DNA of 64,000 nt from Methanogenium sp. (GTDB lineage Archaea; Halobacteriota; Methanomicrobia; Methanomicrobiales; Methanomicrobiaceae). How positions within the stretch are numbered: position 1 is the stretch's first letter; every line of letters starts with the position of its first letter. The stretch covers positions 1-64,000 of the forward strand of contig JAUVCV010000004.1 in assembly GCA_030595665.1 (NCBI GenBank). Reading direction: 5' to 3'. The notes beneath the pieces are model-generated. The model saw only the letters and a program-made list of their open reading frames with translations, ran no database searches and was not told where the DNA came from. Positions 1 to 64,000 of this stretch are shown here, one piece after another. Position numbers and translations under genes: made by a program.

Positions 1-99
1 ACACCCGGACCCATACCGAACCCGGAAGTTAAGCCCGTTCACGTAGTATGCTGTACTGAGTTGCGCGAGCGCTCGGGAACCATACTTCGCTGCAAATGC
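1..99 (+). rRNA. rrf: 5S rRNA, 3' part (cut by window edge)
   Basis: The 99 bases are identical to the corresponding part of the complete 5S gene at 4361-4485. The 5' 26 bases lie outside the window. The 3' end was set by the terminal stem of the complete copy. This copy is probably the end of an rRNA operon that lies upstream, but no 23S is visible here. Confidence 0.93.
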
Positions 100-118
100 T
101 CTGAAAAAAGACGTAAAT

Positions 119-347
119 CTGTTCTGTAACTGTTATACTAAAGAGCGGGAGCTCTTGGTAATGATTCAGATTCTTTCCTGCAATTGTCTGTAACGAAATG
201 AGGCATTCTGTTCTGTATATGATATACAAAAGAGCGTGAGTGCCTGGTAAATTATATTTGTTGTTAAAATTGCCTGTGAAGATGATATTTTGTTCTGTAA
301 CTGTTATATGAATGAGCGAAAGCGCTCGTTCTTTCTTTGATAATCAT
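119..347 (+). repeat. Degenerate tandem copies of the 5S 3' half
   Basis: Three imperfect units begin with TGTTCTGTA at 120, 209 and 291 (spacings 89 and 82). Each continues into a GAGCG-x-GAGCTC-like hairpin and, in the first unit, a TTTCCTGCAA segment. These align with the GCGCGAGCGCTC and CTTCGCTGCAAATGCTC parts of 5S rRNA. The hairpin of the last unit (near 315-328) is followed by a T-rich stretch and could serve as the rRNA terminator. A homologous tail follows the second 5S gene. Confidence 0.6.
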
Positions 348-504
348 GTTTTAGCACACCCTGGATGTTGTTGATTTATTTTGTATTTTTATGTGCAGCT
401 TTTTTAAATAGAGTATTTTATCAGGTATGCTATCTTATGAAATATGTATGTCAACCCTGGAAAAATAATGGGTTGACAGGAAAATTCTTTCCCGGAGCAA
501 ATAC

Positions 505-1971
505 ATGAAGAAAATACCAGACATACCAAAATGCATGAGTACGCAGCATCCTGATAATGTTCATCTGCCTTTTTTTGCAGCAAATTCATTACTCGGAGGG
601 GAGGACGAAGTACAGGAAGCATATTATATCTATTCTCATCTTGGATGCAGAGAGCAGATGTGGGATTGTGAAGGAAAGGAGGTTGACAATTTTGTTGTCA
701 AAAAACTGCTTTCAAAGTATAGTACCTATTTTTCAGAGAAGCAACTGGGCAAAGATGTATTTCTGACCCTGCGTGTTCCAAATCCTGAAGTTGAAAAGGC
801 TGAAGCAAAAATTCTGCTTGAATCCCTTGAGAGCATACCACGTTCTTTTGATGTGGCACATTTATTCTATGGGAATGATAACCCGCCGATATTTGAAGTA
901 ATTCTGCCCATGGCTTCTTCTTTTGCGTCTATTGATAACATATATCAGTATTATCGTGATTTTGTAGTAGGTCAACAGTATAAACGCCTTGGTGGAAGAA
1001 ACCTGACAATTGCACAATGGATTGGTGATTTCAAACCTGATAGGATCAATGTCATCCCGCTTTTCGAGGATATGGAGAGTCTGCTTAACGTTAAGAAGAT
1101 TGTCGGGCGTTATCTTCTGGATAAAAATCTGACATATCAGCGGGTATTTCTTGCGCGTTCAGACCCTGCAATGAACTATGGTTTAATCGGGGCCATACTT
1201 CTCAACAAGATTGCCCTTAAGCAATTGCATGAACTTTCAGTTGAAACAGGTGTTCCCATATTTCCCATTATTGGCGTTGGTTCAGCTCCTTTCAGGGGAA
1301 ATCTCAGACCTGATACGGTAGAAAGAACGATTGCAGAGTATCCAAGTGTGCATACGTTCACCATCCAGTCGGCTTTTAAATATGATTATTCTCCGGATGA
1401 AGTAAGATCTGCTGTTGCCAAACTTGAAGAGCGGAATGTAGAAGCTCCACACGATATTGACGAAAAACGGAGCATAAAAATAATACAAAAATGCACTCAG
1501 GAATTTAAAAGAGATATTGCAGATCTATCTGATGTCATCAACCAGGTGTCTGTATCAGTCCCCGCCCGGAGAAGAAGAAAACTGCATATCGGGCTGTTTG
1601 GGTATTCGCGGAACAATGATGGTATCCGTCTTCCAAGAGCGATTACCTTTACTTCCGCACTCTATTCAATTGGGGTTCCGCCTGAAATACTTGGAATTGG
1701 CACACTCAGTGATGATGATATTGATTTTGTCAGGGACATCTATGTAAATTTTGATGCCGATCTCAAAGATGCTCTAAGATATTTTAATCCAGATTCCCGA
1801 TATCTGCCTGAAGGTATTGCTGCGAGAGTCCATGAACTGGTGGATTTTGAAATTGATGAGGAACATAGAGAGATTAGCAATGAAATTATCTCTCTGCTGG
1901 ATATGGGTAATTCAGAAGATCTACAGGCAAATATTCTTCGTGCAGCTGCTATCCGGAAATTTATCGGGTAG
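505..1971 (+). CDS. ppcA: Archaeal-type phosphoenolpyruvate carboxylase
   Basis: The product carboxylates phosphoenolpyruvate to oxaloacetate in the cytoplasm. In methanogens this feeds the incomplete reductive TCA cycle for 2-oxoglutarate and aspartate synthesis. At 488 residues it has the length of the archaeal family (about 500), roughly half that of bacterial and plant enzymes. I see the family N-terminal MSTQHPDN at residues 11-18, a glycine-rich GVGSAPFRG segment at 257-265, and GLFGYSRNNDG further on. The first ATG is used because it follows a purine-rich CCGGAGC stretch. An internal ATG at residue 11 is the alternative start. The gene stands alone: a 5S rRNA tail precedes it and a long gene-poor stretch follows. 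An AT-rich TATA-like block lies near 400-415. Confidence 0.93.
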   Translation: MKKIPDIPKCMSTQHPDNVHLPFFAANSLLGGEDEVQEAYYIYSHLGCREQMWDCEGKEVDNFVVKKLLSKYSTYFSEKQLGKDVFLTLRVPNPEVEKAEAKILLESLESIPRSFDVAHLFYGNDNPPIFEVILPMASSFASIDNIYQYYRDFVVGQQYKRLGGRNLTIAQWIGDFKPDRINVIPLFEDMESLLNVKKIVGRYLLDKNLTYQRVFLARSDPAMNYGLIGAILLNKIALKQLHELSVETGVPIFPIIGVGSAPFRGNLRPDTVERTIAEYPSVHTFTIQSAFKYDYSPDEVRSAVAKLEERNVEAPHDIDEKRSIKIIQKCTQEFKRDIADLSDVINQVSVSVPARRRRKLHIGLFGYSRNNDGIRLPRAITFTSALYSIGVPPEILGIGTLSDDDIDFVRDIYVNFDADLKDALRYFNPDSRYLPEGIAARVHELVDFEIDEEHREISNEIISLLDMGNSEDLQANILRAAAIRKFIG

Positions 1972-2929
1972 TATCCACAGAGTAAAACGGTATGATGTAT
2001 CCTGCAGGTCTTTTTGCATACTGGTTCCATACTGATCTGAGTTGATTATTATGACTGCTTTTAGCAGATTTTTTCACCTATTTTTTACATAGGATCCTGA
2101 ATTTTTAGGAGAGGATAATCCCGCGAATGAACTACGTTTTTCAATATCTGGCTTTTTACAAAGTGGATATACGTTGGATGTGGTGTTTGTTTCCTTCCTT
2201 CTGCAGATGTGGATATTGATTCGCGTTATTTTGAGTAAATTTCCTGCATCGGCGACAAAATATGGCTTGAATACTTATTTGTGAGGATATTTGCCTGGGA
2301 AAAATATGTCCCTACAGAAGCCCGGAGTGGGCAGTTCTCAGTCAGGACAATCAATACATCCTCCTAAAATATCCATCAATAGCGGCCGCTCAATAGTCCG
2401 CAATGAATCGAAATTTCAGCAAATAAACGGTAAAATGGCCGTATTTTTCCGGCAGAAAAAATGATCGAAAAATACGTCCATTTTGCCACCCAATTCCCCA
2501 ACACAGGAGGTCAAAGAGGGTAACCAAAGGGTTGCAAAAAACAGGGGGGAGATGGGGGGCCCCGTTTCCAATATGTATTCTGCCGTTTTTTCATATTTCC
2601 GCATGTATTTTTGCTTCGCAGCATTTCTACAGAGCCATTATTTCAGAAAATAGTGGATGTGATCTTTGGTTATATAATTACCGTTCCAGAAAACGGATTG
2701 CAATAGTTATCTGTTAAAATCGACACAATCAGGAATGACAAATGGTACCAATTTCAGATGTCCATTTATTGTGTAAAATCCCTTTCAAACCTTTTAGACG
2801 GCTTGAATTAATATTGTAGATGGTAAAAAATATGGTCAATATCTAATCTGAATTCCATTATTTTACTTTCACAGTCCGCATGGATAGGTATTATGTAACA
2901 TTACCAACAGGTGGTATCTGGGGAGAATC
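1972..2929. other. Gene-poor stretch between ppcA and the next gene
   Basis: No convincing gene was found here. The stretch holds one copy of a dispersed repeat (separate entry, 2310-2571). It also has a 30-codon open frame at 2127-2219 with an AGGAGAGG sequence upstream, too short to support on its own. The last 300 bases before 2930 are AT-rich and probably contain the promoter of the next gene. Confidence 0.6.
2310..2571 (-). repeat. Dispersed intergenic repeat, copy A
   Basis: Read on the minus strand, this stretch matches the tandem pair at 39665-40190 over its full length. Shared landmarks are TTGGGGAA, AAAATGG-CGTATTTT, a GGAGGATGTAT block, TGACTGAGAAC and CGGGCTTCTGT. Within it, AAAATGG-CGTATTTTT and its reverse complement form an inverted repeat of about 17 bp with one mismatch around a loop of roughly 18 bases. 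One frame in all copies reads AEK..I-KYxHF, but no copy gives a credible protein gene. Confidence 0.8.
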
Positions 2930-3349
2930 ATGCTGAAAAAAGCAGGATATATACAGGGTGGGCGTCGGGTTATCTGCGATTGTAATGGGCAGGAAAACAG
3001 TATTATTGAGGTAATTATTCATGGTACCAGATTTGGTGTCAGGCTGCCTGAATTATATCAGGCCATGGCCGGTATCCGTTCCGGACGGATTGAACCAATA
3101 CGAAGTAGTGCCGGAGCTCATTTGTGTGGTACTGCAGGGATGGTATTTCGTTCATTATCCGGTAGAGCAGTGAATATTGAACTAAATAATGGTGACCAAT
3201 TTACTGTTTCTGTACGTTCTCTTCGGCATGTTCTTACGCACTATGGCAAATATGCACCTTTGTATTGCATGCCCCGGAATGGGCATCCTGGTGCGCATGC
3301 AATACTTTCCCATGATAATAATTCTGAAAAAGAGTCCGTTATCTGCTGA
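2930..3349 (+). CDS. Hypothetical protein, 139 residues
   Basis: I do not recognise this protein. It is soluble, with no signal peptide or membrane segment. Five cysteines are scattered through it (residues 22, 24, 66, 113 and 139) without a paired zinc-ribbon pattern. The middle (residues 28-60) alternates hydrophobic and polar residues like a small beta-rich fold. The start is preceded by AGGTGG and GGGGAGA at plausible distances. Its base composition resembles the neighbouring ppcA rather than foreign DNA. It stands alone between two gene-poor stretches, so context gives no clue to its role. It could be a lineage-specific gene, or the surviving part of an older region that otherwise decayed. 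Confidence 0.5.
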   Translation: MLKKAGYIQGGRRVICDCNGQENSIIEVIIHGTRFGVRLPELYQAMAGIRSGRIEPIRSSAGAHLCGTAGMVFRSLSGRAVNIELNNGDQFTVSVRSLRHVLTHYGKYAPLYCMPRNGHPGAHAILSHDNNSEKESVIC

Positions 3350-3717
3350 ATGATTCCGGACATCATTTTTTGGTTCTGTTTTTTAATGCGGCGTTGGCCA
3401 CATAGTAGACGTATCGTCTGATTTCAGATTGTTCTGACGTTTTTCAATAATGGCTCTGTGAGTCTTCTTATTCGATTCATTTCCTAAAAACGTCTGAAGA
3501 AAAAAGGGTGTGCCGCGCCACGCTGTTTTGATATTATGCCAGGAAACATCGCTTTTGATTTCACATGGCATCCTTTGGGTGGGCGTAGATGATCGGGATT
3601 TTTCCGTGTTGAAATTTGAGTCATATTTCCCGGTTACACTGAAGTTGGGGTATCGGTGTGAATGCAATGCGAGCCGAATTCCGTTGGCAAAAGGCATTCA
3701 GAACAATTTAATTGAAA
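3350..3717. other. Gene-poor stretch, possibly decayed DNA
   Basis: A 104-codon minus-strand frame (3383-3697) and an 84-codon plus-strand frame (3510-3764) overlap here. Neither shows a recognisable motif, a good ribosome binding site or a neighbour that would explain it. The stretch directly abuts the degraded minus-strand gene at 3718-4072 and may be decayed sequence of the same age. Confidence 0.4.
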
Positions 3718-4072
3718 TCATTCGGTTGGAATGTACTCTGCGATTGTGTCCAGTGTTCTGCTGAGTACATCACCTTTTATCCGTTCTCTGGCAATTCCTT
3801 CTTCAGGAAGGTGTGCAACAGTGATATCTTCGAAGAATTCAGGGAAGAGAGAGATAAATAAGGCATGTGATGAATCCCAGACCATTGAGCACCATTTCTT
3901 TCACAACCTGAGCATCTGTCAGATTATGGTGGTATGTTTTAGGTATGGCTGTATCGATTATATTCGCGAGTCCAGAAGAATCATCGGCTCCGGCCACTAT
4001 GCCCGGATGACCAGTGTAATGGACGAATTCTTCATTTAATTTGTCAACGGAGGGTATATTATAGGTATTTGT
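3718..4072 (-). pseudogene. Degraded regulator-like gene (LysR-type effector domain?)
   Basis: Reading the minus strand gives a continuous protein-like segment that starts near NTYNIPSVDKLNEEF. It continues through a LTDAQVVKEMVLNGLG block and ends with ITVAHLPEEGIA shortly before a TGA at 3718-3720. The middle block and the order of conserved hydrophobic positions resemble the C-terminal effector-binding domain of LysR-family regulators. The frame breaks near 3841-3850 and must shift to continue. In the other direction a TAA at 4073-4075 interrupts coding-like sequence that extends to about 4140. No DNA-binding domain is present. The combination of frameshift, stop and missing N-terminus indicates a pseudogene. 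The family assignment is tentative; the alternative is a solute-binding protein relic. Confidence 0.45.
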
Positions 4073-4241
4073 TTATCTGTCCATGTTACTTTTTGTGGAT
4101 AGTTGTGTTATGCGTGGATTTTTACTATGGATGGTCGGTTGATGCTTCACGTAAAAATAATTGCATGAAGTGCGTGTAAATGAAGATTCATAAAACAATG
4201 TTTTTATCCTAGTAATGCTAATATTGTTAGGCAACACGGAT

Positions 4242-4313
4242 GCCAAGGTGGCAGAGTGGCCACGCGGCTGCCTGCAGAGCAGCTATACTCCAGTTCGAAT
4301 CTGGACCTTGGCT
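4242..4313 (+). tRNA. tRNA-Cys (anticodon GCA)
   Basis: The acceptor stem GCCAAGG/CCTTGGC pairs perfectly. The anticodon stem GCTGC/GCAGC encloses the loop CTGCAGA, giving anticodon GCA. The T arm contains GTTCGAATC, and the discriminator base is T, as expected for tRNA-Cys. No intron is present and CCA is not encoded. It lies 47 bases upstream of a 5S rRNA gene and is probably co-transcribed with it. Confidence 0.95.
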
Positions 4314-4360
4314 TCAGAAGTTCCTTTAAGGGATTTCGACAGGGCAAGTAACTTTGTCCT

Positions 4361-4485
4361 GTATTTGCGGCCATAGCAGCGGGGCAACACCCGGACCCAT
4401 ACCGAACCCGGAAGTTAAGCCCGTTCACGTAGTATGCTGTACTGAGTTGCGCGAGCGCTCGGGAACCATACTTCGCTGCAAATGC
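4361..4485 (+). rRNA. rrf: 5S rRNA, complete, linked to tRNA-Cys
   Basis: This is a complete 125-base 5S gene. Its terminal stem pairs GTATTTGCGG with the 3' end, and the conserved ACCGAACCCGGAAGTTAAGC region is present. It is identical over the 99 bases it shares with the copy at the window start. It follows tRNA-Cys and is not accompanied by 16S or 23S, so this is a detached 5S locus in addition to the operon copy. Confidence 0.95.
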
Positions 4486-4502
4486 TTCAAAAATGAAAAA
4501 TC

Positions 4503-4650
4503 TGTTCTATAACTGTTATTTATGATAGAGCGAGAGCTCTTGTTGTTTATTCTTTCCTGCAAAATTAATAGTATTGAGTTATTCTGTTCTGTAATGATAA
4601 TACCCGGGAGTGTGAACTCTTTGGAATGATACTTCGCTACGAATGCTCGT
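4503..4650 (+). repeat. Degenerate 5S-derived units after the second 5S gene
   Basis: Units start at 4503 (TGTTCTATA) and 4585 (TGTTCTGTA), 82 bases apart. The second ends in GATACTTCGCTACGAATGCTC, which closely matches the 5S end CATACTTCGCTGCAAATGCTC. This makes its origin from 5S rRNA plain. The rest of the gap up to 4824 shows only AT-rich sequence. Confidence 0.65.
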
Positions 4651-4824
4651 GAAAATTATCTGCAAAAGGAATTTGTCATATAAATTTACGGCTTAAAATG
4701 TCTGGATTCTCTATTTTTAATGGATACTCCTCCGGGTTGATTGCTAAAAATGTGTATACCTTTTGGAAGTCAGAACAGAGTGAAACAAAAAAAGGAAAAT
4801 ATGATTTGCAGAAAAAATAATGTA

Positions 4825-5871
4825 TCAGTTCTGATTGCGTTTCAGCCGTTTTAACTGCCGCAATATCATCTCTCTTCTGACAATGAAAACGCTTGCAAGG
4901 ACTCCGACAAATACATTGAAATAATACAGAATAAGACGCCAGAGAAGAACAAACACACCTACAATCGATGACGGTACAAACAGGCCATAGAGTGATGTGG
5001 CTGTTATTTCTGCAACACCTGAACTTCCCGGGGTAAGGGGGATCATCATGATAATTGCAATAATCAGTTGTACGATAAAAGATTCAATGAAAAATGGTTT
5101 GGATCCAATGGCAATCAGAATAACTGATGCAATTAAAAATTCAAATGTCCAATAAATGGAGGTAAGGACAAATCCCCATACCAGTCCTGATTTTGCTTTG
5201 CTGGCAAATTTTGTGAGTGCGCTGTTAAAGTTGTCAACTTCAGAATCAATAGAATTCATCAGTTTATCAACTTTGTCTGATTTCCACCGTTTTGTAAGCC
5301 ATCCGGATATTTTATACAGAATCCGTTTCAGAAATTCTGGATGGCGGATGGAATACACAAAGAGAACCATAAAGGAAATGAGCATAACCCATATAACAAG
5401 CAATGGCGTTGTCAGATTCACCTCCAGTGTTGCAACCTGGAAAACAAGCAGGAAAAATGCTAATATGCCAATGAGGCCCAGTACAATCCCATCGATAACC
5501 CGTTCCATAATCACAACGGCTGTTGCATCACCTATCGGTACATTCGCCCGATAGAGTTCGTGAATTCTAACCGGTTCCCCTCCCGCCTGGGAAGGGGTGA
5601 TGGCAGCAACCAGAAGATTTGCAAAGACTGCGTTCAGTGCATGGAGAAAGGGTACATGATACCCAAGAGATTGTGACATCATTTTCAGTCTCATACCCCA
5701 GGCCATCAATGCAATAATGTGGAGAACCAGTGCAAGCAGTAAAAATGAGTAATTGACGTTCTTCAGATAGGTGATTGTTTCATCATCAATAGTAAACCAA
5801 AGAACGCCAACGAGTACAATTGTGCTGAAACCAACAGAGAGGGCCAACCATTTCCATTGTGAACTTTCCAT
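4825..5871 (-). CDS. UPF0104 / flippase-like integral membrane protein
   Basis: This 348-residue protein has about eight hydrophobic segments. It belongs by pattern to the UPF0104 family (lysylphosphatidylglycerol synthase membrane-domain fold, which includes archaeal AglD-like proteins). The family signature PSQAGGEP is at residues 93-100, followed by a second conserved MERVIDG motif. A third, SSGVAE, lies in the C-terminal half. The family is thought to handle or flip lipid-linked substrates in the cytoplasmic membrane, but the substrate here is unknown. A longer frame begins 13 codons upstream, but the ATG at 5871 has GGAGAT about ten bases ahead and starts directly before the first membrane segment. 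It is transcribed in the same direction as the DUF357 and dph5 genes upstream. Confidence 0.8.
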   Translation of the reverse strand: MESSQWKWLALSVGFSTIVLVGVLWFTIDDETITYLKNVNYSFLLLALVLHIIALMAWGMRLKMMSQSLGYHVPFLHALNAVFANLLVAAITPSQAGGEPVRIHELYRANVPIGDATAVVIMERVIDGIVLGLIGILAFFLLVFQVATLEVNLTTPLLVIWVMLISFMVLFVYSIRHPEFLKRILYKISGWLTKRWKSDKVDKLMNSIDSEVDNFNSALTKFASKAKSGLVWGFVLTSIYWTFEFLIASVILIAIGSKPFFIESFIVQLIIAIIMMIPLTPGSSGVAEITATSLYGLFVPSSIVGVFVLLWRLILYYFNVFVGVLASVFIVRREMILRQLKRLKRNQN

Positions 5872-5945
5872 GAATATATTATCTCCATTCCCGCAGGATC
5901 GATGAACCATTTACGTTTTCTGGCAAACTATAAACTCTTTTTACT

Positions 5946-6515
5946 TTAAATGGTGAATAATTCGTGATTTTTTACCACCTTCAGGATGCCGGTGCGTACG
6001 CCCGCATCTATCCAGCCATATGCATAACTAAGAAGTGCCAGCCCATCTGCAAGATTGTTATGTTGAATTTCAATTGTGCCTTCAGTGTAATGTAACCGTG
6101 CAATCCGGAAAAGTTCTTCTCCTGCCTGATAAAGGGGAAGTTCTGGATCAGAATTAATGCAGACTGATGCTAATGCACTGGTCAGCATCCTTTCGTATCT
6201 GAATGTCTTCTCCTCCAGATGGTCTGAGAGATTTTCCGGAATTTCCTGTGCACAGTCTAATGGAGGGATGCCCATCGGAAGACTGGCTAAAAGACCTTCC
6301 TTTACACCCGCATCCAGCCATCCGTTTCCATAGGCAAACGATGCAAGAGCATTTACTTCATCCTTGTTTTTGAGAAAAACAAATCCGTCTGAAGCATATG
6401 CCTGTGACATCTCAATAACATCTTTTGCTGCCCTGAAAAGCCATGTATTTGATGGAACAAGAATTTCAGCTATTTTTGCCCGTTCGAAAAAGGTTTTGCC
6501 GTATTCCTCAATCAT
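5946..6515 (-). CDS. DUF357-domain protein
   Basis: This is a soluble, mostly helical protein of 189 residues containing two related segments. Each ends in an ALxSxAYGxxDAGV-type motif: [16 protein letters not shown] in the N-terminal half and [14 protein letters not shown] near the C-terminus. The second half is the clearer match to the archaeal DUF357 family, whose function is unknown. The internal duplication suggests a two-domain form. The start at 6515 was preferred over the ATG four codons earlier because GCAGGT lies five to six bases upstream. It overlaps the end of dph5 by eight bases, so the two are translationally coupled. Linkage to a translation-factor modification gene is the only functional hint. 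Confidence 0.75.
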
Positions 6516-7266
6516 GGTAACCTGCAAATGTCCTGATATAATCCTCCTCTATCGGGTGAAGTGCTGCAGGGACGATGAGAACATGAAGAGGTGGGCCAAA
6601 ATCTGCATTGAGAAGCGTTTCTGCATTACCGGCAATTACGGTTGGATTCTCGCTGCCGGCACGGGCAATGCCAATGAAGAGTTCCGGCAATTGTTCATTT
6701 TTCTTCTGTGCCATTTCAGATATCAGATTGATTGCCTCAGAAACGGACATGTATTTTTCTGACTGGATATCAAGATAAACAAGAGTATGGAGATTTAATC
6801 CAAGGTTTGTCGATATTGTTTCAAACGGTGTGATGGGGAACCAGTTTTTTGCAGGAAATGGAACAGAACATGATTTCCCAAACCGATAATTCTGTAACCC
6901 TGACAGACCGCAGACTGCACTGATAATTGAAGAACAATGGATTATTTCTGTTTTTATTCCACGTTTGGCAGCTCGTATACGAAGGTCTGCATGTGTGGTT
7001 GATACCATTGGATCCCCTCCGGTAAGAAATACAACAGGTCCTTCTTTGGCATATTCAAGTATTTTATCCGGATGCTGTTCAACATCTTCGCGTCCCAGGA
7101 CAGTCATTGTTTTTCCGTACTGATCTTCCATCTCGCATATTTTGATACCCATCAGGCGGGATGTATATCCCTCCAGAAAAATATGCTCTGCTTCCTGAAT
7201 TTTTCTGAGACCTTTAAGGGAGATATCTTCCCCGTCATACAGACCGAGTCCAACGAATGAGAGCAT
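6508..7266 (-). CDS. dph5: Diphthine synthase (S-adenosylmethionine-dependent)
   Basis: Dph5 methylates the modified histidine of elongation factor 2 to form diphthine, the second stage of diphthamide synthesis. The 252-residue length is normal for the family. The N-terminal [13 protein letters not shown] and the [10 protein letters not shown] motif at residues 83-92 mark the tetrapyrrole methylase-type fold that binds S-adenosylmethionine. A later LVYLDI segment also fits. The start lies directly downstream of AGGTGAT. It is the first gene of a minus-strand group with DUF357 and the membrane protein. The hypusine pathway gene dys is also in this window (23998), so two translation-factor modification enzymes are present but not linked. 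Confidence 0.92.
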
Positions 7267-7533
7267 TTTAAATCACCTGTCTATTACTATGGGAGACTCA
7301 GTTTGTATAATGGTGATGATCTGTTAAAGATTGGTGCGTCGGGTCAGGTCAGAATAATCCCTTTTATCTGTGCTGTTTAGTGGCTTATCTTTGAGATAAT
7401 TAACTGACATTAATATCCTATGTGGTGCAAAAACTGTATTCATATTATTGCTGTCTGATTGTAGCAGTGGATGTTAGTTGTAATAACCAGGATGAATGGC
7501 ATTTTGATATAATTCAAAATACCGGTGTTCTAT

Positions 7534-8133
7534 ATGATTCGTTATATATATGAGAGATTTCTGATCCGGGGATGTGTTGATATTCCCAGCAACATCTGTA
7601 TTATGCTCTCTGAAGATGAAGCGCGACATGCACCTGAAAAAATCATTGAGGTTATTAACTGGAGCAGAGAATGCGGCATAAAATCTCTCATTTTTCATAT
7701 TGATACCGATATGCCGGATTCCCTGATTTCAGAAATCATGAAATTCAGAGATCTCTTTGGGCCTGTTCGTGTTACGCTCTATTCACCTCTGGGAGAATCG
7801 GTGCTTCATGACGGATCAGAGCTTCCTGATATTATTATTGCAGTGGGTATGAGCGGCAGGGAAGAGATTGTTCGTTCCGTCCGCGAAATCGCAGAAAAAG
7901 GAATCAGTCCTGATGATATTGACGAAAAAATGCTTGAATCTCATTTGACGTTTCATTATGAACCGGATTTTGTGATTAAAACCGGAGATAACCATCTGAT
8001 GGATTTTATGATCTGGCAGTCTGTTTATTCTGAACTTTTTTTCACCGATGTAAACTGGCAGACATTCAGAAAAATAGATTTTTTCCGGGCCCTGAGGGAC
8101 TATCAGATACGCAAAAGACGTTTTGGAAGATAG
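7534..8133 (+). CDS. Degenerate cis-prenyltransferase homologue (UppS-like)
   Basis: This 199-residue protein aligns with undecaprenyl-diphosphate-synthase-type enzymes. I see IAVGMSGREEIVRS where the family has IAYGGRxEIV, an IKTGDN segment for IRTGNE, YSELFF before the WQTFRKIDFF helix, and an RRFG at residues 195-198. The catalytic DGNxRxA motif near the N-terminus is replaced by IMLSEDEAR, so the Asp that binds diphosphate is gone. It lacks about 60 residues of the canonical length. It is therefore unlikely to be active alone. It could be the non-catalytic subunit of a two-subunit enzyme, as known for eukaryotic NgBR/DHDDS and some archaea. The ATG at 7534 has GGTG six bases upstream; a GTG lies three codons earlier. 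It is convergent with the canonical gene and overlaps its end by 31 bases. Confidence 0.8.
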   Translation: MIRYIYERFLIRGCVDIPSNICIMLSEDEARHAPEKIIEVINWSRECGIKSLIFHIDTDMPDSLISEIMKFRDLFGPVRVTLYSPLGESVLHDGSELPDIIIAVGMSGREEIVRSVREIAEKGISPDDIDEKMLESHLTFHYEPDFVIKTGDNHLMDFMIWQSVYSELFFTDVNWQTFRKIDFFRALRDYQIRKRRFGR

Positions 8134-8891
8134 CCACTCTTTACCCGCTCGTCATACACACGTATCCCTCTTAAAAGGTCTATCTTTCTGAAGAGGGGCC
8201 AATACGGAGCACAGAAGTAGACCGTGGATTTGTATCCGTTTGCAAACCATGGGAGAAAATTTGATGTTCTCTTCTCGTTTCCGGTACGAATAATCAGATC
8301 AACGGGGGGAAGGTGCAGTTCTCCCCGAATTTTGGTGGTAAAAAGATCGGTGTTTATCATATCGATGGTAATTTTGTTGTTTTTCAGGTCTTCGAGAATT
8401 TCCCGTGATGCGCGAACGATTTCATTTCTGCCACCATATGCCAGAGCAATATTCAGATGGAATTGTGTATAGTCTTTCGTTGCCTCTTCTGCTTCCAGTA
8501 TGGTTGTGAGAAGATTTTCCGGAATCTGGCTGCGATCCCCTACCACCTGAAGGCAGATTTTATTTTTGTGAACACGCTGGTCATCGATTAGTGCTCTGAA
8601 TTTTTCAATAAATAGTGAGAATAAGTCATCGAGTTCTTCATCTGATCGGTTGAAATTTTCTGTGGAAAATGAGTATAATGTCACATTCCGGACGCCAATT
8701 TCCTGAGCCCATTCAAGAACCTCTTCTGAGGTCTGTGCACCTTTTTTATGGCCATAGGAGGTATTTTGGCCCTGATTTTTTGCATAGCGCCTGTTCCCGT
8801 CCTGGATTATTGCAATATGATCCGGAACATGTGTTACACTCTTCATCAAATGACGTTCGTAGCACTGATTGAGAAATTCTCTTGGTTTCAA
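8103..8891 (-). CDS. uppS: cis-Prenyltransferase (undecaprenyl/polyprenyl diphosphate synthase family)
   Basis: This enzyme condenses isopentenyl diphosphate units in cis onto an allylic primer. In archaea the product supplies the long polyprenyl (dolichol-type) carrier for glycosylation. It has 262 residues. The catalytic motif DGNRRYA starts at Asp31. ENFNRS, ALAYGGRNEIV, IIRTGNEKRTSNFLPW and YWPLF follow in the family order. It ends in GYLPKRLLRI and lacks the RRFG/RxG C-terminal motif of single-subunit bacterial enzymes. That motif is instead kept by the degenerate convergent homologue. The start overlaps the stop of the radical SAM gene by four bases (ATGA), placing it third in an operon lysS-radical SAM-uppS. 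Confidence 0.92.
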   Translation of the reverse strand: MKPREFLNQCYERHLMKSVTHVPDHIAIIQDGNRRYAKNQGQNTSYGHKKGAQTSEEVLEWAQEIGVRNVTLYSFSTENFNRSDEELDDLFSLFIEKFRALIDDQRVHKNKICLQVVGDRSQIPENLLTTILEAEEATKDYTQFHLNIALAYGGRNEIVRASREILEDLKNNKITIDMINTDLFTTKIRGELHLPPVDLIIRTGNEKRTSNFLPWFANGYKSTVYFCAPYWPLFRKIDLLRGIRVYDERVKSGYLPKRLLRI

Positions 8892-9856
8892 AGGGGGATG
8901 ACCTCCACAATTATCCCTTCACCGGGATATCGTTCAATGATATATTTTTTACCCGGGTATTTTTCCGGGTTTTCTGCAAGAATCCACCAGGCAGTTTCAA
9001 TATTTCCGTCTCTCTCTTCCCACATACCTTCTTCAATATCATGGGCCTGTCCGGAATATTCCCAGACGCCATACATCAGTGTGCCGTCATCGGTGACTTC
9101 TTCAAATTCACGAGCAGTATTTTCTGCAGTGCGAATCAGCCGGTTTCTCAACTGTACTGAGTCCTTGAAACTGGATGAACACCAATGGACTTTGGGATTT
9201 TTGAGAATCTCTGTTGCCCACCTCTTTACATCTTCGACTGCATTATGGTAGTTGTCTTCAAGTGAAAGATCCCTCCCTCTCATTGCTTCTGCGTTTGTTT
9301 CACTCCATTCCAGTTCATTAATATTGAACCAGTCAACAGAGTCGACAGCAGGGATGAGATAATGAAGTCCCTCTAATGAAGGAACTTCAATGGTGACTTC
9401 AAATCCAAGGTTCTTTGCAGTCCGAATTGACTCCGGGAACGGTGATTCCTGAAAATGTTCCCACATTTCCTCAGGTGGGTGGAATCGTATTTCGTCCACA
9501 CAGCCTATGAGAAGACGCAGAATATCTTCACCCGGAGCAGTCCCTGTGTACAGGTGAATATTGAATGCATCTCCAAATTCTTTTTTCAGGAGAGTGCAGT
9601 AATGTTTTACCCGTTCAGGGACCAGAAAGGGTTCTCCCCCGGTTATACCCGCACCCAGAGCTTCCATCGAATATGCTTCCTCCAGGATATCATCATCAGA
9701 GCAAATGACCCGGTCATTTGCATATGGAGTATCTTTCCCCTTCTTCTCTGATGAAATCGGGCAGTACCAGCAGGTTCTGTTACACCGTCCGGTGACAAAC
9801 AGAACCATTTTCGCGCCTTCGTGGCAGAGTTTGCAGGCTGTACTAAGCACTGGCAT
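8888..9856 (-). CDS. Radical SAM protein of unknown substrate
   Basis: The 322-residue protein carries the radical SAM cluster motif CxxxCxxC (CNRTCWYC, Cys25, Cys29, Cys32) and a GGEP motif at residues 73-76 typical of SAM binding. Two more cysteines at 8 and 11 precede the motif. There is no B12 domain and no C-terminal SPASM-like cysteine cluster. The C-terminal half is rich in acidic and tryptophan residues and is not recognisable to me. It overlaps the end of lysS by 14 bases and the start of uppS by four. It is thus tightly coupled to a tRNA-charging gene and a lipid-carrier gene. A role in tRNA or cofactor modification is possible but is only inference. Confidence 0.85.
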   Translation of the reverse strand: MPVLSTACKLCHEGAKMVLFVTGRCNRTCWYCPISSEKKGKDTPYANDRVICSDDDILEEAYSMEALGAGITGGEPFLVPERVKHYCTLLKKEFGDAFNIHLYTGTAPGEDILRLLIGCVDEIRFHPPEEMWEHFQESPFPESIRTAKNLGFEVTIEVPSLEGLHYLIPAVDSVDWFNINELEWSETNAEAMRGRDLSLEDNYHNAVEDVKRWATEILKNPKVHWCSSSFKDSVQLRNRLIRTAENTAREFEEVTDDGTLMYGVWEYSGQAHDIEEGMWEERDGNIETAWWILAENPEKYPGKKYIIERYPGEGIIVEVIPL

Positions 9857-11381
9857 TCACCGCATCAGTAATTCTCCGGGTGACAAATTCCTCTCCCAGA
9901 GCTTCAAGGAACCATCCCAGTCTGGGGCCACGTTCTTTTCCGAGAATTGCAAGGTAGAGAGCAGTAAATATCTTCTTTGGACTCACTCCGGTATCTTCTC
10001 CAACTTTATACACTGCATTGTGGATGGTCTCAGCCTTCCATTCATCCATTGCAATATACTGTGAAAGAAGAGCACTAAGTGCGTATTTGTCATCTTCTGT
10101 GAATGCAAATACTGCAGGAGGCAGTTCAGTCTGGACCGTGAATTTCACCATTTCAGGTGCATACTCTTTTATCCATATCCGTGCACGTTCTGCACGCGCA
10201 AGCACTGCTTCTTTATTTTCCACATTATATCCGCTCCGGGCAAGAATGTCACAAATGGTATCATTGTCCTGAGCAACCTGGACGACGGTGACCATATGCC
10301 GGAAGGGGATGTCAGTTGCAATTGAGGATATGGCAGAGAGTTCATATTCACGGCTGTCTTTCGTTTCTGCAAGACGTGCATACTCATCAATAAGTGATAA
10401 GAGTCCCATGCCCGGGTCAAAATTAATTGCCCGCTCGGGTCGTGCCCGGACAATCATATACCGGAGAACGTCAGGCGGAACAATGGACAGCATCGCAGTA
10501 ATGGATATGGCAACACCGGTTGATGATGCCATTGCTCCCTTTCCTTTCAGGCTGATCCATTCATATTTGACCGGGAACGGTGCAACTCCGCCAAATATTT
10601 TATCCACTATTTCTCGACCGGTGTCGTATGAACCGCCTGCTGCGGCGTGGTCTTTTCCAAATGGTTCAACGGTAACCCCGAGGTTATACCATCGCATTGG
10701 CCAGTCAACACGCCAGACCAGTTTTCCTTCGCCTTTTGAATAATCAGATACTCCTTCATGTCCGCAGGGGCATCGGTAGGTAACTGATGTAGTCTCCGGG
10801 TCATGGGAGAGAATTTCTGCATTAGCAATTGTGCCGCATTTACTGCATATCGGGTAATAGGGAACCCATGAATCCGGAAGTGTTCTATGTGATACGCGTT
10901 CAAGAATCTCTTTTATGTCATCGGAACGGTTGAGCACTGTCTTGATTTCATCTGCATATCTGCCTGACCGGTAGAGTTCACTTGAGCGCAGGACGGTTGG
11001 GTGCACATCCATTTCCTCCAGGGACTGAAGAAAAGGCTCAAGAAAGTGTTCCGCATAATTTGCATGCTTACCGCAGGGGCAGGGAATGTCACAAAGGGGC
11101 ATTCCAATATATTTAGCATATGAATCCGGGAGAAACGGATACACTTTGCGTAATGGATCAAAATCATCCGCAATGTACACCTGTTCTGCTGAAAGTCCCC
11201 GCTCAACCATCGCTTTATACACCAGATCTCCTGTCAAAACCTCACGCATATTACCGATATGGATTGGTCCGGATGGAGTAATCCCGGTGGCAATATAGTG
11301 TGGTTTTTCCTGATCAACCTGTGCTGCACAGACATCTGCCCAGTGTATTCGCTCCTGAGTTTCTTCTTCCTGTTGCTGCAT
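9843..11381 (-). CDS. lysS: Lysyl-tRNA synthetase, class I
   Basis: This is the archaeal class I LysRS that charges tRNA-Lys, structurally unrelated to bacterial class II enzymes. The HIGH motif is HIGN at residues 41-44 within TPSGPIHIGN. The KMSKS counterpart appears as GKGAMASSTG, where the usual lysine of this loop is replaced. Two cysteine pairs (CPCGKH and CSKCG ... CPCGHEG) look like zinc sites. The open frame extends another 68 codons upstream, but that part reads as non-coding and carries promoter-like sequence. The ATG at 11381 gives 512 residues, the family length. It is the first gene of the operon with the radical SAM gene and uppS, and it diverges from the pilin operon. Confidence 0.93.
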   Translation of the reverse strand: MQQQEEETQERIHWADVCAAQVDQEKPHYIATGITPSGPIHIGNMREVLTGDLVYKAMVERGLSAEQVYIADDFDPLRKVYPFLPDSYAKYIGMPLCDIPCPCGKHANYAEHFLEPFLQSLEEMDVHPTVLRSSELYRSGRYADEIKTVLNRSDDIKEILERVSHRTLPDSWVPYYPICSKCGTIANAEILSHDPETTSVTYRCPCGHEGVSDYSKGEGKLVWRVDWPMRWYNLGVTVEPFGKDHAAAGGSYDTGREIVDKIFGGVAPFPVKYEWISLKGKGAMASSTGVAISITAMLSIVPPDVLRYMIVRARPERAINFDPGMGLLSLIDEYARLAETKDSREYELSAISSIATDIPFRHMVTVVQVAQDNDTICDILARSGYNVENKEAVLARAERARIWIKEYAPEMVKFTVQTELPPAVFAFTEDDKYALSALLSQYIAMDEWKAETIHNAVYKVGEDTGVSPKKIFTALYLAILGKERGPRLGWFLEALGEEFVTRRITDAVNASA

Positions 11382-11499
11382 TGTGTATAATATTTGGCTC
11401 TTCAAGATTAACAATATGTAGGTATTTTCCAATAGCTCTCCCTTTTGTTGTACAAACAGTTTATTAAGGTTATGTGAATATAAGACACATATTTGCCAT

Positions 11500-12429
11500 A
11501 TGAAGAAGTTTCTGAGTGATGAGGGGTTATCAGAAGTCATTGGGTTTATTCTTCTGATAGGGATTCTGGTAGTAGTTCTTACCATGTATCAGACATATTC
11601 TATCCCTGTGCAGGGAAGAGATAATGAAATCAGCCATATGAATGATATTAAAAATACATTTGTATCATATAAAATATCCCAGGATTCCCTCTGGGTAAAT
11701 AAACGGGAAGGGACGATGCTCAGTACAACGCTTGACCTGGGTACGAGGGGAGGATACAGTCAGGGAGGCATGGGGGATATTAGCTTGCTGACACCGCTCG
11801 CCTCCGGAGGCTCTGTGGGAATAAACCAACGGAATGAGAGAGTTCTCGTTACTGTTGGTTCTAATCCGGAGGGGGTCATTATCGTAAAAACCTTGGCTGA
11901 CTATGATCCCGGTTCACTTGAATTTCAGTCAGATAACAACTACTGGATCGACCAGAATTACTATTATCAGCTGGGTGGCGTTTTCCTTGAACAGGAATCG
12001 GGTTCTACCGCTCGGGTTATGCCCCCCCTGACCATCGCACGGTATGGGACGGATGCAGGATATACCGCCAAGGTTGATTTCACCATAATCCGGTTGAATG
12101 GCAGGCAATTGATAAGCGGTACGGGTCCGGTGAGGATCGACACAAACCTGAATAATGGTGGAATTACCGTCTCACCTGATTACGAGGCGATAACAAATGT
12201 TACCATCACCGTTGGTTCAGATAATTCTGAAACACTTTTGATGTGGAACAATCTTTTCAAGGATTCCCTTGCACGATATGGTATTCCCGATGACTGGTAT
12301 AATCTGGCGAATAGTGGCGATGAGGTGTCTCTGGATATTACGGGAAATCAAACCCTTGGTGTCTATGCAAATATCATCCTGGCAAACTATACAACGACTC
12401 TCCAGACGGTTGCAACAGGGATTGAATGA
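11500..12429 (+). CDS. Archaeal type IV pilin-like protein
   Basis: The N-terminus is a class III signal: a short charged leader (MKKFLSDEGL) followed by the hydrophobic segment SEVIGFILLIGILVVVL. That segment would form the pilus core helix after cleavage by an EppA/PibD-type peptidase. The remaining 280 residues are beta-rich and extracellular, with many Thr, Ser and Asn residues and no cysteine. The length (309 residues) is greater than that of a major pilin. It could be a minor pilin or a surface-anchored protein of the same export route. It is the first of three consecutive genes with this N-terminus. The intergenic region to lysS contains a TATA-like GAATATAAG about 20 bases before the start. 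Confidence 0.82.
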   Translation: MKKFLSDEGLSEVIGFILLIGILVVVLTMYQTYSIPVQGRDNEISHMNDIKNTFVSYKISQDSLWVNKREGTMLSTTLDLGTRGGYSQGGMGDISLLTPLASGGSVGINQRNERVLVTVGSNPEGVIIVKTLADYDPGSLEFQSDNNYWIDQNYYYQLGGVFLEQESGSTARVMPPLTIARYGTDAGYTAKVDFTIIRLNGRQLISGTGPVRIDTNLNNGGITVSPDYEAITNVTITVGSDNSETLLMWNNLFKDSLARYGIPDDWYNLANSGDEVSLDITGNQTLGVYANIILANYTTTLQTVATGIE

Positions 12430-12442
12430 GGGATGCAGAACA

Positions 12443-13516
12443 ATGAATCACATAATCCTTAATAGAATGGATGAGGGCGGAGTATCTGAAACAATTGGCG
12501 CAATCCTTCTTGTCGGACTCACCGTTATTGGTGTGACTCTGATCGGTGTATTTTTCTATTCCCAGCCTGTGGCGGAGGAAGTGCCGGCTGTAGATGTCCT
12601 GATCTCGAATGTTGGCACAACACTTCTTTTAGAGCATAATGGCGGGGATTCCCTGAATAAAGAAGATTTTACCGTATATGTAGGGGGAAATCCTGTTGCT
12701 GCATCTAATCTGACTATTACGCCTCCCGGGGACTGGCCGTGGTCTGTTGGTGAAACGATTCAGTATGCCGATGCAGGGACGGTTACTCCTCTGGATGAAA
12801 ACGTCAGGATTGCCTACCGTGAGGATCTGGGTGCTCTTCTTCGTCCGTCATTCGTTGATGATGCAGGCACGAGTACAGATCTTGCTGATGTAATTTCTAC
12901 GCCTTTGCCCACCCTTGCGCCGGGTGGCGTCCCGGCGATTCCCAGTCCGGAATATGCGGGGGAGATTGTTGCTGAATCTGTTCTGACGGATTCGCAGATC
13001 ATTGCTGCCTTTGCTTCGTTAGAAAAAGATGGAACAATTCAGGACAAGTATCTGAATTTCACGATTGTTTCTCCTAATTCAACAATGAATTTTGTTGGAA
13101 CCGGGAACTTCGATCTCCATGTTGACCTGAATGAAGGAGATGAAATTTCAATTCGTACAGGCGCACAAGCAAATGGAAATCGTATTATTATCACAGGAGT
13201 GGGTAATACCTTCTTCGGGCTAAGCTTTGAAAAGGTAATTGTCCATATAAATGGGGTTCCAGTGAATTCCGGTTCGGAGATTCAAATAACGAGCGCCTGG
13301 ATTCTGGAATATCTGGATCTTGAATCGACTCTTGCATTCAGGCTTGTTACACCGTATGAGTTGTATATTAATGGTATACTTGATCCCCGGGGGAGTACGA
13401 CTACGATAACTCTGGATAATGTCCGGCCAACGGATTCCGGTATGTTTGTCATCAATACATGGAGCTCAAATGATAACTCAAATTCAGTAATTCTTGCAAA
13501 AGCAGATATCAGTTAA
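12443..13516 (+). CDS. Archaeal type IV pilin-like protein, second
   Basis: This 357-residue protein starts MNHIILNRMDEGGVSETIG. The class III signal is followed by ILLVGLTVIGVTLIGVFF. The frame opens far upstream inside the previous gene, but the ATG at 12443 has GAGGGATG about ten bases ahead and places the signal at the normal position. The extracellular part is rich in Thr, Gly and Asp. It includes a proline-rich linker near residues 150-175 and beta-strand-like repeats afterwards. It follows the first pilin gene by 13 bases and precedes the giant adhesin by 13 bases, so the three form an operon. No assembly ATPase or membrane platform gene is nearby. Confidence 0.8.
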   Translation: MNHIILNRMDEGGVSETIGAILLVGLTVIGVTLIGVFFYSQPVAEEVPAVDVLISNVGTTLLLEHNGGDSLNKEDFTVYVGGNPVAASNLTITPPGDWPWSVGETIQYADAGTVTPLDENVRIAYREDLGALLRPSFVDDAGTSTDLADVISTPLPTLAPGGVPAIPSPEYAGEIVAESVLTDSQIIAAFASLEKDGTIQDKYLNFTIVSPNSTMNFVGTGNFDLHVDLNEGDEISIRTGAQANGNRIIITGVGNTFFGLSFEKVIVHINGVPVNSGSEIQITSAWILEYLDLESTLAFRLVTPYELYINGILDPRGSTTTITLDNVRPTDSGMFVINTWSSNDNSNSVILAKADIS

Positions 13517-13529
13517 TAATGGTGCGATT

Positions 13530-16500
13530 ATGGGAAGGTTAAATATTTTTAATCCACAGGAAGACTCATCTTTTCTTCCTGCTGGAAATAATGAAGATGC
13601 CTCATCAGAAATGATTGGTTCCATCATTCTCATCGGCATCTTCGTCGCTGCGTTTGGAATTATTCTGGTGATGCTTCTGTCTACATCATCTGAGTTTATT
13701 GTGCCTGCTGTTGTCATTGAGGCTGATGTTATTGAGACAGATATCATCGCAGAAAATGATACTTATGTTCTCAATCTTCGTTCCGGGGATACGTTGAAAA
13801 GAAATGAAACAATAATTCTTGTGAACGGGATAGACCGGACGGGGGATTTCAGTTCCGATGTTGGGGGTCAGGACTGGACTGTGTGGGGGTCTGGTGATTC
13901 ATTAACACTCGATCTTGCCGAAAATGTTCAGCCGGAATCAGTTCAGATTATCTATTATGAATATCCTGGGGGGGATGGCATCCTTCTCTGGGATGTCGGA
14001 ACAAGTGTGACGGTGATCCCTCCAACGGGTCTTACTCCCAAAGCGGCATTTTCTGCAAATGTGACGAGTGGATTTACTCCATTATCGGTACAGTTTACTG
14101 ATCTGTCATCAAATGATCCATATTCGTGGGAATGGAATTTTGGAGACGGGGTGACCTCTTCTGAGAAAAATCCTGTTCATACATATACGACACCCGGTGT
14201 GTACACGGTTCAGCTGACTGCCTCTAATCCGGATGGCTCCGGCACCGTGGTAAAATCTGCTTATATCCATGTATCTGATGGGTTCACTGTTGATTTCGTG
14301 GCGACACCGCTCTCCGGCACCGCACCGCTCATGGTGACGTTCACCGACCAGACGACCGGAACACCCACATCCTGGCTCTGGGACTTTGGCGACGGTGCAA
14401 CATCAACGCAGCAAAACCCGTTCCATACCTACACGGCAGGTGGGTCCTATACCGTGACCTTGGTGGCAACCGTCGGTAATGTCACACAGACTGAGCAAAA
14501 ATCTGCATACATCAATGTCACCTCAAACTGTATCCCCGGTCTCTATGGGACCTATGTGGATGAGTTTAATAATAACTATCAGGTGCCGTTCTCCGGGAAC
14601 CCGACCTATCGTGTTGATGAAATTATTTGGTTTTCCGACTATTCCGGTGGACGTGAGTCAATAGAAACGGACTGGCCGGATGCAACGCTGGGAAAGAAAA
14701 ACCGGTTCGGTGTGACCTATGAGGGGTATCTCATTGTTCCCGCAAATGATACCTATACGTTCTATCTGACATCGGATGACGGGTCGGTACTCTGGCTGGA
14801 TGATGTGCTGGATTCCGATCCGGTGCTTATCGACAACTGGGGTGGGAATGGGCTCCATGCTCCAGTCGAAGAGAGTGCCTCGGTGTATCTCACGGAAGGG
14901 AGGCATCCGATCCGGGTGAAAATGACTGAGAAAACCGGTGGTGCCCTCCTGCACCTGGAATGGGAATCCGCCGGTATCCCGCGTGAAAAAATAGATTCGT
15001 TCTGTCATATCCCCGGCGGACTGACGGTCGTTGATTTTGTAGCAACGCCGGTGAGTGGGGTCGCTCCTCTTGAAGCAGAGTTCACAGACCTTTCAGTCGG
15101 GAATATCACATCGTGGGCATGGGACTTTGGGGATGGCACCAACTCTACGGAACAGAACCCGGTCCATACCTACACTGTGGCAGGGGAGTATACTGTCATT
15201 CTCGTCGTATCAGATGGGAATGTTTCCTATACTGAAGAAAAGACTGATTATATCTATGTCACCGAGGGGTGTCTGCCCGGTCTTCAGGGAACATATTATG
15301 ATGAGTACAACAGTCAGTACCAGATCCCCTTCTCCGGAACCCCCGAACAGCGGGTTGACCTGAGGCTCTGGTTTGCTGACAGTGCCAGTGGTGAAGAATC
15401 AGATGAAGCAAACTGGCCGGTTGCAACGATTGGAAAAGCCGATACGTTCAGTGTTGTGTATGAGGGTAATCTCATCGTGCCCAAGGATGAGTCATATACG
15501 TTTCATCTGCGGTCAGATGACGGTTCGGTTCTCTGGATTGATAATACCGCAGACACAGATCCGGTTCTGATTAACAACTGGGGGCTGCATTCAGCCATAA
15601 CAAAGAGTGCATCCAAGTTCCTTACCAAAGGAAAACATCCGATTCGCATTAAAATGACTGAGAATCATGGTAAAGCTGTTCTTCATCTTGAATGGGAGTC
15701 TGCAACGATTGCACTTCAGCCGGTGGAGTCGTTCTGTCATGGTACAGGCACGCTCTTAAATGCTGAATTTGATGCAACACCCCTGAACGGCACACGTCCT
15801 CTTAACGTGCAGTTCACGGATCATTCGACAGGAACCCTCACGTCCTGGCTGTGGGACTTTGGTGACGGGAGTTCCTCCATCCTGCAGAATCCTGCCCATA
15901 TATATACAAACTCGGGGCAGTATACGGTCTCTCTGACCGTGGAGGATACTACGACATCTGACACCAGGACAAAAGACCAGTATATCACAGTGAGTGGCAT
16001 GCCCAGCCCGGTTGCATGGTGGCGGTTTGATGAAGCATCCGGCAGCACTGCAGTTGACTCGTCCGGAAATGGCAATGACGGGACTATCCAGGGCGGCGTT
16101 GTTGACCGGCGTGCGGGTGCATGCGGTACCGGATTGTACTTCAACGGTACGACCACCTGGGTGACAGTCCCGGATGATGCAACCCTCAGTTTTAATGATT
16201 CGTTTACCTTTGCCGGGTGGTTCAGGCCGGAAGTGCCGGAACTTCTCCCGGGCCAGGGACAATTCCGTTATTTGACGCAGATTATTGGGAAAGGTTATGA
16301 TTACTATGACCTGAATCAGCATTCCAATAATTATGAGATATTCCTTAAAACCCAAAATGACCTGTTATCATTTGAGGCAAACGGTGATACTGATGCTTCC
16401 TCAGATCAGGCCTTTACTTCAGATGCCTCTGGTCTGCCTGTTTCTTATAACGACTGGTTCCATCTCGTCGTTGTTGTTGATGGAGGAGTTGGGTTAGTGT

Positions 16501-18809
16501 ACGTTGATGGAAACCTGGTGGGTGATGACTTCTCAGTGGACAGAACACCGCTTCAGCTAAACAGTGAACCCGTCAGTATTGGAAAGCAGATTTCCTCCGG
16601 GTATAGCTGGGCAGAGTTTTACTATCGGGGAATGATGGATGAACTCTACCTCTTTGGCTCCGTATTAACACCCGATGAGATTTCTTCTCTTGCAGATGCA
16701 TGCACGCCAGCTCCGGAGCAGCCCCCTGGGGTCTCCTTTACGGGTGTGCCGCTTACCGGTGATGCACCATTGAATGCGCAGTTTAATTCAACGGTCAGTG
16801 GGTCTGGACCATTTACCTATCTATGGAATTTCAGTGACGGAAGTACATCGAATGAAGTAAATCCAATGCATCTTTATTCATCTCCAGGGCTGTACACCGT
16901 CTCGCTCACGGTAACGAATTCTGCAGGTTCTACATCTGAAGTAAAAGAACAGTATATTGATGTTACTGGCATGCCTCTTCCGGTTGCCTGGTGGCGGTTT
17001 GATGAGGCGTCAGGGAGCACTGCTGTTGATTCATCAGGGAATAACAATGATGGAACAATAGCGGGATACTCTGTTGATCGCCGTAGTGGTGCGTGCGGCA
17101 CCGGTTTGTATTTCGATGGCAGTTCTACCTGGGTTAGTGTCCCGGATGATAACACGCTCAGTTTCAGTGATTCGTTCACCTTCGCCGGATGGTTTATGCC
17201 GGAAGTGCCAATTACTCATCCGGGTCAGGGATTTGAATATGATACTCAGATTATTGGAAAGGGATATGATTATTACAATATTGACCAGTACTCCAATAAT
17301 TATGAGATCTTCCAACAGGTAGAAAATGGCAGGCTTTCGTTTGAAGCAAACGGGGCTAATGATCGTTTATCTAAACAGGCTTTCATCTCAGATGCCGGTG
17401 GTCTGTCTGTTTCATATGATAACTGGTTCCATCTGGCAGTTGTTGTTGACGGCGGAGTGGGATCAGTCTATGTCGATGGTATCAAAGAGGGAATATTTTC
17501 TGTTGACAGAACTCCGCTTCAGGAAAACAATGAGCCAGTTAGTATTGGCAGGCAGATTGTTTCCGGGTCTTTCTGGGCAGACTTTTACTATAAGGGAATG
17601 ATGGATGAACTCTATCTCTATGGAACGGCGCTCACAGCAGCAGAGGTGAACACCCTCGCAGATGCGTGCACCCCACCCGTGGGAGACCCGCCGGAAGTTT
17701 CCTTCACAGCTGCCCCGGTTACGGGCGATGCACCGCTTGATGTGCAGTTCACGTCAACCGTGACAGGGACCACCCCTTTTACCTATGCATGGACCTTTGG
17801 TGAGGGGACAACCTCGACAGAACAAAATCCGGTGCATATCTATACCAATGTCGGAACGTATGATGTCAGTCTGACGGTGACGAATGCTGTGGGTACGGAT
17901 ACACTTGAAAAAACTGCATATATCGACGTTACTGACGCCACGGTAAGTGCATTTGCTGAATATGTCGTCAATGAAAATGTATTCGTATATGGAAATAAGC
18001 TGGAATTTAAAGGAAATAGTATATTGGGTCCCGGGGCTACGATTCATATCACCGGCAAGGAGCTGAAAACAAATAATCTCAACGGCGGGTCTTCAATTGC
18101 AGTATCCAATATCTATGTGGATGGAAAAATTGAACTTGATGGTGGTAGCGCAGGACTGGGTTCTCCAACGAGTCCGGGTTCAATCTATGTGAATGGCGAG
18201 CTGAAGTTGAAAAAAGGTTCCAGAGATATTTATGGGAATGTTTATGTCAGTAAGAAATGCTATTTGAAGGATCCTGTTATTCATGGAAATGTGTATGTTA
18301 ATGGGGATCTGGAACTTGCTGACACTCCAGACCTGACTCAGGGAACTGCGTTCTATACGGGTGAATTTAAGTATCCAAAAAATATGGATAGTTCGATTCT
18401 GGATAAGTGTGTGAAAGTGGCTGCCGTGCCCGGTTTTGTCATTCCTGATTACAACATGCCGCCGGTAAAAAGTGATGACTTTTACTCATCCGGAGGATAT
18501 GTCCCGGATGGCACCCTTGCAAATAATATCAAAATATTTGCCAAAAAGTATACATCGAAGAAGTGGGTTCCCACTGCACAGAATGTAATCATTGTTGCAG
18601 AAGATGGTGACATAAAACTGACTAAACTGGGTGGCAGTGGAGTTACTGGTGTATTATTTGCTCCAAAAGGGAAGGTTGAGTTTGATGGCGGGTTCTTTGA
18701 AGGAGTAGTCATCGCAAGGGATGGGTTCAAGGTAACAAGCGGTGGGACGACTGTCACCTTCAAAAATATGAACGAATATATCAGCAATCCGGCTGATTAC
18801 CCATTCTGA
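13530..18809 (+). CDS. Giant pilin-anchored adhesin with PKD, PA14 and LamG-like modules
   Basis: The 1,759-residue protein begins with a pilin-type signal (hydrophobic residues about 29-50), so it should be exported and anchored like a type IV pilin. By eye the modules are: PKD at about 170; PKD at 250; PA14-like at 334; PKD at 499; PA14-like at 581; PKD at 742; LamG/concanavalin-like at 824; PKD at 1065; LamG-like at 1148; PKD at 1387. A glycine-rich beta-helix-like tail of about 290 residues starts near 1470. PKD units show WDFGDG motifs and LamG units share AWWRFDEASGSTAVDSSGN. The paired PA14 and LamG units are close duplicates. The ATG at 13530 was chosen because it clears the previous gene; an upstream ATG at 13494 overlaps it. 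Carbohydrate or cell-cell binding is a reasonable inference. Confidence 0.85.
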   Translation: MGRLNIFNPQEDSSFLPAGNNEDASSEMIGSIILIGIFVAAFGIILVMLLSTSSEFIVPAVVIEADVIETDIIAENDTYVLNLRSGDTLKRNETIILVNGIDRTGDFSSDVGGQDWTVWGSGDSLTLDLAENVQPESVQIIYYEYPGGDGILLWDVGTSVTVIPPTGLTPKAAFSANVTSGFTPLSVQFTDLSSNDPYSWEWNFGDGVTSSEKNPVHTYTTPGVYTVQLTASNPDGSGTVVKSAYIHVSDGFTVDFVATPLSGTAPLMVTFTDQTTGTPTSWLWDFGDGATSTQQNPFHTYTAGGSYTVTLVATVGNVTQTEQKSAYINVTSNCIPGLYGTYVDEFNNNYQVPFSGNPTYRVDEIIWFSDYSGGRESIETDWPDATLGKKNRFGVTYEGYLIVPANDTYTFYLTSDDGSVLWLDDVLDSDPVLIDNWGGNGLHAPVEESASVYLTEGRHPIRVKMTEKTGGALLHLEWESAGIPREKIDSFCHIPGGLTVVDFVATPVSGVAPLEAEFTDLSVGNITSWAWDFGDGTNSTEQNPVHTYTVAGEYTVILVVSDGNVSYTEEKTDYIYVTEGCLPGLQGTYYDEYNSQYQIPFSGTPEQRVDLRLWFADSASGEESDEANWPVATIGKADTFSVVYEGNLIVPKDESYTFHLRSDDGSVLWIDNTADTDPVLINNWGLHSAITKSASKFLTKGKHPIRIKMTENHGKAVLHLEWESATIALQPVESFCHGTGTLLNAEFDATPLNGTRPLNVQFTDHSTGTLTSWLWDFGDGSSSILQNPAHIYTNSGQYTVSLTVEDTTTSDTRTKDQYITVSGMPSPVAWWRFDEASGSTAVDSSGNGNDGTIQGGVVDRRAGACGTGLYFNGTTTWVTVPDDATLSFNDSFTFAGWFRPEVPELLPGQGQFRYLTQIIGKGYDYYDLNQHSNNYEIFLKTQNDLLSFEANGDTDASSDQAFTSDASGLPVSYNDWFHLVVVVDGGVGLVYVDGNLVGDDFSVDRTPLQLNSEPVSIGKQISSGYSWAEFYYRGMMDELYLFGSVLTPDEISSLADACTPAPEQPPGVSFTGVPLTGDAPLNAQFNSTVSGSGPFTYLWNFSDGSTSNEVNPMHLYSSPGLYTVSLTVTNSAGSTSEVKEQYIDVTGMPLPVAWWRFDEASGSTAVDSSGNNNDGTIAGYSVDRRSGACGTGLYFDGSSTWVSVPDDNTLSFSDSFTFAGWFMPEVPITHPGQGFEYDTQIIGKGYDYYNIDQYSNNYEIFQQVENGRLSFEANGANDRLSKQAFISDAGGLSVSYDNWFHLAVVVDGGVGSVYVDGIKEGIFSVDRTPLQENNEPVSIGRQIVSGSFWADFYYKGMMDELYLYGTALTAAEVNTLADACTPPVGDPPEVSFTAAPVTGDAPLDVQFTSTVTGTTPFTYAWTFGEGTTSTEQNPVHIYTNVGTYDVSLTVTNAVGTDTLEKTAYIDVTDATVSAFAEYVVNENVFVYGNKLEFKGNSILGPGATIHITGKELKTNNLNGGSSIAVSNIYVDGKIELDGGSAGLGSPTSPGSIYVNGELKLKKGSRDIYGNVYVSKKCYLKDPVIHGNVYVNGDLELADTPDLTQGTAFYTGEFKYPKNMDSSILDKCVKVAAVPGFVIPDYNMPPVKSDDFYSSGGYVPDGTLANNIKIFAKKYTSKKWVPTAQNVIIVAEDGDIKLTKLGGSGVTGVLFAPKGKVEFDGGFFEGVVIARDGFKVTSGGTTVTFKNMNEYISNPADYPF

Positions 18810-18863
18810 TTTTTCACTGTCAACCGGAAGTAAAAAATATATCTGGATTCTGTATGCAGACAG

Positions 18864-18887
18864 GGGGTGCACGCCCTGGAGCACCCC
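18864..18887 (+). terminator. Hairpin after the adhesin gene
   Basis: GGGGTGC at 18864-18870 pairs perfectly with GCACCCC at 18881-18887 around a 10-base loop, about 55 bases after the adhesin stop. No strong T run follows, so termination is only likely, not shown. The rest of the space to the next gene is unremarkable. Confidence 0.4.
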
Positions 18888-19026
18888 TCTTCACTATCTG
18901 TGTCTATACCTGAAGATTTGACAGTATGATGCCCTGTCCTGAATATGATATGATTTGGTTTGTGAGCCCTGAAGAAAATTGAATTGTATTTTTTCGGGGT
19001 GGTGCTGAAGCATAAAAAAAGAGAAT

Positions 19027-19461
19027 TTATCGTCTTTTATTAGATTTTTTCTTTGACTTTGACTTCGATTTAGAAATTTTCCCCATTGAATGAATATCAA
19101 CCATATAGCGGTCATCACTACCCATCCGTATAACAAGTTCATCACTTTCAGCGAGTTTTTCTAAATTGATTTCATAAGAACCAGGGTTGATGACCGTGAT
19201 ACTTTCGATTCTGTCATACATCTCCACCTGGTTGGAAGTATGGGCGGTTTCTGGTCTTTTTTTATCTTCCTTTATCTCCAGAAACTGTTCTTTTGTCTCT
19301 TCTGCGATCTGCTTTATGCTTTTTTCCTCAAGCACATCCTTGTGCATATCCTGTGGGCTGATGAAGAGAAATTTTTTGCCGCCACAGCTGGGACACCCCT
19401 TGAGGATAACATTTGATCCGTCTTCGAATTCCCGTCCGCATTGTGTGCACTTATGTGCCAT
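19027..19461 (-). CDS. Zn-ribbon protein of the archaeal GTPase/DUF2073 trio
   Basis: This is a 144-residue protein. The N-terminal zinc ribbon uses Cys5, Cys8, Cys23 and Cys26 (CTQC ... CPSC). A charged middle with many Lys and Glu residues may form a coiled coil. A short beta-like domain around residues 85-125 follows, and the C-terminal tail is almost purely basic (SKSKSKSKKKSNKRR). The same three-gene order (GTPase, DUF2073, Zn-ribbon) is conserved in many Euryarchaeota. I recall databases labelling the small partners OapB/ArvB and OapC/ArvC, without a demonstrated function. The basic tail suggests contact with nucleic acid or membrane. It follows the DUF2073 gene by six bases. Confidence 0.75.
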   Translation of the reverse strand: MAHKCTQCGREFEDGSNVILKGCPSCGGKKFLFISPQDMHKDVLEEKSIKQIAEETKEQFLEIKEDKKRPETAHTSNQVEMYDRIESITVINPGSYEINLEKLAESDELVIRMGSDDRYMVDIHSMGKISKSKSKSKKKSNKRR

Positions 19462-19467
19462 CGTACT

Positions 19468-19848
19468 TCACCGTGATGATACCCAGGCGCTTATGAGGTC
19501 TTTGTCCTTCTTTATTGTTTTCATCTGGTTTGCAGGACCGATGACCGTCATGCGTGTCGCTGACACTTTTTTCCCGAAGAGTTTTCCAAAGAGGCCCCCT
19601 CCTGATGAAGAAGCATCCTTTGCTGCATAGGTCTCCATCTCAATCCCGGAAAATCCGTCAGGTGTAATCTTCTGCATGGTCAATTCTATCAGTCCGCTCT
19701 GTTCATCCGGTGTAAGCCCTTTTTCCAGAACAACAATGTTTCCTTCCATGACATCATCAATAATCAGACGTATCTTCTCCATTTTTGTCATTCTTTCAAG
19801 CCTGTCTGCAGAAATCAAGTCTATCTGAACTCCCTGTATCATCTGCAA
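19468..19848 (-). CDS. DUF2073 family protein
   Basis: This 126-residue archaeal protein has the DUF2073 pattern: MxGVQIDLIS near the start, a KIRLIIDDVMEGNIVVLEKGL core and a FSGIEMETY strand. A glycine/serine-rich linker with GGLFGKLFGKK follows, and then a TVIGPANQM segment. The short GLFGKLFG stretch is amphipathic and could touch membrane. It begins immediately after the GTPase gene (the GTPase ends at 19849 on this strand), so the two are translationally coupled. The family has no established function. Its fixed linkage to the GTPase suggests a regulator or effector of that GTPase, which is inference. Confidence 0.78.
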   Translation of the reverse strand: MQMIQGVQIDLISADRLERMTKMEKIRLIIDDVMEGNIVVLEKGLTPDEQSGLIELTMQKITPDGFSGIEMETYAAKDASSSGGGLFGKLFGKKVSATRMTVIGPANQMKTIKKDKDLISAWVSSR

Positions 19849-20490
19849 TCACCCGAAATATTCGAGCATCTTTTCATAGAGCTCTTCCATGTTGTTTCCT
19901 TCAAGACCAGATACCGGAATCACCGGGTGCTGGGGGAATGCCTTTCTGATTGCAGAAGCTGACGCATCCGGCAGATCAATTTTATTTGCGACAATGATTA
20001 CCGGTAAATCCCTGCTCTCAATGATGCCAACCAGCATGATATTTACCTGGGTGAACGGGTCGAGTGTTGCGTCAAGCATATAGATGACGCCATCTATATC
20101 CTCACGAAGCCAGTGCATTGCTTCAGCAACTCCCTCTGTAGCTTCACGGGCACGTTTTATTGCATCATCCTTTTCCATTCCATATTCAATGAATTCCTGG
20201 TAATCGATTTTTGTTGTCACACCTGGTGTATCCACAATATCAATTGTTACCGTGTTTCCATTCTGGTTTGAGATAGTGATGCCTTCTTTGCGCCGTGCAC
20301 GTCTGGTTTCATGGGGTATTTCACTAACAGGTCCCAATGCATCTCCTGTCCAGTCCCGTACTATCCGGTTTGACAGCGTTGTTTTTCCGGCGTTAGGGGG
20401 GCCGTATATACCTATTCGTGACTGACGCTTCTTAAAAAATGCATTTAAAAATTTTGAAAGTCTTTTTCTTGTTCGTATAAAAAAATTCAT
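19849..20490 (-). CDS. Era/Obg-like small GTPase
   Basis: A 213-residue TRAFAC-class GTPase. The basic N-terminal 28 residues precede the P-loop GPPNAGKT (30-37). The G3 motif is DTPG (87-90) and the G4 motif is NKID (169-172). A switch region with ETRRARRKEG lies between. It has no KH domain, so it is not a true Era, and no transmembrane segment. Its partners are the DUF2073 and Zn-ribbon genes directly downstream. The 205-base gap upstream is shared with the divergent CBS genes and has a GGAGGG ribosome binding site just ahead of this gene. A role in membrane or ribosome processes is possible but unproven. Confidence 0.85.
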   Translation of the reverse strand: MNFFIRTRKRLSKFLNAFFKKRQSRIGIYGPPNAGKTTLSNRIVRDWTGDALGPVSEIPHETRRARRKEGITISNQNGNTVTIDIVDTPGVTTKIDYQEFIEYGMEKDDAIKRAREATEGVAEAMHWLREDIDGVIYMLDATLDPFTQVNIMLVGIIESRDLPVIIVANKIDLPDASASAIRKAFPQHPVIPVSGLEGNNMEELYEKMLEYFG

Positions 20491-20695
20491 AATTCCCTCC
20501 TGAAAGCAGATTACCCTATTCAGATATCTGTTTTCCCTGATAATATAGATTTATTCTTGCACGTGGGAAATTAAAAGGAATTATCTGGTCATCATGGCTG
20601 AGATGTGCATATTCAGTATTCTTTTATACGAATACGGCACAATAGCCCATTATACTACTTCTGCTTTATTTTAATGCAGAAAAAAGGTGATCTGA

Positions 20696-21262
20696 GTGAG
20701 TGATAACAGGATGAACCAAATGCGGTTTGAAACACGTATCCTTCTCAAAGAAGTGATCCGGTTTCGCCCCACAACAATAGACTCGGGATCAACGGTTGCA
20801 CATGCCGCTGAGAAGATGTGTCGTGATGAAGTTGGCAGTTGTATTGTGCTGAAGAAAAACGCACCTGTCGGTATCGTTACAGAACAGGATATCAATTGTA
20901 AGGTTGTTGCAAAGAACAGAGTGCCGGGTGACGTGTTTATTCATGAAGTGATGAGCACACCACTGATTACCATAGGCCTTGATAAAACCGTCGAGGATGC
21001 TGCCAATATCATGATGAAGAATAAAGTCCGGAGAATTCCTGTTGTAGAGAATTCACGGGTTGTTGGTATGGTTACCGTACGTGATATTCTGGCGGTATCA
21101 AACCAAATGAATGGCATAATGTCCAATCTCATAGAAATAAACCGTCTCGATGAGTTTGTTGACGGAATCTGTGATGAATGTGGCTGCATGTCAGATAACC
21201 TGACGAATGTTGACGGAAACATGGTCTGCCCCGGATGTCGTGGAGAAGACGATCCATTATGA
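20696..21262 (+). CDS. CBS-pair protein with C-terminal zinc ribbon
   Basis: This 188-residue protein has two CBS motifs (about residues 15-75 and 82-137) that would form one Bateman module for adenosyl ligands such as AMP, ATP or S-adenosylmethionine. A C-terminal zinc ribbon with CDECGC ... CPGC (about 160-183) follows. The start is GTG at 20696, supported by AGGTGAT eight bases upstream; an ATG five codons later is the alternative. It is the first of four adjacent CBS genes and overlaps the next by ATGA. The zinc ribbon suggests contact with nucleic acid or protein. The ligand and target are unknown. Confidence 0.82.
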   Translation: MSDNRMNQMRFETRILLKEVIRFRPTTIDSGSTVAHAAEKMCRDEVGSCIVLKKNAPVGIVTEQDINCKVVAKNRVPGDVFIHEVMSTPLITIGLDKTVEDAANIMMKNKVRRIPVVENSRVVGMVTVRDILAVSNQMNGIMSNLIEINRLDEFVDGICDECGCMSDNLTNVDGNMVCPGCRGEDDPL

Positions 21263-22059
21263 TGGTCGTATCCGACCTGATGCGTGAAATACCTGAGTTG
21301 TATCCGGATGATCTGGTTACAAAGGCGAGAAAGTATCTTCGTGAGGATTCATTCAGAGAAATCTTTGTCAAAAACAGAGAGGGAAATCTGGTCGGATATG
21401 TTGACCTTTCGGATGCGATTCTTGTAAATGATACTAAATCAAATCTGGAGGTCCGGACATTTCTCCGCGATGCACCGTTTGTGCATTCTGAGGATTCGAT
21501 AGAAGAAGCCCTTCTGCAGATCAGGGACGCGCAGACAGACAGTGCGGCGGTCTGCTCTGATACAGGAGAACTGATAGGGGCAGTGCAACTGGCTGCACTC
21601 TTCCCGGTTATCATGTCACGGCAACAACCTGAAGGACTGGTAAGTGAGTATATGACTGAACAGGTGGTTACATGCAATCCGGATGACCCGTTGCATGCCG
21701 TCTATTCAACAATAACGGAGAGTGGGTTTGATGCACTTCCTGTTGAGGAGGGAGGTTCTATTCTGGGAATGATCTCCAGAAAAGATCTGATCACTCATGG
21801 ACACATACGCCGCTCAATTGAAGCAAAGCATAAAACGCCGGTCGAATATGTCATGGTCACCCCTGCCATTATCACCTTCAGAAATGATACAATAGGGGAT
21901 GCAGCACAGGCAATGATGCGGTATGATGTCAGCCGTCTTCCGGTTATTGAATCGGATGGACAGATAGCTGGTATCATATCCCGTCAGGATATTCTAAGTG
22001 CTCTTGAATTACCGGGAGTTGTACATGCGCAGAAATCAGAAAAATACGAAACCAGCTGA
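21259..22059 (+). CDS. Four-CBS-domain protein
   Basis: The 267-residue protein consists essentially of four consecutive CBS motifs. They end in VGYVDLSDAI, IGAVQLAALF, LGMISRKDLI and AGIISRQDIL, each about 65 residues apart. The first two are more diverged than the last two. There is no additional catalytic or DNA-binding domain. The ATG at 21259 overlaps the stop of the preceding gene (ATGA); an upstream frame extension was rejected on this basis. It would form two Bateman modules and probably dimerises into a disc. Position in a four-gene CBS operon suggests joint sensing of cellular energy or S-adenosylmethionine status (inference). Confidence 0.82.
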   Translation: MMVVSDLMREIPELYPDDLVTKARKYLREDSFREIFVKNREGNLVGYVDLSDAILVNDTKSNLEVRTFLRDAPFVHSEDSIEEALLQIRDAQTDSAAVCSDTGELIGAVQLAALFPVIMSRQQPEGLVSEYMTEQVVTCNPDDPLHAVYSTITESGFDALPVEEGGSILGMISRKDLITHGHIRRSIEAKHKTPVEYVMVTPAIITFRNDTIGDAAQAMMRYDVSRLPVIESDGQIAGIISRQDILSALELPGVVHAQKSEKYETS

Positions 22060-22969
22060 TGAAATGAGGACAAATCCTGGAAAGATGAATGGACACCCGG
22101 TAGAATTTTCAACCAATAAGCCGGGGCACTCTTCAGAAATTCTGGCTATTGGAACCAGTGATGTTTATTCTGTTCCCCAGACGATGCAGATTATCAAGGC
22201 CGTCACGGCCATGAGTACAAAAGGATTTCGCCGGTTGCCGGTTACCGACCCGGGTACAGGAATGCTGCGGGGTCTTGTTACTGCAGGTGATGTGGTCAAC
22301 CTTATGGGCGGGGGATCAAAATATAACCTTGTCAGGGTCAAACATCAGGGACAGATTCTTTCAGCAATCAATGAACCGGTAAAGGAGATAATGTCAACAA
22401 AACTTGAGACGGTTCATCCCGGTGATGAACTTCCCGCCGTTGTTGACAGAATTGTAACAACCAGATTCGGCGGCCTTCCTATTGTCAATGGAGATAACAG
22501 GCTGCTGGGAATAATCACTGAGCGCGATGTATTGCAGGTCCTTACATCGTATAAAAGTGCAAGTCTTGTTGAAGATGTGATGACGACATCGCCGCATGTC
22601 ATCACGCCTGATGAAACAATTCAGGGTGCAGGTAAAGAGATGACAGAGCGGCATTTCAGACGCTTGCCTGTTGTCAGTAATGATGTGCTCTTTGGCATCG
22701 TGACGGCAATGGATATTATGAAATATGTCGGGGATGGTACTATCTTTGAGAAGATGACCACTGGTTCAACAGATGATGTTCTCGGAATTTCGGTGCGCTC
22801 TCTGATTAAAGGGGATCTTATGACAACAAATCCAACCGTTAATGTTGGTGATGTGGCACGATTTATGCTTTCAAAAGGTGTTGGTGCCCTGCCGGTTATA
22901 GAAGATTCTCATCTGGTTGGCATAATTACAGAATATGATCTTGTCCGGGCTCTTCAGAATGAGCTGTGA
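22025..22969 (+). CDS. Four-CBS-domain protein
   Basis: This is a 314-residue protein with a polar N-terminal extension of about 35 residues, followed by four CBS motifs. They end in RGLVTAGDVV, LGIITERDVL, FGIVTAMDIM and VGIITEYDLV. The start is uncertain. The ATG at 22025 has GGGAG nine bases upstream but overlaps the previous gene by 35 bases. An ATG at 22085 would give a cleaner boundary. No catalytic domain is attached. The ITERDVL and ITEYDLV motifs are the clearest CBS signatures of the cluster. It is co-transcribed with the two CBS genes upstream; hairpins follow it. Confidence 0.82.
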   Translation: MRRNQKNTKPADEMRTNPGKMNGHPVEFSTNKPGHSSEILAIGTSDVYSVPQTMQIIKAVTAMSTKGFRRLPVTDPGTGMLRGLVTAGDVVNLMGGGSKYNLVRVKHQGQILSAINEPVKEIMSTKLETVHPGDELPAVVDRIVTTRFGGLPIVNGDNRLLGIITERDVLQVLTSYKSASLVEDVMTTSPHVITPDETIQGAGKEMTERHFRRLPVVSNDVLFGIVTAMDIMKYVGDGTIFEKMTTGSTDDVLGISVRSLIKGDLMTTNPTVNVGDVARFMLSKGVGALPVIEDSHLVGIITEYDLVRALQNEL

Positions 22970-23006
22970 TGTTGTTACATTCGGTAAGTAAATCAGGATT
23001 GGTATC

Positions 23007-23070
23007 AAAAAGCACGTAATTGCATTGGTGCTTTTTCGGCATTCTCCCTCTGTGGAACAAGGAGGATGCC
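23007..23070 (+). terminator. Two adjacent hairpins between CBS genes
   Basis: AAAAAGCAC (23007-23015) pairs with GTGCTTTTT (23028-23036), which ends in a T run like a terminator. Directly after it, GGCATTCTCC (23038-23047) pairs with GGAGGATGCC (23061-23070) with one G-T wobble. Together they separate the first three CBS genes from the fourth. A termination or processing site is likely. Confidence 0.5.
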
Positions 23071-23158
23071 TGATGAACAGATCGGTGAACATTAACCTTT
23101 ATGTCCTGTATGATGAAACAGGATTTTTGAATAGGATATGTATCCAGGAAGTGGCATA

Positions 23159-23935
23159 ATGAGTCAGGAAATATTAGTCAAAGATGTGATGTCCAAGTCG
23201 ATTACCATTGCTAAATCTGCTCTGATTACCGAAGCGCTTGATAAAATGCTTGCAGATGGCGTGGATCCACTGATCGTTACAAATAATGGATCCGTTGTCG
23301 GAACAATATCCAGAGCAGCTATTGCTGAAACCCTTGGTAGCAAGAAAACGTCCACTCTGGCACCTACGCAGATTCATGTAGCAAACCGAACTGATGAAAA
23401 TTTCACATCAGTCTACGTGGATGAAGAGGCAGATATACTAATTCCGCTTCTCCAGGAATATAAATTGGCTGTTGTGCTCGATAGCGAGCATAAACTCGTT
23501 GGGAAGGTTGATGCAACTGATATTCTTAAGGTGATGGTACCGGATACCCCAACAAAGAATCTGATTCAGAAAGCATCGGTAATTGGTCCGGATGAGAGAG
23601 TCATTCATCTTCGCAGGCGTATGCTTGATGAAAATGTAAATAAATTCATTGTTATGGATAATGGCACCATCATCGGTATTGTTACCGAAACGGATATGGC
23701 GCGGGCAATGCGTGATTTCCGGATGCGTGTTGACGGGAAACATCAGGACAACCAGATAAAAAATATCTTTGTAAGGGATATTATGACGGCTCCTGCCCTC
23801 TCGCTTGAAGAAACTTCAGCAGTCTCTGAGTTTGCTGAACTGATTGGAAGGAAAGGGATCAGTTCAGTTCCTGTCACAAAAGATGGAAAACTCATGGGAA
23901 TTATCACTAAGGATTCAATGCTTATCGCATTGTAA
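23159..23935 (+). CDS. Four-CBS-domain protein, separate unit
   Basis: A 258-residue protein of four CBS motifs. It starts at MSQEILVKDVMSKS, with further motifs around LVGKVDATDIL, IGIVTETDMA and MGIITKDSML. The ATG at 23159 was chosen because AGGAAGTGG lies about ten bases ahead; an ATG seven codons upstream has a poor binding site. It is separated from the first three CBS genes by 190 bases with two hairpins, so it likely has its own promoter. A short AT-rich gap and deoxyhypusine synthase follow. The ligand is unknown. Confidence 0.82.
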   Translation: MSQEILVKDVMSKSITIAKSALITEALDKMLADGVDPLIVTNNGSVVGTISRAAIAETLGSKKTSTLAPTQIHVANRTDENFTSVYVDEEADILIPLLQEYKLAVVLDSEHKLVGKVDATDILKVMVPDTPTKNLIQKASVIGPDERVIHLRRRMLDENVNKFIVMDNGTIIGIVTETDMARAMRDFRMRVDGKHQDNQIKNIFVRDIMTAPALSLEETSAVSEFAELIGRKGISSVPVTKDGKLMGIITKDSMLIAL

Positions 23936-23997
23936 ATCTACCCTTTTTTTGAATTGGATGGTATTATATTTTCTCAGCACAATCCATTAATGCAATT

Positions 23998-24969
23998 ATG
24001 AAACCGATTACTCCTGTACTGCCTGTGCGCGAAATCGACAAACTTCTGTTGAGCATGGCAAATAGTGGATTTCAGGGGAGAAAACTGGGTGAATCTCTGA
24101 ATGTCTGGAAAAGTATGATCGAAGATCCCGACTGCACAATATTATTGGGCCTTTCTGGTGCAATGATTCCCGCAGGCATGCGGGCATGTCTTTCTGAACT
24201 TGTTGAACGCCGATATGTGGATGTAATTGTCTCAACAGGTGCGAATATTTTTCACGACATTTGTGAACATCAGGGTGTACATCATTATCGTGGGCATCAC
24301 CAGGTGGATGATGTAGAGTTATTCAATAAAGGAATTGACAGGATTTATGATGTTTTTGCGTACGAAGGTGAATTCAGGGATGTTGACCGGTTAATTGCAG
24401 AGTATGCCCATTCAATATCGCCATATTCCGGTTCATCCCGTGACTTCATCAAAAAACTGACAGGGCATTTACAGGAAAGGTGGCCTTCGGGAAGGTCTCT
24501 CGTTTCTGCATGTGCAGATGCAGGAGTGCCTGTTTTTATTCCTGCATTGTCAGATTCATCAATTGGAATTGCTCTGTTAATGGCACGGAGGGAGGGCGCT
24601 GACATAAATATTGACCAACTGGCGGATGCAGATGAAATAACACAGATTGTGGAAAAGTCTCAGAAAACCGGTGTGATTTATGTTGGGGGTGGTGTGCCTA
24701 AAAATTTTATTCAACAGACGCAGGTCATTGCTTCAATTCATAATAACGACTGCGGGGGTCATGCGTATGCCATCCAGTATACAACAGATGCTCCTCACTG
24801 GGGTGGTCTTTCCGGCTGCACCTTTGAGGAAGCTGTCAGCTGGGGAAAGGAATCTGTGAACTCTACTCAGGCACAGGTGTTTTGTGATGCGACAATTGCG
24901 CTGCCTCTTGTGGTTTCCGGGTTAAAAGGTCTGAATTTGGAAAGAATGGCGTCGCCCAATCGGTTTTAA
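23998..24969 (+). CDS. dys: Deoxyhypusine synthase
   Basis: The enzyme transfers the aminobutyl group of spermidine to a lysine of translation factor aIF5A, using NAD. The product is 323 residues, normal for archaeal forms. Signature segments are GLSGAMIPAGMR, VSTGANIFHD, the HHYRGHH region and YVGGGVPKNF, which contains the catalytic Lys235. A C-terminal GGLSGCTFEEAVSWGK also fits the family. No Shine-Dalgarno sequence is evident, so the mRNA may be leaderless. aIF5A itself is not in this window. Confidence 0.93.
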   Translation: MKPITPVLPVREIDKLLLSMANSGFQGRKLGESLNVWKSMIEDPDCTILLGLSGAMIPAGMRACLSELVERRYVDVIVSTGANIFHDICEHQGVHHYRGHHQVDDVELFNKGIDRIYDVFAYEGEFRDVDRLIAEYAHSISPYSGSSRDFIKKLTGHLQERWPSGRSLVSACADAGVPVFIPALSDSSIGIALLMARREGADINIDQLADADEITQIVEKSQKTGVIYVGGGVPKNFIQQTQVIASIHNNDCGGHAYAIQYTTDAPHWGGLSGCTFEEAVSWGKESVNSTQAQVFCDATIALPLVVSGLKGLNLERMASPNRF

Positions 24970-25078
24970 TACCACCACTATTAAATACATTCTTCTCCCA
25001 TACAGTAAGGTAACATTCATGGAGCAACAACGTTTGTTTGTGTTGCGAGTGTCGTAATTGATGCGAGATTATATCTCT

Positions 25079-25162
25079 GTTGAGGTAGCCAAGCCAGGCA
25101 TGGCGCGGGGTTGCTAACCCCGTGTCCCTTGGGACTCGGGGGTTCAAATCCCTCCCTCAACG
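25079..25162 (+). tRNA. tRNA-Ser (anticodon GCT)
   Basis: The acceptor stem GTTGAGG/CCTCAAC pairs perfectly. The anticodon loop TTGCTAA, closed by GGGG/CCCC, gives anticodon GCT. A long variable arm (GTCCC/GGGAC) confirms a class II serine tRNA. The T arm contains GTTCAAATC. It lies 34 bases ahead of rps13 and probably shares the promoter; ATTATAT lies just upstream. Confidence 0.96.
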
Positions 25163-25196
25163 CTTTAAGAGTATATCTCAATGTGAGGCTGACTGA

Positions 25197-25646
25197 ATGG
25201 AAGAACAAGAGATCAACTACTTCGTCAGGATTGAGAACACTGACCTTGACGGTACAAAAGCGGTTCTTATTGCATTAACCGGACTTCCGGGTATCGGTAT
25301 GCATACTGCATCTGTGATTTCAAAACTCGCAGATGTTGACCCGCGGAAAACACTGGGTCTTCTTTCAGAAGAACCGGTAGACCGCATTCGTGCGGTTATT
25401 GCCGACTACAAGGATCGTGTGCCAACCTGGATGCTTAACAGGCAGAAAGATGTCTACACCGGAGAAGCAAAACAGCTTCTCGGTCAGGACTTGAGAATGG
25501 CAATAGAAGATGATGTTAACCGGATGCGTAAAATTCGCAGCTACCGGGGTATTCGTCATGAAACCGGCCAGAAAGTGCGTGGACAGCGTACTAAATCGAC
25601 AGGTCGTACTGGCACCACCGTTGGTGTGAGAAGAAAGAAGGTCTGA
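25197..25646 (+). CDS. rps13: 30S ribosomal protein S13
   Basis: S13 sits in the head of the small subunit and contacts the P-site tRNA and 5S-proximal regions of the large subunit. The 149-residue archaeal form shows a helix-two-turn-helix-like [17 protein letters not shown]. The basic C-terminus contains [24 protein letters not shown], the classical S13 tail. It opens the archaeal S13-S4-S11-RpoD-L18e-L13-S9-RpoN-RpoK gene order and follows tRNA-Ser. The next gene starts ten bases downstream. Confidence 0.97.
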
Positions 25647-25656
25647 GGTTTTTAGT

Positions 25657-26205
25657 ATGGGTTATCCAGGAAAGAACCACAAAACGTATGAAACTCCAAA
25701 ACGGCGCTTTGAAAAGAGTCGTATTGAAGATGAAAACCGGCTGGTTATAGAATATGGTCTTCGGAACAAGCGTGAACTCTGGAAGATGGGAAGCATCCTC
25801 AGAAATTACCGCCGTGCTGCTCGGGAACTTCTTGCATTGAAATCTTCATCAACGAATGAAGTATTGATTGCACGGAAAGAAGAGGAGCTTCTTGGCCATC
25901 TGTACAGGTTTGGATTACTTGGTGAAAATGCAGGCATCAGTGATGTTCTTGCAATGAAAACAGAGAATCCTCTTGAACGCCGTCTCCAGACAATGGTGTA
26001 TCGTCAGGGTCTTGCACGGTCGCCTAAGCAGGCACGTCAGTTCATCACCCATGGGCACATTGCAATTGGCGGAAGAAAGGTTTCTATCCCCAGCTATCAC
26101 GTCAAGCGTGTTGAAGATGGTAGTATTGCATACTATGGTCTGTCTCCGTTAACGAGTGATGTCCATGCTGAGCGTGAACGTATTATCAAAGGAGGAAGAC
26201 AATAA
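25657..26205 (+). CDS. rps4: 30S ribosomal protein S4
   Basis: S4 is a primary 16S rRNA binding protein of the small subunit body. The 182-residue archaeal/eukaryal form (S9e-like) shows the N-terminal [19 protein letters not shown]. An S4 RNA-binding domain in the second half contains [20 protein letters not shown]. The stop overlaps the start of rps11 (TAATG), a sign of translational coupling. Start context is GAGGTTTTTAGTATG. Confidence 0.97.
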
Positions 26206-26600
26206 TGGCAGCACCTGATGAAAAATGGGGTATTGCACACATATATGCTTCATTTAATAATACGGTCATCACTGTTACCGACCTCTCTGGTGCAGAAACG
26301 GTAACAAAGTCCAGTGGTGGAATGGTAGTAAAGCAGGCCCGGAATGAAAGTTCACCCTATGCTGCAATGCAGATGGCAATCAATGTTGCACAGCAGGCAC
26401 GGGAGAAAGGCATTGTTGGTCTACATGTTCGGGTTCGTGCACCCGGTCGTGGCAAGCAGCGCAGTCCGGGGCCGGGAGCTCAGGCAGCAATTCGCGCACT
26501 TGCCCGTGCAGGTATGCGTATCGGACGTATTGAGGATGTCACCCCTGTACCACATGACTGCATTCGTGCAAAAGGTGGAAGAAGGGGCAGGAGAGTCTGA
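26205..26600 (+). CDS. rps11: 30S ribosomal protein S11
   Basis: S11 forms part of the platform of the small subunit near the 3' end of 16S rRNA. The 131-residue protein carries [18 protein letters not shown] near its N-terminus. The conserved C-terminus is [23 protein letters not shown]. Its ATG overlaps the rps4 stop, and an AGGAGG box lies just upstream inside rps4. Four bases separate it from rpoD. Confidence 0.97.
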
Positions 26601-26603
26601 TAG

Positions 26604-27440
26604 ATGCAGATTACATTCAGCAGGTTTGATGATAACGTCGCCCGTTTTATCATTTCAGGCTTTTCTTCTGCATTCATAAATACATACAGAAGAACAATGA
26701 TCGGGGAAGTCCCCACACTTGCCATCGATGATGTGCTTATATACGACAATAGCAGCGCACTTTTTGATGAGATGCTTGTTCACCGCCTGGGGTTAATTCC
26801 TCTTAAGACAGACCTTGATGAATATGTATTCAAAAAGGACTGTTCCTGTAATGGGGAGGGGTGTTCAGCATGCACGTCTGTTTATACTCTCAGTGTAGAA
26901 GGGCCGAAGGTTGTATACTCCCATGATCTGATACCTCAGGATCCCCGTGCTCCACCGGTTGAAGAGAATATCCCGCTGGTTAAAATTATTGAAGGCCAGA
27001 AGATTGTTCTTGAAGCCCGTGCTGTGCTTGGACGTGGTATCGATCATGCAAAATGGCAGCCTACGCTTGCCTGTGGATATAAATCATATCCGCGCATTGT
27101 GTTTGACAATAAATGTGACAGCTGTGGTATGTGTGTGGATGAATGTCCGCGTAATGTGCTTGAAATAAAGGGAAACAGTGCCGCAGTCGTTGAGGGAAAA
27201 ATTGAGGACTGCACACTTTGTAAGCTTTGTGAGAGAATCTGTATTGCAAATGCCGATACCTGGGATAGTCCTGCAATCTCTGTAAAAACAGTGGATGATA
27301 CGTTCATCTTTGTTATAGAGGGTGATGGGTCAATTCCGGTTCGCCAGATTCTTGAATATGCTGCAAAAGAGATTCAGACGAAATCTGACAACCTGGTGGA
27401 TGTTCTATGCGATATATCCGGAGGGAATGTAAATGACTAA
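26604..27440 (+). CDS. rpoD: DNA-directed RNA polymerase subunit D, with two ferredoxin-like clusters
   Basis: RpoD is the archaeal counterpart of bacterial alpha and eukaryotic Rpb3. It pairs with RpoL to nucleate polymerase assembly. The 278-residue protein has the alpha-like N-terminal and C-terminal parts. It also has an inserted ferredoxin-like domain (about residues 168-215) with two complete CxxCxxCxxxC motifs, CDSCGMCVDEC and CTLCKLCERIC, suited to two [4Fe-4S] clusters. A further cysteine-rich loop, CSCNGEGCSAC, lies near residues 80-91. Many archaeal RpoD proteins have lost one or both clusters; here both sets look intact. The gene overlaps rpl18e by eight bases. Confidence 0.97.
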   Translation: MQITFSRFDDNVARFIISGFSSAFINTYRRTMIGEVPTLAIDDVLIYDNSSALFDEMLVHRLGLIPLKTDLDEYVFKKDCSCNGEGCSACTSVYTLSVEGPKVVYSHDLIPQDPRAPPVEENIPLVKIIEGQKIVLEARAVLGRGIDHAKWQPTLACGYKSYPRIVFDNKCDSCGMCVDECPRNVLEIKGNSAAVVEGKIEDCTLCKLCERICIANADTWDSPAISVKTVDDTFIFVIEGDGSIPVRQILEYAAKEIQTKSDNLVDVLCDISGGNVND

Positions 27441-27798
27441 AACAACGACGAAGACAAATCCGCGTTATTCTGCCCTCATATCTGCTCTTAAGGAGACATC
27501 TCGGGCAAATGGCGCAAATGTCTGGCGCGATATTGCAAAGCGGCTGGAATCATCCAGCAGTAGTTACGCTGAAGTCAATATCAGCAAAATAAACAGGTAT
27601 GCACAGGATGGCGATATAGTAATTGTTCCCGGGAAAGTTCTTGGGAGCGGTGTGTTGAACCAGAAGGTATCTGTTGCTGCAATAAAATTCAGCGAAGCAG
27701 CAGAAGAAAAAATTACTGGTGCAGATGGTCTCTGTATGACAATTGAAGAACTTGTCAGGCAGAATCCGGAAGGCAAAAAGGTACGGATTCTGAGGTGA
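27433..27798 (+). CDS. rpl18e: 50S ribosomal protein L18e
   Basis: This is the 121-residue large-subunit protein specific to archaea and eukaryotes (L15/L18e family). It contains NPRYSALISALKETSRANGANVWRDIAKRLE-type sequence and the conserved VPGKVLGSGVLNQKVSVAA core. The ATG overlaps the end of rpoD by eight bases. It leads directly into rpl13, whose ribosome binding site GAGGTGA overlaps its stop codon. Confidence 0.96.
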   Translation: MTKTTTKTNPRYSALISALKETSRANGANVWRDIAKRLESSSSSYAEVNISKINRYAQDGDIVIVPGKVLGSGVLNQKVSVAAIKFSEAAEEKITGADGLCMTIEELVRQNPEGKKVRILR

Positions 27799-27804
27799 GT
27801 GTGC

Positions 27805-28227
27805 ATGGTTACAATTATTGATGCAACAGGACTTCGCCTGGGACGGCTTGCCAGTATTGTTGCAAAGCGGTCGCTTGAGGGAGAGGAAATCGCCATTGTA
27901 AATGCAGAAATGTGTGTGATTTCCGGAGGAAGAGCTCGAATCTTAGCTGATTATGATCACAAGAGAAAGATTGGTTCCCGTGAAGGTGGTCCATTCTATC
28001 CACGACGCCCTGATCATATTCTTAAGCGAACGATACGTGGGATGGTCCCATATAAGCGCAAGCGTGGTGCAGAGGCACTTCGCCGCGTGATGGTGCATGT
28101 GGGTATTCCTGATGAATTTGAGGGAGCCGAGTTAGAAATACTTGATCAGGCACATATTGACGGACTTTCAACCCCGAAATATATGACTCTTGGTGAAATC
28201 AGCAAAGTCCTCGGTGCAAAATTCTGA
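27805..28227 (+). CDS. rpl13: 50S ribosomal protein L13
   Basis: L13 is an early-assembly protein of the large subunit. At 140 residues it shows [18 protein letters not shown], the [19 protein letters not shown] region and [20 protein letters not shown], all typical of the archaeal form. The ATG at 27805 was preferred to a GTG two codons earlier because GAGGTGA lies seven bases ahead. It follows rpl18e closely and precedes rps9 by 13 bases. Confidence 0.96.
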
Positions 28228-28240
28228 GGGGTGAAATCAG

Positions 28241-28642
28241 ATGACGAAAGTAATTAATACAAGCGGAAAGCGGAAAACTGCAATTGCACGTGCTACCTTT
28301 CGTGAAGGGAAGGGACGTGTACGCATTAATTCTGTACCCCTTGAGATATACGGCACTGAGCTGCTCAGAATGAAAATATCTGAGCCACTCCTTCTGGTTC
28401 CGGGTGTTCTTAATGATGTCGATGTTTCTATCGATGTCAGGGGCGGCGGAGTTATGGGACAGGCTGAGGCAGTCAGGACAGCTCTGGCCCGTGGTATTGT
28501 AACGTGGAGTAATGATCCAAAGATTAAGGATATTTACCTTGTCTATGATCGTACTCTCCTGGTAAATGACTCACGCCAGAAAGAAGCAAAGAAGCCGCAT
28601 GGCCGTGGTGCACGTGCGAAATTCCAGAAGTCTTATCGTTAG
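28241..28642 (+). CDS. rps9: 30S ribosomal protein S9
   Basis: S9 is in the small subunit head, with its C-terminal tail reaching the P-site tRNA. The 133-residue protein has the N-terminal [19 protein letters not shown] and the basic C-terminus [15 protein letters not shown], ending in the invariant Lys-Ser-Tyr-Arg. A GGGGTGA box precedes the start. It is followed by rpoN after 30 bases. Confidence 0.97.
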
Positions 28643-28672
28643 ATAATATCAATAGATATAGAGATCGTTTGC

Positions 28673-28861
28673 ATGATACCAATCAGATGTTTTACATGTG
28701 GGAAAGTCATTTCGACTTCCTGGGAAGAGTTCAAGCAGCGGAGGAGTGCAGGCGAGGATCCTAAAGAGATCCTCGACGATCTCGGACTTTCACGATACTG
28801 CTGTAGGCGTATGATTCTGGCGCATAAAGAGATCATAGATGATCTCAATCCGTATCAATGA
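28673..28861 (+). CDS. rpoN: DNA-directed RNA polymerase subunit N
   Basis: RpoN (Rpb10 homologue) is a 62-residue zinc-binding polymerase subunit that stabilises the D/L/N/P assembly platform. It begins [11 protein letters not shown] and carries the atypical zinc site CFTC near the N-terminus with adjacent cysteines in RYCCRRM. A short [12 protein letters not shown] end matches the family. It lies between rps9 and tRNA-Pro in the conserved operon. Confidence 0.96.
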
Positions 28862-28879
28862 AAGAGGCACTGAATATGC

Positions 28880-28952
28880 GGGGTCGTGGGGTAGCCTGGA
28901 ATCCTATGGCGTTCGGGATGCTGTAACCTGAGTTCGAATCTCAGCGACCCCA
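28880..28952 (+). tRNA. tRNA-Pro (anticodon CGG)
   Basis: The acceptor stem GGGGTCG/CGACCCC pairs perfectly, with discriminator A. The anticodon loop TTCGGGA gives anticodon CGG. The T arm contains GTTCGAATC. No intron is present and CCA is not encoded. It sits between rpoN and rpoK and is presumably processed out of the operon transcript. Confidence 0.94.
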
Positions 28953-28980
28953 TTTTTGATTAAATATTTCTGGAGACTAC

Positions 28981-29166
28981 ATGAAATCTGAAGACGTGGA
29001 ATCATTTACCCGATATGAGAGAGCCCGAATTGTTGGTGCACGTTCGTTGCAGATTTCAATGGGCGCTCCCCTTCTGATCGATACCGATTCTATCGATCCG
29101 CTTGAAATTGCGATTGAAGAGTTCAAACAAGATAAGATACCCATCACCGTCAAACGAGCGCAGTGA
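28981..29166 (+). CDS. rpoK: DNA-directed RNA polymerase subunit K
   Basis: RpoK (Rpb6 / bacterial omega homologue) is a small polymerase assembly subunit. The 61-residue protein contains the family core [21 protein letters not shown] and ends in IPITVKRAQ. It follows tRNA-Pro by 28 bases. Its stop overlaps a GTG of the enolase frame, so enolase is probably coupled to it. Confidence 0.95.
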
Positions 29167-29171
29167 GAATT

Positions 29172-30362
29172 ATGGCACACATTACTGAAATACGTCTCAG
29201 AACTATTCTCGACAGCAGGGGCAACCCTACTGTAGAAGCAGATATTTGCACTGAGAATGGATTTGGGAGGGCAGCGGCACCATCCGGTGCAAGCACCGGG
29301 AAGTATGAAGCCAAAGTTCTGCCTGTGCGTGAGGCGATTGATGGCGCGCGTGAAAGAGTTGTTCCTCTGTTGTCCGGATTTGAAACCACCGATCAGGTTG
29401 CGTTTGATGATCTTCTCCATGAGATTGACGGGACTGAGGACTTTTCGTCTATTGGCGCAAATGTTGCCGTTGCATTGTCTCTTGCGAATGCAAAAGCAGC
29501 AGCATCTTCACTTTCATTGCCGCTTTTCCGGTATCTTGGAGGTGCATTTGCAGAGCAGACTCCGTATCCCCTTGGTAATGTTATCGGGGGGGGCGCTCAT
29601 GCAGCACATGCAACAGATATTCAGGAATACCTTGTTGTGCCAACTGGTGCAATCGATGCAGATGAAGCAATTTTTGCCAATGCAGCGGTGCACAAAAAGA
29701 TCAAAGAGCTGTTAGTATCCGGCGGTAATGGATGCGGTAAAGGTGATGAGGGTGCATGGGCACCTAAAATTACTGATATAGAAGCCTTTGATCTGGTGCA
29801 GGAGGCCATTAATACTGTTTCTGATGATCTTATGATTGAAATCAGAATGGGTATTGATGTTGCCGCCAGTGAACTCTGGAAAGACGGAGTGTACAGGTAT
29901 AGTAACGCGGAACGCAGCACAGAAGACCAGGTGGCCTATATGGCTGATTTGGTTGACCGCTACGAACTTGCGTATGTTGAAGATCCTATTGTAGAGGAGG
30001 ATTTTGAAGGATTCTCTGCATTAACAGATCAGGTGGGTGATGGCTGCCTGGTTTGCGGAGATGACCTCTACGTCACGAATGTTGAGCGTATTGAGATGGG
30101 TATCGACGCCTGCGCCACGAACTGTGTCTTAATTAAACCGAATCAGATTGGTACCCTTTCTGACACATTTGATGCCATACGTATGGCACACTCAAGTGGT
30201 ATGGAAACAGTGATGAGCCACCGGTCCGGGGAGACTACTGACGAGACAATTGCCCATCTTGCAACTGCCTTTGAATGTATCTATCTTAAGACAGGTGTTG
30301 TCGGCGGCGAACGCATCGCAAAACTCAACGAACTCGTGAGAATTGAAGAGATGATCCAATGA
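29172..30362 (+). CDS. eno: Enolase (phosphopyruvate hydratase)
   Basis: Enolase interconverts 2-phosphoglycerate and phosphoenolpyruvate, here mainly for gluconeogenesis and for supplying PEP to PEP carboxylase. The 396-residue length is slightly shorter than the usual 410-430. I see [19 protein letters not shown] at the start, [17 protein letters not shown], the metal-ligand region [27 protein letters not shown], and the [16 protein letters not shown] signature. The ATG at 29172 was chosen over GTG at 29163. It overlaps rps2 by four bases. Confidence 0.95.
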
Positions 30363-30967
30363 ACACAAATGAAACTGAAATCGAATTAATAGAATCACTC
30401 GTCCCTGTGGAGGAGTATCTTGCTGCAGGAGTACACATCGGAACGCAGCAGAAGAGTAAGGATATGAAAAAATTCATCTACCGTGTACGCGGAGATGGTT
30501 TGTACATTCTTGACATCCAGGAAACAGACAGCAGAATCAAAACTGCCGCTGAATTCATCGCAAAATATGATGCACCAAAGGTGCTCGTTGTTACATCACG
30601 TCAGTATGGTCAGTATCCTGCAAAGAAATTTGCAAAGGCTATTGGCGGAATATATAAAGTTGGCCGCTTTATTCCGGGAATGCTGACAAATCAGAACATG
30701 CCAAAGTATATCGAACCTGATGTTGTTATCGTGACAGATCCAATTGGTGATGCACAGGCAATTAAAGAGGGTGTTCAGAGTGGTATTCCTGTTGTTGCAC
30801 TTTGTGATACCAACAATATGACCAAATACATTGACCTCGTAATACCGACCAATAATAAAGGTAGGAAAGCGCTTTCTATGGTATACTTCCTCTTAGCAAG
30901 AGAAGTACTGAAAGCACGTGGTATTGCAACGTCACTTACTCCGGAAGACTTTGAAACCGACCTTTGA
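30359..30967 (+). CDS. rps2: 30S ribosomal protein S2
   Basis: This is the 202-residue archaeal S2 (SA family) of the small subunit. It contains [25 protein letters not shown], the [15 protein letters not shown] segment and [26 protein letters not shown], characteristic of the family. It starts with an ATGA overlap with the enolase stop. The operon then continues into the MEMO-family gene 40 bases later. Confidence 0.96.
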
Positions 30968-31007
30968 GGTATGTATATAAGGTGAAAGGAGAAGGAGGGG
31001 ATGATAA

Positions 31008-31799
31008 ATGGGTGTCAGAAAATCCACGCTTGCGGGGATATGGTACCCGGATGATCCGGCAATCCTTTCTTCTTTATTAACTTCTTTTTTTAAGAAAACA
31101 GCAGGTTTGCCTGATTGTTTTGGTGTTGTTGTTCCTCATGCAGGATATGCATATGCCGGTCAGGTTATGGCTACATCATATTCGTGTATTGACAGAAATT
31201 TTGCCGGTACATTTCTGGTTGTAGGGCCCAGTCACAGGGGTATCGGACCGTTCACATCAGAACTTGACTGGGATACTCCCCTTGGAACAGTTGCCTGCAA
31301 TCGGGGACTTGCCCGTTCTCTTGGAATTCCCCTGTCTGATGAGGCAATTAGAGTGCAGGAAAATTCCCTGGAACTTCAGATGCCATTTATAAAATACCGT
31401 TTTCCTGAAGCACAGGTTGTTCCGGTACTTATGGGTGCTCAGGATTATGCACATACACTCTCGCTTGCAGAAACAATACTGAATTCTGCTGATATTTCTG
31501 CAGGCAATGTACGTATTGTTGCTTCCAGTGATTTCTCCCATTATGTTCCTGCGGACGTTGCAATTGAGAATGATACCATTGCAATTGAGGCACTTTTTGA
31601 CCTTGACATTAGATCTTTTTATCAGAGATTGCGAGAATATAATGTTAGTGCATGTGGATATGGGCCAATTTCTGTGATGGCAGTTCTGGCTCGTCACATG
31701 GGAGCTACGAACGGTAAATTAATACAATATATGACAAGCGGCGACACAACCGGCGATATGGAGCAGGTTGTTGGATATGCATCAATAGCGGCGGTATGA
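31008..31799 (+). CDS. MEMO-family protein (AmmeMemoRadiSam system protein B)
   Basis: The 263-residue protein belongs to the MEMO1 family. It shows the conserved metal-ligand histidines in [11 protein letters not shown] near residue 45, [16 protein letters not shown] and a late cysteine in SACGYGPI. The fold resembles extradiol dioxygenases, and recent work on the family points to iron or copper handling; its role in archaea is not settled. The typical partners AMMECR1 and the radical SAM protein are not beside it here. A strong GGAGGGG precedes the start. It is the constant first neighbour of mevalonate kinase in this group of archaea. Confidence 0.88.
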
Positions 31800-31835
31800 T
31801 TTTGGCAGTAATAGCGGCGGTATAATTTTGGTAGT
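31784..31835 (+). repeat. 26-bp tandem duplication at the MEMO/mvk junction
   Basis: AATAGCGGCGGTATGATTTT... at 31784 is repeated from 31810, with 24 of 26 positions identical. The first copy holds the MEMO stop codon; the second holds the TTG that begins the mevalonate kinase frame. The differences change TATG to TATA and GGCAGT to GGTAGT. Confidence 0.85.
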
Positions 31836-32727
31836 ATGGAGCGCACCCGGCAAGGTATTTCTATTTGGTGAACACGCGGTTGTATACGGCAAGCCAGGTA
31901 TAGCTATGGCAATTAAACCGCGGGTATATGTGACCGTTCGAAAAACACGGCATCCCCCTCGGGTGAAATCACCATATCTTGAGAAATGTTTTGAATTAAC
32001 GGGGGTCAACGGAAGTGTGTATATTCATTCCCAGCTTCCCAGTTCTTCTGGTCTGGGATCGTCTGCTGCAGTTACTGTTGCAACCCTTTCAGCCATTAAT
32101 GATGAATTTGACCTGGGATATGAAAAATCTGATATCGCGACCATGGCACATCATGTTGAAAAAAGTGTGCAGAAAGGGCGGGCGAGTGCTACTGATACCT
32201 ATGTCTCTACCTTTGGGGGTGTTCTTCTGATTCAGGGAGATATTAAAAGAAGACTTCCACCTGAAGATTTTCATCTGGTTATTGGTAATACCCTGGTTTC
32301 ACACTCAACAGCCCGGTTGGTGGAGCAGGTGGGGAAATTCTGCGCGACAGATCCGGATATTGTTAATCCGATACTTGATGCAATTGAGGCAGTAACGATG
32401 CGTTCCCTGCATGTTTTCCAGGATCAACGGGCTCTGGGAAGATATATGGATATTAATCATGAACTTCTCGAAGCACTGGGTGTGGGACATCCTGCGTTGA
32501 CCCGACTCGTAACAGCAGCACGTGCCGCAGGAGCATATGGTGCAAAAATAACAGGTGCGGGCGGGGGAGGGTCGATGGTTGCTCTCTGTCCAAAACGATC
32601 CAAATCAAAAATAGCCAGCGCAATCGAAGGATGCGATGGCAGGGCAATTATTACAACAATCGATAATGAAGGTGCACGCAAGGAGAAGGAAGATGAAAGA
32701 AACCGTACTGATAAAACTAGGCGGTAG
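31828..32727 (+). CDS. mvk: Mevalonate kinase (TTG start)
   Basis: The enzyme phosphorylates mevalonate in isoprenoid synthesis for archaeal lipids. The 299-residue GHMP kinase shows WSAPGKVFLFGEHAVVYGKP at the start, the ATP-binding PSSSGLGSSAAVTVA motif and the C-terminal KITGAGGGGSMVAL. No ATG or GTG lies in frame near the conserved start, so TTG at 31828 is the likely initiation codon, inside a 26-bp duplication. The usual C-terminus is followed by a charged tail that overlaps isopentenyl phosphate kinase by 35 bases. Order mvk-ipk-idi2 is the archaeal alternative mevalonate route. Confidence 0.93.
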   Translation: MVVWSAPGKVFLFGEHAVVYGKPGIAMAIKPRVYVTVRKTRHPPRVKSPYLEKCFELTGVNGSVYIHSQLPSSSGLGSSAAVTVATLSAINDEFDLGYEKSDIATMAHHVEKSVQKGRASATDTYVSTFGGVLLIQGDIKRRLPPEDFHLVIGNTLVSHSTARLVEQVGKFCATDPDIVNPILDAIEAVTMRSLHVFQDQRALGRYMDINHELLEALGVGHPALTRLVTAARAAGAYGAKITGAGGGGSMVALCPKRSKSKIASAIEGCDGRAIITTIDNEGARKEKEDERNRTDKTRR

Positions 32728-33454
32728 TGTAATTACCGATAAAAGTGGTGACTGCACGGTTAATACCGAAAATCTGGAACATATTTCCCGGGTAATTTCC
32801 AACCATCCCGGAATACTGTTTATAATCGTTCATGGGGCGGGTTCATGCGGTCACCCCGAGGCGAAACGCCATCACCTTGATAAAGGGTTAGATGCTAATA
32901 ATAAATCAGGTATATTTATCACACACAGGGCAGTTTTAAAGCTGAACACTGCGGTGGTAAACGCGCTTCGTGCCAACGGTGTGGAAGCAGTAGGCATTCA
33001 CCCGCTTGATGCATGTACTGCGAAAAACGGACGTCTTGAATCATTCAGTCATCAACCGGTCAATATGTTGATGCATCATGGAATTGTGCCTGTTCTCCAC
33101 GGAGATGTGGTAATGGACAGTGTACGGGGTGCCTGCATTGTGTCAGGTGATCAACTGGTACGTGCAATTCCGGCAGGGATACATGTTGACCGTATTGGAC
33201 TCGCCACCGATGTGGCCGGTGTACTAAGAAATGGGGATGTAGTCCCCCTGATTGACCGCAACACAGTGACCGATATTGAAATCGGAGAGTCGGGCAACAC
33301 GGATGTGACCGGAGGCATGATCGGAAAACTGATGGAGCTTCTGCTTCTTTCAGATGAAGGGACTGAATCTACGATATTTCATCTTTCCCGACTGGGTGAT
33401 TTTCTCGACGGGCGCGAACATGGTGGAACCGTGGTTACCGGAAACCGGGTATAG
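32693..33454 (+). CDS. ipk: Isopentenyl phosphate kinase
   Basis: This amino-acid-kinase-fold enzyme converts isopentenyl phosphate to isopentenyl diphosphate, the last step of the archaeal modified mevalonate pathway. The 253-residue form begins MKETVLIKLGGSVITDK, with the catalytic His in HGAGSCGH about residue 50. A nucleotide-binding ATDVAGVL and a GNTDVTGGMIGK motif follow. The ATG at 32693 has AAGGAGAAGG directly upstream; an earlier in-frame ATG at 32636 lies deep inside mvk and was rejected. Confidence 0.93.
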   Translation: MKETVLIKLGGSVITDKSGDCTVNTENLEHISRVISNHPGILFIIVHGAGSCGHPEAKRHHLDKGLDANNKSGIFITHRAVLKLNTAVVNALRANGVEAVGIHPLDACTAKNGRLESFSHQPVNMLMHHGIVPVLHGDVVMDSVRGACIVSGDQLVRAIPAGIHVDRIGLATDVAGVLRNGDVVPLIDRNTVTDIEIGESGNTDVTGGMIGKLMELLLLSDEGTESTIFHLSRLGDFLDGREHGGTVVTGNRV

Positions 33455-33562
33455 ATACGCGAATGTTTCCGCTGCGAAGGAAGGAAAATGCAGTGGCATG
33501 AATATTTACTGATGTGGATATTCTAACAAACCCTAACGGGGGGTATTACCATAAAAAACAGG

Positions 33563-34612
33563 ATGATAACATCCTCTCGGAAAAAAGAGCATCTGGATAT
33601 CTGCTGCAATGAGGATATTGTCGCCGGGAGGACCGGATTAGATGATATCCGCCTTGTTCATAATGCACTTCCTGAGTGTAATATGGACGCCGTTGAGCTT
33701 GGTGTGCGATTCTTACAACACCCGCTGAAGGCGCCGATTTTTATTGCTGCAATGACAGGGGGCCATCCTGATACCAGGGATGTTAATGCTACTCTTGCAA
33801 CAGCTGCAGAAGAATTCGGCTTGGCTATGGGTGTTGGATCACAGCGTGCAGCTCTTGAAAATCCCGAGTTGGAAGATAGCTTTATTGTTGTACGTGAACG
33901 CGCACCTCATGCATTTCTCTGTGGAAATCTGGGAATTATCCAGTTAAGAGATAAAGGTGCTGAATGGGCAGATAAGGCAGTTGAAATGATTGACGCCCAG
34001 GCACTGTGTATACACCTGAATCCCCTTCAGGAGGCTATTCAGCCTGAAGGTGATCACAATGCCGCTGGTTGTCTGGATGCACTGCAGGAACTCTGTTCAT
34101 CATGTCGGTATCCGGTAATTGTGAAAGAAACCGGCTGTGGCGTCTCGCGGGAATGTGCACGGCAGCTTTTTGCTGCAGGTGCGTCAGCTGTTGATGTTGG
34201 CGGGCTTGGAGGCACTTCGTGGGCAGCTGTGGAACAGTTCCGGGCAGAGAATCCAATGCAACAGTCACTGGGTCTGCATTTTGCAGGCTGGGGTATACCC
34301 ACTGCAGTCAGTGTGGTTGAAGCCGCCCGGGGAGGTGGCCCGGTCATTGCAACCGGTGGGCTGAATTCAGGTACAGATATCGCAAAATCAATAGCCCTTG
34401 GGGCCAGTCTTGGCGGGATGGCGCTTTCCCTTCTGCAACCAGCCATGGATGGATACCAGAGTCTTTGCGATAAAATCCAACAGATTCAGAAAGAAATTCA
34501 GATGTCGTGTTATCTGACAGGATCCCGGAATCCCTCTGAATTAAAGAACGTACGAAAATATATCACCGGAATTACTGGTGAGATGTTACAATATGAGGAA
34601 AATAATTTATGA
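33563..34612 (+). CDS. fni: Isopentenyl-diphosphate delta-isomerase, type 2
   Basis: This FMN- and NADPH-requiring enzyme interconverts isopentenyl and dimethylallyl diphosphate. The 349-residue protein shows SRKKEHLDIC at its start, the substrate/flavin motif FIAAMTGGHPDT, GVGSQRAALENP, VKETGCGVSRE and the C-terminal ATGGLNSGTDIAKSIALGA phosphate-binding loop. It follows ipk after a 108-base gap that includes a GGGGG-containing AT-rich stretch. It overlaps the RNase J gene by four bases. Confidence 0.95.
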   Translation: MITSSRKKEHLDICCNEDIVAGRTGLDDIRLVHNALPECNMDAVELGVRFLQHPLKAPIFIAAMTGGHPDTRDVNATLATAAEEFGLAMGVGSQRAALENPELEDSFIVVRERAPHAFLCGNLGIIQLRDKGAEWADKAVEMIDAQALCIHLNPLQEAIQPEGDHNAAGCLDALQELCSSCRYPVIVKETGCGVSRECARQLFAAGASAVDVGGLGGTSWAAVEQFRAENPMQQSLGLHFAGWGIPTAVSVVEAARGGGPVIATGGLNSGTDIAKSIALGASLGGMALSLLQPAMDGYQSLCDKIQQIQKEIQMSCYLTGSRNPSELKNVRKYITGITGEMLQYEENNL

Positions 34613-35952
34613 AAGTTGAAGTAATTGCTGTCGGCGGGTATAATGAAGTCGGCAGAAATATGACCGCCGTGCGAGTCGGCAAGGAGATTGTCATTTTTGA
34701 CATGGGTCTCCGTCTTGATCAGATAATGATTCACGAGGATGCTGAAGTTGAAAATCTGCATTCCCTTGATTTAATTGAGATGAAAGCAATCCCTGACGAT
34801 ACGATAATGAATACGGTGGAAGGCACTGTTAAGGCGATTGTCTGTACGCATGGTCACCTGGATCATATTGGTGCATTACCGAAACTTGCACACCGGTATG
34901 ATGCACCGATTATTGCTACACCGTATACTGCTGCCCTTATCCGACAGCAAATAGAAGGGGAAAAGCGATTTGTTGTCAACAATAAGGTATTTGAACTTCC
35001 TGCAGGGAAAAAATACCGGTATGAAATATCACAGAACCTGTCTCTTGAATTTATCATCGTACAGCATTCAATCATTGACGCTGCAATGGCTGTCCTGCAC
35101 ACGCCCCGTGGTGCTATTGTATATGCACTTGATTTCAAAATGGACCGGACACCTGTTCTTGGTGAACCCCCCAACATTGCACGCATGCGTGAAGTGGGAA
35201 AAGAGGGAGTCCTTGCACTTATCACCGAGAGTGTGAATGTTAACATGCCCGGACGCTGTCCCAGCGAACGCATTGCTCAGCGTCTTGTCAGGGATGTAAT
35301 GACCTGTTATGAGGACGAAAAATCTGCGATGTTTGTGGGTTCTTTTGCCTCCAATATTGCACGGGTTAAAATGATTGCAGAGTGTGCACATGAAATCGGA
35401 CGAAAGCCTGTCCTTCTTGGTCGTTCAATGGAACGGTATTCATCAACTGCAGAACAGATGAAGCTTGTTGGATTTCCACACGGTACGACAATGCGGGGCA
35501 ACCGCCGTACTGTTGACAAGATGTTCCGTACAATAATGAAGGAAGGAAAAGAGAAATATGTCCCGATTGTCACCGGCAGTCAGGGTGAACCGGGTGCAAT
35601 TCTTACCCGTCTTGCTTCAGGGCAGACACCTTTCAAACTTGAAAAAGGGGATAAGATTCTCTATAGTGCAAGAGTTATTCCGAATCCAATGAATTACGGG
35701 CAGCGGCATACGCAGGAAGTACTTCTTCGTATGAGAGGTGCGCGAATTTTTGAGGATCTTCACGTAAGTGGGCATGCATATCGTGAAGAACATTATGAAG
35801 TTATACACCTGTTCAATCCACAGCATATTATCCCGGCTCACGGTGATATCGATATGACCGGAGGATATCTGAAACTTGCAGAAGAGTGTGGTTATACCCT
35901 GAACAATGATGTCCATCTAATGAGAAACGGGCAGAAATTACTGATTAATTAG
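34609..35952 (+). CDS. rnj: Ribonuclease J, archaeal
   Basis: A 447-residue metallo-beta-lactamase/beta-CASP nuclease expected to degrade or process RNA from the 5' end. It shows IAVGGYNEVGRNMT at the start, the zinc motif CTHGHLDHIGALP, VGSFASNIARV in the beta-CASP domain, IVTGSQGEPGAI, and C-terminal SGHAYREEHYEVI and IPAHGD. It lies within an isoprenoid operon (between idi2 and the prenyl synthase). That arrangement is common in Euryarchaeota but functionally unexplained. The start overlaps the idi2 stop by four bases. Confidence 0.93.
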   Translation: MKVEVIAVGGYNEVGRNMTAVRVGKEIVIFDMGLRLDQIMIHEDAEVENLHSLDLIEMKAIPDDTIMNTVEGTVKAIVCTHGHLDHIGALPKLAHRYDAPIIATPYTAALIRQQIEGEKRFVVNNKVFELPAGKKYRYEISQNLSLEFIIVQHSIIDAAMAVLHTPRGAIVYALDFKMDRTPVLGEPPNIARMREVGKEGVLALITESVNVNMPGRCPSERIAQRLVRDVMTCYEDEKSAMFVGSFASNIARVKMIAECAHEIGRKPVLLGRSMERYSSTAEQMKLVGFPHGTTMRGNRRTVDKMFRTIMKEGKEKYVPIVTGSQGEPGAILTRLASGQTPFKLEKGDKILYSARVIPNPMNYGQRHTQEVLLRMRGARIFEDLHVSGHAYREEHYEVIHLFNPQHIIPAHGDIDMTGGYLKLAEECGYTLNNDVHLMRNGQKLLIN

Positions 35953-35962
35953 GTGAAAAATA

Positions 35963-36928
35963 ATGGATCTTGGTGCATATCTGGAAGATGTTGCTGAACA
36001 AATTGATATTGTTCTTGACCGTGAATTTGGCGCATTGCCGGGAGAACTGAACAGGGCAAGTGCCCATCTCCTTCTTGCCGGGGGGAAGCGTCTGAGGCCT
36101 GCTGTGGTAATGCTTGCTGCAGACCTTGTGCAAAAGGGCCGTTCGCAGGACGTTATGCCTGCTGCACTGGCTCTTGAAATTACCCATACCTTCACCCTTG
36201 TTCATGATGATATCATGGATAAAGATGCAGTTCGTCGTGGTGTTCCTACTGTACATACAAAATGGGATGAACCAACGGCGATTCTTGCAGGGGATGTTCT
36301 CTATGCACACGCCTTTGAGCTGATTTGTGCCGCAATTGCATCCGATATTTCAAAGGTGCGATCGGTGAATGCCCTTGCGAAGGCATGTGCAAATCTCTGT
36401 GAGGGACAGCACATGGATATTCAATTCGAAAACAGAGATGATGTTGACGAAATGGAATATCTTGAGATGGTCTCCAAAAAAACAGGGGTCCTTTATGCCG
36501 CCGCAGCAGCAATTGGCGCCACTCTTGCCGGAGGCAATGTTCAGCAGGTCAATTCACTCTATGAATGGGGACTGAACAGTGGCGTTGCATTTCAGATTCA
36601 GGATGATCTGATAGACCTTATGGCTGACGCGGCAATCAGTGGTAAGGACCGTGCATCAGATCTCCGTGAAGGGAAACAGACACTTGTGGCAATCCTGGCA
36701 AGAGAACGGGGAATTGACCTTACAAAGTATCGTAAACCTACTCTGAGCGAGGCAGAAATTGATGAAGCCATCCGTCTTCTTGAAGAGGCAGGGGTCATAG
36801 CTGATGTCAGAAATGTTGCTTTTGAACGGGTTCTCCGGGCGAAAAAGATGCTCACCATCTTCCCTGATTGCGATGAAAAAGATGTTCTTCTTCAGATAAC
36901 TGATTATTTTGTTTCCAGGGGTTTTTAG
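35963..36928 (+). CDS. idsA: Geranylgeranyl/farnesyl diphosphate synthase (trans-polyprenyl synthetase)
   Basis: The enzyme builds C15-C20 all-trans prenyl diphosphates for archaeal ether lipids. At 321 residues it shows the first aspartate-rich motif within HDDIMDKDAVRRG (DDxxD) and GGKRLRPA upstream. FQIQDDLIDLM supplies the second aspartate motif, followed by GKDRASDLREGKQT. The two residues before the first motif (VH-D) are small, which is compatible with C20 products, but chain length cannot be decided by eye. The gene starts 10 bases after rnj and ends three bases before gltX. Confidence 0.93.
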   Translation: MDLGAYLEDVAEQIDIVLDREFGALPGELNRASAHLLLAGGKRLRPAVVMLAADLVQKGRSQDVMPAALALEITHTFTLVHDDIMDKDAVRRGVPTVHTKWDEPTAILAGDVLYAHAFELICAAIASDISKVRSVNALAKACANLCEGQHMDIQFENRDDVDEMEYLEMVSKKTGVLYAAAAAIGATLAGGNVQQVNSLYEWGLNSGVAFQIQDDLIDLMADAAISGKDRASDLREGKQTLVAILARERGIDLTKYRKPTLSEAEIDEAIRLLEEAGVIADVRNVAFERVLRAKKMLTIFPDCDEKDVLLQITDYFVSRGF

Positions 36929-36931
36929 ACA

Positions 36932-38617
36932 ATGGATGGAGATTCCAGAGATTTTCTCTATAAATATGCGCTCCAGAATGCGGTAATGCACAACAATGTT
37001 CCGAAGGCTGGTGCAGTCCTTGGTGCACTTATGGGAAAACATCCTGAGCTTCGGCCTCATGCACGGGAATATTCCGCACTTCTGGGTGAAATACTGGCCG
37101 AAATAGAAGAGATGAATCCTGATTGCCGCAGGACCCGTCTTGAGTCACTCGCTCCTGAACTGCTCAGGAAAAAAGAGAAAAAGAAGAGAGATACCGGCCT
37201 TCGTCCGCTGGAAAATATAGGGGAAGAGGGCGTTGTTATGCGCTTTGCCCCGAATCCTTCGGGTCCCCTTCACCTTGGTCATTCCCGTGCAGCATACCTG
37301 AATGATTACTATATCAGAAAGTATGGCGGAAAATATATTATCCGGATTGAAGATACCGATCCAAAACGGATAACAGAAGAAAATTATCAGATGCTTCTGT
37401 CTGATGTGGATTGGCTTGGCATTCAGGTAAGTGACATTGTCTACCAGAGTGACAGGATGGATATTTATTATTCATACTGTGAGAAGCTGATTGCAATGGG
37501 CGGTGCGTATCTTTGTACCTGTGATTCTGAAATATTCCGGGATCTGAAAAATCACAAAAAAGTGTGTCCATGCAGAGATCGGAGTATTGAGGAGAATCTC
37601 TCTCTCTGGAAGGACATGCTGGCAGGGATTTATCATGAAGGGCAGATTACCGTCCGGGTAAAGACCGATATTTCTCATCCGGATCCCGCAATGCGTGACT
37701 TTTCCATCTTTAGAATTGTGGAGAGTGTCCCCCATCCCCGGTGCGATGCGCGTGTATATCCTCTGATGAATTTCTCTGTCGCCGTAGACGATCATCTGCT
37801 GGGTATGACCCATGTCATCCGGGGGAAAGACCATATCGCAAATACCCGGAGACAGAAGTTCATCTATGATTATTTTGGATGGGAACAGCCAACATATTTC
37901 CATTATGGACGGATGTCAATCGGAGATATTGTCCTTTCCACGTCAGCAATGAAAGCAGGTATTCTCTCAGGGGAGTATTCTGGCTGGGATGATATTCATC
38001 TTGGTACGCTGAGAGCAATTGCACGGAGAGGTTTTTCTCCTGACGCACTCAGAAATGCAATGGTAGACATTGGAATTGGCCAGACTGATATCAATTTTTC
38101 ATGGGAAAATCTGTATGCAGCAAACAAAGCGATTGTTGATCCAATCGCAAACCGGTATTTTTTTGTTCCGGACCCGGTACTCTGTCATATTCCCAATGTT
38201 TCTGAACATATTGCACACCCATTGAAAAATCCCAATGACGAAACACTGGGAACCCGTTCACTGACGTTTACCGGTGATATTTATCTGCCGCGTGATGAGC
38301 TTGAGGATGGTCGGATGCTCAGGCTCAAAGATCTCTTTAATGTGCGGGTCAAGAACGCTGATGATGGTTTCTCTCTGGAATATCTGGGTGATTCCCTCGA
38401 CGAAGCACGGGCAGAACATGCACAGATTGTTCAGTGGCTTCCAAAGGATATGGCAGTCCGATGTGTGCTCCATACACCTGAGGGTATCATTGAGGGGGTA
38501 TGTGAACCTGATGTCTGTGGTGAGACTGACGTTGTTGTTCAGTTTGAACGGGTAGGGTTTGCACGGATTGACCGTGCATCTGAAACAGATGTTTCAGCGT
38601 ATTTTGCCCACAAATAA
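36932..38617 (+). CDS. gltX: Glutamyl-tRNA synthetase, archaeal type
   Basis: The class I enzyme charges tRNA-Glu and, in archaea lacking GlnRS, mischarges tRNA-Gln for amidation. The 561-residue form has the archaeal N-terminal helical extension (about 100 residues). Its HIGH motif is HLGH at residues 114-117 within FAPNPSGPLHLGHSRAAYLND. The KMSKS counterpart reads LSTSAMKAG, the less lysine-rich archaeal/eukaryal variant. A C-terminal beta-barrel anticodon domain follows. It is the last gene of the isoprenoid operon. Confidence 0.94.
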   Translation: MDGDSRDFLYKYALQNAVMHNNVPKAGAVLGALMGKHPELRPHAREYSALLGEILAEIEEMNPDCRRTRLESLAPELLRKKEKKKRDTGLRPLENIGEEGVVMRFAPNPSGPLHLGHSRAAYLNDYYIRKYGGKYIIRIEDTDPKRITEENYQMLLSDVDWLGIQVSDIVYQSDRMDIYYSYCEKLIAMGGAYLCTCDSEIFRDLKNHKKVCPCRDRSIEENLSLWKDMLAGIYHEGQITVRVKTDISHPDPAMRDFSIFRIVESVPHPRCDARVYPLMNFSVAVDDHLLGMTHVIRGKDHIANTRRQKFIYDYFGWEQPTYFHYGRMSIGDIVLSTSAMKAGILSGEYSGWDDIHLGTLRAIARRGFSPDALRNAMVDIGIGQTDINFSWENLYAANKAIVDPIANRYFFVPDPVLCHIPNVSEHIAHPLKNPNDETLGTRSLTFTGDIYLPRDELEDGRMLRLKDLFNVRVKNADDGFSLEYLGDSLDEARAEHAQIVQWLPKDMAVRCVLHTPEGIIEGVCEPDVCGETDVVVQFERVGFARIDRASETDVSAYFAHK

Positions 38618-38671
38618 TTTTTTCTTTCATCCAAAGACTCATCTCCCTTAAATCCCCATATTTTTAGCAAC

Positions 38672-39634
38672 ATGCCGAATCTAAATATCGCAGTACTCGG
38701 ACCTCATGGGTATGCAAAAAATATCGGTAAATCGGGCACAGAATCTGATATTACATTCATTAATCTGAAAAAAGGAGAAGACACCGTAACGATTATTGAA
38801 CCAACGCGGTATCCTGACAGGCTGGCACCTCTGTATTATGCTGTTGCAATGTCTGATTCTGCATTGCTGGTGATAGATTCGATAACTCCCATGCTGGGTG
38901 AAATGGTTATCATGCTGGATGTCATGGGAATTACGTCAGGTCTGATTGTTCTGCAAAATTATCTGGATAAATCGCAGATTGCACCCCTTATCCGTGGCAC
39001 TGTTCTTGAGGGCTATGACTTTGTGGAAGACGACCCCATTCTTCTTCGCGAGCGTTTCCTTTCCATGGCCGCAGATATCACCTATCCTGTTCCAACTCCG
39101 GAAACCGGGTTTGTGATGATTGATCATGCCTTCAATGTGAAAGGAATTGGTACTGTTGTTCTTGGAAGTGTTGAGAAAGGAACCATTCATCAGCATGATA
39201 TGGTCACGGTTCTCCCCGGGGGGATGACGTGCCAGATTCGTTCGATTCAGAAACATGATGAGGATGCCAAAGAGGCATATCAGACAGACAGGGTCGGACT
39301 GGCGCTGAAAAATATGCCTGCTGAGGACCTTGAACGGGGTATGGTACTGACAACGGATTCATCTATACAGGTAACGTCAGAAGTCAGGGGTACAGCAAAG
39401 GTCGTACGCTTCTGGCCTGAACCACTGCGCGAGGGTCTTGTTGTGCATATTGGTCTGTGGACACAGTTTGTGAACGGGAAGATTACCGCAGTTGAGAATG
39501 ATGCTGACTGGCATACCTGCTCTGTTGTGATTGAACTGGAGAAGGAAATTGCATATCTCCCGGGAGAAAAGGCTGTTATGCATTATCTGGACGGTGGAAA
39601 ACTCCGAATTGTCGGATCAGTAATGCTGGAATGA
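38672..39634 (+). CDS. EF-Tu/SelB-like protein with degenerate G domain
   Basis: The 320-residue protein has the domain layout of a translational GTPase: a G-like domain (1-150) and domain 2 (about 155-230) with IDHAFNVKGIGTVVLGSVEKG, which is most like SelB. A third beta domain follows. The nucleotide motifs are lost. The P-loop region reads GPHGYAKNIGKSGTESD instead of GxxxxGK(S/T) in proper spacing. DTPGH is replaced by IEPTRYPD, and NKxD by QNYLD. GTP hydrolysis is therefore unlikely. Domain 2 and 3 could still bind an aminoacyl-tRNA end. Such paralogues are annotated in methanogens as EF-Tu-like proteins without known function. A short intergenic gap separates it from gltX. Confidence 0.8.
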   Translation: MPNLNIAVLGPHGYAKNIGKSGTESDITFINLKKGEDTVTIIEPTRYPDRLAPLYYAVAMSDSALLVIDSITPMLGEMVIMLDVMGITSGLIVLQNYLDKSQIAPLIRGTVLEGYDFVEDDPILLRERFLSMAADITYPVPTPETGFVMIDHAFNVKGIGTVVLGSVEKGTIHQHDMVTVLPGGMTCQIRSIQKHDEDAKEAYQTDRVGLALKNMPAEDLERGMVLTTDSSIQVTSEVRGTAKVVRFWPEPLREGLVVHIGLWTQFVNGKITAVENDADWHTCSVVIELEKEIAYLPGEKAVMHYLDGGKLRIVGSVMLE

Positions 39635-39664
39635 ATATCTCACAATCGAAAACAAAGAACGACG

Positions 39665-39921
39665 GAAACGGAGGGTCTGCCTCTCCCGGTTTTTGTAACC
39701 ATCTTTTCCACCCTCTTTGCCCCTCTGCGTTGGGGAATAGGGGGGTAAAATGGGCGTATTTTATGATCTTTTTTTCTGCCAAAAAAATACGGCTGTAATG
39801 CCTTTTATTTGCCGAAAATACGATTTATTGCGGATTACCGGGCGGTTGCTATTGGCGGGTATTTTGGGAGGATGTATAGACTGTCCTGACTGAGAACCGG
39901 CCGCTCCGTGCTTCTGTGTGG
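39665..39921 (+). repeat. Dispersed intergenic repeat, copy B
   Basis: This is the first of two tandem copies with a 267-base period (TGCGTTGGGG at 39727 and 39994). The sequence from GGTAAAATGGGCGTATTTTA through TGAGAACCGGCCGCTCC is almost the same in both copies. The inverted copy A lies at 2310-2571. The CGTATTTT ... AAAATACG inverted repeat is kept. Confidence 0.85.
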
Positions 39922-39944
39922 ATGCGTTTTGCCCCCTTTTTTCC

Positions 39945-40190
39945 ACCTTTCTCCACTCTTTTCCTGTCCCTTTTTCCACCCTTTTTGAATCCCTGCGTTG
40001 GGGTATCCGGGGGTAAAATGGGCGTATTTTATGATCTTTTTTTCTGCCAAAAAAATACGGCTGTAATGCCTTTTATTTGCTAAAAATACGATTTATTGCG
40101 GATTATTTGGCGGTCGCTATTGGGGGGTATTTTGGGAGGATGTATAGACTATCTCAACTGAGAACCGGCCGCTCCAGGCTTCTGTGTGGG
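39945..40190 (+). repeat. Dispersed intergenic repeat, copy C
   Basis: The second tandem copy. It shares GGGCGTATTTTATGATC, a TTTTATTTGC(C/T)-AAAATACGATTTATTGCGGATTA region and the GGGAGGATGTATAGACT block with copy B. It differs at scattered positions, such as ATTTGGCGGTCGC for ACCGGGCGGTTGC. Its left flank is pyrimidine-rich with repeated TTTCCACC. Confidence 0.85.
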
Positions 40191-40231
40191 TTGCCTGACT
40201 GCACCCCTGCACTTCCCGGTTATTCCTGACA

Positions 40232-40290
40232 GTGCGTGCTCTTGGACTCAATGTTCCGGGCACTAATAGGATCAGCCGTGAAAAGAGCAA
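40232..40290 (+). pseudogene. Relic of the 3' end of 23S rRNA
   Basis: The sequence GTGCGTGCTCTTGGACTCAA followed by TGTTCCGGGCACTAATAG and GATCAGCC resembles the last 60 or so bases of archaeal 23S rRNA, with its conserved GCACUAA-AGA-C segment and preceding helix. No other 23S sequence and no 5S gene are adjacent. It is therefore probably a displaced fragment. The call rests on remembered 23S 3' ends and needs an alignment. Confidence 0.45.
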
Positions 40291-40372
40291 ATCCCAAAGG
40301 TAAATAACCGTTTTTCCCTTTGAAAGGAAAGGGTGTCATGTTAAGCATTTACCTATTGGGAGTAAATAATAA

Positions 40373-41086
40373 ATGTACATGACTTCCCAATCGGCTATAG
40401 AATCAGATCAGACTATTGCAAAGAAAAATGCCGGGTATTTTGCTGCAGGACTGGTTGAAGACGGAATGGTTGTCGGACTTGGAACCGGATCAACGGTATT
40501 CTATGCAATGGAGATACTCGCTGAAAAAATACGGAATGGGATGAAAATTGTTGGAATTCCTACGTCATATCAGGCAGAGTGCCGGGCGCGTGAATATGGG
40601 ATTCCTCTGGCAACCCTGCATGATTACACCGAACTGGATATTGCAATTGATGGAGCTGATCAGATAGACCCCAAAGGCAATATCATAAAGGGAAGGGGTG
40701 CTGCACAAACTCAGGAACGCTGCGTCGCTTCTGCATCACGTATCTTTGTTGTTGTTGCAGATGCAAGTAAGATGACAGCATGTCTATCAGCACCTGTACC
40801 CGTAGAGGTAATACCGTCTGCTGCTTCACTTGCAGCAAAAAGACTGTGTGAAATGGGTGGTTTTCCTCAGGTGCGCGAAGGAGTGAAAAAAGACGGGCCG
40901 GTGATTACCGACAATGGTAACTGGATTATTGACTGTACGTTCTCAGAGATTACCAGTCCATTATCACTTGAGATTCAAATTAATAATATTCCCGGCGTTC
41001 TGAGCTGTGGTATATTTGCGGAATTTAATGAAAAAATAAAAATAGTTATTGGAAATAAAGAATCAGCTGAAATAATGTCAATTTGA
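40373..41086 (+). CDS. rpiA: Ribose-5-phosphate isomerase A
   Basis: The enzyme interconverts ribose 5-phosphate and ribulose 5-phosphate, supplying nucleotide precursors (in methanogens via the ribulose monophosphate route). The 237-residue protein shows the phosphate-loop GLGTGST at residues 35-41, the catalytic-region DGADQIDP, and IKGRGAAQTQE, with a late KKDGPVITDNGNWIIDC. The ATG at 40373 has GGGAG ten bases ahead; an ATG two codons on is the alternative. It is convergent with the regulator gene and overlaps its end by nine bases. Confidence 0.93.
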   Translation: MYMTSQSAIESDQTIAKKNAGYFAAGLVEDGMVVGLGTGSTVFYAMEILAEKIRNGMKIVGIPTSYQAECRAREYGIPLATLHDYTELDIAIDGADQIDPKGNIIKGRGAAQTQERCVASASRIFVVVADASKMTACLSAPVPVEVIPSAASLAAKRLCEMGGFPQVREGVKKDGPVITDNGNWIIDCTFSEITSPLSLEIQINNIPGVLSCGIFAEFNEKIKIVIGNKESAEIMSI

Positions 41087-41467
41087 AATAGTCTGCTGAT
41101 TCTGAAGATGAATTTTTATCTTTTTAATCAGTTTCAATTGATTTTCAACTTCATCTTGTTTGTTTTTCTCAAGAATATCCATTATTTCACTAATTGATTT
41201 TGACAGACGGTATATTTTTACCGGTCTTCCTTTACTCTCTGCCTTTGATTCCCGGCTTTCAATCCATTCATATTCTTTCAGAGCACGCATGGCGATGCTG
41301 ACTTCCGGCTGGCGAAGATCACTACTGCGTTCAATCTCCCGTGAGGTTGCTTCTTCTGTCATCGCAAGATAGATAAGAACCTTGGCAACATTCCGTTTTA
41401 ACCCAATTTCAGTTAAAAGATCTGAAAATTCTTCGTCTTCTTCGGTGAAGACCATTACTTTTTCCAT
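41078..41467 (-). CDS. Winged-helix transcriptional regulator (TrmB/ArsR-like, archaeal)
   Basis: A small regulator of about 129 residues. The helix-turn-helix region contains NVAKVLIYLAMTEEATSREIERSSDLRQPEVSIAMRAL-type sequence, followed by a wing with the RGPVK-like SKGRPVKIYRL. A C-terminal helix of about 45 residues, rich in Lys, Glu and Gln, probably dimerises it. No ligand domain is present. The start is ambiguous between ATGs at 41473, 41467 and 41455; 41467 has GGTGAG about ten bases upstream. It lies beside tbp and the acetyl-CoA synthetase genes, which makes them candidate targets (inference only). Confidence 0.75.
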   Translation of the reverse strand: MEKVMVFTEEDEEFSDLLTEIGLKRNVAKVLIYLAMTEEATSREIERSSDLRQPEVSIAMRALKEYEWIESRESKAESKGRPVKIYRLSKSISEIMDILEKNKQDEVENQLKLIKKIKIHLQNQQTISN

Positions 41468-41583
41468 TCTCATATTTCTCACCGAGAATACAACTACAAT
41501 TATTCAAAATACTATAAATACATTGGTGTATGTGCTGTTTGGATAACTGCTTGCGAATTGATTAAAAAAATTAATATTAAGGC

Positions 41584-42252
41584 TCAAATCAGGCCCAGAT
41601 TCGAAAGATCTGATAATATTTTATTAACAGCTCCTTTAGCGTCTTCTGGCTGTTTGCCACCGGTAATTATCAGTTTACCTGATCCAAACAGGAGGACAAC
41701 AACTTTTGGTACTTCAAGCCGGTAGACCAGTCCGGGGAATTGTTCCGGCTCGTATTCAATCCTGTCAAGATTAAATCCAACTGCAATTTTATTCAAATTG
41801 ATTGGTGTTCCAAGATCTGCTGATGTAACAATATTCTGAATTTTATATTCAAGATTTTCGTAGATCTCGATATTCAGTTCCCGCAGACGATTTCCCAGAA
41901 TTTCCAAACCCCGTGTGAGGCTGTCAACACTCTTCGCACCGGTAAGCACTACTTTCCCGGAACCAAATACCAGTGCAGCAATCTTTGGATCCTGCATTCG
42001 AAGAACTACGCCAGGAAATCGTTTTTTATTGTATTCAGCATCTTTGATCTGGGAAGATACCACCAGAAGATCAAGAGAATCTGCCACCTTTGCAGATGCA
42101 ACGATATTCTCAATTTTCAAAGTGTCCTCTGGATGGCGTTTCTCCTCAGTTTTCAAAGAGTCCTCTGGATGGTGTTTCTCCTTAATTTTCAAAGAGTTCT
42201 CTGGATGGTTTTTCTCCTCAATTTTCAAAGAGTCCTCTGGATTGCCCTTCAT
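41584..42252 (-). CDS. tbp: TATA-binding protein with 12-residue N-terminal repeats
   Basis: TBP recognises the TATA box and starts assembly of the archaeal preinitiation complex. The two imperfect core repeats are clear: IENIVASAKVADSLDL ... RFPGVVLRM ... FGSGKVVLTGAKS and IQNIVTSADLGTPINL ... QFPGLVYRL ... FGSGKLIITGGK. The full frame gives 222 residues against about 185 in the family. The excess is an N-terminal run of four 12-residue units of the type HPEDSLKIEEK, the last merging into LKIENIV. If a later start were used, only the ordinary TBP would be made, but no ATG lies between the first codon and the core, so the extension appears real. Encoded by an exact 36-bp tandem repeat. Confidence 0.92.
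   Translation of the reverse strand: MKGNPEDSLKIEEKNHPENSLKIKEKHHPEDSLKTEEKRHPEDTLKIENIVASAKVADSLDLLVVSSQIKDAEYNKKRFPGVVLRMQDPKIAALVFGSGKVVLTGAKSVDSLTRGLEILGNRLRELNIEIYENLEYKIQNIVTSADLGTPINLNKIAVGFNLDRIEYEPEQFPGLVYRLEVPKVVVLLFGSGKLIITGGKQPEDAKGAVNKILSDLSNLGLI
42114..42250 (-). repeat. 36-bp tandem repeat within tbp
   Basis: TTTTCAAAG recurs at 42114, 42150, 42186 and 42222, a constant 36-base period. Each unit continues into AGTCCTCTGGATGG and TTTCTCCT with a few substitutions. The 36-base length keeps the reading frame, adding 12 residues per unit. Confidence 0.95.
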
Positions 42253-42297
42253 GTAATGATATAAAAGGGTATATAAAGTATATATATGGTTGCCTGT

Positions 42298-44193
42298 TTA
42301 CTCATCCAGTGTTGAGATGTCGCCGGGATCAATCCCCATTTCCTGTGCTTTCAGAACCCGACGCATAATTTTTCCGCTTCTGGTCTTTGGTAAACTGTCA
42401 ACAAATTCGATCTCAGAAGGAACTGCAATCGGACCAAGGGTCTGTCTTACATGATACTTAAGGTCATGAATAAGTTTTTCTGTTATTTTTGTTCCTTCAA
42501 TAAGTATTACAAATACCTTCAGTGAGTTCCCTTTCAGTGGATCCGGTTTTCCGATGGCTGCTGCTTCGGCAACCGCGTGGTGTGAAATGAGCGCACTTTC
42601 GACTTCAGCCGTTCCGATATTATGCCCGCTTACAATGATCAGGTCATCGGACCGTCCCAACATCATGATGTAACCATCTTCATCTTTTATTGCAAGATCG
42701 TTTGTGCTGTAATATGGGTGTTCTTTTGAATTCCAGTATGTCCGATACCGTTCCTCGTCATTATGAACGCTCCGCATCATTGACGGCCACGGGGCAGTGA
42801 TTGCAAGATATCCTGCCTGGTGAGGAGGTACAGGATTGCCATCTTTATCTACCACATCTGCCATAATTCCCGGAATCGGTTTCCCTGCATATCCGGGTTT
42901 CATATCTTCTCCGGCGAGAGTGGTTACCATGTGGCTTCCGGTTTCTGTCTGCCACCAGGTATCAATTATTGGGCATTTTGTTTTGCCTATAACATTATAA
43001 TACCATTCAAAAGCTTCAGGATTGAGAGGCTCTCCGACTGAAGCGAGTATTCGCAGGGAACTCAGATCATATTTGTCCGGCCATTCTGCGCCATATCGCA
43101 TGAACATTCGGATGGCAGTTGGTGCGGTATAGAATACATTAATGCCATATGTTTCAATCAGGTGCCACCAGATCCCAACGTCAGGGTAATCGGGTGTGTG
43201 TTCGGTCATAAATATTGTTGAACCCAGAAGCAGGGGTCCATATATTGTGTATGTGTGTCCGGTGATCCAGCCCGGGTCTGCGGTGCACCAGTATACATCA
43301 TTATCCTTGACATTAAGGACATATTTGGTTGTGTAATAGGCACCTACCATATATCCTCCACAGGAGTGGACAATTCCTTTTGGGGAACCTGTTGTACCTG
43401 ATGTGTAGAGGATGAAGAGGGTGTCTTCAGAGTCCATTTCTTCGGGAGGGCAGTTCTTTTCTGCCTCTTTCATAATCTGATAAAAGTCGACTTCAAAATC
43501 ATCCAGAAGACAGGTGGGGGGGTCCTGCAGGCGGAGGACAACCACCCGCTCTACACTGGGTGCATGAATCAGTGCCTCTTCGACAATTGGCTTAAGCGGA
43601 ATGCTTCTTCCTCTGCGGAATGAAACATCTGCGGTAATCACTATTTTTGCTTCTGAACCGACAATCCGTTCGTTCAGGGCTGATGCGCCATATCCGGCAA
43701 ATACAACAGTGTGTATCGCACCGATACGTGCACAGGCAAGCATTGCTATGACCTGTTCGGGAACTGTTGGCATGTAAATACATACGACATCTCCCTTCCC
43801 GACGTCAAGATTCTTTAACGCATTTGCGAACTGCATAACCGCTTTGTACAGCCGGTCATATGTGTAAATTTTCTCGGTTCCGTCTTCTCCACGCCAGAAC
43901 AACGCTACTTTATTTCGCCGGTTGTTCTTCAGATGACGTTCCAGGCAGTTGTAGGTGATGTTGCATTTTGCATTCACGAACCACTTTGCATGTGGATATT
44001 CCCATTCTTTGATTTTGTCCCATGGTTTAAACCAGAGCAGGTCTGAGGCAACGCGCCTCCAAAAATCATCCGGGTCTTTCTCAAAATTTGCGTATGAGAG
44101 TGCGTAGTCTTTAATTCTGGCGTCTTTCCGGCATTCTGGGGCTGATTTATACACTTTTTGTGTGAATCCGGGGGAGTTCGTAGAATCTGTCAT
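42298..44193 (-). CDS. acs: Acetyl-CoA synthetase, AMP-forming
   Basis: The enzyme activates acetate with ATP to acetyl-CoA, AMP and diphosphate, allowing acetate assimilation. The 631-residue protein has the normal length. It shows the adenylate-forming P-loop TSGTTGSPKG at residues 264-273, WWQTETGS, a YWNSKEHPYYSTNDLA region, GRSDDLIIVSGHNIGTAEVE, and KTRSGKIMRR containing the catalytic lysine near the C-terminus. It is transcribed away from the ADP-forming enzyme across a 218-base region containing a long inverted repeat. Confidence 0.95.
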   Translation of the reverse strand: MTDSTNSPGFTQKVYKSAPECRKDARIKDYALSYANFEKDPDDFWRRVASDLLWFKPWDKIKEWEYPHAKWFVNAKCNITYNCLERHLKNNRRNKVALFWRGEDGTEKIYTYDRLYKAVMQFANALKNLDVGKGDVVCIYMPTVPEQVIAMLACARIGAIHTVVFAGYGASALNERIVGSEAKIVITADVSFRRGRSIPLKPIVEEALIHAPSVERVVVLRLQDPPTCLLDDFEVDFYQIMKEAEKNCPPEEMDSEDTLFILYTSGTTGSPKGIVHSCGGYMVGAYYTTKYVLNVKDNDVYWCTADPGWITGHTYTIYGPLLLGSTIFMTEHTPDYPDVGIWWHLIETYGINVFYTAPTAIRMFMRYGAEWPDKYDLSSLRILASVGEPLNPEAFEWYYNVIGKTKCPIIDTWWQTETGSHMVTTLAGEDMKPGYAGKPIPGIMADVVDKDGNPVPPHQAGYLAITAPWPSMMRSVHNDEERYRTYWNSKEHPYYSTNDLAIKDEDGYIMMLGRSDDLIIVSGHNIGTAEVESALISHHAVAEAAAIGKPDPLKGNSLKVFVILIEGTKITEKLIHDLKYHVRQTLGPIAVPSEIEFVDSLPKTRSGKIMRRVLKAQEMGIDPGDISTLDE

Positions 44194-44240
44194 GATTTGT
44201 CACGCTCGGGAATACTATTCAATTTATTCCAATGATTATA

Positions 44241-44324
44241 ATCATTTTGTTTTGTTTGGATCTTAGGGATTTAACATGATTAACTATTACAAACATATAT
44301 GTATAAGCCGATCAAACAAAATGA
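44241..44324. promoter_or_regulatory. Inverted repeat between divergent acs and acd
   Basis: ATCATTTTGTTTTGTTTGGATC (44241-44262) is mirrored by GATCAAACAAAATGAT (44309-44324), whose complement reads ATCATTTTGTTTGATC. The arms flank a region with TATA-like ATATATGTATAA near 44295-44306. This layout fits an operator pair acting on both promoters. No regulator is proven. Confidence 0.5.
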
Positions 44325-44411
44325 TATAATTATGACGAATCATTGTTCGTCATTTGTTGAACCGGTTCCCTGAAAATCAATATTTTATTCTGATAAGCGA
44401 GGATGTAATAA

Positions 44412-46475
44412 ATGAAGGAATGGATGTTAAGTGAAGCAGAAGGGTATGAAATACTTGGAAAGTATGGTGTTCCTGTACCGGCGTTTAAGATTGTAACAAC
44501 TGCAGAAGAGGCAGGTGATGTCGCAGACAGTATTGGATTTCCTGTTGTGATGAAGATTGTTTCACCACAGATCATTCATAAGAGTGATGCAGGGGGGGTT
44601 ATCACCAGTATCGGGACAAAAGAAGGTGCTCAGGCTGCTTTTAACCGGATTGTGACAAGTGTCAAGGAATATAACCCTAAGGCAAAAATTGAAGGAGTAA
44701 TTTTAGAAGAACAGGCAAATCCTGGTCTTGAACTGATTATTGGCGGAAAAACGGATCCTACATTTGGCAAGGTTATTACCTTTGGTATTGGTGGCACGCT
44801 TGTCGAGCTGATGAAGGATGTGACCCTGAGAATTCTCCCGACGACAGAGAAAGATGTAAGGGACATGGTAAGAGAGATCAGAAGTTATCCTCTTATATCC
44901 GGATATCGTGGTTCAAAACCTAAAGATGAAGAGACACTGGTGAATACCATTCTGGATGTCTGCAGGTTCTTTGAGGAGAATAAACAGGTAAAGGAATTTG
45001 ATATCAATCCATTACGTCTGTATGAATCCGGTGCCTGTGCTGTCGATTCGCGCGTCATAATGACTGATGGAAAGGATCTGCAGAAAAAGACTGAACGTCC
45101 GGATGTTCCTCTTGAATATTTCAATCCCCGTTCTGTCGCCATCATCGGGGCATCAGATGACCCCACAAAGATGGGCTATGCGGTGATGCATAATCTTCTT
45201 CATTTCCCCGGTCAGCTCTATCCGGTGAATAATAAGCGTGATAGCATTCAGGGTCTTACTGCATATCAGACAATAAAAGATATTCCGTCACCGGTTGATA
45301 TGGCAGTTATTACCGTTCCTGCAATGTATGTGCCTCAGGTCGTAGAAGAATGTGGTGAGAAAGGGGTCACTATTGCGGTTGTCATTACTGCCGGATTCAA
45401 AGAGATGGGTGAAGATGGCAAAGCCCTTGAAGATCGGGTTGTTGTGATCGCCAACAGGTATGGCATGCGCATTGTCGGGCCAAACTGTCTGGGGCTCATT
45501 GTTCCTCCCCGCGGCCTTGATACAACATATGTTCATCAGTCCCCGCGGCCTGGTAATATTGCATTTCTTTCCCAGAGTGGCGCGATTGTAAATACCGTTG
45601 TTGACTGGAGTCTCGCTGAAGACATTGGTTTTTCTGCGGTGGTTTCAGTAGGGAACCAGTCTGATCTGAACTTCTTTGATTATATGCGATGGGTTGAGCG
45701 TGACCCGAATACAAAAGCTATCATCATGTACATTGAGGAGATCAGTGACGGTGAGGCCTTCATGAAGGTTGCAAGTGAGGTTTCCAAGACAAAACCGATT
45801 ATTGCAATCAAATCCGGTTCTTCTGACCGTGGTTCAAAGGCAGCAGCCTCGCATACCGGATCACTTTCAGGTTCTTATGATGTATATATGGAGGCGTTCA
45901 GGCGGTCCGGAGTTCTTGCAGTCCATACTCTGACAGGGGCGTTCCTTGCAGCTGAGATGCTCTCGCATCCCAAGAGATATCCCGTGGGTTCGCGCGCTGT
46001 TGTCGTGACAAACGCCGGAGGATTTGCTGTTCTTTCATCCGATTATGCAGAACGATATGGTATTGATATCGTGGATCTGCCTGCTGATGTCATTGCAGAA
46101 ATGAATGAATACCTGCCTGAATTCTGGAATAAAGGAAATCCTGTGGATCTTTTGGGTGACGCATCTGAACACCGGTTTGAACAGACATTTGAAATTCTTG
46201 CCAAACATGATGATCTCTGGGATCTGTGCTTTATCGTCGGTTTCCCCAACAATATACTCTCATCAGAACAGCTTGCAAATCAGATCCTGAAATTTTCAGG
46301 CAATACAGAAAAACGTATTGTCTGTTCTCTGCTTGGTGGAGACTCGATGAATCGTGGCAGAAAGATTCTGCGTCAGCATTCGATTCCCAGTTTTGAGGAA
46401 CTTGATTTTACCTTTAGAGTTGTCGGAAGGGTATTATGGCAGCAATTCAGGGTTTCAGCACCTGGTTTGCTGTAA
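44412..46475 (+). CDS. acd: Acetate-CoA ligase, ADP-forming (fused beta-alpha)
   Basis: ADP-forming acetyl-CoA synthetase converts acetyl-CoA, ADP and phosphate to acetate, CoA and ATP, reversibly. The 687-residue protein fuses an N-terminal ATP-grasp subunit (residues 1-225, with VVMKIVSPQIIHKSDAGGV and GGKTDPTFG) to the CoA-binding/ligase part (about 236-687). The latter begins PRSVAIIGASDDPTKMGYAVM and contains the phosphohistidine region AASHTGSLSG. The order ATP-grasp first is the reverse of many fused homologues. It may also act on other acyl-CoAs. It diverges from acs and converges with tfs. Confidence 0.93.
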   Translation: MKEWMLSEAEGYEILGKYGVPVPAFKIVTTAEEAGDVADSIGFPVVMKIVSPQIIHKSDAGGVITSIGTKEGAQAAFNRIVTSVKEYNPKAKIEGVILEEQANPGLELIIGGKTDPTFGKVITFGIGGTLVELMKDVTLRILPTTEKDVRDMVREIRSYPLISGYRGSKPKDEETLVNTILDVCRFFEENKQVKEFDINPLRLYESGACAVDSRVIMTDGKDLQKKTERPDVPLEYFNPRSVAIIGASDDPTKMGYAVMHNLLHFPGQLYPVNNKRDSIQGLTAYQTIKDIPSPVDMAVITVPAMYVPQVVEECGEKGVTIAVVITAGFKEMGEDGKALEDRVVVIANRYGMRIVGPNCLGLIVPPRGLDTTYVHQSPRPGNIAFLSQSGAIVNTVVDWSLAEDIGFSAVVSVGNQSDLNFFDYMRWVERDPNTKAIIMYIEEISDGEAFMKVASEVSKTKPIIAIKSGSSDRGSKAAASHTGSLSGSYDVYMEAFRRSGVLAVHTLTGAFLAAEMLSHPKRYPVGSRAVVVTNAGGFAVLSSDYAERYGIDIVDLPADVIAEMNEYLPEFWNKGNPVDLLGDASEHRFEQTFEILAKHDDLWDLCFIVGFPNNILSSEQLANQILKFSGNTEKRIVCSLLGGDSMNRGRKILRQHSIPSFEELDFTFRVVGRVLWQQFRVSAPGLL

Positions 46476-46496
46476 AAAAAAATACTTTTTTTATTT
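46476..46496. terminator. A/T-run terminator between convergent acd and tfs
   Basis: The gap reads as an A9 run followed by TACTTTTTTTATTTTAAT. It supplies a T-rich stop signal for acd on the plus strand and an A/T-rich one for tfs on the minus strand. Such T tracts end archaeal transcripts. Confidence 0.6.
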
Positions 46497-46816
46497 TAAT
46501 CGTACTCACGCCACGTATATTTGCATTTAATGCAGCGGAAGAATCGGGTCTCAGACTCATCAGCAGACCGAAGCTGACGAAGCCACCATTCTGCTGTAGG
46601 GCACCCACATTCCGGACATCTTGCAGCGATAGTTGGGAGCGTTCTGATATCATCCGCTTCATCAACAATGACTATGTCCTTCTCTACCAGTTTATTGCGT
46701 ATCATCATATTTTCGGTGTCTTTTTCGCCCGGTTCTTCAGTATGTCCGCACTTTTTGCACCGGAAGAGACCCTCTGAAGAGACCATGAGAGATTTACAAT
46801 TAGGACAGAATTTCAT
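46496..46816 (-). CDS. tfs: Transcription factor S (TFIIS-like cleavage factor)
   Basis: TFS rescues stalled archaeal RNA polymerase by stimulating transcript cleavage. The 106-residue protein has an N-terminal zinc ribbon (Cys4, Cys7, Cys20, Cys23) and a C-terminal zinc ribbon (Cys67, Cys70, Cys95, Cys98). The catalytic acidic pair Asp86-Glu87 sits in RSADESET at the ribbon tip. It stands alone, convergent with acd. No sign of inactivation, unlike some paralogous TFS inhibitors that lose the acidic pair. Confidence 0.94.
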   Translation of the reverse strand: MKFCPNCKSLMVSSEGLFRCKKCGHTEEPGEKDTENMMIRNKLVEKDIVIVDEADDIRTLPTIAARCPECGCPTAEWWLRQLRSADESETRFFRCIKCKYTWREYD

Positions 46817-46921
46817 CTGATAGGTATAGGTTGTATTGTCAGATTAAGATATGGAATATGTGCATTGCTCTGATATTCCTATTGTGAAAATTATTTGAAG
46901 GTATATGGATAATGGAATGTA

Positions 46922-47731
46922 ATGCAGGAGATTTTTGTTATCATATCCTTTATTGCATTTTTTCTGTTTCTCTTTCCGACAGGATTCAGAAAGTATTTTG
47001 CAATCGTTGGCTGGATTAGTATAATTGGGGTTCTTTTTGCAAAATTTCCTGATTATATAATTGGAAATAATTTTATGTATCCGGTTGCTGCATTTCTTGG
47101 CATACCGTTTTTGATAATAATTATCCCCAGGCTTCTTGAAGAGAATGAATACAGTATCATACTGAGCCGGATGGCAGGTATAGCATATGTTATATTTGCT
47201 CCATTTATGCTTATTCCGGTACTTGCTGACTGGCTTATCGCGGTAAACGTTGACTTGCTTGCATGGGTTTTTTCGGGAATTGGTTTTCCGTATGAACTTG
47301 TTGAATGGAATATGTTCAGGGCAAGTCTCTATCGTGTTGAAATAATACTTGGATGTACGGGAATTCAGGGTATGGCAATCATGCTGGGTGTTGCCTGGGC
47401 CATACCATCTTCTATGAAACAAAAGGTATTATCTTTCTTTGTTGTTGTACCAGTGATATTTGCGTTAAACATCTTACGAAATACATTTGTTATCATGGCA
47501 TATGGTAATCAGTGGTTCCCCTATTTGCCGGAAATTGCCTCAAACGGACAGATAGGCTATGAAAGTTTCTTCTGGGCACATAATTTTGTTGCAGAAATTG
47601 GAGCACTGTTCGTGTTTATTGCTATTGCGTTTATGCTTTACCGGATAAATCCCCGGCTTGGTGAAGAAATGGCAGGAATTGTGGATTTATTTATCACAAA
47701 AATCAGGGGATGGTTCGGTAAAGATATATGA
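46922..47731 (+). CDS. artA: Archaeosortase A-type transpeptidase
   Basis: ArtA cleaves C-terminal sorting signals (PGF-CTERM type) of surface proteins and attaches them to membrane lipid. The 269-residue protein has about seven hydrophobic segments. It carries the exosortase/archaeosortase catalytic triad: Cys145 in GCTGIQG, Arg186 in NILRN and His220 in WAHNF. The product is membrane-embedded with the active site facing outside. It converges with and overlaps (29 bases) a CDP-alcohol phosphatidyltransferase gene, which matches the known functional link between ArtA-dependent anchoring and phospholipid synthesis. No protein with a recognisable PGF signal was seen in this window. Confidence 0.9.
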   Translation: MQEIFVIISFIAFFLFLFPTGFRKYFAIVGWISIIGVLFAKFPDYIIGNNFMYPVAAFLGIPFLIIIIPRLLEENEYSIILSRMAGIAYVIFAPFMLIPVLADWLIAVNVDLLAWVFSGIGFPYELVEWNMFRASLYRVEIILGCTGIQGMAIMLGVAWAIPSSMKQKVLSFFVVVPVIFALNILRNTFVIMAYGNQWFPYLPEIASNGQIGYESFFWAHNFVAEIGALFVFIAIAFMLYRINPRLGEEMAGIVDLFITKIRGWFGKDI

Positions 47732-48347
47732 TCCGCTGAATTGCTGAGAGATTTGTGCAGAGAGCGACAATAATTGCTGAAATCCATATATATCCGCTGA
47801 TTCCACCAATTATCAGAATAATCAGGGTTTCCGGACGGCCAAAAAAACCAATGCCTTCCAGGGGATCAGCTATTTTTCCATCCTCTCTGTTATCATATCC
47901 GATTTCGGCGTACACAACCGGTTTAATGAATGTGTTCATGAAAGAGCCAATGATGGCGAGTGCTATTATGGTAAAATCCAGTGTCTGTGCGGGGAAGGCA
48001 TTCACAGAGATGAAGCGCGAGATGATGGCAATTCCGGACATTCCGATTCCCAGGAGTGCCAGTGTATCAATATATTTGTCAGCAATCCAGTCAAATACTG
48101 CCCCAAAATCGCTGGATTTATTATTTATCCGTGCTACTCCGCCATCGATAAGATCAAGTATACCTGAAACAAGGAGCATGATGCTCCCCGCTACAAACAT
48201 TCTGTTTGCATACAGGACAGCACATGCAATACCTGATAGTATTGCAAGTGATGTCAGTTGATTTGGGGTGATACCTGTCTTTGCACATGCATGTGCAAGA
48301 GGATTCAGGATTTTTATTACACGGGGTCTCAATGCTGTAATATTCAT
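47703..48347 (-). CDS. CDP-alcohol phosphatidyltransferase family protein
   Basis: This membrane enzyme transfers a phospho-alcohol head group from a CDP-activated lipid or alcohol. The full signature is present: Asp65, Asp68-Gly, Ala72-Arg73, Gly82, Asp86 and Asp90, spaced DxxDGxxAR(x8)GxxxDxxxD exactly as in the family. Six hydrophobic segments follow the pattern of archaetidylinositol phosphate synthase, which is the most likely activity. Archaetidylserine synthase is the alternative. The start could also be a GTG at 48359. It has 214 residues from the ATG used. Confidence 0.85.
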   Translation of the reverse strand: MNITALRPRVIKILNPLAHACAKTGITPNQLTSLAILSGIACAVLYANRMFVAGSIMLLVSGILDLIDGGVARINNKSSDFGAVFDWIADKYIDTLALLGIGMSGIAIISRFISVNAFPAQTLDFTIIALAIIGSFMNTFIKPVVYAEIGYDNREDGKIADPLEGIGFFGRPETLIILIIGGISGYIWISAIIVALCTNLSAIQRIIYLYRTIP

Positions 48348-48511
48348 TATCGTATACACAGATGGGGAGATTAAAGGTATAATTCTTTGTTAATACCCGA
48401 TATTTCCAGGGTTGCACAGGTTAAAAAAATACCATTCTCTCATTTGTATGCCTATCTTATAATTACATTAATAGCACATACCGGTTAAGAATAGATATAC
48501 CGGGGTTCTAT

Positions 48512-49198
48512 ATGGAAAATCGAATAATCCGACCACATGTCCTTATTATGTCAGAGATGACTGTTGATGGTAAACTTACTCTTTGGAAAGGTGCATCAAG
48601 TAAGATTCTCATGCAGTTTATGGACCCTGAAACAGAGGTTCTTCTTCATAAGACACGGGTTGAATATGATGCAATTATGGTAGGGTCCAATACCATCAGA
48701 ATAGATAATTCAATGCTCACGGTCAGGCATGCAGAAGGAAAAAATCCAATTCGTGTCATTCCAAACAGGGGTGCTGATCTCCCCCTTGATTCAAATGTAC
48801 TTGGGCCTGAGGCTCAGACCATCATTGCGGTATCAGAGGAAGCTCCTCAGGAACGAGTGGAAGCACTTCAGAAAAAGGGAGTTGATGTCCTGGTAGCGGG
48901 CAAAAAAGAGATTGATTTTCCTCTTCTTATGACCCAACTCTATGATAAATATCATATCCGCTCACTCATGGTTGAAGGAGGTCCGACGCTGAATTATTAT
49001 ATGTTTAAAAATCATCTTGTGGATGAGTTACGCCTGATTCATCTGCCTTTTATTGTGGGGGGTGCTGATACTCCGTCTCTTGTCGGGGGGAAGCCCATTC
49101 ATTCTATTGAAGAAATGTTTCACCTGAGCCTGAAAAACCATTATATGTGTGGGAAGAATCTGATAACAGAGTATGATATTCTCTATATCAGTGAGTGA
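48512..49198 (+). CDS. arfC: 2,5-diamino-6-ribosylamino-pyrimidinone 5'-phosphate reductase (RibD C-terminal family)
   Basis: The enzyme reduces the ribosyl group of the pyrimidine intermediate in riboflavin and F420 (deazaflavin) precursor synthesis, using NAD(P)H. The 228-residue protein has the RibD C-terminal reductase fold: PHVLIMSEMTVDGKLTL near the start, DAIMVGSNTIRIDNSMLTVR, and the C-terminal VEGGPTLNYYM and LPFIVGGADTPSL. It overlaps the frame of sppA, which starts within a few bases of its stop. Methanogens need this route heavily because of F420. Confidence 0.92.
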   Translation: MENRIIRPHVLIMSEMTVDGKLTLWKGASSKILMQFMDPETEVLLHKTRVEYDAIMVGSNTIRIDNSMLTVRHAEGKNPIRVIPNRGADLPLDSNVLGPEAQTIIAVSEEAPQERVEALQKKGVDVLVAGKKEIDFPLLMTQLYDKYHIRSLMVEGGPTLNYYMFKNHLVDELRLIHLPFIVGGADTPSLVGGKPIHSIEEMFHLSLKNHYMCGKNLITEYDILYISE

Positions 49199-49203
49199 AT
49201 TCA

Positions 49204-49989
49204 ATGGGCTGGCTTACGGAAGAAGTAGACAGAATCGAACGAAAACAAAGGCGCCGTGGCTGGATTAAATATTTTTTTCTGGGAGGAATCACGGCACTTT
49301 TTCTTGCAGCGATTGTGTTGGCTGCATTATTGACCATTTCTGAAGAATTCAGTGTCTCTGTTATACGGGTGGAAGGCACTATTGTTTCGGGGAATGTGAA
49401 CGGAAACGGGTTTGCGGGAAGTGAGTATATCGGCCGTGAATTACGCTCATCGGCAGATGATCCCCTCATTGAGGGCATTGTTCTCCGGGTAAACAGTCCG
49501 GGAGGTTCACCGGCAGCAGCGCAGGAAATCATTCGTGACATCGAGTATGCAAAAGAACGCAAACCTGTCATTGTTTCCATGGGAGATATCGCAACATCTG
49601 CCGGCTATCACATCAGTTCTCATGCTGACGTAATCTATGCCAATCCGGATACCATGACGGGAAGCATTGGCACAATATGGACAATATTTAATTACAGTAA
49701 ATCACTTGAAGATGAAGGTATTTCTGTTGATGTTCTCACATCCGGTGATAAAAAAGATATTACGTCTCCCTACCGGGGGCTCACCGATGATGAACGAGTG
49801 TATCTTCAGGACCTTGTGTACCAGAGTTCTGAGTTGTTTATCAATGATGTGGTTACTCAGCGCGGGGTAAACCGATCAGTAATTGAGGATGCACGCCCCA
49901 TCCGTGGTGATTATGCGAAAAATGTCGGATTGGTCGATGAGATGGGGAATCTCTTCGACGCAATAGATGCGGTATCTGCGTATCCCTGA
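49204..49989 (+). CDS. sppA: Signal peptide peptidase SppA
   Basis: A membrane-anchored S49 serine peptidase that degrades cleaved signal peptides. The 261-residue archaeal form has one N-terminal transmembrane segment (about residues 23-44). The catalytic serine is Ser132 in ATSAGYHIS, and the lysine is Lys183 or Lys184 in GDKKDITSP. NSPGGSPAAAQEI lies between them. It is half the length of E. coli SppA, as in many archaea and Gram-positives. GTG at 49195 overlaps the arfC stop; ATG at 49204 was chosen. Confidence 0.9.
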   Translation: MGWLTEEVDRIERKQRRRGWIKYFFLGGITALFLAAIVLAALLTISEEFSVSVIRVEGTIVSGNVNGNGFAGSEYIGRELRSSADDPLIEGIVLRVNSPGGSPAAAQEIIRDIEYAKERKPVIVSMGDIATSAGYHISSHADVIYANPDTMTGSIGTIWTIFNYSKSLEDEGISVDVLTSGDKKDITSPYRGLTDDERVYLQDLVYQSSELFINDVVTQRGVNRSVIEDARPIRGDYAKNVGLVDEMGNLFDAIDAVSAYP

Positions 49990-50020
49990 TGGGGTTCGAT
50001 CATCTATTTTGATGATCTCT

Positions 50021-51301
50021 TCAGATCATCTGAATGGGATCCGCTTTCATATATTCCCTGCATATTGTGGTTGCATACTGGCCTGGCCCAAGGGAGAATG
50101 AGAGGCGCACGGTATCGTCACATACCTCTGATTCAACCGTGGTGCTAAGACTAATCCTGCGGACGGCACCCTTGAATGACATGCCGGTCAATTCGCCCGC
50201 TTTTTTGAATGATGCACAGGATATACCGTCTGCCTCCATCAGGGAAATTATCAGCTGTTCAGTCGGGCTTTGCGTGGGGATGGTCTTTTCACCCGGCATC
50301 TCCAGGCATATGTGGGCACGTCCCCGTTTTATGAGGACTTCTGCCTGGTTTGTGTTTATATCACTAACAATGTCTTTCTTCCCGTTTTCAAATATTATTC
50401 TGTCCCCTGGTGCAGGTTTCGAGAATGTGTATCCCTCGTGAATTCTGTGGGAGAGGCCCATGTTGAAAAGCCATGACTGATACGCTGAAACAAACATTGA
50501 GAGGAGTTTTGGCGGAATACTTTTGAGGGCACCTTCGTAATCTTCAGGAATTTCTGCAAGATGGTGAAGAATGGCGCGTTCATACCTCATCTGGACCGGC
50601 AGATTTTCGAGTGCTGCTTTGGGATCATTGTCTGAGAGATAAGCAGTTCGTGCTGCTGCAACGTCCTCTGATTCTCCATCTGATGGGAATCCGACATATG
50701 TTCTGACTGCTTCTTTATAATCATCCAGAAGAATCTGTTTGCCTACGAGATGCGTTACCGGTCGTTTTACGCCAAACCGCTGAATCCCGAAATAATTAGG
50801 GACCCCTTCTGCGACGCAGCTATTGATCTGTGAAACTCTCTCTTCCAGATTATCGGGACTGCATGAACGGATGGTAATCTCAAAACGATTTCCCTCTAAC
50901 TCCCCGAGGGACAACTGCTGGCTGGTTCTCCCTACCGGGGTCAGGGTAATGTCTTTCAGGTGGAGATTCTCAATCTCTGCTTCTGAGATGTCATACAGGG
51001 AAATCAGCTGGGTGGTGACGGCACGTTTGTCTTTTGTCCCTGCCCATGATATCCTGCGGTGGCTGACGCCGAGTATCTTCGCGATTTCTTTTACTGCACG
51101 CTGGAGTTCCCAGTTTCTCTTCTCCATTTTGCAGATTAGATATTTTGCCGATGGCTCTTCGGATAATTTGACCGGGTTGCTGATTTCATGCACCATGAAG
51201 TCTTCAGTCTCCTGCCGTAACAGACCCTGAATTCCTTCACTTTCACAGACGTAATACTGCATTCCAAGTAACTGTTCAACGGGATATGGTGATTGTTTCA
51301 T
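50021..51301 (-). CDS. truD: tRNA pseudouridine synthase D
   Basis: TruD forms pseudouridine at tRNA position 13. The 426-residue archaeal protein has the catalytic Asp91 in the motif GTKDKRAVT. It also shows the family NYFGIQRFG segment and the inserted TRUD domain in the middle. The N-terminal EDFMVHEI is also typical. It overlaps the pth2 stop by four bases (ATGA), so the two are co-transcribed on the minus strand. Confidence 0.93.
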   Translation of the reverse strand: MKQSPYPVEQLLGMQYYVCESEGIQGLLRQETEDFMVHEISNPVKLSEEPSAKYLICKMEKRNWELQRAVKEIAKILGVSHRRISWAGTKDKRAVTTQLISLYDISEAEIENLHLKDITLTPVGRTSQQLSLGELEGNRFEITIRSCSPDNLEERVSQINSCVAEGVPNYFGIQRFGVKRPVTHLVGKQILLDDYKEAVRTYVGFPSDGESEDVAAARTAYLSDNDPKAALENLPVQMRYERAILHHLAEIPEDYEGALKSIPPKLLSMFVSAYQSWLFNMGLSHRIHEGYTFSKPAPGDRIIFENGKKDIVSDINTNQAEVLIKRGRAHICLEMPGEKTIPTQSPTEQLIISLMEADGISCASFKKAGELTGMSFKGAVRRISLSTTVESEVCDDTVRLSFSLGPGQYATTICREYMKADPIQMI

Positions 51302-51660
51302 AAGAGTTGCAGGTCTCCTGTTATTTTGTCCAGATCATGTGAGAGTGCAGGACCAAGTCCGAGGGCAGTGACCGTTCCTGGTTCAACTTCCGTCCGACCC
51401 GCATCTGTGATGAGTGATGTGGCTATTCCTGCCATTTCTGCAGTGGTCTTTATTTCATACATGGCGCGGAGTGAAGGAACCTTTAGAACGACTTTCTTCA
51501 TCCCTTCGTTAAACCATTTTTTCTGAGTTATTTTATCGGATTTATCATATGCACCAACAGCAGCATGAGCGAGTTGTGCACACTTTTTTCCACAGCTCAT
51601 CTTCACATCACTGCGGATTATAAGGCATTGTTTCCATTTGAAATCAGATTCATCTTTCAT
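51298..51660 (-). CDS. pth2: Peptidyl-tRNA hydrolase, archaeal type (Pth2)
   Basis: Pth2 releases peptides from peptidyl-tRNA after premature release. The 120-residue protein begins MKDESDFKWKQCLIIRSDVK, followed by the active-site region GKKCAQLAHAAVGAY. The C-terminus carries LITDAGRTEVEPGTVTALGLGP. The open frame extends 54 codons upstream, but the ATG at 51660 gives the family length; the upstream part overlaps the divergent reductase promoter region. It is coupled to truD downstream. Confidence 0.93.
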   Translation of the reverse strand: MKDESDFKWKQCLIIRSDVKMSCGKKCAQLAHAAVGAYDKSDKITQKKWFNEGMKKVVLKVPSLRAMYEIKTTAEMAGIATSLITDAGRTEVEPGTVTALGLGPALSHDLDKITGDLQLL

Positions 51661-51770
51661 CGATACTGTAGTAATAATCTCTGGTGAGTAATATACCTCT
51701 TCACTCACCTGTTTCCCTGTTCTGAAATTTTTCAGATATATTATCCCTGATTCATGCCTATTGAATGTAG

Positions 51771-52928
51771 ATGTACGACGTGATTGTTGTCGGTGCAGGT
51801 CCCGCCGGGTCTGCAGCGGCACGATACTGTGCTACTTTGGGGCTCCGGGCACTTATTGTAGAAGAGCATGCATCAGTTGGGTATCCTGTCCAGTGTGCGG
51901 GTCTTTTGAGTACGAATGCATTTTCAGAGTGTAATGTTTCAGAGGATTCAGTTGTTCAGGTGGTGAGGGGTGCCACACTTCACTCATCAGAGGGATGTGA
52001 ACTGCATTTTGATGCAGGCAGGACCAAGGCGTATGTTGTGGACAGAGGTGCCCTTGACCGGGAGATGGCAGAGAATGCGGTGTCGGCCGGTGCTGATATC
52101 ATGCTCAAGACGTATGCATATGATATCCGGGACAATGTGCTCTATACGAAAGGTGTTGATGGGCATAGAGAAATTCCCTTTCGTCTGCTCATCGCTGCAG
52201 ACGGACCACGTAGTCCCATCAGAGGTATTCGCGGGATGAAACCACCTCTCCGGTTTTATTCCGGTGTTCAGGCAGACGTTCCGTATGAAATGGCTGCTGA
52301 CGTGGTTCATCTCTATCCGGATGCCTCGCCTGATTTTTTTGCCTACGCAATTCCTGCAGGAGAGGGCAGAGTGCGGGTGGGTCTTGCCGGTGGGGCTGAT
52401 GTGCAGAGTCGATTCTCTTCGTTTGTCCGCACATTCAGTGATTCATGCCTGCATCAGGTAACGGGCACAATTCCTATGGGGGTGATGCCACGGACATATG
52501 GTGCCCGGACACTGTTTGTTGGTGATGCAGCAGGATTTGCCAAACCTACTTCCGGGGGCGGTGTGTACACAGGGGTACGGTCATCACGACATGCAGCGGA
52601 TGTGGCCGCTGTTTGTTGTGAAGAGGACCGATTTGATGATTTTTCCCTGTCGTCATATGAATCTCTCTGGAGTAAAGATTTTGGGAAAGAACTCGAATTT
52701 GGCTACCATTTCCTTCAGATGCGGACAAATATTGCTGCAAAGGATATCAATGATATCTGCCGGGCACTGAACACGCCGGAGATAAAGCAGATGATTGTCG
52801 AATATGGTGATATGGACCGGCCAAAGGAACTGGTGCTCCGGTTACTGAAAAATCCAACATTCTTCAGGGTTGCACGTACGGTTGCAAAAGCTGAACTTCG
52901 TGGGTTGCTTTTTGGTGGCAGGCGATAG
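51771..52928 (+). CDS. Geranylgeranyl reductase family flavoprotein
   Basis: This is a 385-residue FAD-dependent reductase. It has the Rossmann motif VGAGPAGSAAARYCA at residues 7-21, a conserved YPVQCAGLL flavin/substrate segment, and GDAAGFAKPTSGGGVYTG in the second half. The family saturates the double bonds of geranylgeranyl chains in archaeal ether lipids (digeranylgeranylglycerophospholipid reductase); some members act on menaquinone or chlorophyll side chains. Paralogues are common, so the substrate here is unproven. It diverges from pth2 across 110 bases. Confidence 0.87.
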   Translation: MYDVIVVGAGPAGSAAARYCATLGLRALIVEEHASVGYPVQCAGLLSTNAFSECNVSEDSVVQVVRGATLHSSEGCELHFDAGRTKAYVVDRGALDREMAENAVSAGADIMLKTYAYDIRDNVLYTKGVDGHREIPFRLLIAADGPRSPIRGIRGMKPPLRFYSGVQADVPYEMAADVVHLYPDASPDFFAYAIPAGEGRVRVGLAGGADVQSRFSSFVRTFSDSCLHQVTGTIPMGVMPRTYGARTLFVGDAAGFAKPTSGGGVYTGVRSSRHAADVAAVCCEEDRFDDFSLSSYESLWSKDFGKELEFGYHFLQMRTNIAAKDINDICRALNTPEIKQMIVEYGDMDRPKELVLRLLKNPTFFRVARTVAKAELRGLLFGGRR

Positions 52929-53022
52929 AAGATGGATTGTTTTGATTTTCTGTATTGTTAACCGAAAATTAATCAGAGATTCAGGGCACCCTTTTTTTAT
53001 GTATAAGAGATGAGTAAATTCT

Positions 53023-53331
53023 ATGGAGAGTCAGTTTGGACGTGGATTTATTATCAATATCACGATGATTGCAAAGCATTTTTCTCTTCCTCCGGAACAG
53101 GCATGGCCGGGTGTTAAAGATCATCTGACAGAGATGCAGGTGCCGGAACAGTTTCTTGGAACTGAAGTTGAAGAACTGGTGACAATGCTCCGGAAAAAAA
53201 TAATGTGGCATCAGATTGGTACTATGGATAAGGAGGAGGCGGAATTGGTGATACGTGTTCTCCGGAGACTTTTGGTTGCAATTGACCGGAATCTCGGCAT
53301 TCCGGATCCTCATGTCGGAAAATATGACTGA
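53023..53331 (+). CDS. Conserved hypothetical protein, 102 residues
   Basis: I do not recognise this protein beyond the impression that it is conserved in Methanomicrobiales. It is soluble and probably helical: no signal peptide, no cysteines, an amphipathic middle (HLTEMQVPEQFLGTEVEEL) and a C-terminal helix rich in Arg and Leu. The start ATG lies in an AT-rich, weakly purine-containing context. It sits alone between the geranylgeranyl reductase and gyrB. A role linked to gyrase cannot be inferred from position alone, because the intervening region carries a separate promoter. Confidence 0.6.
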   Translation: MESQFGRGFIINITMIAKHFSLPPEQAWPGVKDHLTEMQVPEQFLGTEVEELVTMLRKKIMWHQIGTMDKEEAELVIRVLRRLLVAIDRNLGIPDPHVGKYD

Positions 53332-53362
53332 TAGTGTGAAACAGGAACTCAGCAATCATTAA

Positions 53363-53391
53363 AGGCTTAAAAAGCCTATATTATAATAATT
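53363..53391 (+). promoter_or_regulatory. gyrBA promoter with adjacent inverted repeat
   Basis: AGGCTTAAAAAGCCT (53363-53377) is a perfect 6+3+6 palindrome. It runs directly into TATATTATAATAATTAAT, the best TATA-like block upstream of gyrB. The palindrome lies where a BRE or operator would be. Confidence 0.45.
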
Positions 53392-53497
53392 AATTTCATT
53401 GACATTTTTGATTCTGTCAGAGCGGAGGTATTAGTGGTAATTATGGAAGAATTGACCTATTTGTTTAAATTAAATACAATTTTCAGGAGTATTCTGA

Positions 53498-57905
<4,408 letters not shown>

Positions 57906-57909
57906 TTAA

Positions 57910-58749
57910 TTATTTTTTTTTCTGACTGCAGTATAGTGCCAGACTGACAATTCCTATGCATATAATGGGAATGATTGGGGATATAGGCGTGGATGTTTCA
58001 GATGGTGAAGTGCTCGCTGAAGGATAGAGATTTGCACTGATTTTTTCCTTTTCATTAATACTCACATCAACACTCGCGTCCCATTCCTGGTATCCTTCCA
58101 GTTTCAGGGTGATGTGGTAATTGCCGGGGCCGAGTTCCCGAATAATGAGGGGGGTGTAACCCTTAAATTCCTCGTTGATGTATATTTCGGCATTTGACGG
58201 TGTGGACTGAATATTGATTGAACCGTCATAGGGAATTTCACGTGTCTCCATTTGTGCTTTGATTGTGACCGTTTTTCCCTTTACAATTTCAATCTCACTG
58301 TTCCAGTCATAATATCCATCCTGTTTCAATGATATGGGGTGTGTTCCTGTTGGAATGTCACTGATGGTTTTGGGTGAAATGCCAACATAATTATCATCAA
58401 GGTAGATGGTTGCTCCGGCAGGAACAGATGAAATATCTGCATTTCCTTTGTACGGTATCAGGGTAGCAGAAATGGATGTGGTTTCACTGGGTTTAACAAC
58501 CAGCGTGCCAAGCCATGAAATATATCCCTCTTTTCTCAATTCAATGGCATATGATCCGGCTGCGTAACGTCCGGTCAGGTCGATGGGGGTATCTCCTTTG
58601 TATGTACCTCCAATATACACTTCTGCCCCGCTGGGGGACGATGAGATGAGTATGGTGGGTGGGGCTGCTGCTACAAATCCTACGATAAAACAGAGTGCAA
58701 TAAGAAGGCAGACCAGTTTTCCCAGGCGATGTCTGGATGAGAATGTCAT
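57910..58749 (-). CDS. Secreted/anchored protein with three PEGA domains
   Basis: The 279-residue protein has an N-terminal signal peptide (basic MTFSSRHRLGK, then a hydrophobic LVCLLIALCFIVGFVAAA). Three PEGA-type repeats follow, each of about 70 residues, with motifs SSPSGAEVYIGGTYKGDTP, SVPAGATIYLDDNYVG and STPSNAEIYINEEFKGYTP. A Ser/Thr/Pro-rich linker and a C-terminal membrane segment with a KKK end complete it. PEGA domains occur in S-layer-linked surface proteins. The ATG at 58749 fits the signal peptide better than a GTG 14 codons earlier. The A/T tract at its end also serves the convergent gyrA. Confidence 0.85.
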   Translation of the reverse strand: MTFSSRHRLGKLVCLLIALCFIVGFVAAAPPTILISSSPSGAEVYIGGTYKGDTPIDLTGRYAAGSYAIELRKEGYISWLGTLVVKPSETTSISATLIPYKGNADISSVPAGATIYLDDNYVGISPKTISDIPTGTHPISLKQDGYYDWNSEIEIVKGKTVTIKAQMETREIPYDGSINIQSTPSNAEIYINEEFKGYTPLIIRELGPGNYHITLKLEGYQEWDASVDVSINEKEKISANLYPSASTSPSETSTPISPIIPIICIGIVSLALYCSQKKK

Positions 58750-59016
58750 ATCAGATGCTTTTGCTGGACAGGAATATATGTTCTTTCCCACCCCCCGGTG
58801 ACCTAAAATTACGTATGAGATGAGTCCTCATGGATCTTTAAGGACCGGGAGATGGCAGCAACCAGTACTTATCGAATGATTGTGAGAAAAAGAGTCAGGA
58901 GAACGTATATACCGTTGTCTGTAGTGTTATCGGCACCTGAAATGTGTGTTCTGTTGTCAGGGAAGGATGTACAACAAAAATGCGTTTAAAAAAAGAGAGA
59001 GAAAAATGAAATAATG

Positions 59017-59280
59017 TTAGTCCAGTGGGATAGTCTCTAACTGAGAGACCAGTTCCCAGATTCGTGTACGGGCATGGACCGGCATATTCGGATCATTACT
59101 GACTTCATCAATAATGGATATTGCAGTTGCTGCACGCAGCCCAAGTGCCTCCGATTCATTTGTGAGCACTTGGTAGGTGTCGTTTGCGACTCTTCTGATG
59201 TTGCGTGGTATCGTATTATCTTCCATCATATGTTGCAGCATCATTACACAGTTTTTGATTGTTACTTCCGGGTCACCCAT
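59017..59280 (-). CDS. UPF0147 family protein
   Basis: This is an 87-residue helical archaeal protein of the UPF0147 family, function unknown. It contains the family segment [22 protein letters not shown] and a C-terminal [21 protein letters not shown]. An open frame extends 37 codons upstream, but the ATG at 59280 has AAGGTGG six to ten bases ahead and gives the family length. It diverges from the gene at 59351 across a 70-base promoter region. Confidence 0.88.
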
Positions 59281-59350
59281 AATTCCACCTTGGCAGTATA
59301 TGTTTTTGTAATAGCATATATAAGATATTTGAGAAACCGGAGTATACCAG

Positions 59351-59716
59351 ATGAAAACTGAAGATGAAATTATGGCGTCGTATCTGCTCACCGGAGGGAG
59401 GATGCTTTCTGTTACTTGTGAAGATTGTGGGGCACCTTTGTTTGAGACTGAAGGAAAACAATGTTGTGTCGTTTGTAAGGAACTGGGTAAACCAGGGGTT
59501 TCAGGAGATAATAAGCCGGAAATACCTGTTGTCCGGGAATCTCCCGTTCAGGACAAAAATCCCGAATTACCTGTATCTGTCATTGAATCTCTGGAATGTG
59601 CACTCTGTGCACTGTGCAAAAAAGCAATGGATGCGCCACGGTCTGAAGATGCAAAATTGTATATGGATGCGGTGCGCGCGGGAACTGATGCCCTGCAGGT
59701 GCTAAAAAATAGTTGA
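59351..59716 (+). CDS. Sjogren's syndrome/scleroderma autoantigen p27-like zinc protein
   Basis: A 121-residue protein whose N-terminal half shows the autoantigen p27 (SSSCA1) pattern: [34 protein letters not shown], a zinc ribbon using the paired cysteines. A Pro-rich linker and a cysteine-containing helical end ([11 protein letters not shown]) follow. The family is found in archaea and eukaryotes; the archaeal function is unknown. Transcribed divergently from the UPF0147 gene and convergently with hef. Confidence 0.82.
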
Positions 59717-59723
59717 ATCGGTA

Positions 59724-62012
59724 TTAATATTTTTTACCGGAGAGTGTGTTTATCACTCCCGATATTTTTTTGCCGATTCCCTCAACACTTCTGAGTTCCT
59801 CTTCTGATGCAGCAATTACTGCGGAAAGTGTCCCAAAGTGTTCAAGCAGGCTGCGGGCCTGATGGGGGCCAATCCCCGGAAAAGATGACAGAATATACTC
59901 AAGTTGTTCCCGTTCTGACTGGTATGATTTATGATGATGCATTGACGGCCGGCCGGATGATTCACCAAGTTCACGGTTCATGAGAACATACAGCATTTCA
60001 GCAGTCTCTTCAGGTCCTGTTACCATGAATACTGAAACGCCAAACTGAACACTGATTGCAGCAAGGGCGCCGCGTATGGCATTGGGTGCAATATTTCTCT
60101 GTGCATAGAGATCGGTTCCTTCGATAATCAGCACCGGATGTTCACAGGAATCTGCCATCCGTTTAATCTGTCCAATCAAATCGCGTTCAACGAGCGTATC
60201 AACAAAGTCCCGTGCCGTTTTTCTCTCAACGAGCATCTGGTTCCCGATGGCATAATCGCCATAGAGAAGCCGGGTGATCTCAAGGTTGACTGAATTATTT
60301 TTATGGAGCCATTCTACCACAGCAGACGATGTCTCCCGGTCATCAGCGATGATTTTTTTTTCCGGTTCACAATCTTCATCACTGCCTGTCTTCTCCGGTT
60401 CAGAATCAAAGTCAATGATACTCATCTGCTGTTTTCTCTCTTCTGATAGTGAGTGGCTGTGAAGGGGCACGTTTTTCAGTGAGGAAATGCCTTTCTGCAT
60501 CGATTTCTCCCGTGCCCGGCTGATCCACCGGTTGGTCTCATCGGCGGTTCCTTTGGTAACAAGAACAATGATACTGCCTGCGCCATGCCGGCCTGTTCTG
60601 CCTTTTCGCTGGATGCTGCGGATTTCTGATGGAACGGTCTCATAGAATATCACCAGGTCGGTGGAAGGAACATCCAGTCCTTCTTCACCGACGGATGTTG
60701 CGACAAGCACTCTAAATGCCCCTTCCCGGAATTGGGCAAGGGTCGCAAGCTGCTTTTTTTGTGACAATCCTTTCTCTGAATCGCGGTTTGCCTGTCCAAC
60801 AAAGCGGTGGCTTTCAATTCCTGCGGTGGCAAGCTTTTTTACGATAAGATTGACCGTATCACGGAATGTAGCAAAGATGATAATTCTGCTGTCCGGGGAT
60901 TCGGTAAGCTTTTTGTGCACGATTTTTGCAATATATTCCGTTTTTTGCAGAAGTTCTTCCTGCCATCCCTGTGCCTGGGAAACCACCTCCTGGAACTGTG
61001 AATCCTGTGAGAGGCGAATGCTTGCCTTTGATGCCTTTGGATCTGTTGCTTCAGTCTGAAGTTTGAAGAGATATTGTTTGAGTCCTTCACTTCCCTGGGT
61101 TTCAGCAAGAGAGATGGCATGGCGGAGTTTCATGCACTCTGCGTGAATGGATGCGCCGATAAATCCTGACTGATCCCGCTCTTTGATGCGTGCCTGCACT
61201 TGTGCTGATATGGCGTTCATCGCCTTCATCGATAATTTTTCCGGCGGGGGTACGGTAAATCCAAAGTCTGAAAGCATTGAGAGACGTGACGCAAGAAGCT
61301 GTTTTAATGTTTTAATGACAATTTCAAGTTCTTTCGGTAATGGGATGGGAATATGAATGATTTCACGTTCATAGATGTAGGGTTTTACGTCAGCGTCTGT
61401 TTCCGTACGGCTTTCAATTCTTCCCACCATCAGGTTTTCACATATTTCCTGAACTTTCAGCTGGTTACTGCCGGGGGAAGCCGTCATTGCAAGAAGAAGG
61501 GGATTTTCTGCCTGTCTAATGTATTCCTGTGCGATGAATACGTATGCATAGTTGCCGACTGCCCGGTGGCATTCATCCACGATTAACAGAGAGACGTCAT
61601 TGAGGTGGTATCTGCCGGCGAGGCAGTCATTTCTTATTACCTGGGGTGTTGCAAAGATGCAGGTTGCGTTCTGCCAGAGTTTTATCCGTTTTTTGTTTGG
61701 TGTTGCCCCGGTGAACATCGCGAACCGATCCGGACTATTCTCCGCCCCCTCCGCATCATTAATCCGGAGACATTTTGAAAAAAACTGATAATGCTGCTCA
61801 ACGAGCGGTTTTGTCGGAGCCAGCATAACGACCTTGCCGCCTGCATTCAGGAGGCGTGACGCTGTTACAATCAATGCAATGGCAGTCTTGCCAAGGCCTG
61901 TTGGCAGGACAACCATTGAATTTTCCTGCAGGACTGCTGCTGCTATGGAAAGTTGATAATCGCGCTTTTCAATAGATTCGGGTTTGATAAAAGAATGTGA
62001 TAGGTAATTCAT
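59724..62012 (-). CDS. hef: Hef helicase/nuclease
   Basis: Hef is an archaeal XPF/FANCM-type protein that processes stalled replication forks. The 762-residue protein has an N-terminal superfamily 2 helicase with Walker A PTGLGKTA (37-44) and the DEAH-type motif IVDECHRA. The helicase C domain contains RKGRTGRHGAG. A C-terminal ERCC4 nuclease has ADDRETSS and ERKTARDF. A helix-hairpin-helix pair at the end contains SFPGIGPHQARSLLEHFG. Overlaps glyS by four bases, so it is co-transcribed with it. Confidence 0.94.
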   Translation of the reverse strand: MNYLSHSFIKPESIEKRDYQLSIAAAVLQENSMVVLPTGLGKTAIALIVTASRLLNAGGKVVMLAPTKPLVEQHYQFFSKCLRINDAEGAENSPDRFAMFTGATPNKKRIKLWQNATCIFATPQVIRNDCLAGRYHLNDVSLLIVDECHRAVGNYAYVFIAQEYIRQAENPLLLAMTASPGSNQLKVQEICENLMVGRIESRTETDADVKPYIYEREIIHIPIPLPKELEIVIKTLKQLLASRLSMLSDFGFTVPPPEKLSMKAMNAISAQVQARIKERDQSGFIGASIHAECMKLRHAISLAETQGSEGLKQYLFKLQTEATDPKASKASIRLSQDSQFQEVVSQAQGWQEELLQKTEYIAKIVHKKLTESPDSRIIIFATFRDTVNLIVKKLATAGIESHRFVGQANRDSEKGLSQKKQLATLAQFREGAFRVLVATSVGEEGLDVPSTDLVIFYETVPSEIRSIQRKGRTGRHGAGSIIVLVTKGTADETNRWISRAREKSMQKGISSLKNVPLHSHSLSEERKQQMSIIDFDSEPEKTGSDEDCEPEKKIIADDRETSSAVVEWLHKNNSVNLEITRLLYGDYAIGNQMLVERKTARDFVDTLVERDLIGQIKRMADSCEHPVLIIEGTDLYAQRNIAPNAIRGALAAISVQFGVSVFMVTGPEETAEMLYVLMNRELGESSGRPSMHHHKSYQSEREQLEYILSSFPGIGPHQARSLLEHFGTLSAVIAASEEELRSVEGIGKKISGVINTLSGKKY

Positions 62013-63736
62013 ATCTTACTGCCCGCTTCTGAGAACGGCAGGGTTCCATGAATCAGACGGGTGAGAGTTTCCGGCACAAGGGTGACGGGAAGACGTACCT
62101 GTTGCATGCTGTCTCTGTCACGCAGGGTAACGGTGTTGTCCTCTAGTGAATCGTAGTCAATGGTTATTGTGTACGGCGTGCCGATCTCGTCCTGGCGCCG
62201 GTATCTCCTTCCGATAGCTCCGTTATCATCATATTGTGAGAGGATTCCGTGTTTTTGAATATCAATTGAGAGTGTCCGTGCAATGGTGTCAAGTCCGTCC
62301 TTGTTCATTAACGGAAATACTGCGGCCTGTACTGGTGCAACAGCAGGGTTCAGGTGGAGAACTTTCCTGATTTCTCCATCAACATCCTCTTCTTCATATG
62401 AATGTTCGAGGGTGCAGTAGAGGATACGGTCGATTCCATAGGATGGTTCGACAACGTGCGGCATTACTTCTTCCCCGCGGACCTCAATCGTTTCTTCACG
62501 AATCTGGTAGAGTTCCGGTGGGATAAATATCTCTTTGCCGTCAAGGGTAATGGTTGCACCATCCGGGCCGGGTGCAGAGTATTTCAGTGCGTCTGCGACA
62601 GCCTTTGCTTTTTCCCGGTACTGTGGGCCCAGTGCACCCATGTTGGGCACAACGATTCTGCGGTTTTCGCGCCGGACGTTTTCATACGGAATAAATACCG
62701 TGAAATTGTCTCCGCTCCCTTTTGCATGAGCCTTCAGGTCATAATCAGTACGGTCAGCAATACCTACTGTTTCAACCCAGCCAAAACGCCCTGAAAATAT
62801 TTCTGCATCCCAGCAGTCCAGAGCATAATGAGCACATTCTGTCGGAAGGTGCTGCCGGAAACGAAGTTTATCGCCGTTGATACCTACCTTCATCAAAAAT
62901 TCATGAGTCAGGGCAATATAATATGCCACATATTCATTTGCGACAAGCCCTGAATCAACCGCTTCACGCATAGAGACAGTGATGGGTTTGATGTCCTGCA
63001 TCTGCTGTGTCTGTCCCCACAGAGGAATAGAGTAGTCCGCATACCGGCTGAAATCAGGATGCTCCTTGTGGTCGGGATGGATGAAAATTTCTGCCTCTGC
63101 CTGGGTAAATTCACGAAGGCGAATCATTCCCTGTCGTGGAGATATTTCATTCCGGTAGGATTTGCCTACCTGAACTGCACCAAAGGGTAATTTATCCCGG
63201 TAAAATCGTGCCAGCCGATTGAAATCGGTAAAAATTCCCTGTGCTGTTTCCGGGCGCAGATATCCTTTTCTCTGTGAACCAGGACCAATAGTGGTCTGAA
63301 ACATCAGGTTGAAGTAGAATACCGCTGCGTTTTCAATTTTTTCACCGCATGACGGACAGGGAAGACCATTAATAATATCCGCAAGTGCTTCCGGACTTAA
63401 GGTGTCTGCATTGGCAGTCCCATGCTCTTCTGCGATGTGATCGGCCCGGCTATACTCTTTGCAGGAGGGGCACTGATACATTTTATCTGCAAATCCTTTG
63501 ACATGACCGGAGGCAACGTAAATCGATTCAACACCGATGGTCGGTGCTTCAATTTCATAATATCCCTCACGGATGATATAAAAATCCCGCCAGATATTTT
63601 CGATTTTCCGTTTCAGCATTGCCCCGAGGGGACCATAATCAATGAATCCGGCTACAGCCCCATAGCATTCTGAAGACGGCCAGACAAAGCCCCGCCTTCG
63701 TGCAAGTTCCATTACATTATCGTAGATATCGCCCAT
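62009..63736 (-). CDS. glyS: Glycyl-tRNA synthetase
   Basis: This class II enzyme charges tRNA-Gly and is of the archaeal/eukaryal dimeric type. The 575-residue protein shows RRGFVWPSSECYGAVAGFIDYGPLG at the start, and a zinc-type cysteine set (CPSCKEY and CPSCGEK). Motif 2 includes SYRNEISPRQGMIRLREFTQAE, and motif 3 is HVVEPSYGIDRILY. The C-terminal anticodon-binding domain starts near VAPVQAAVFP. It heads a two-gene unit with hef. Confidence 0.95.
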   Translation of the reverse strand: MGDIYDNVMELARRRGFVWPSSECYGAVAGFIDYGPLGAMLKRKIENIWRDFYIIREGYYEIEAPTIGVESIYVASGHVKGFADKMYQCPSCKEYSRADHIAEEHGTANADTLSPEALADIINGLPCPSCGEKIENAAVFYFNLMFQTTIGPGSQRKGYLRPETAQGIFTDFNRLARFYRDKLPFGAVQVGKSYRNEISPRQGMIRLREFTQAEAEIFIHPDHKEHPDFSRYADYSIPLWGQTQQMQDIKPITVSMREAVDSGLVANEYVAYYIALTHEFLMKVGINGDKLRFRQHLPTECAHYALDCWDAEIFSGRFGWVETVGIADRTDYDLKAHAKGSGDNFTVFIPYENVRRENRRIVVPNMGALGPQYREKAKAVADALKYSAPGPDGATITLDGKEIFIPPELYQIREETIEVRGEEVMPHVVEPSYGIDRILYCTLEHSYEEEDVDGEIRKVLHLNPAVAPVQAAVFPLMNKDGLDTIARTLSIDIQKHGILSQYDDNGAIGRRYRRQDEIGTPYTITIDYDSLEDNTVTLRDRDSMQQVRLPVTLVPETLTRLIHGTLPFSEAGSKI

Positions 63737-63833
63737 TCTGGATCACTGCTTTCCTCTATATCTCTATATCTCTACGCGTGATTATAAAACATATTTTAAC
63801 GAGCGCTAAATGTAATCCGGCATGGAAGAGAAG

Positions 63834-63843
63834 CTTTATATCC
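63834..63843 (+). promoter_or_regulatory. TATA-like box before the last gene
   Basis: CTTTATATCC lies about 40 bases upstream of the ATG at 63882. It is preceded by the purine-rich GGAAGAGAA that could act as BRE. It is the best TATA-type match between glyS and the last gene. Confidence 0.4.
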
Positions 63844-63881
63844 TAGAGTCTACATTATAAAGCAGATTCCGGTGATTGCGT

Positions 63882-64000
63882 ATGCGGGAAAGCAAGACTA
63901 AGAAACAGGCAAGAATGAACCAGCGCAAAAAGGAGCTTCTTGACCTGTTTACAGACATTACCAACAAGACAACCATTGTTGAACCAATGAGGAAAATCCA
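63882..64000 (+). CDS. Unidentified protein, 5' end only
   Basis: Only the first 39 codons are in the window, so no function can be assigned. The visible part is strongly basic and hydrophilic at the start (MRESKTKKQARMNQRKKE). It then forms an ELLDLFTDITNKTTIVEP segment that looks like the beginning of a helical domain. GGTGAT lies five to ten bases ahead of the ATG, supporting the start. Transcription diverges from glyS. Confidence 0.6.
   Translation, partial: MRESKTKKQARMNQRKKELLDLFTDITNKTTIVEPMRKI

Follow-up and report, generated by a model that had tools for sequence, protein, structure and literature searches.

Two homologues of cis-prenyltransferases (cPTs), here called genes A and B, converge on each other and overlap at their 3′ ends in the window analysed, a stretch of 64,000 nucleotides (contig JAUVCV010000004.1, assembly GCA_030595665.1) from Methanogenium sp. 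The locus raises the question of whether the two genes encode one enzyme in two parts, and whether their tail-to-tail order and the overlap have a bearing on it. The following features (window coordinates) were considered:

7534–8133, plus strand: gene A, putative NUS1/NgBR-like non-catalytic cPT subunit; ATG start, 199 amino acids
8119–8130, plus strand: codons for Arg196-Phe197-Gly198-Arg199 of gene A (RxG plus the terminal residue)
8103–8133, both strands: tail-to-tail overlap of 31 nt; the plus strand codes for RKRRFGR-stop of A and the minus strand for YLPKRLLRI-stop of B
8103–8891, minus strand: gene B, putative DHDDS-like catalytic cPT subunit; TTG start, 262 amino acids
8888–9856, minus strand: radical SAM protein, encoded immediately upstream of B; 40 of the 44 order loci with long flanks have a homologue
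9843–11585, minus strand: class I lysyl-tRNA synthetase (lysS), upstream of the radical SAM gene

Probable division of the active site between two proteins

Gene B carries the motif IIQDGNRRYA and ends in SGYLPKRLLRI-stop, without a homologous RxG. Its PF01255 match spans the whole domain (223 bits, above the curated cut-off). Asp31, Gly32, Asn33, Arg34 and Arg35 were invariant in all 126 sequences covering them, so that DGNRR is present in every B protein covering the motif; Arg82 was invariant in 131/131 and Arg202, Arg208 and Ser210 in 132/132 of the sequences covering them. The spacing D31-R34-R35-R82-R202-R208-S210 is exactly that of human DHDDS (D34-R37-R38-R85-R205-R211-S213; PMC7573591). 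The AlphaFold single-chain model (pLDDT 87.9) gave human DHDDS (6w2l_A) as its best fold match in the PDB. Beyond the last helix the tail of B is not conserved. Nine B proteins from the named set of the order, mostly Methanoculleus, have an R-x-G near the C terminus by chance, displaced from the homologous register by about −2 to +5 residues.

Gene A is the complement of B. The protein (N terminus MIRYIYER, C terminus RKRRFGR-stop) reads IMLSEDEAR near its N terminus in place of the catalytic DGN, and its PF01255 match covers the C-terminal half only (88 bits, above the curated cut-off). Among 167 distinct A proteins none had DGN at the catalytic position, and all ended in [R/K][F/Y/H]G followed by exactly one residue; Lys replaced the Arg of RxG in two. 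In the table of A ends, two rows (ends ARGRRFG and MRGRRFG) show an earlier Gly owing to the wording of the pattern; both are RFG too. The motif content of the two proteins and their 31-base overlap thus agree with the preliminary description of the locus. Neither protein holds both the Asp and the RxG. In the bacterial homodimeric UppS, which has the fold and PF01255 in common with A and B, both are found on one chain, whereas here they are divided between two.

Likeness of A to known proteins depended on the search. With the single sequence, the top matches were bacterial UppS proteins and not NUS1, and phmmer gave no useful match when only the N-terminal half was the query. A profile built from 25 A proteins matched human NUS1 chains over positions 11–196 (E 2.8e-11 to 2.6e-9); the same profile matched UppS and DHDDS over the C-terminal part only, yet with better E-values. 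The full-length reach to NUS1 was obtained by the A family profile only. By profile–profile comparison A aligned end to end with B, the alignment being gapped at the catalytic helix. The AlphaFold single-chain model of A had a pLDDT of 85.8, and its PDB fold matches, among the matches listed, were cPTs, with moderate TM scores of 0.6–0.7.

Enzymes of this divided type are already known, both from eukaryotes, including yeast and human (DHDDS/NgBR), and from Methanosarcina mazei. The human complex (PDB 6W2L, 6Z1N) resembles B/A in that the catalytic subunit lacks RxG and its partner lacks the Asp and ends in RxG plus one residue, as well as in the identical catalytic spacing and the full-length match of the A profile to NUS1. 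The NgBR tail is R290-L291-G292-K293, and deletion of K293 or addition of one Ala lowers activity; the K293 carboxylate sits on DHDDS R37 and R85, and DHDDS E81 and N82, which correspond to Glu78 and Asn79 of B, touch the tail (PMC7573591). There are differences: NgBR has an N-terminal membrane segment, whereas A starts straight at the cPT domain, and DHDDS has a long C-terminal tetramer-forming domain that B of this genome lacks. In M. mazei, as cited in PMC8131916, MM_0618 and MM_1083 together make up a heteromeric cPT with C45–50 products. They are a putative counterpart of A and B, being two cPT homologues that constitute one glycosyl-carrier-lipid enzyme in a member of the same phylum. 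The arrangement differs from that seen here in the sampled genomes of one family (f8, taken as Methanosarcinaceae-like), where the A and B genes lie far apart.

Very probably A and B combine, as its two subunits, into a single heteromeric cPT supplying the polyprenyl diphosphate from which a glycosyl-carrier lipid is made. We infer the physical complex, its activity and its product from sequence features, single-chain folds, conservation, co-occurrence and gene arrangement. Within such a complex B would carry the active site, with Asp31 binding Mg and Arg34, Arg35, Arg82, Arg202, Arg208 and Ser210 binding pyrophosphate. A would retain the cPT fold without an active site, and its C-terminal Arg-Phe-Gly-Arg tail would cross the dimer interface. 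There the backbone and terminal carboxylate of the tail would make the substrate sites of B complete, in the way that NgBR serves DHDDS. An end fixed at one residue beyond the Gly, as in A, is what is expected of a tail-donating subunit. No PF01255 proteins other than A and B were found in the assembly (2.23 Mb, 91% complete), so that there is one cPT gene for each half-site. The genome also encodes an STT3/AglB-type oligosaccharyltransferase, which would use such a lipid; with STT3 present, the product very probably serves as the carrier lipid for glycosylation.

That B might instead act alone as a homodimeric cPT, with A as a separate regulator or in another role, was judged improbable. All catalytic residues are present in B, and the archaeal cPT MM_0014 works as a homodimer without RxG (PMC8131916). 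MM_0014 (PDB 7CAQ) resembles B in lacking RxG, but it ends in TLGG and its sequence match to B is much weaker. Against independent action of B, RxG is absent from B throughout the phylum sample even where A is unlinked, an invariant A tail with a fixed end is hard to explain if there is no active site for it to complete, and kcat of the human complex is about 400-fold above that of homodimeric DHDDS (PMC7573591).

Occurrence of A and B among relatives

The preliminary description had named a lack of A orthologues in relatives as evidence against a heteromer; matches to A came from 192 of the 199 order genomes (191 at E < 1e-28). Its identity across the order was 43–90%, the upper value being reached with a Methanogenium locus (L033), and 45 columns were invariant in an alignment of 25 sequences. 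Gene A is therefore not a chance open reading frame. In the phylum, the A profile was matched in 287 of 295 genomes, about 279 of them at E < 1e-30; eight weak matches (best E 1e-13 to 1e-18) may represent B-type proteins only. The two genes co-occur almost universally in the genomes sampled. Both proteins were read in 39 genomes from outside the order. Irrespective of linkage, DGNRR was present and a homologous RxG absent in every B, and every A had [R/K]xG but lacked the catalytic Asp. Complementary Asp and RxG, co-occurrence, the match of the A profile to NUS1 and the fold match of B to DHDDS, the comparative tests available, thus all support the heteromer first proposed from the motifs.

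Loss of the catalytic Asp and divergence of the N-terminal half could also be read as decay of A, as a paralogue left by duplication of B. The reading frame of A is open in the sampled relatives, however, with 31 invariant columns in 60 sequences, and the gene is kept across the phylum; the chance that A is a decaying copy is close to nil, and this reading was ruled out by conservation.

Three single cases were noted during sampling. One same-genus genome (G107; 2 contigs, 81% complete) gave no A match, probably owing to incompleteness or frameshifts. In family f9, a B-type match (G228:C1:187424-188161) contained one in-frame TGA, which may be either a sequencing error or a genuine stop. An archaeal A gene is also borne by a contig whose title names a Lachnospiraceae MAG from horse faeces (L093); the bin is probably contaminated with methanogen DNA.

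Convergent gene order and its inheritance

All 109 distinct linked A–B pairs (counted by distinct A proteins over all loci) lay on opposite strands, tail to tail. Order loci at which both genes were found were convergent without exception, with an overlap of 13, 27 or 31 nt or a gap of up to about 4 kb. In seven haloarchaea-like families (so called because those whose DNA was read have a high GC content and acidic C-terminal tails) A and B were convergent within 10 kb in 20 of 28 genomes, and they were also convergent in the sampled members of families f7, f11, f16 and f19. In one genome (G323) both genes were on the same strand within about 10 kb, and in families f8, f9, f14 and f22 they were far apart. 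In a tree of A, linkage was confined to one large group (SH-aLRT 81), with six changes needed; this would fit an old gain of linkage followed by repeated losses.

Flanking genes at the same loci served as an internal control for persistence of the link. Of the 44 order loci with long flanks, 40 had B, 40 the radical SAM gene and 32 DPH5. At 36 loci outside the order the counts were 14 for B, 3 for lysS and 1 each for the radical SAM gene and DPH5; the A–B link therefore outlasts the other neighbours. Since lysS adjoins B at loci L141–L143 too, part of the block predates the order. The convergent placement probably goes back far and was for the most part passed on by descent.

Because genes for heteromer subunits are often co-directional pairs (PMC10666635), a convergent order of such genes would be unusual, as the preliminary description had it. 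The arrangement is not, however, particular to this genome: it is inherited throughout the order and shared by several further families of the phylum. A literature search among open-licence papers turned up no account of cPT genes that converge or overlap, and the convergent order of cPT subunit genes seems to be undescribed so far.

Convergent placement might itself have been selected, with antisense RNA or transcription collision tuning the subunit ratio, which is compatible with a heteromer. The uniform orientation of the 109 distinct linked pairs speaks for this, as does the persistence of the link in haloarchaea-like genomes though lysS, the radical SAM gene and DPH5 have left the neighbourhood. 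The A–B spacing is variable, however, some pairs overlapping and others lying more than 1 kb apart; several families lose linkage yet keep both genes, and shared ancestry alone could explain the uniform orientation. Selection for placement was considered rather unlikely.

Expression context and the 31-nt overlap

The TTG start of B and the TGA stop of the radical SAM gene have TTGA in common, and the radical SAM gene overlaps lysS. From this arrangement B is probably translationally coupled to the radical SAM gene and probably closes a lysS–radical SAM–B transcription unit. Upstream of A there are 267 nt of intergenic sequence, from which A would be transcribed by its own promoter, toward that unit. 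Three genes away from gene A, a membrane protein of the LPG_synthase_TM family (PF03706) is encoded at 4825–5910 of the window; this family includes archaeal glycosylation proteins.

Overlaps of 13, 27, 31 or 54 nt were found in 27 of the 109 distinct linked pairs and none in the other 82. The longest (54 nt; L142, G250) was seen in family f19, with genomes of about 1 Mb. Overlap length followed the A tail: Phe in RRFG occurred with the 31-nt overlap nine times and Tyr with the 13-nt overlap twelve times, without crossovers. With Tyr at this position of A, its codon read on the opposite strand is the TAA stop of B that gives the 13-nt overlap. The stop of A could scarcely be moved without damage to the tail, and the free tail of B would run on until a stop is reached; B would thus run into the stop of A because the latter is functionally fixed and the B tail is unconstrained. 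Accounted for in this way, the 31-nt overlap looks incidental, a by-product of the free B tail that needs no function.

The preliminary description had suggested that the overlap preserves linkage. Some overlap does occur in a quarter or so of the distinct pairs (27/109), but linkage persists without it in 82/109, the overlapping B tail is unconserved and the length tracks the Phe/Tyr codon of A. Selection of the overlap as a device keeping A and B together is thus highly improbable, and it was ruled out by the gap in most linked pairs.

If A and B are the subunits of one enzyme, the split cPT with an RxG-donating helper extends from one studied Methanosarcina to most of the sampled genomes of the phylum. 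For the DHDDS/NgBR complex involved in human disease, the pair would provide a small equivalent from archaea that has no membrane segment. What is new is the tail-to-tail order of the genes, which is widely inherited and might have a function; A–B would be a clear case of convergent rather than co-directional subunit genes kept over long evolutionary time, and selected placement, if true, would run against the usual co-directional rule for such genes.
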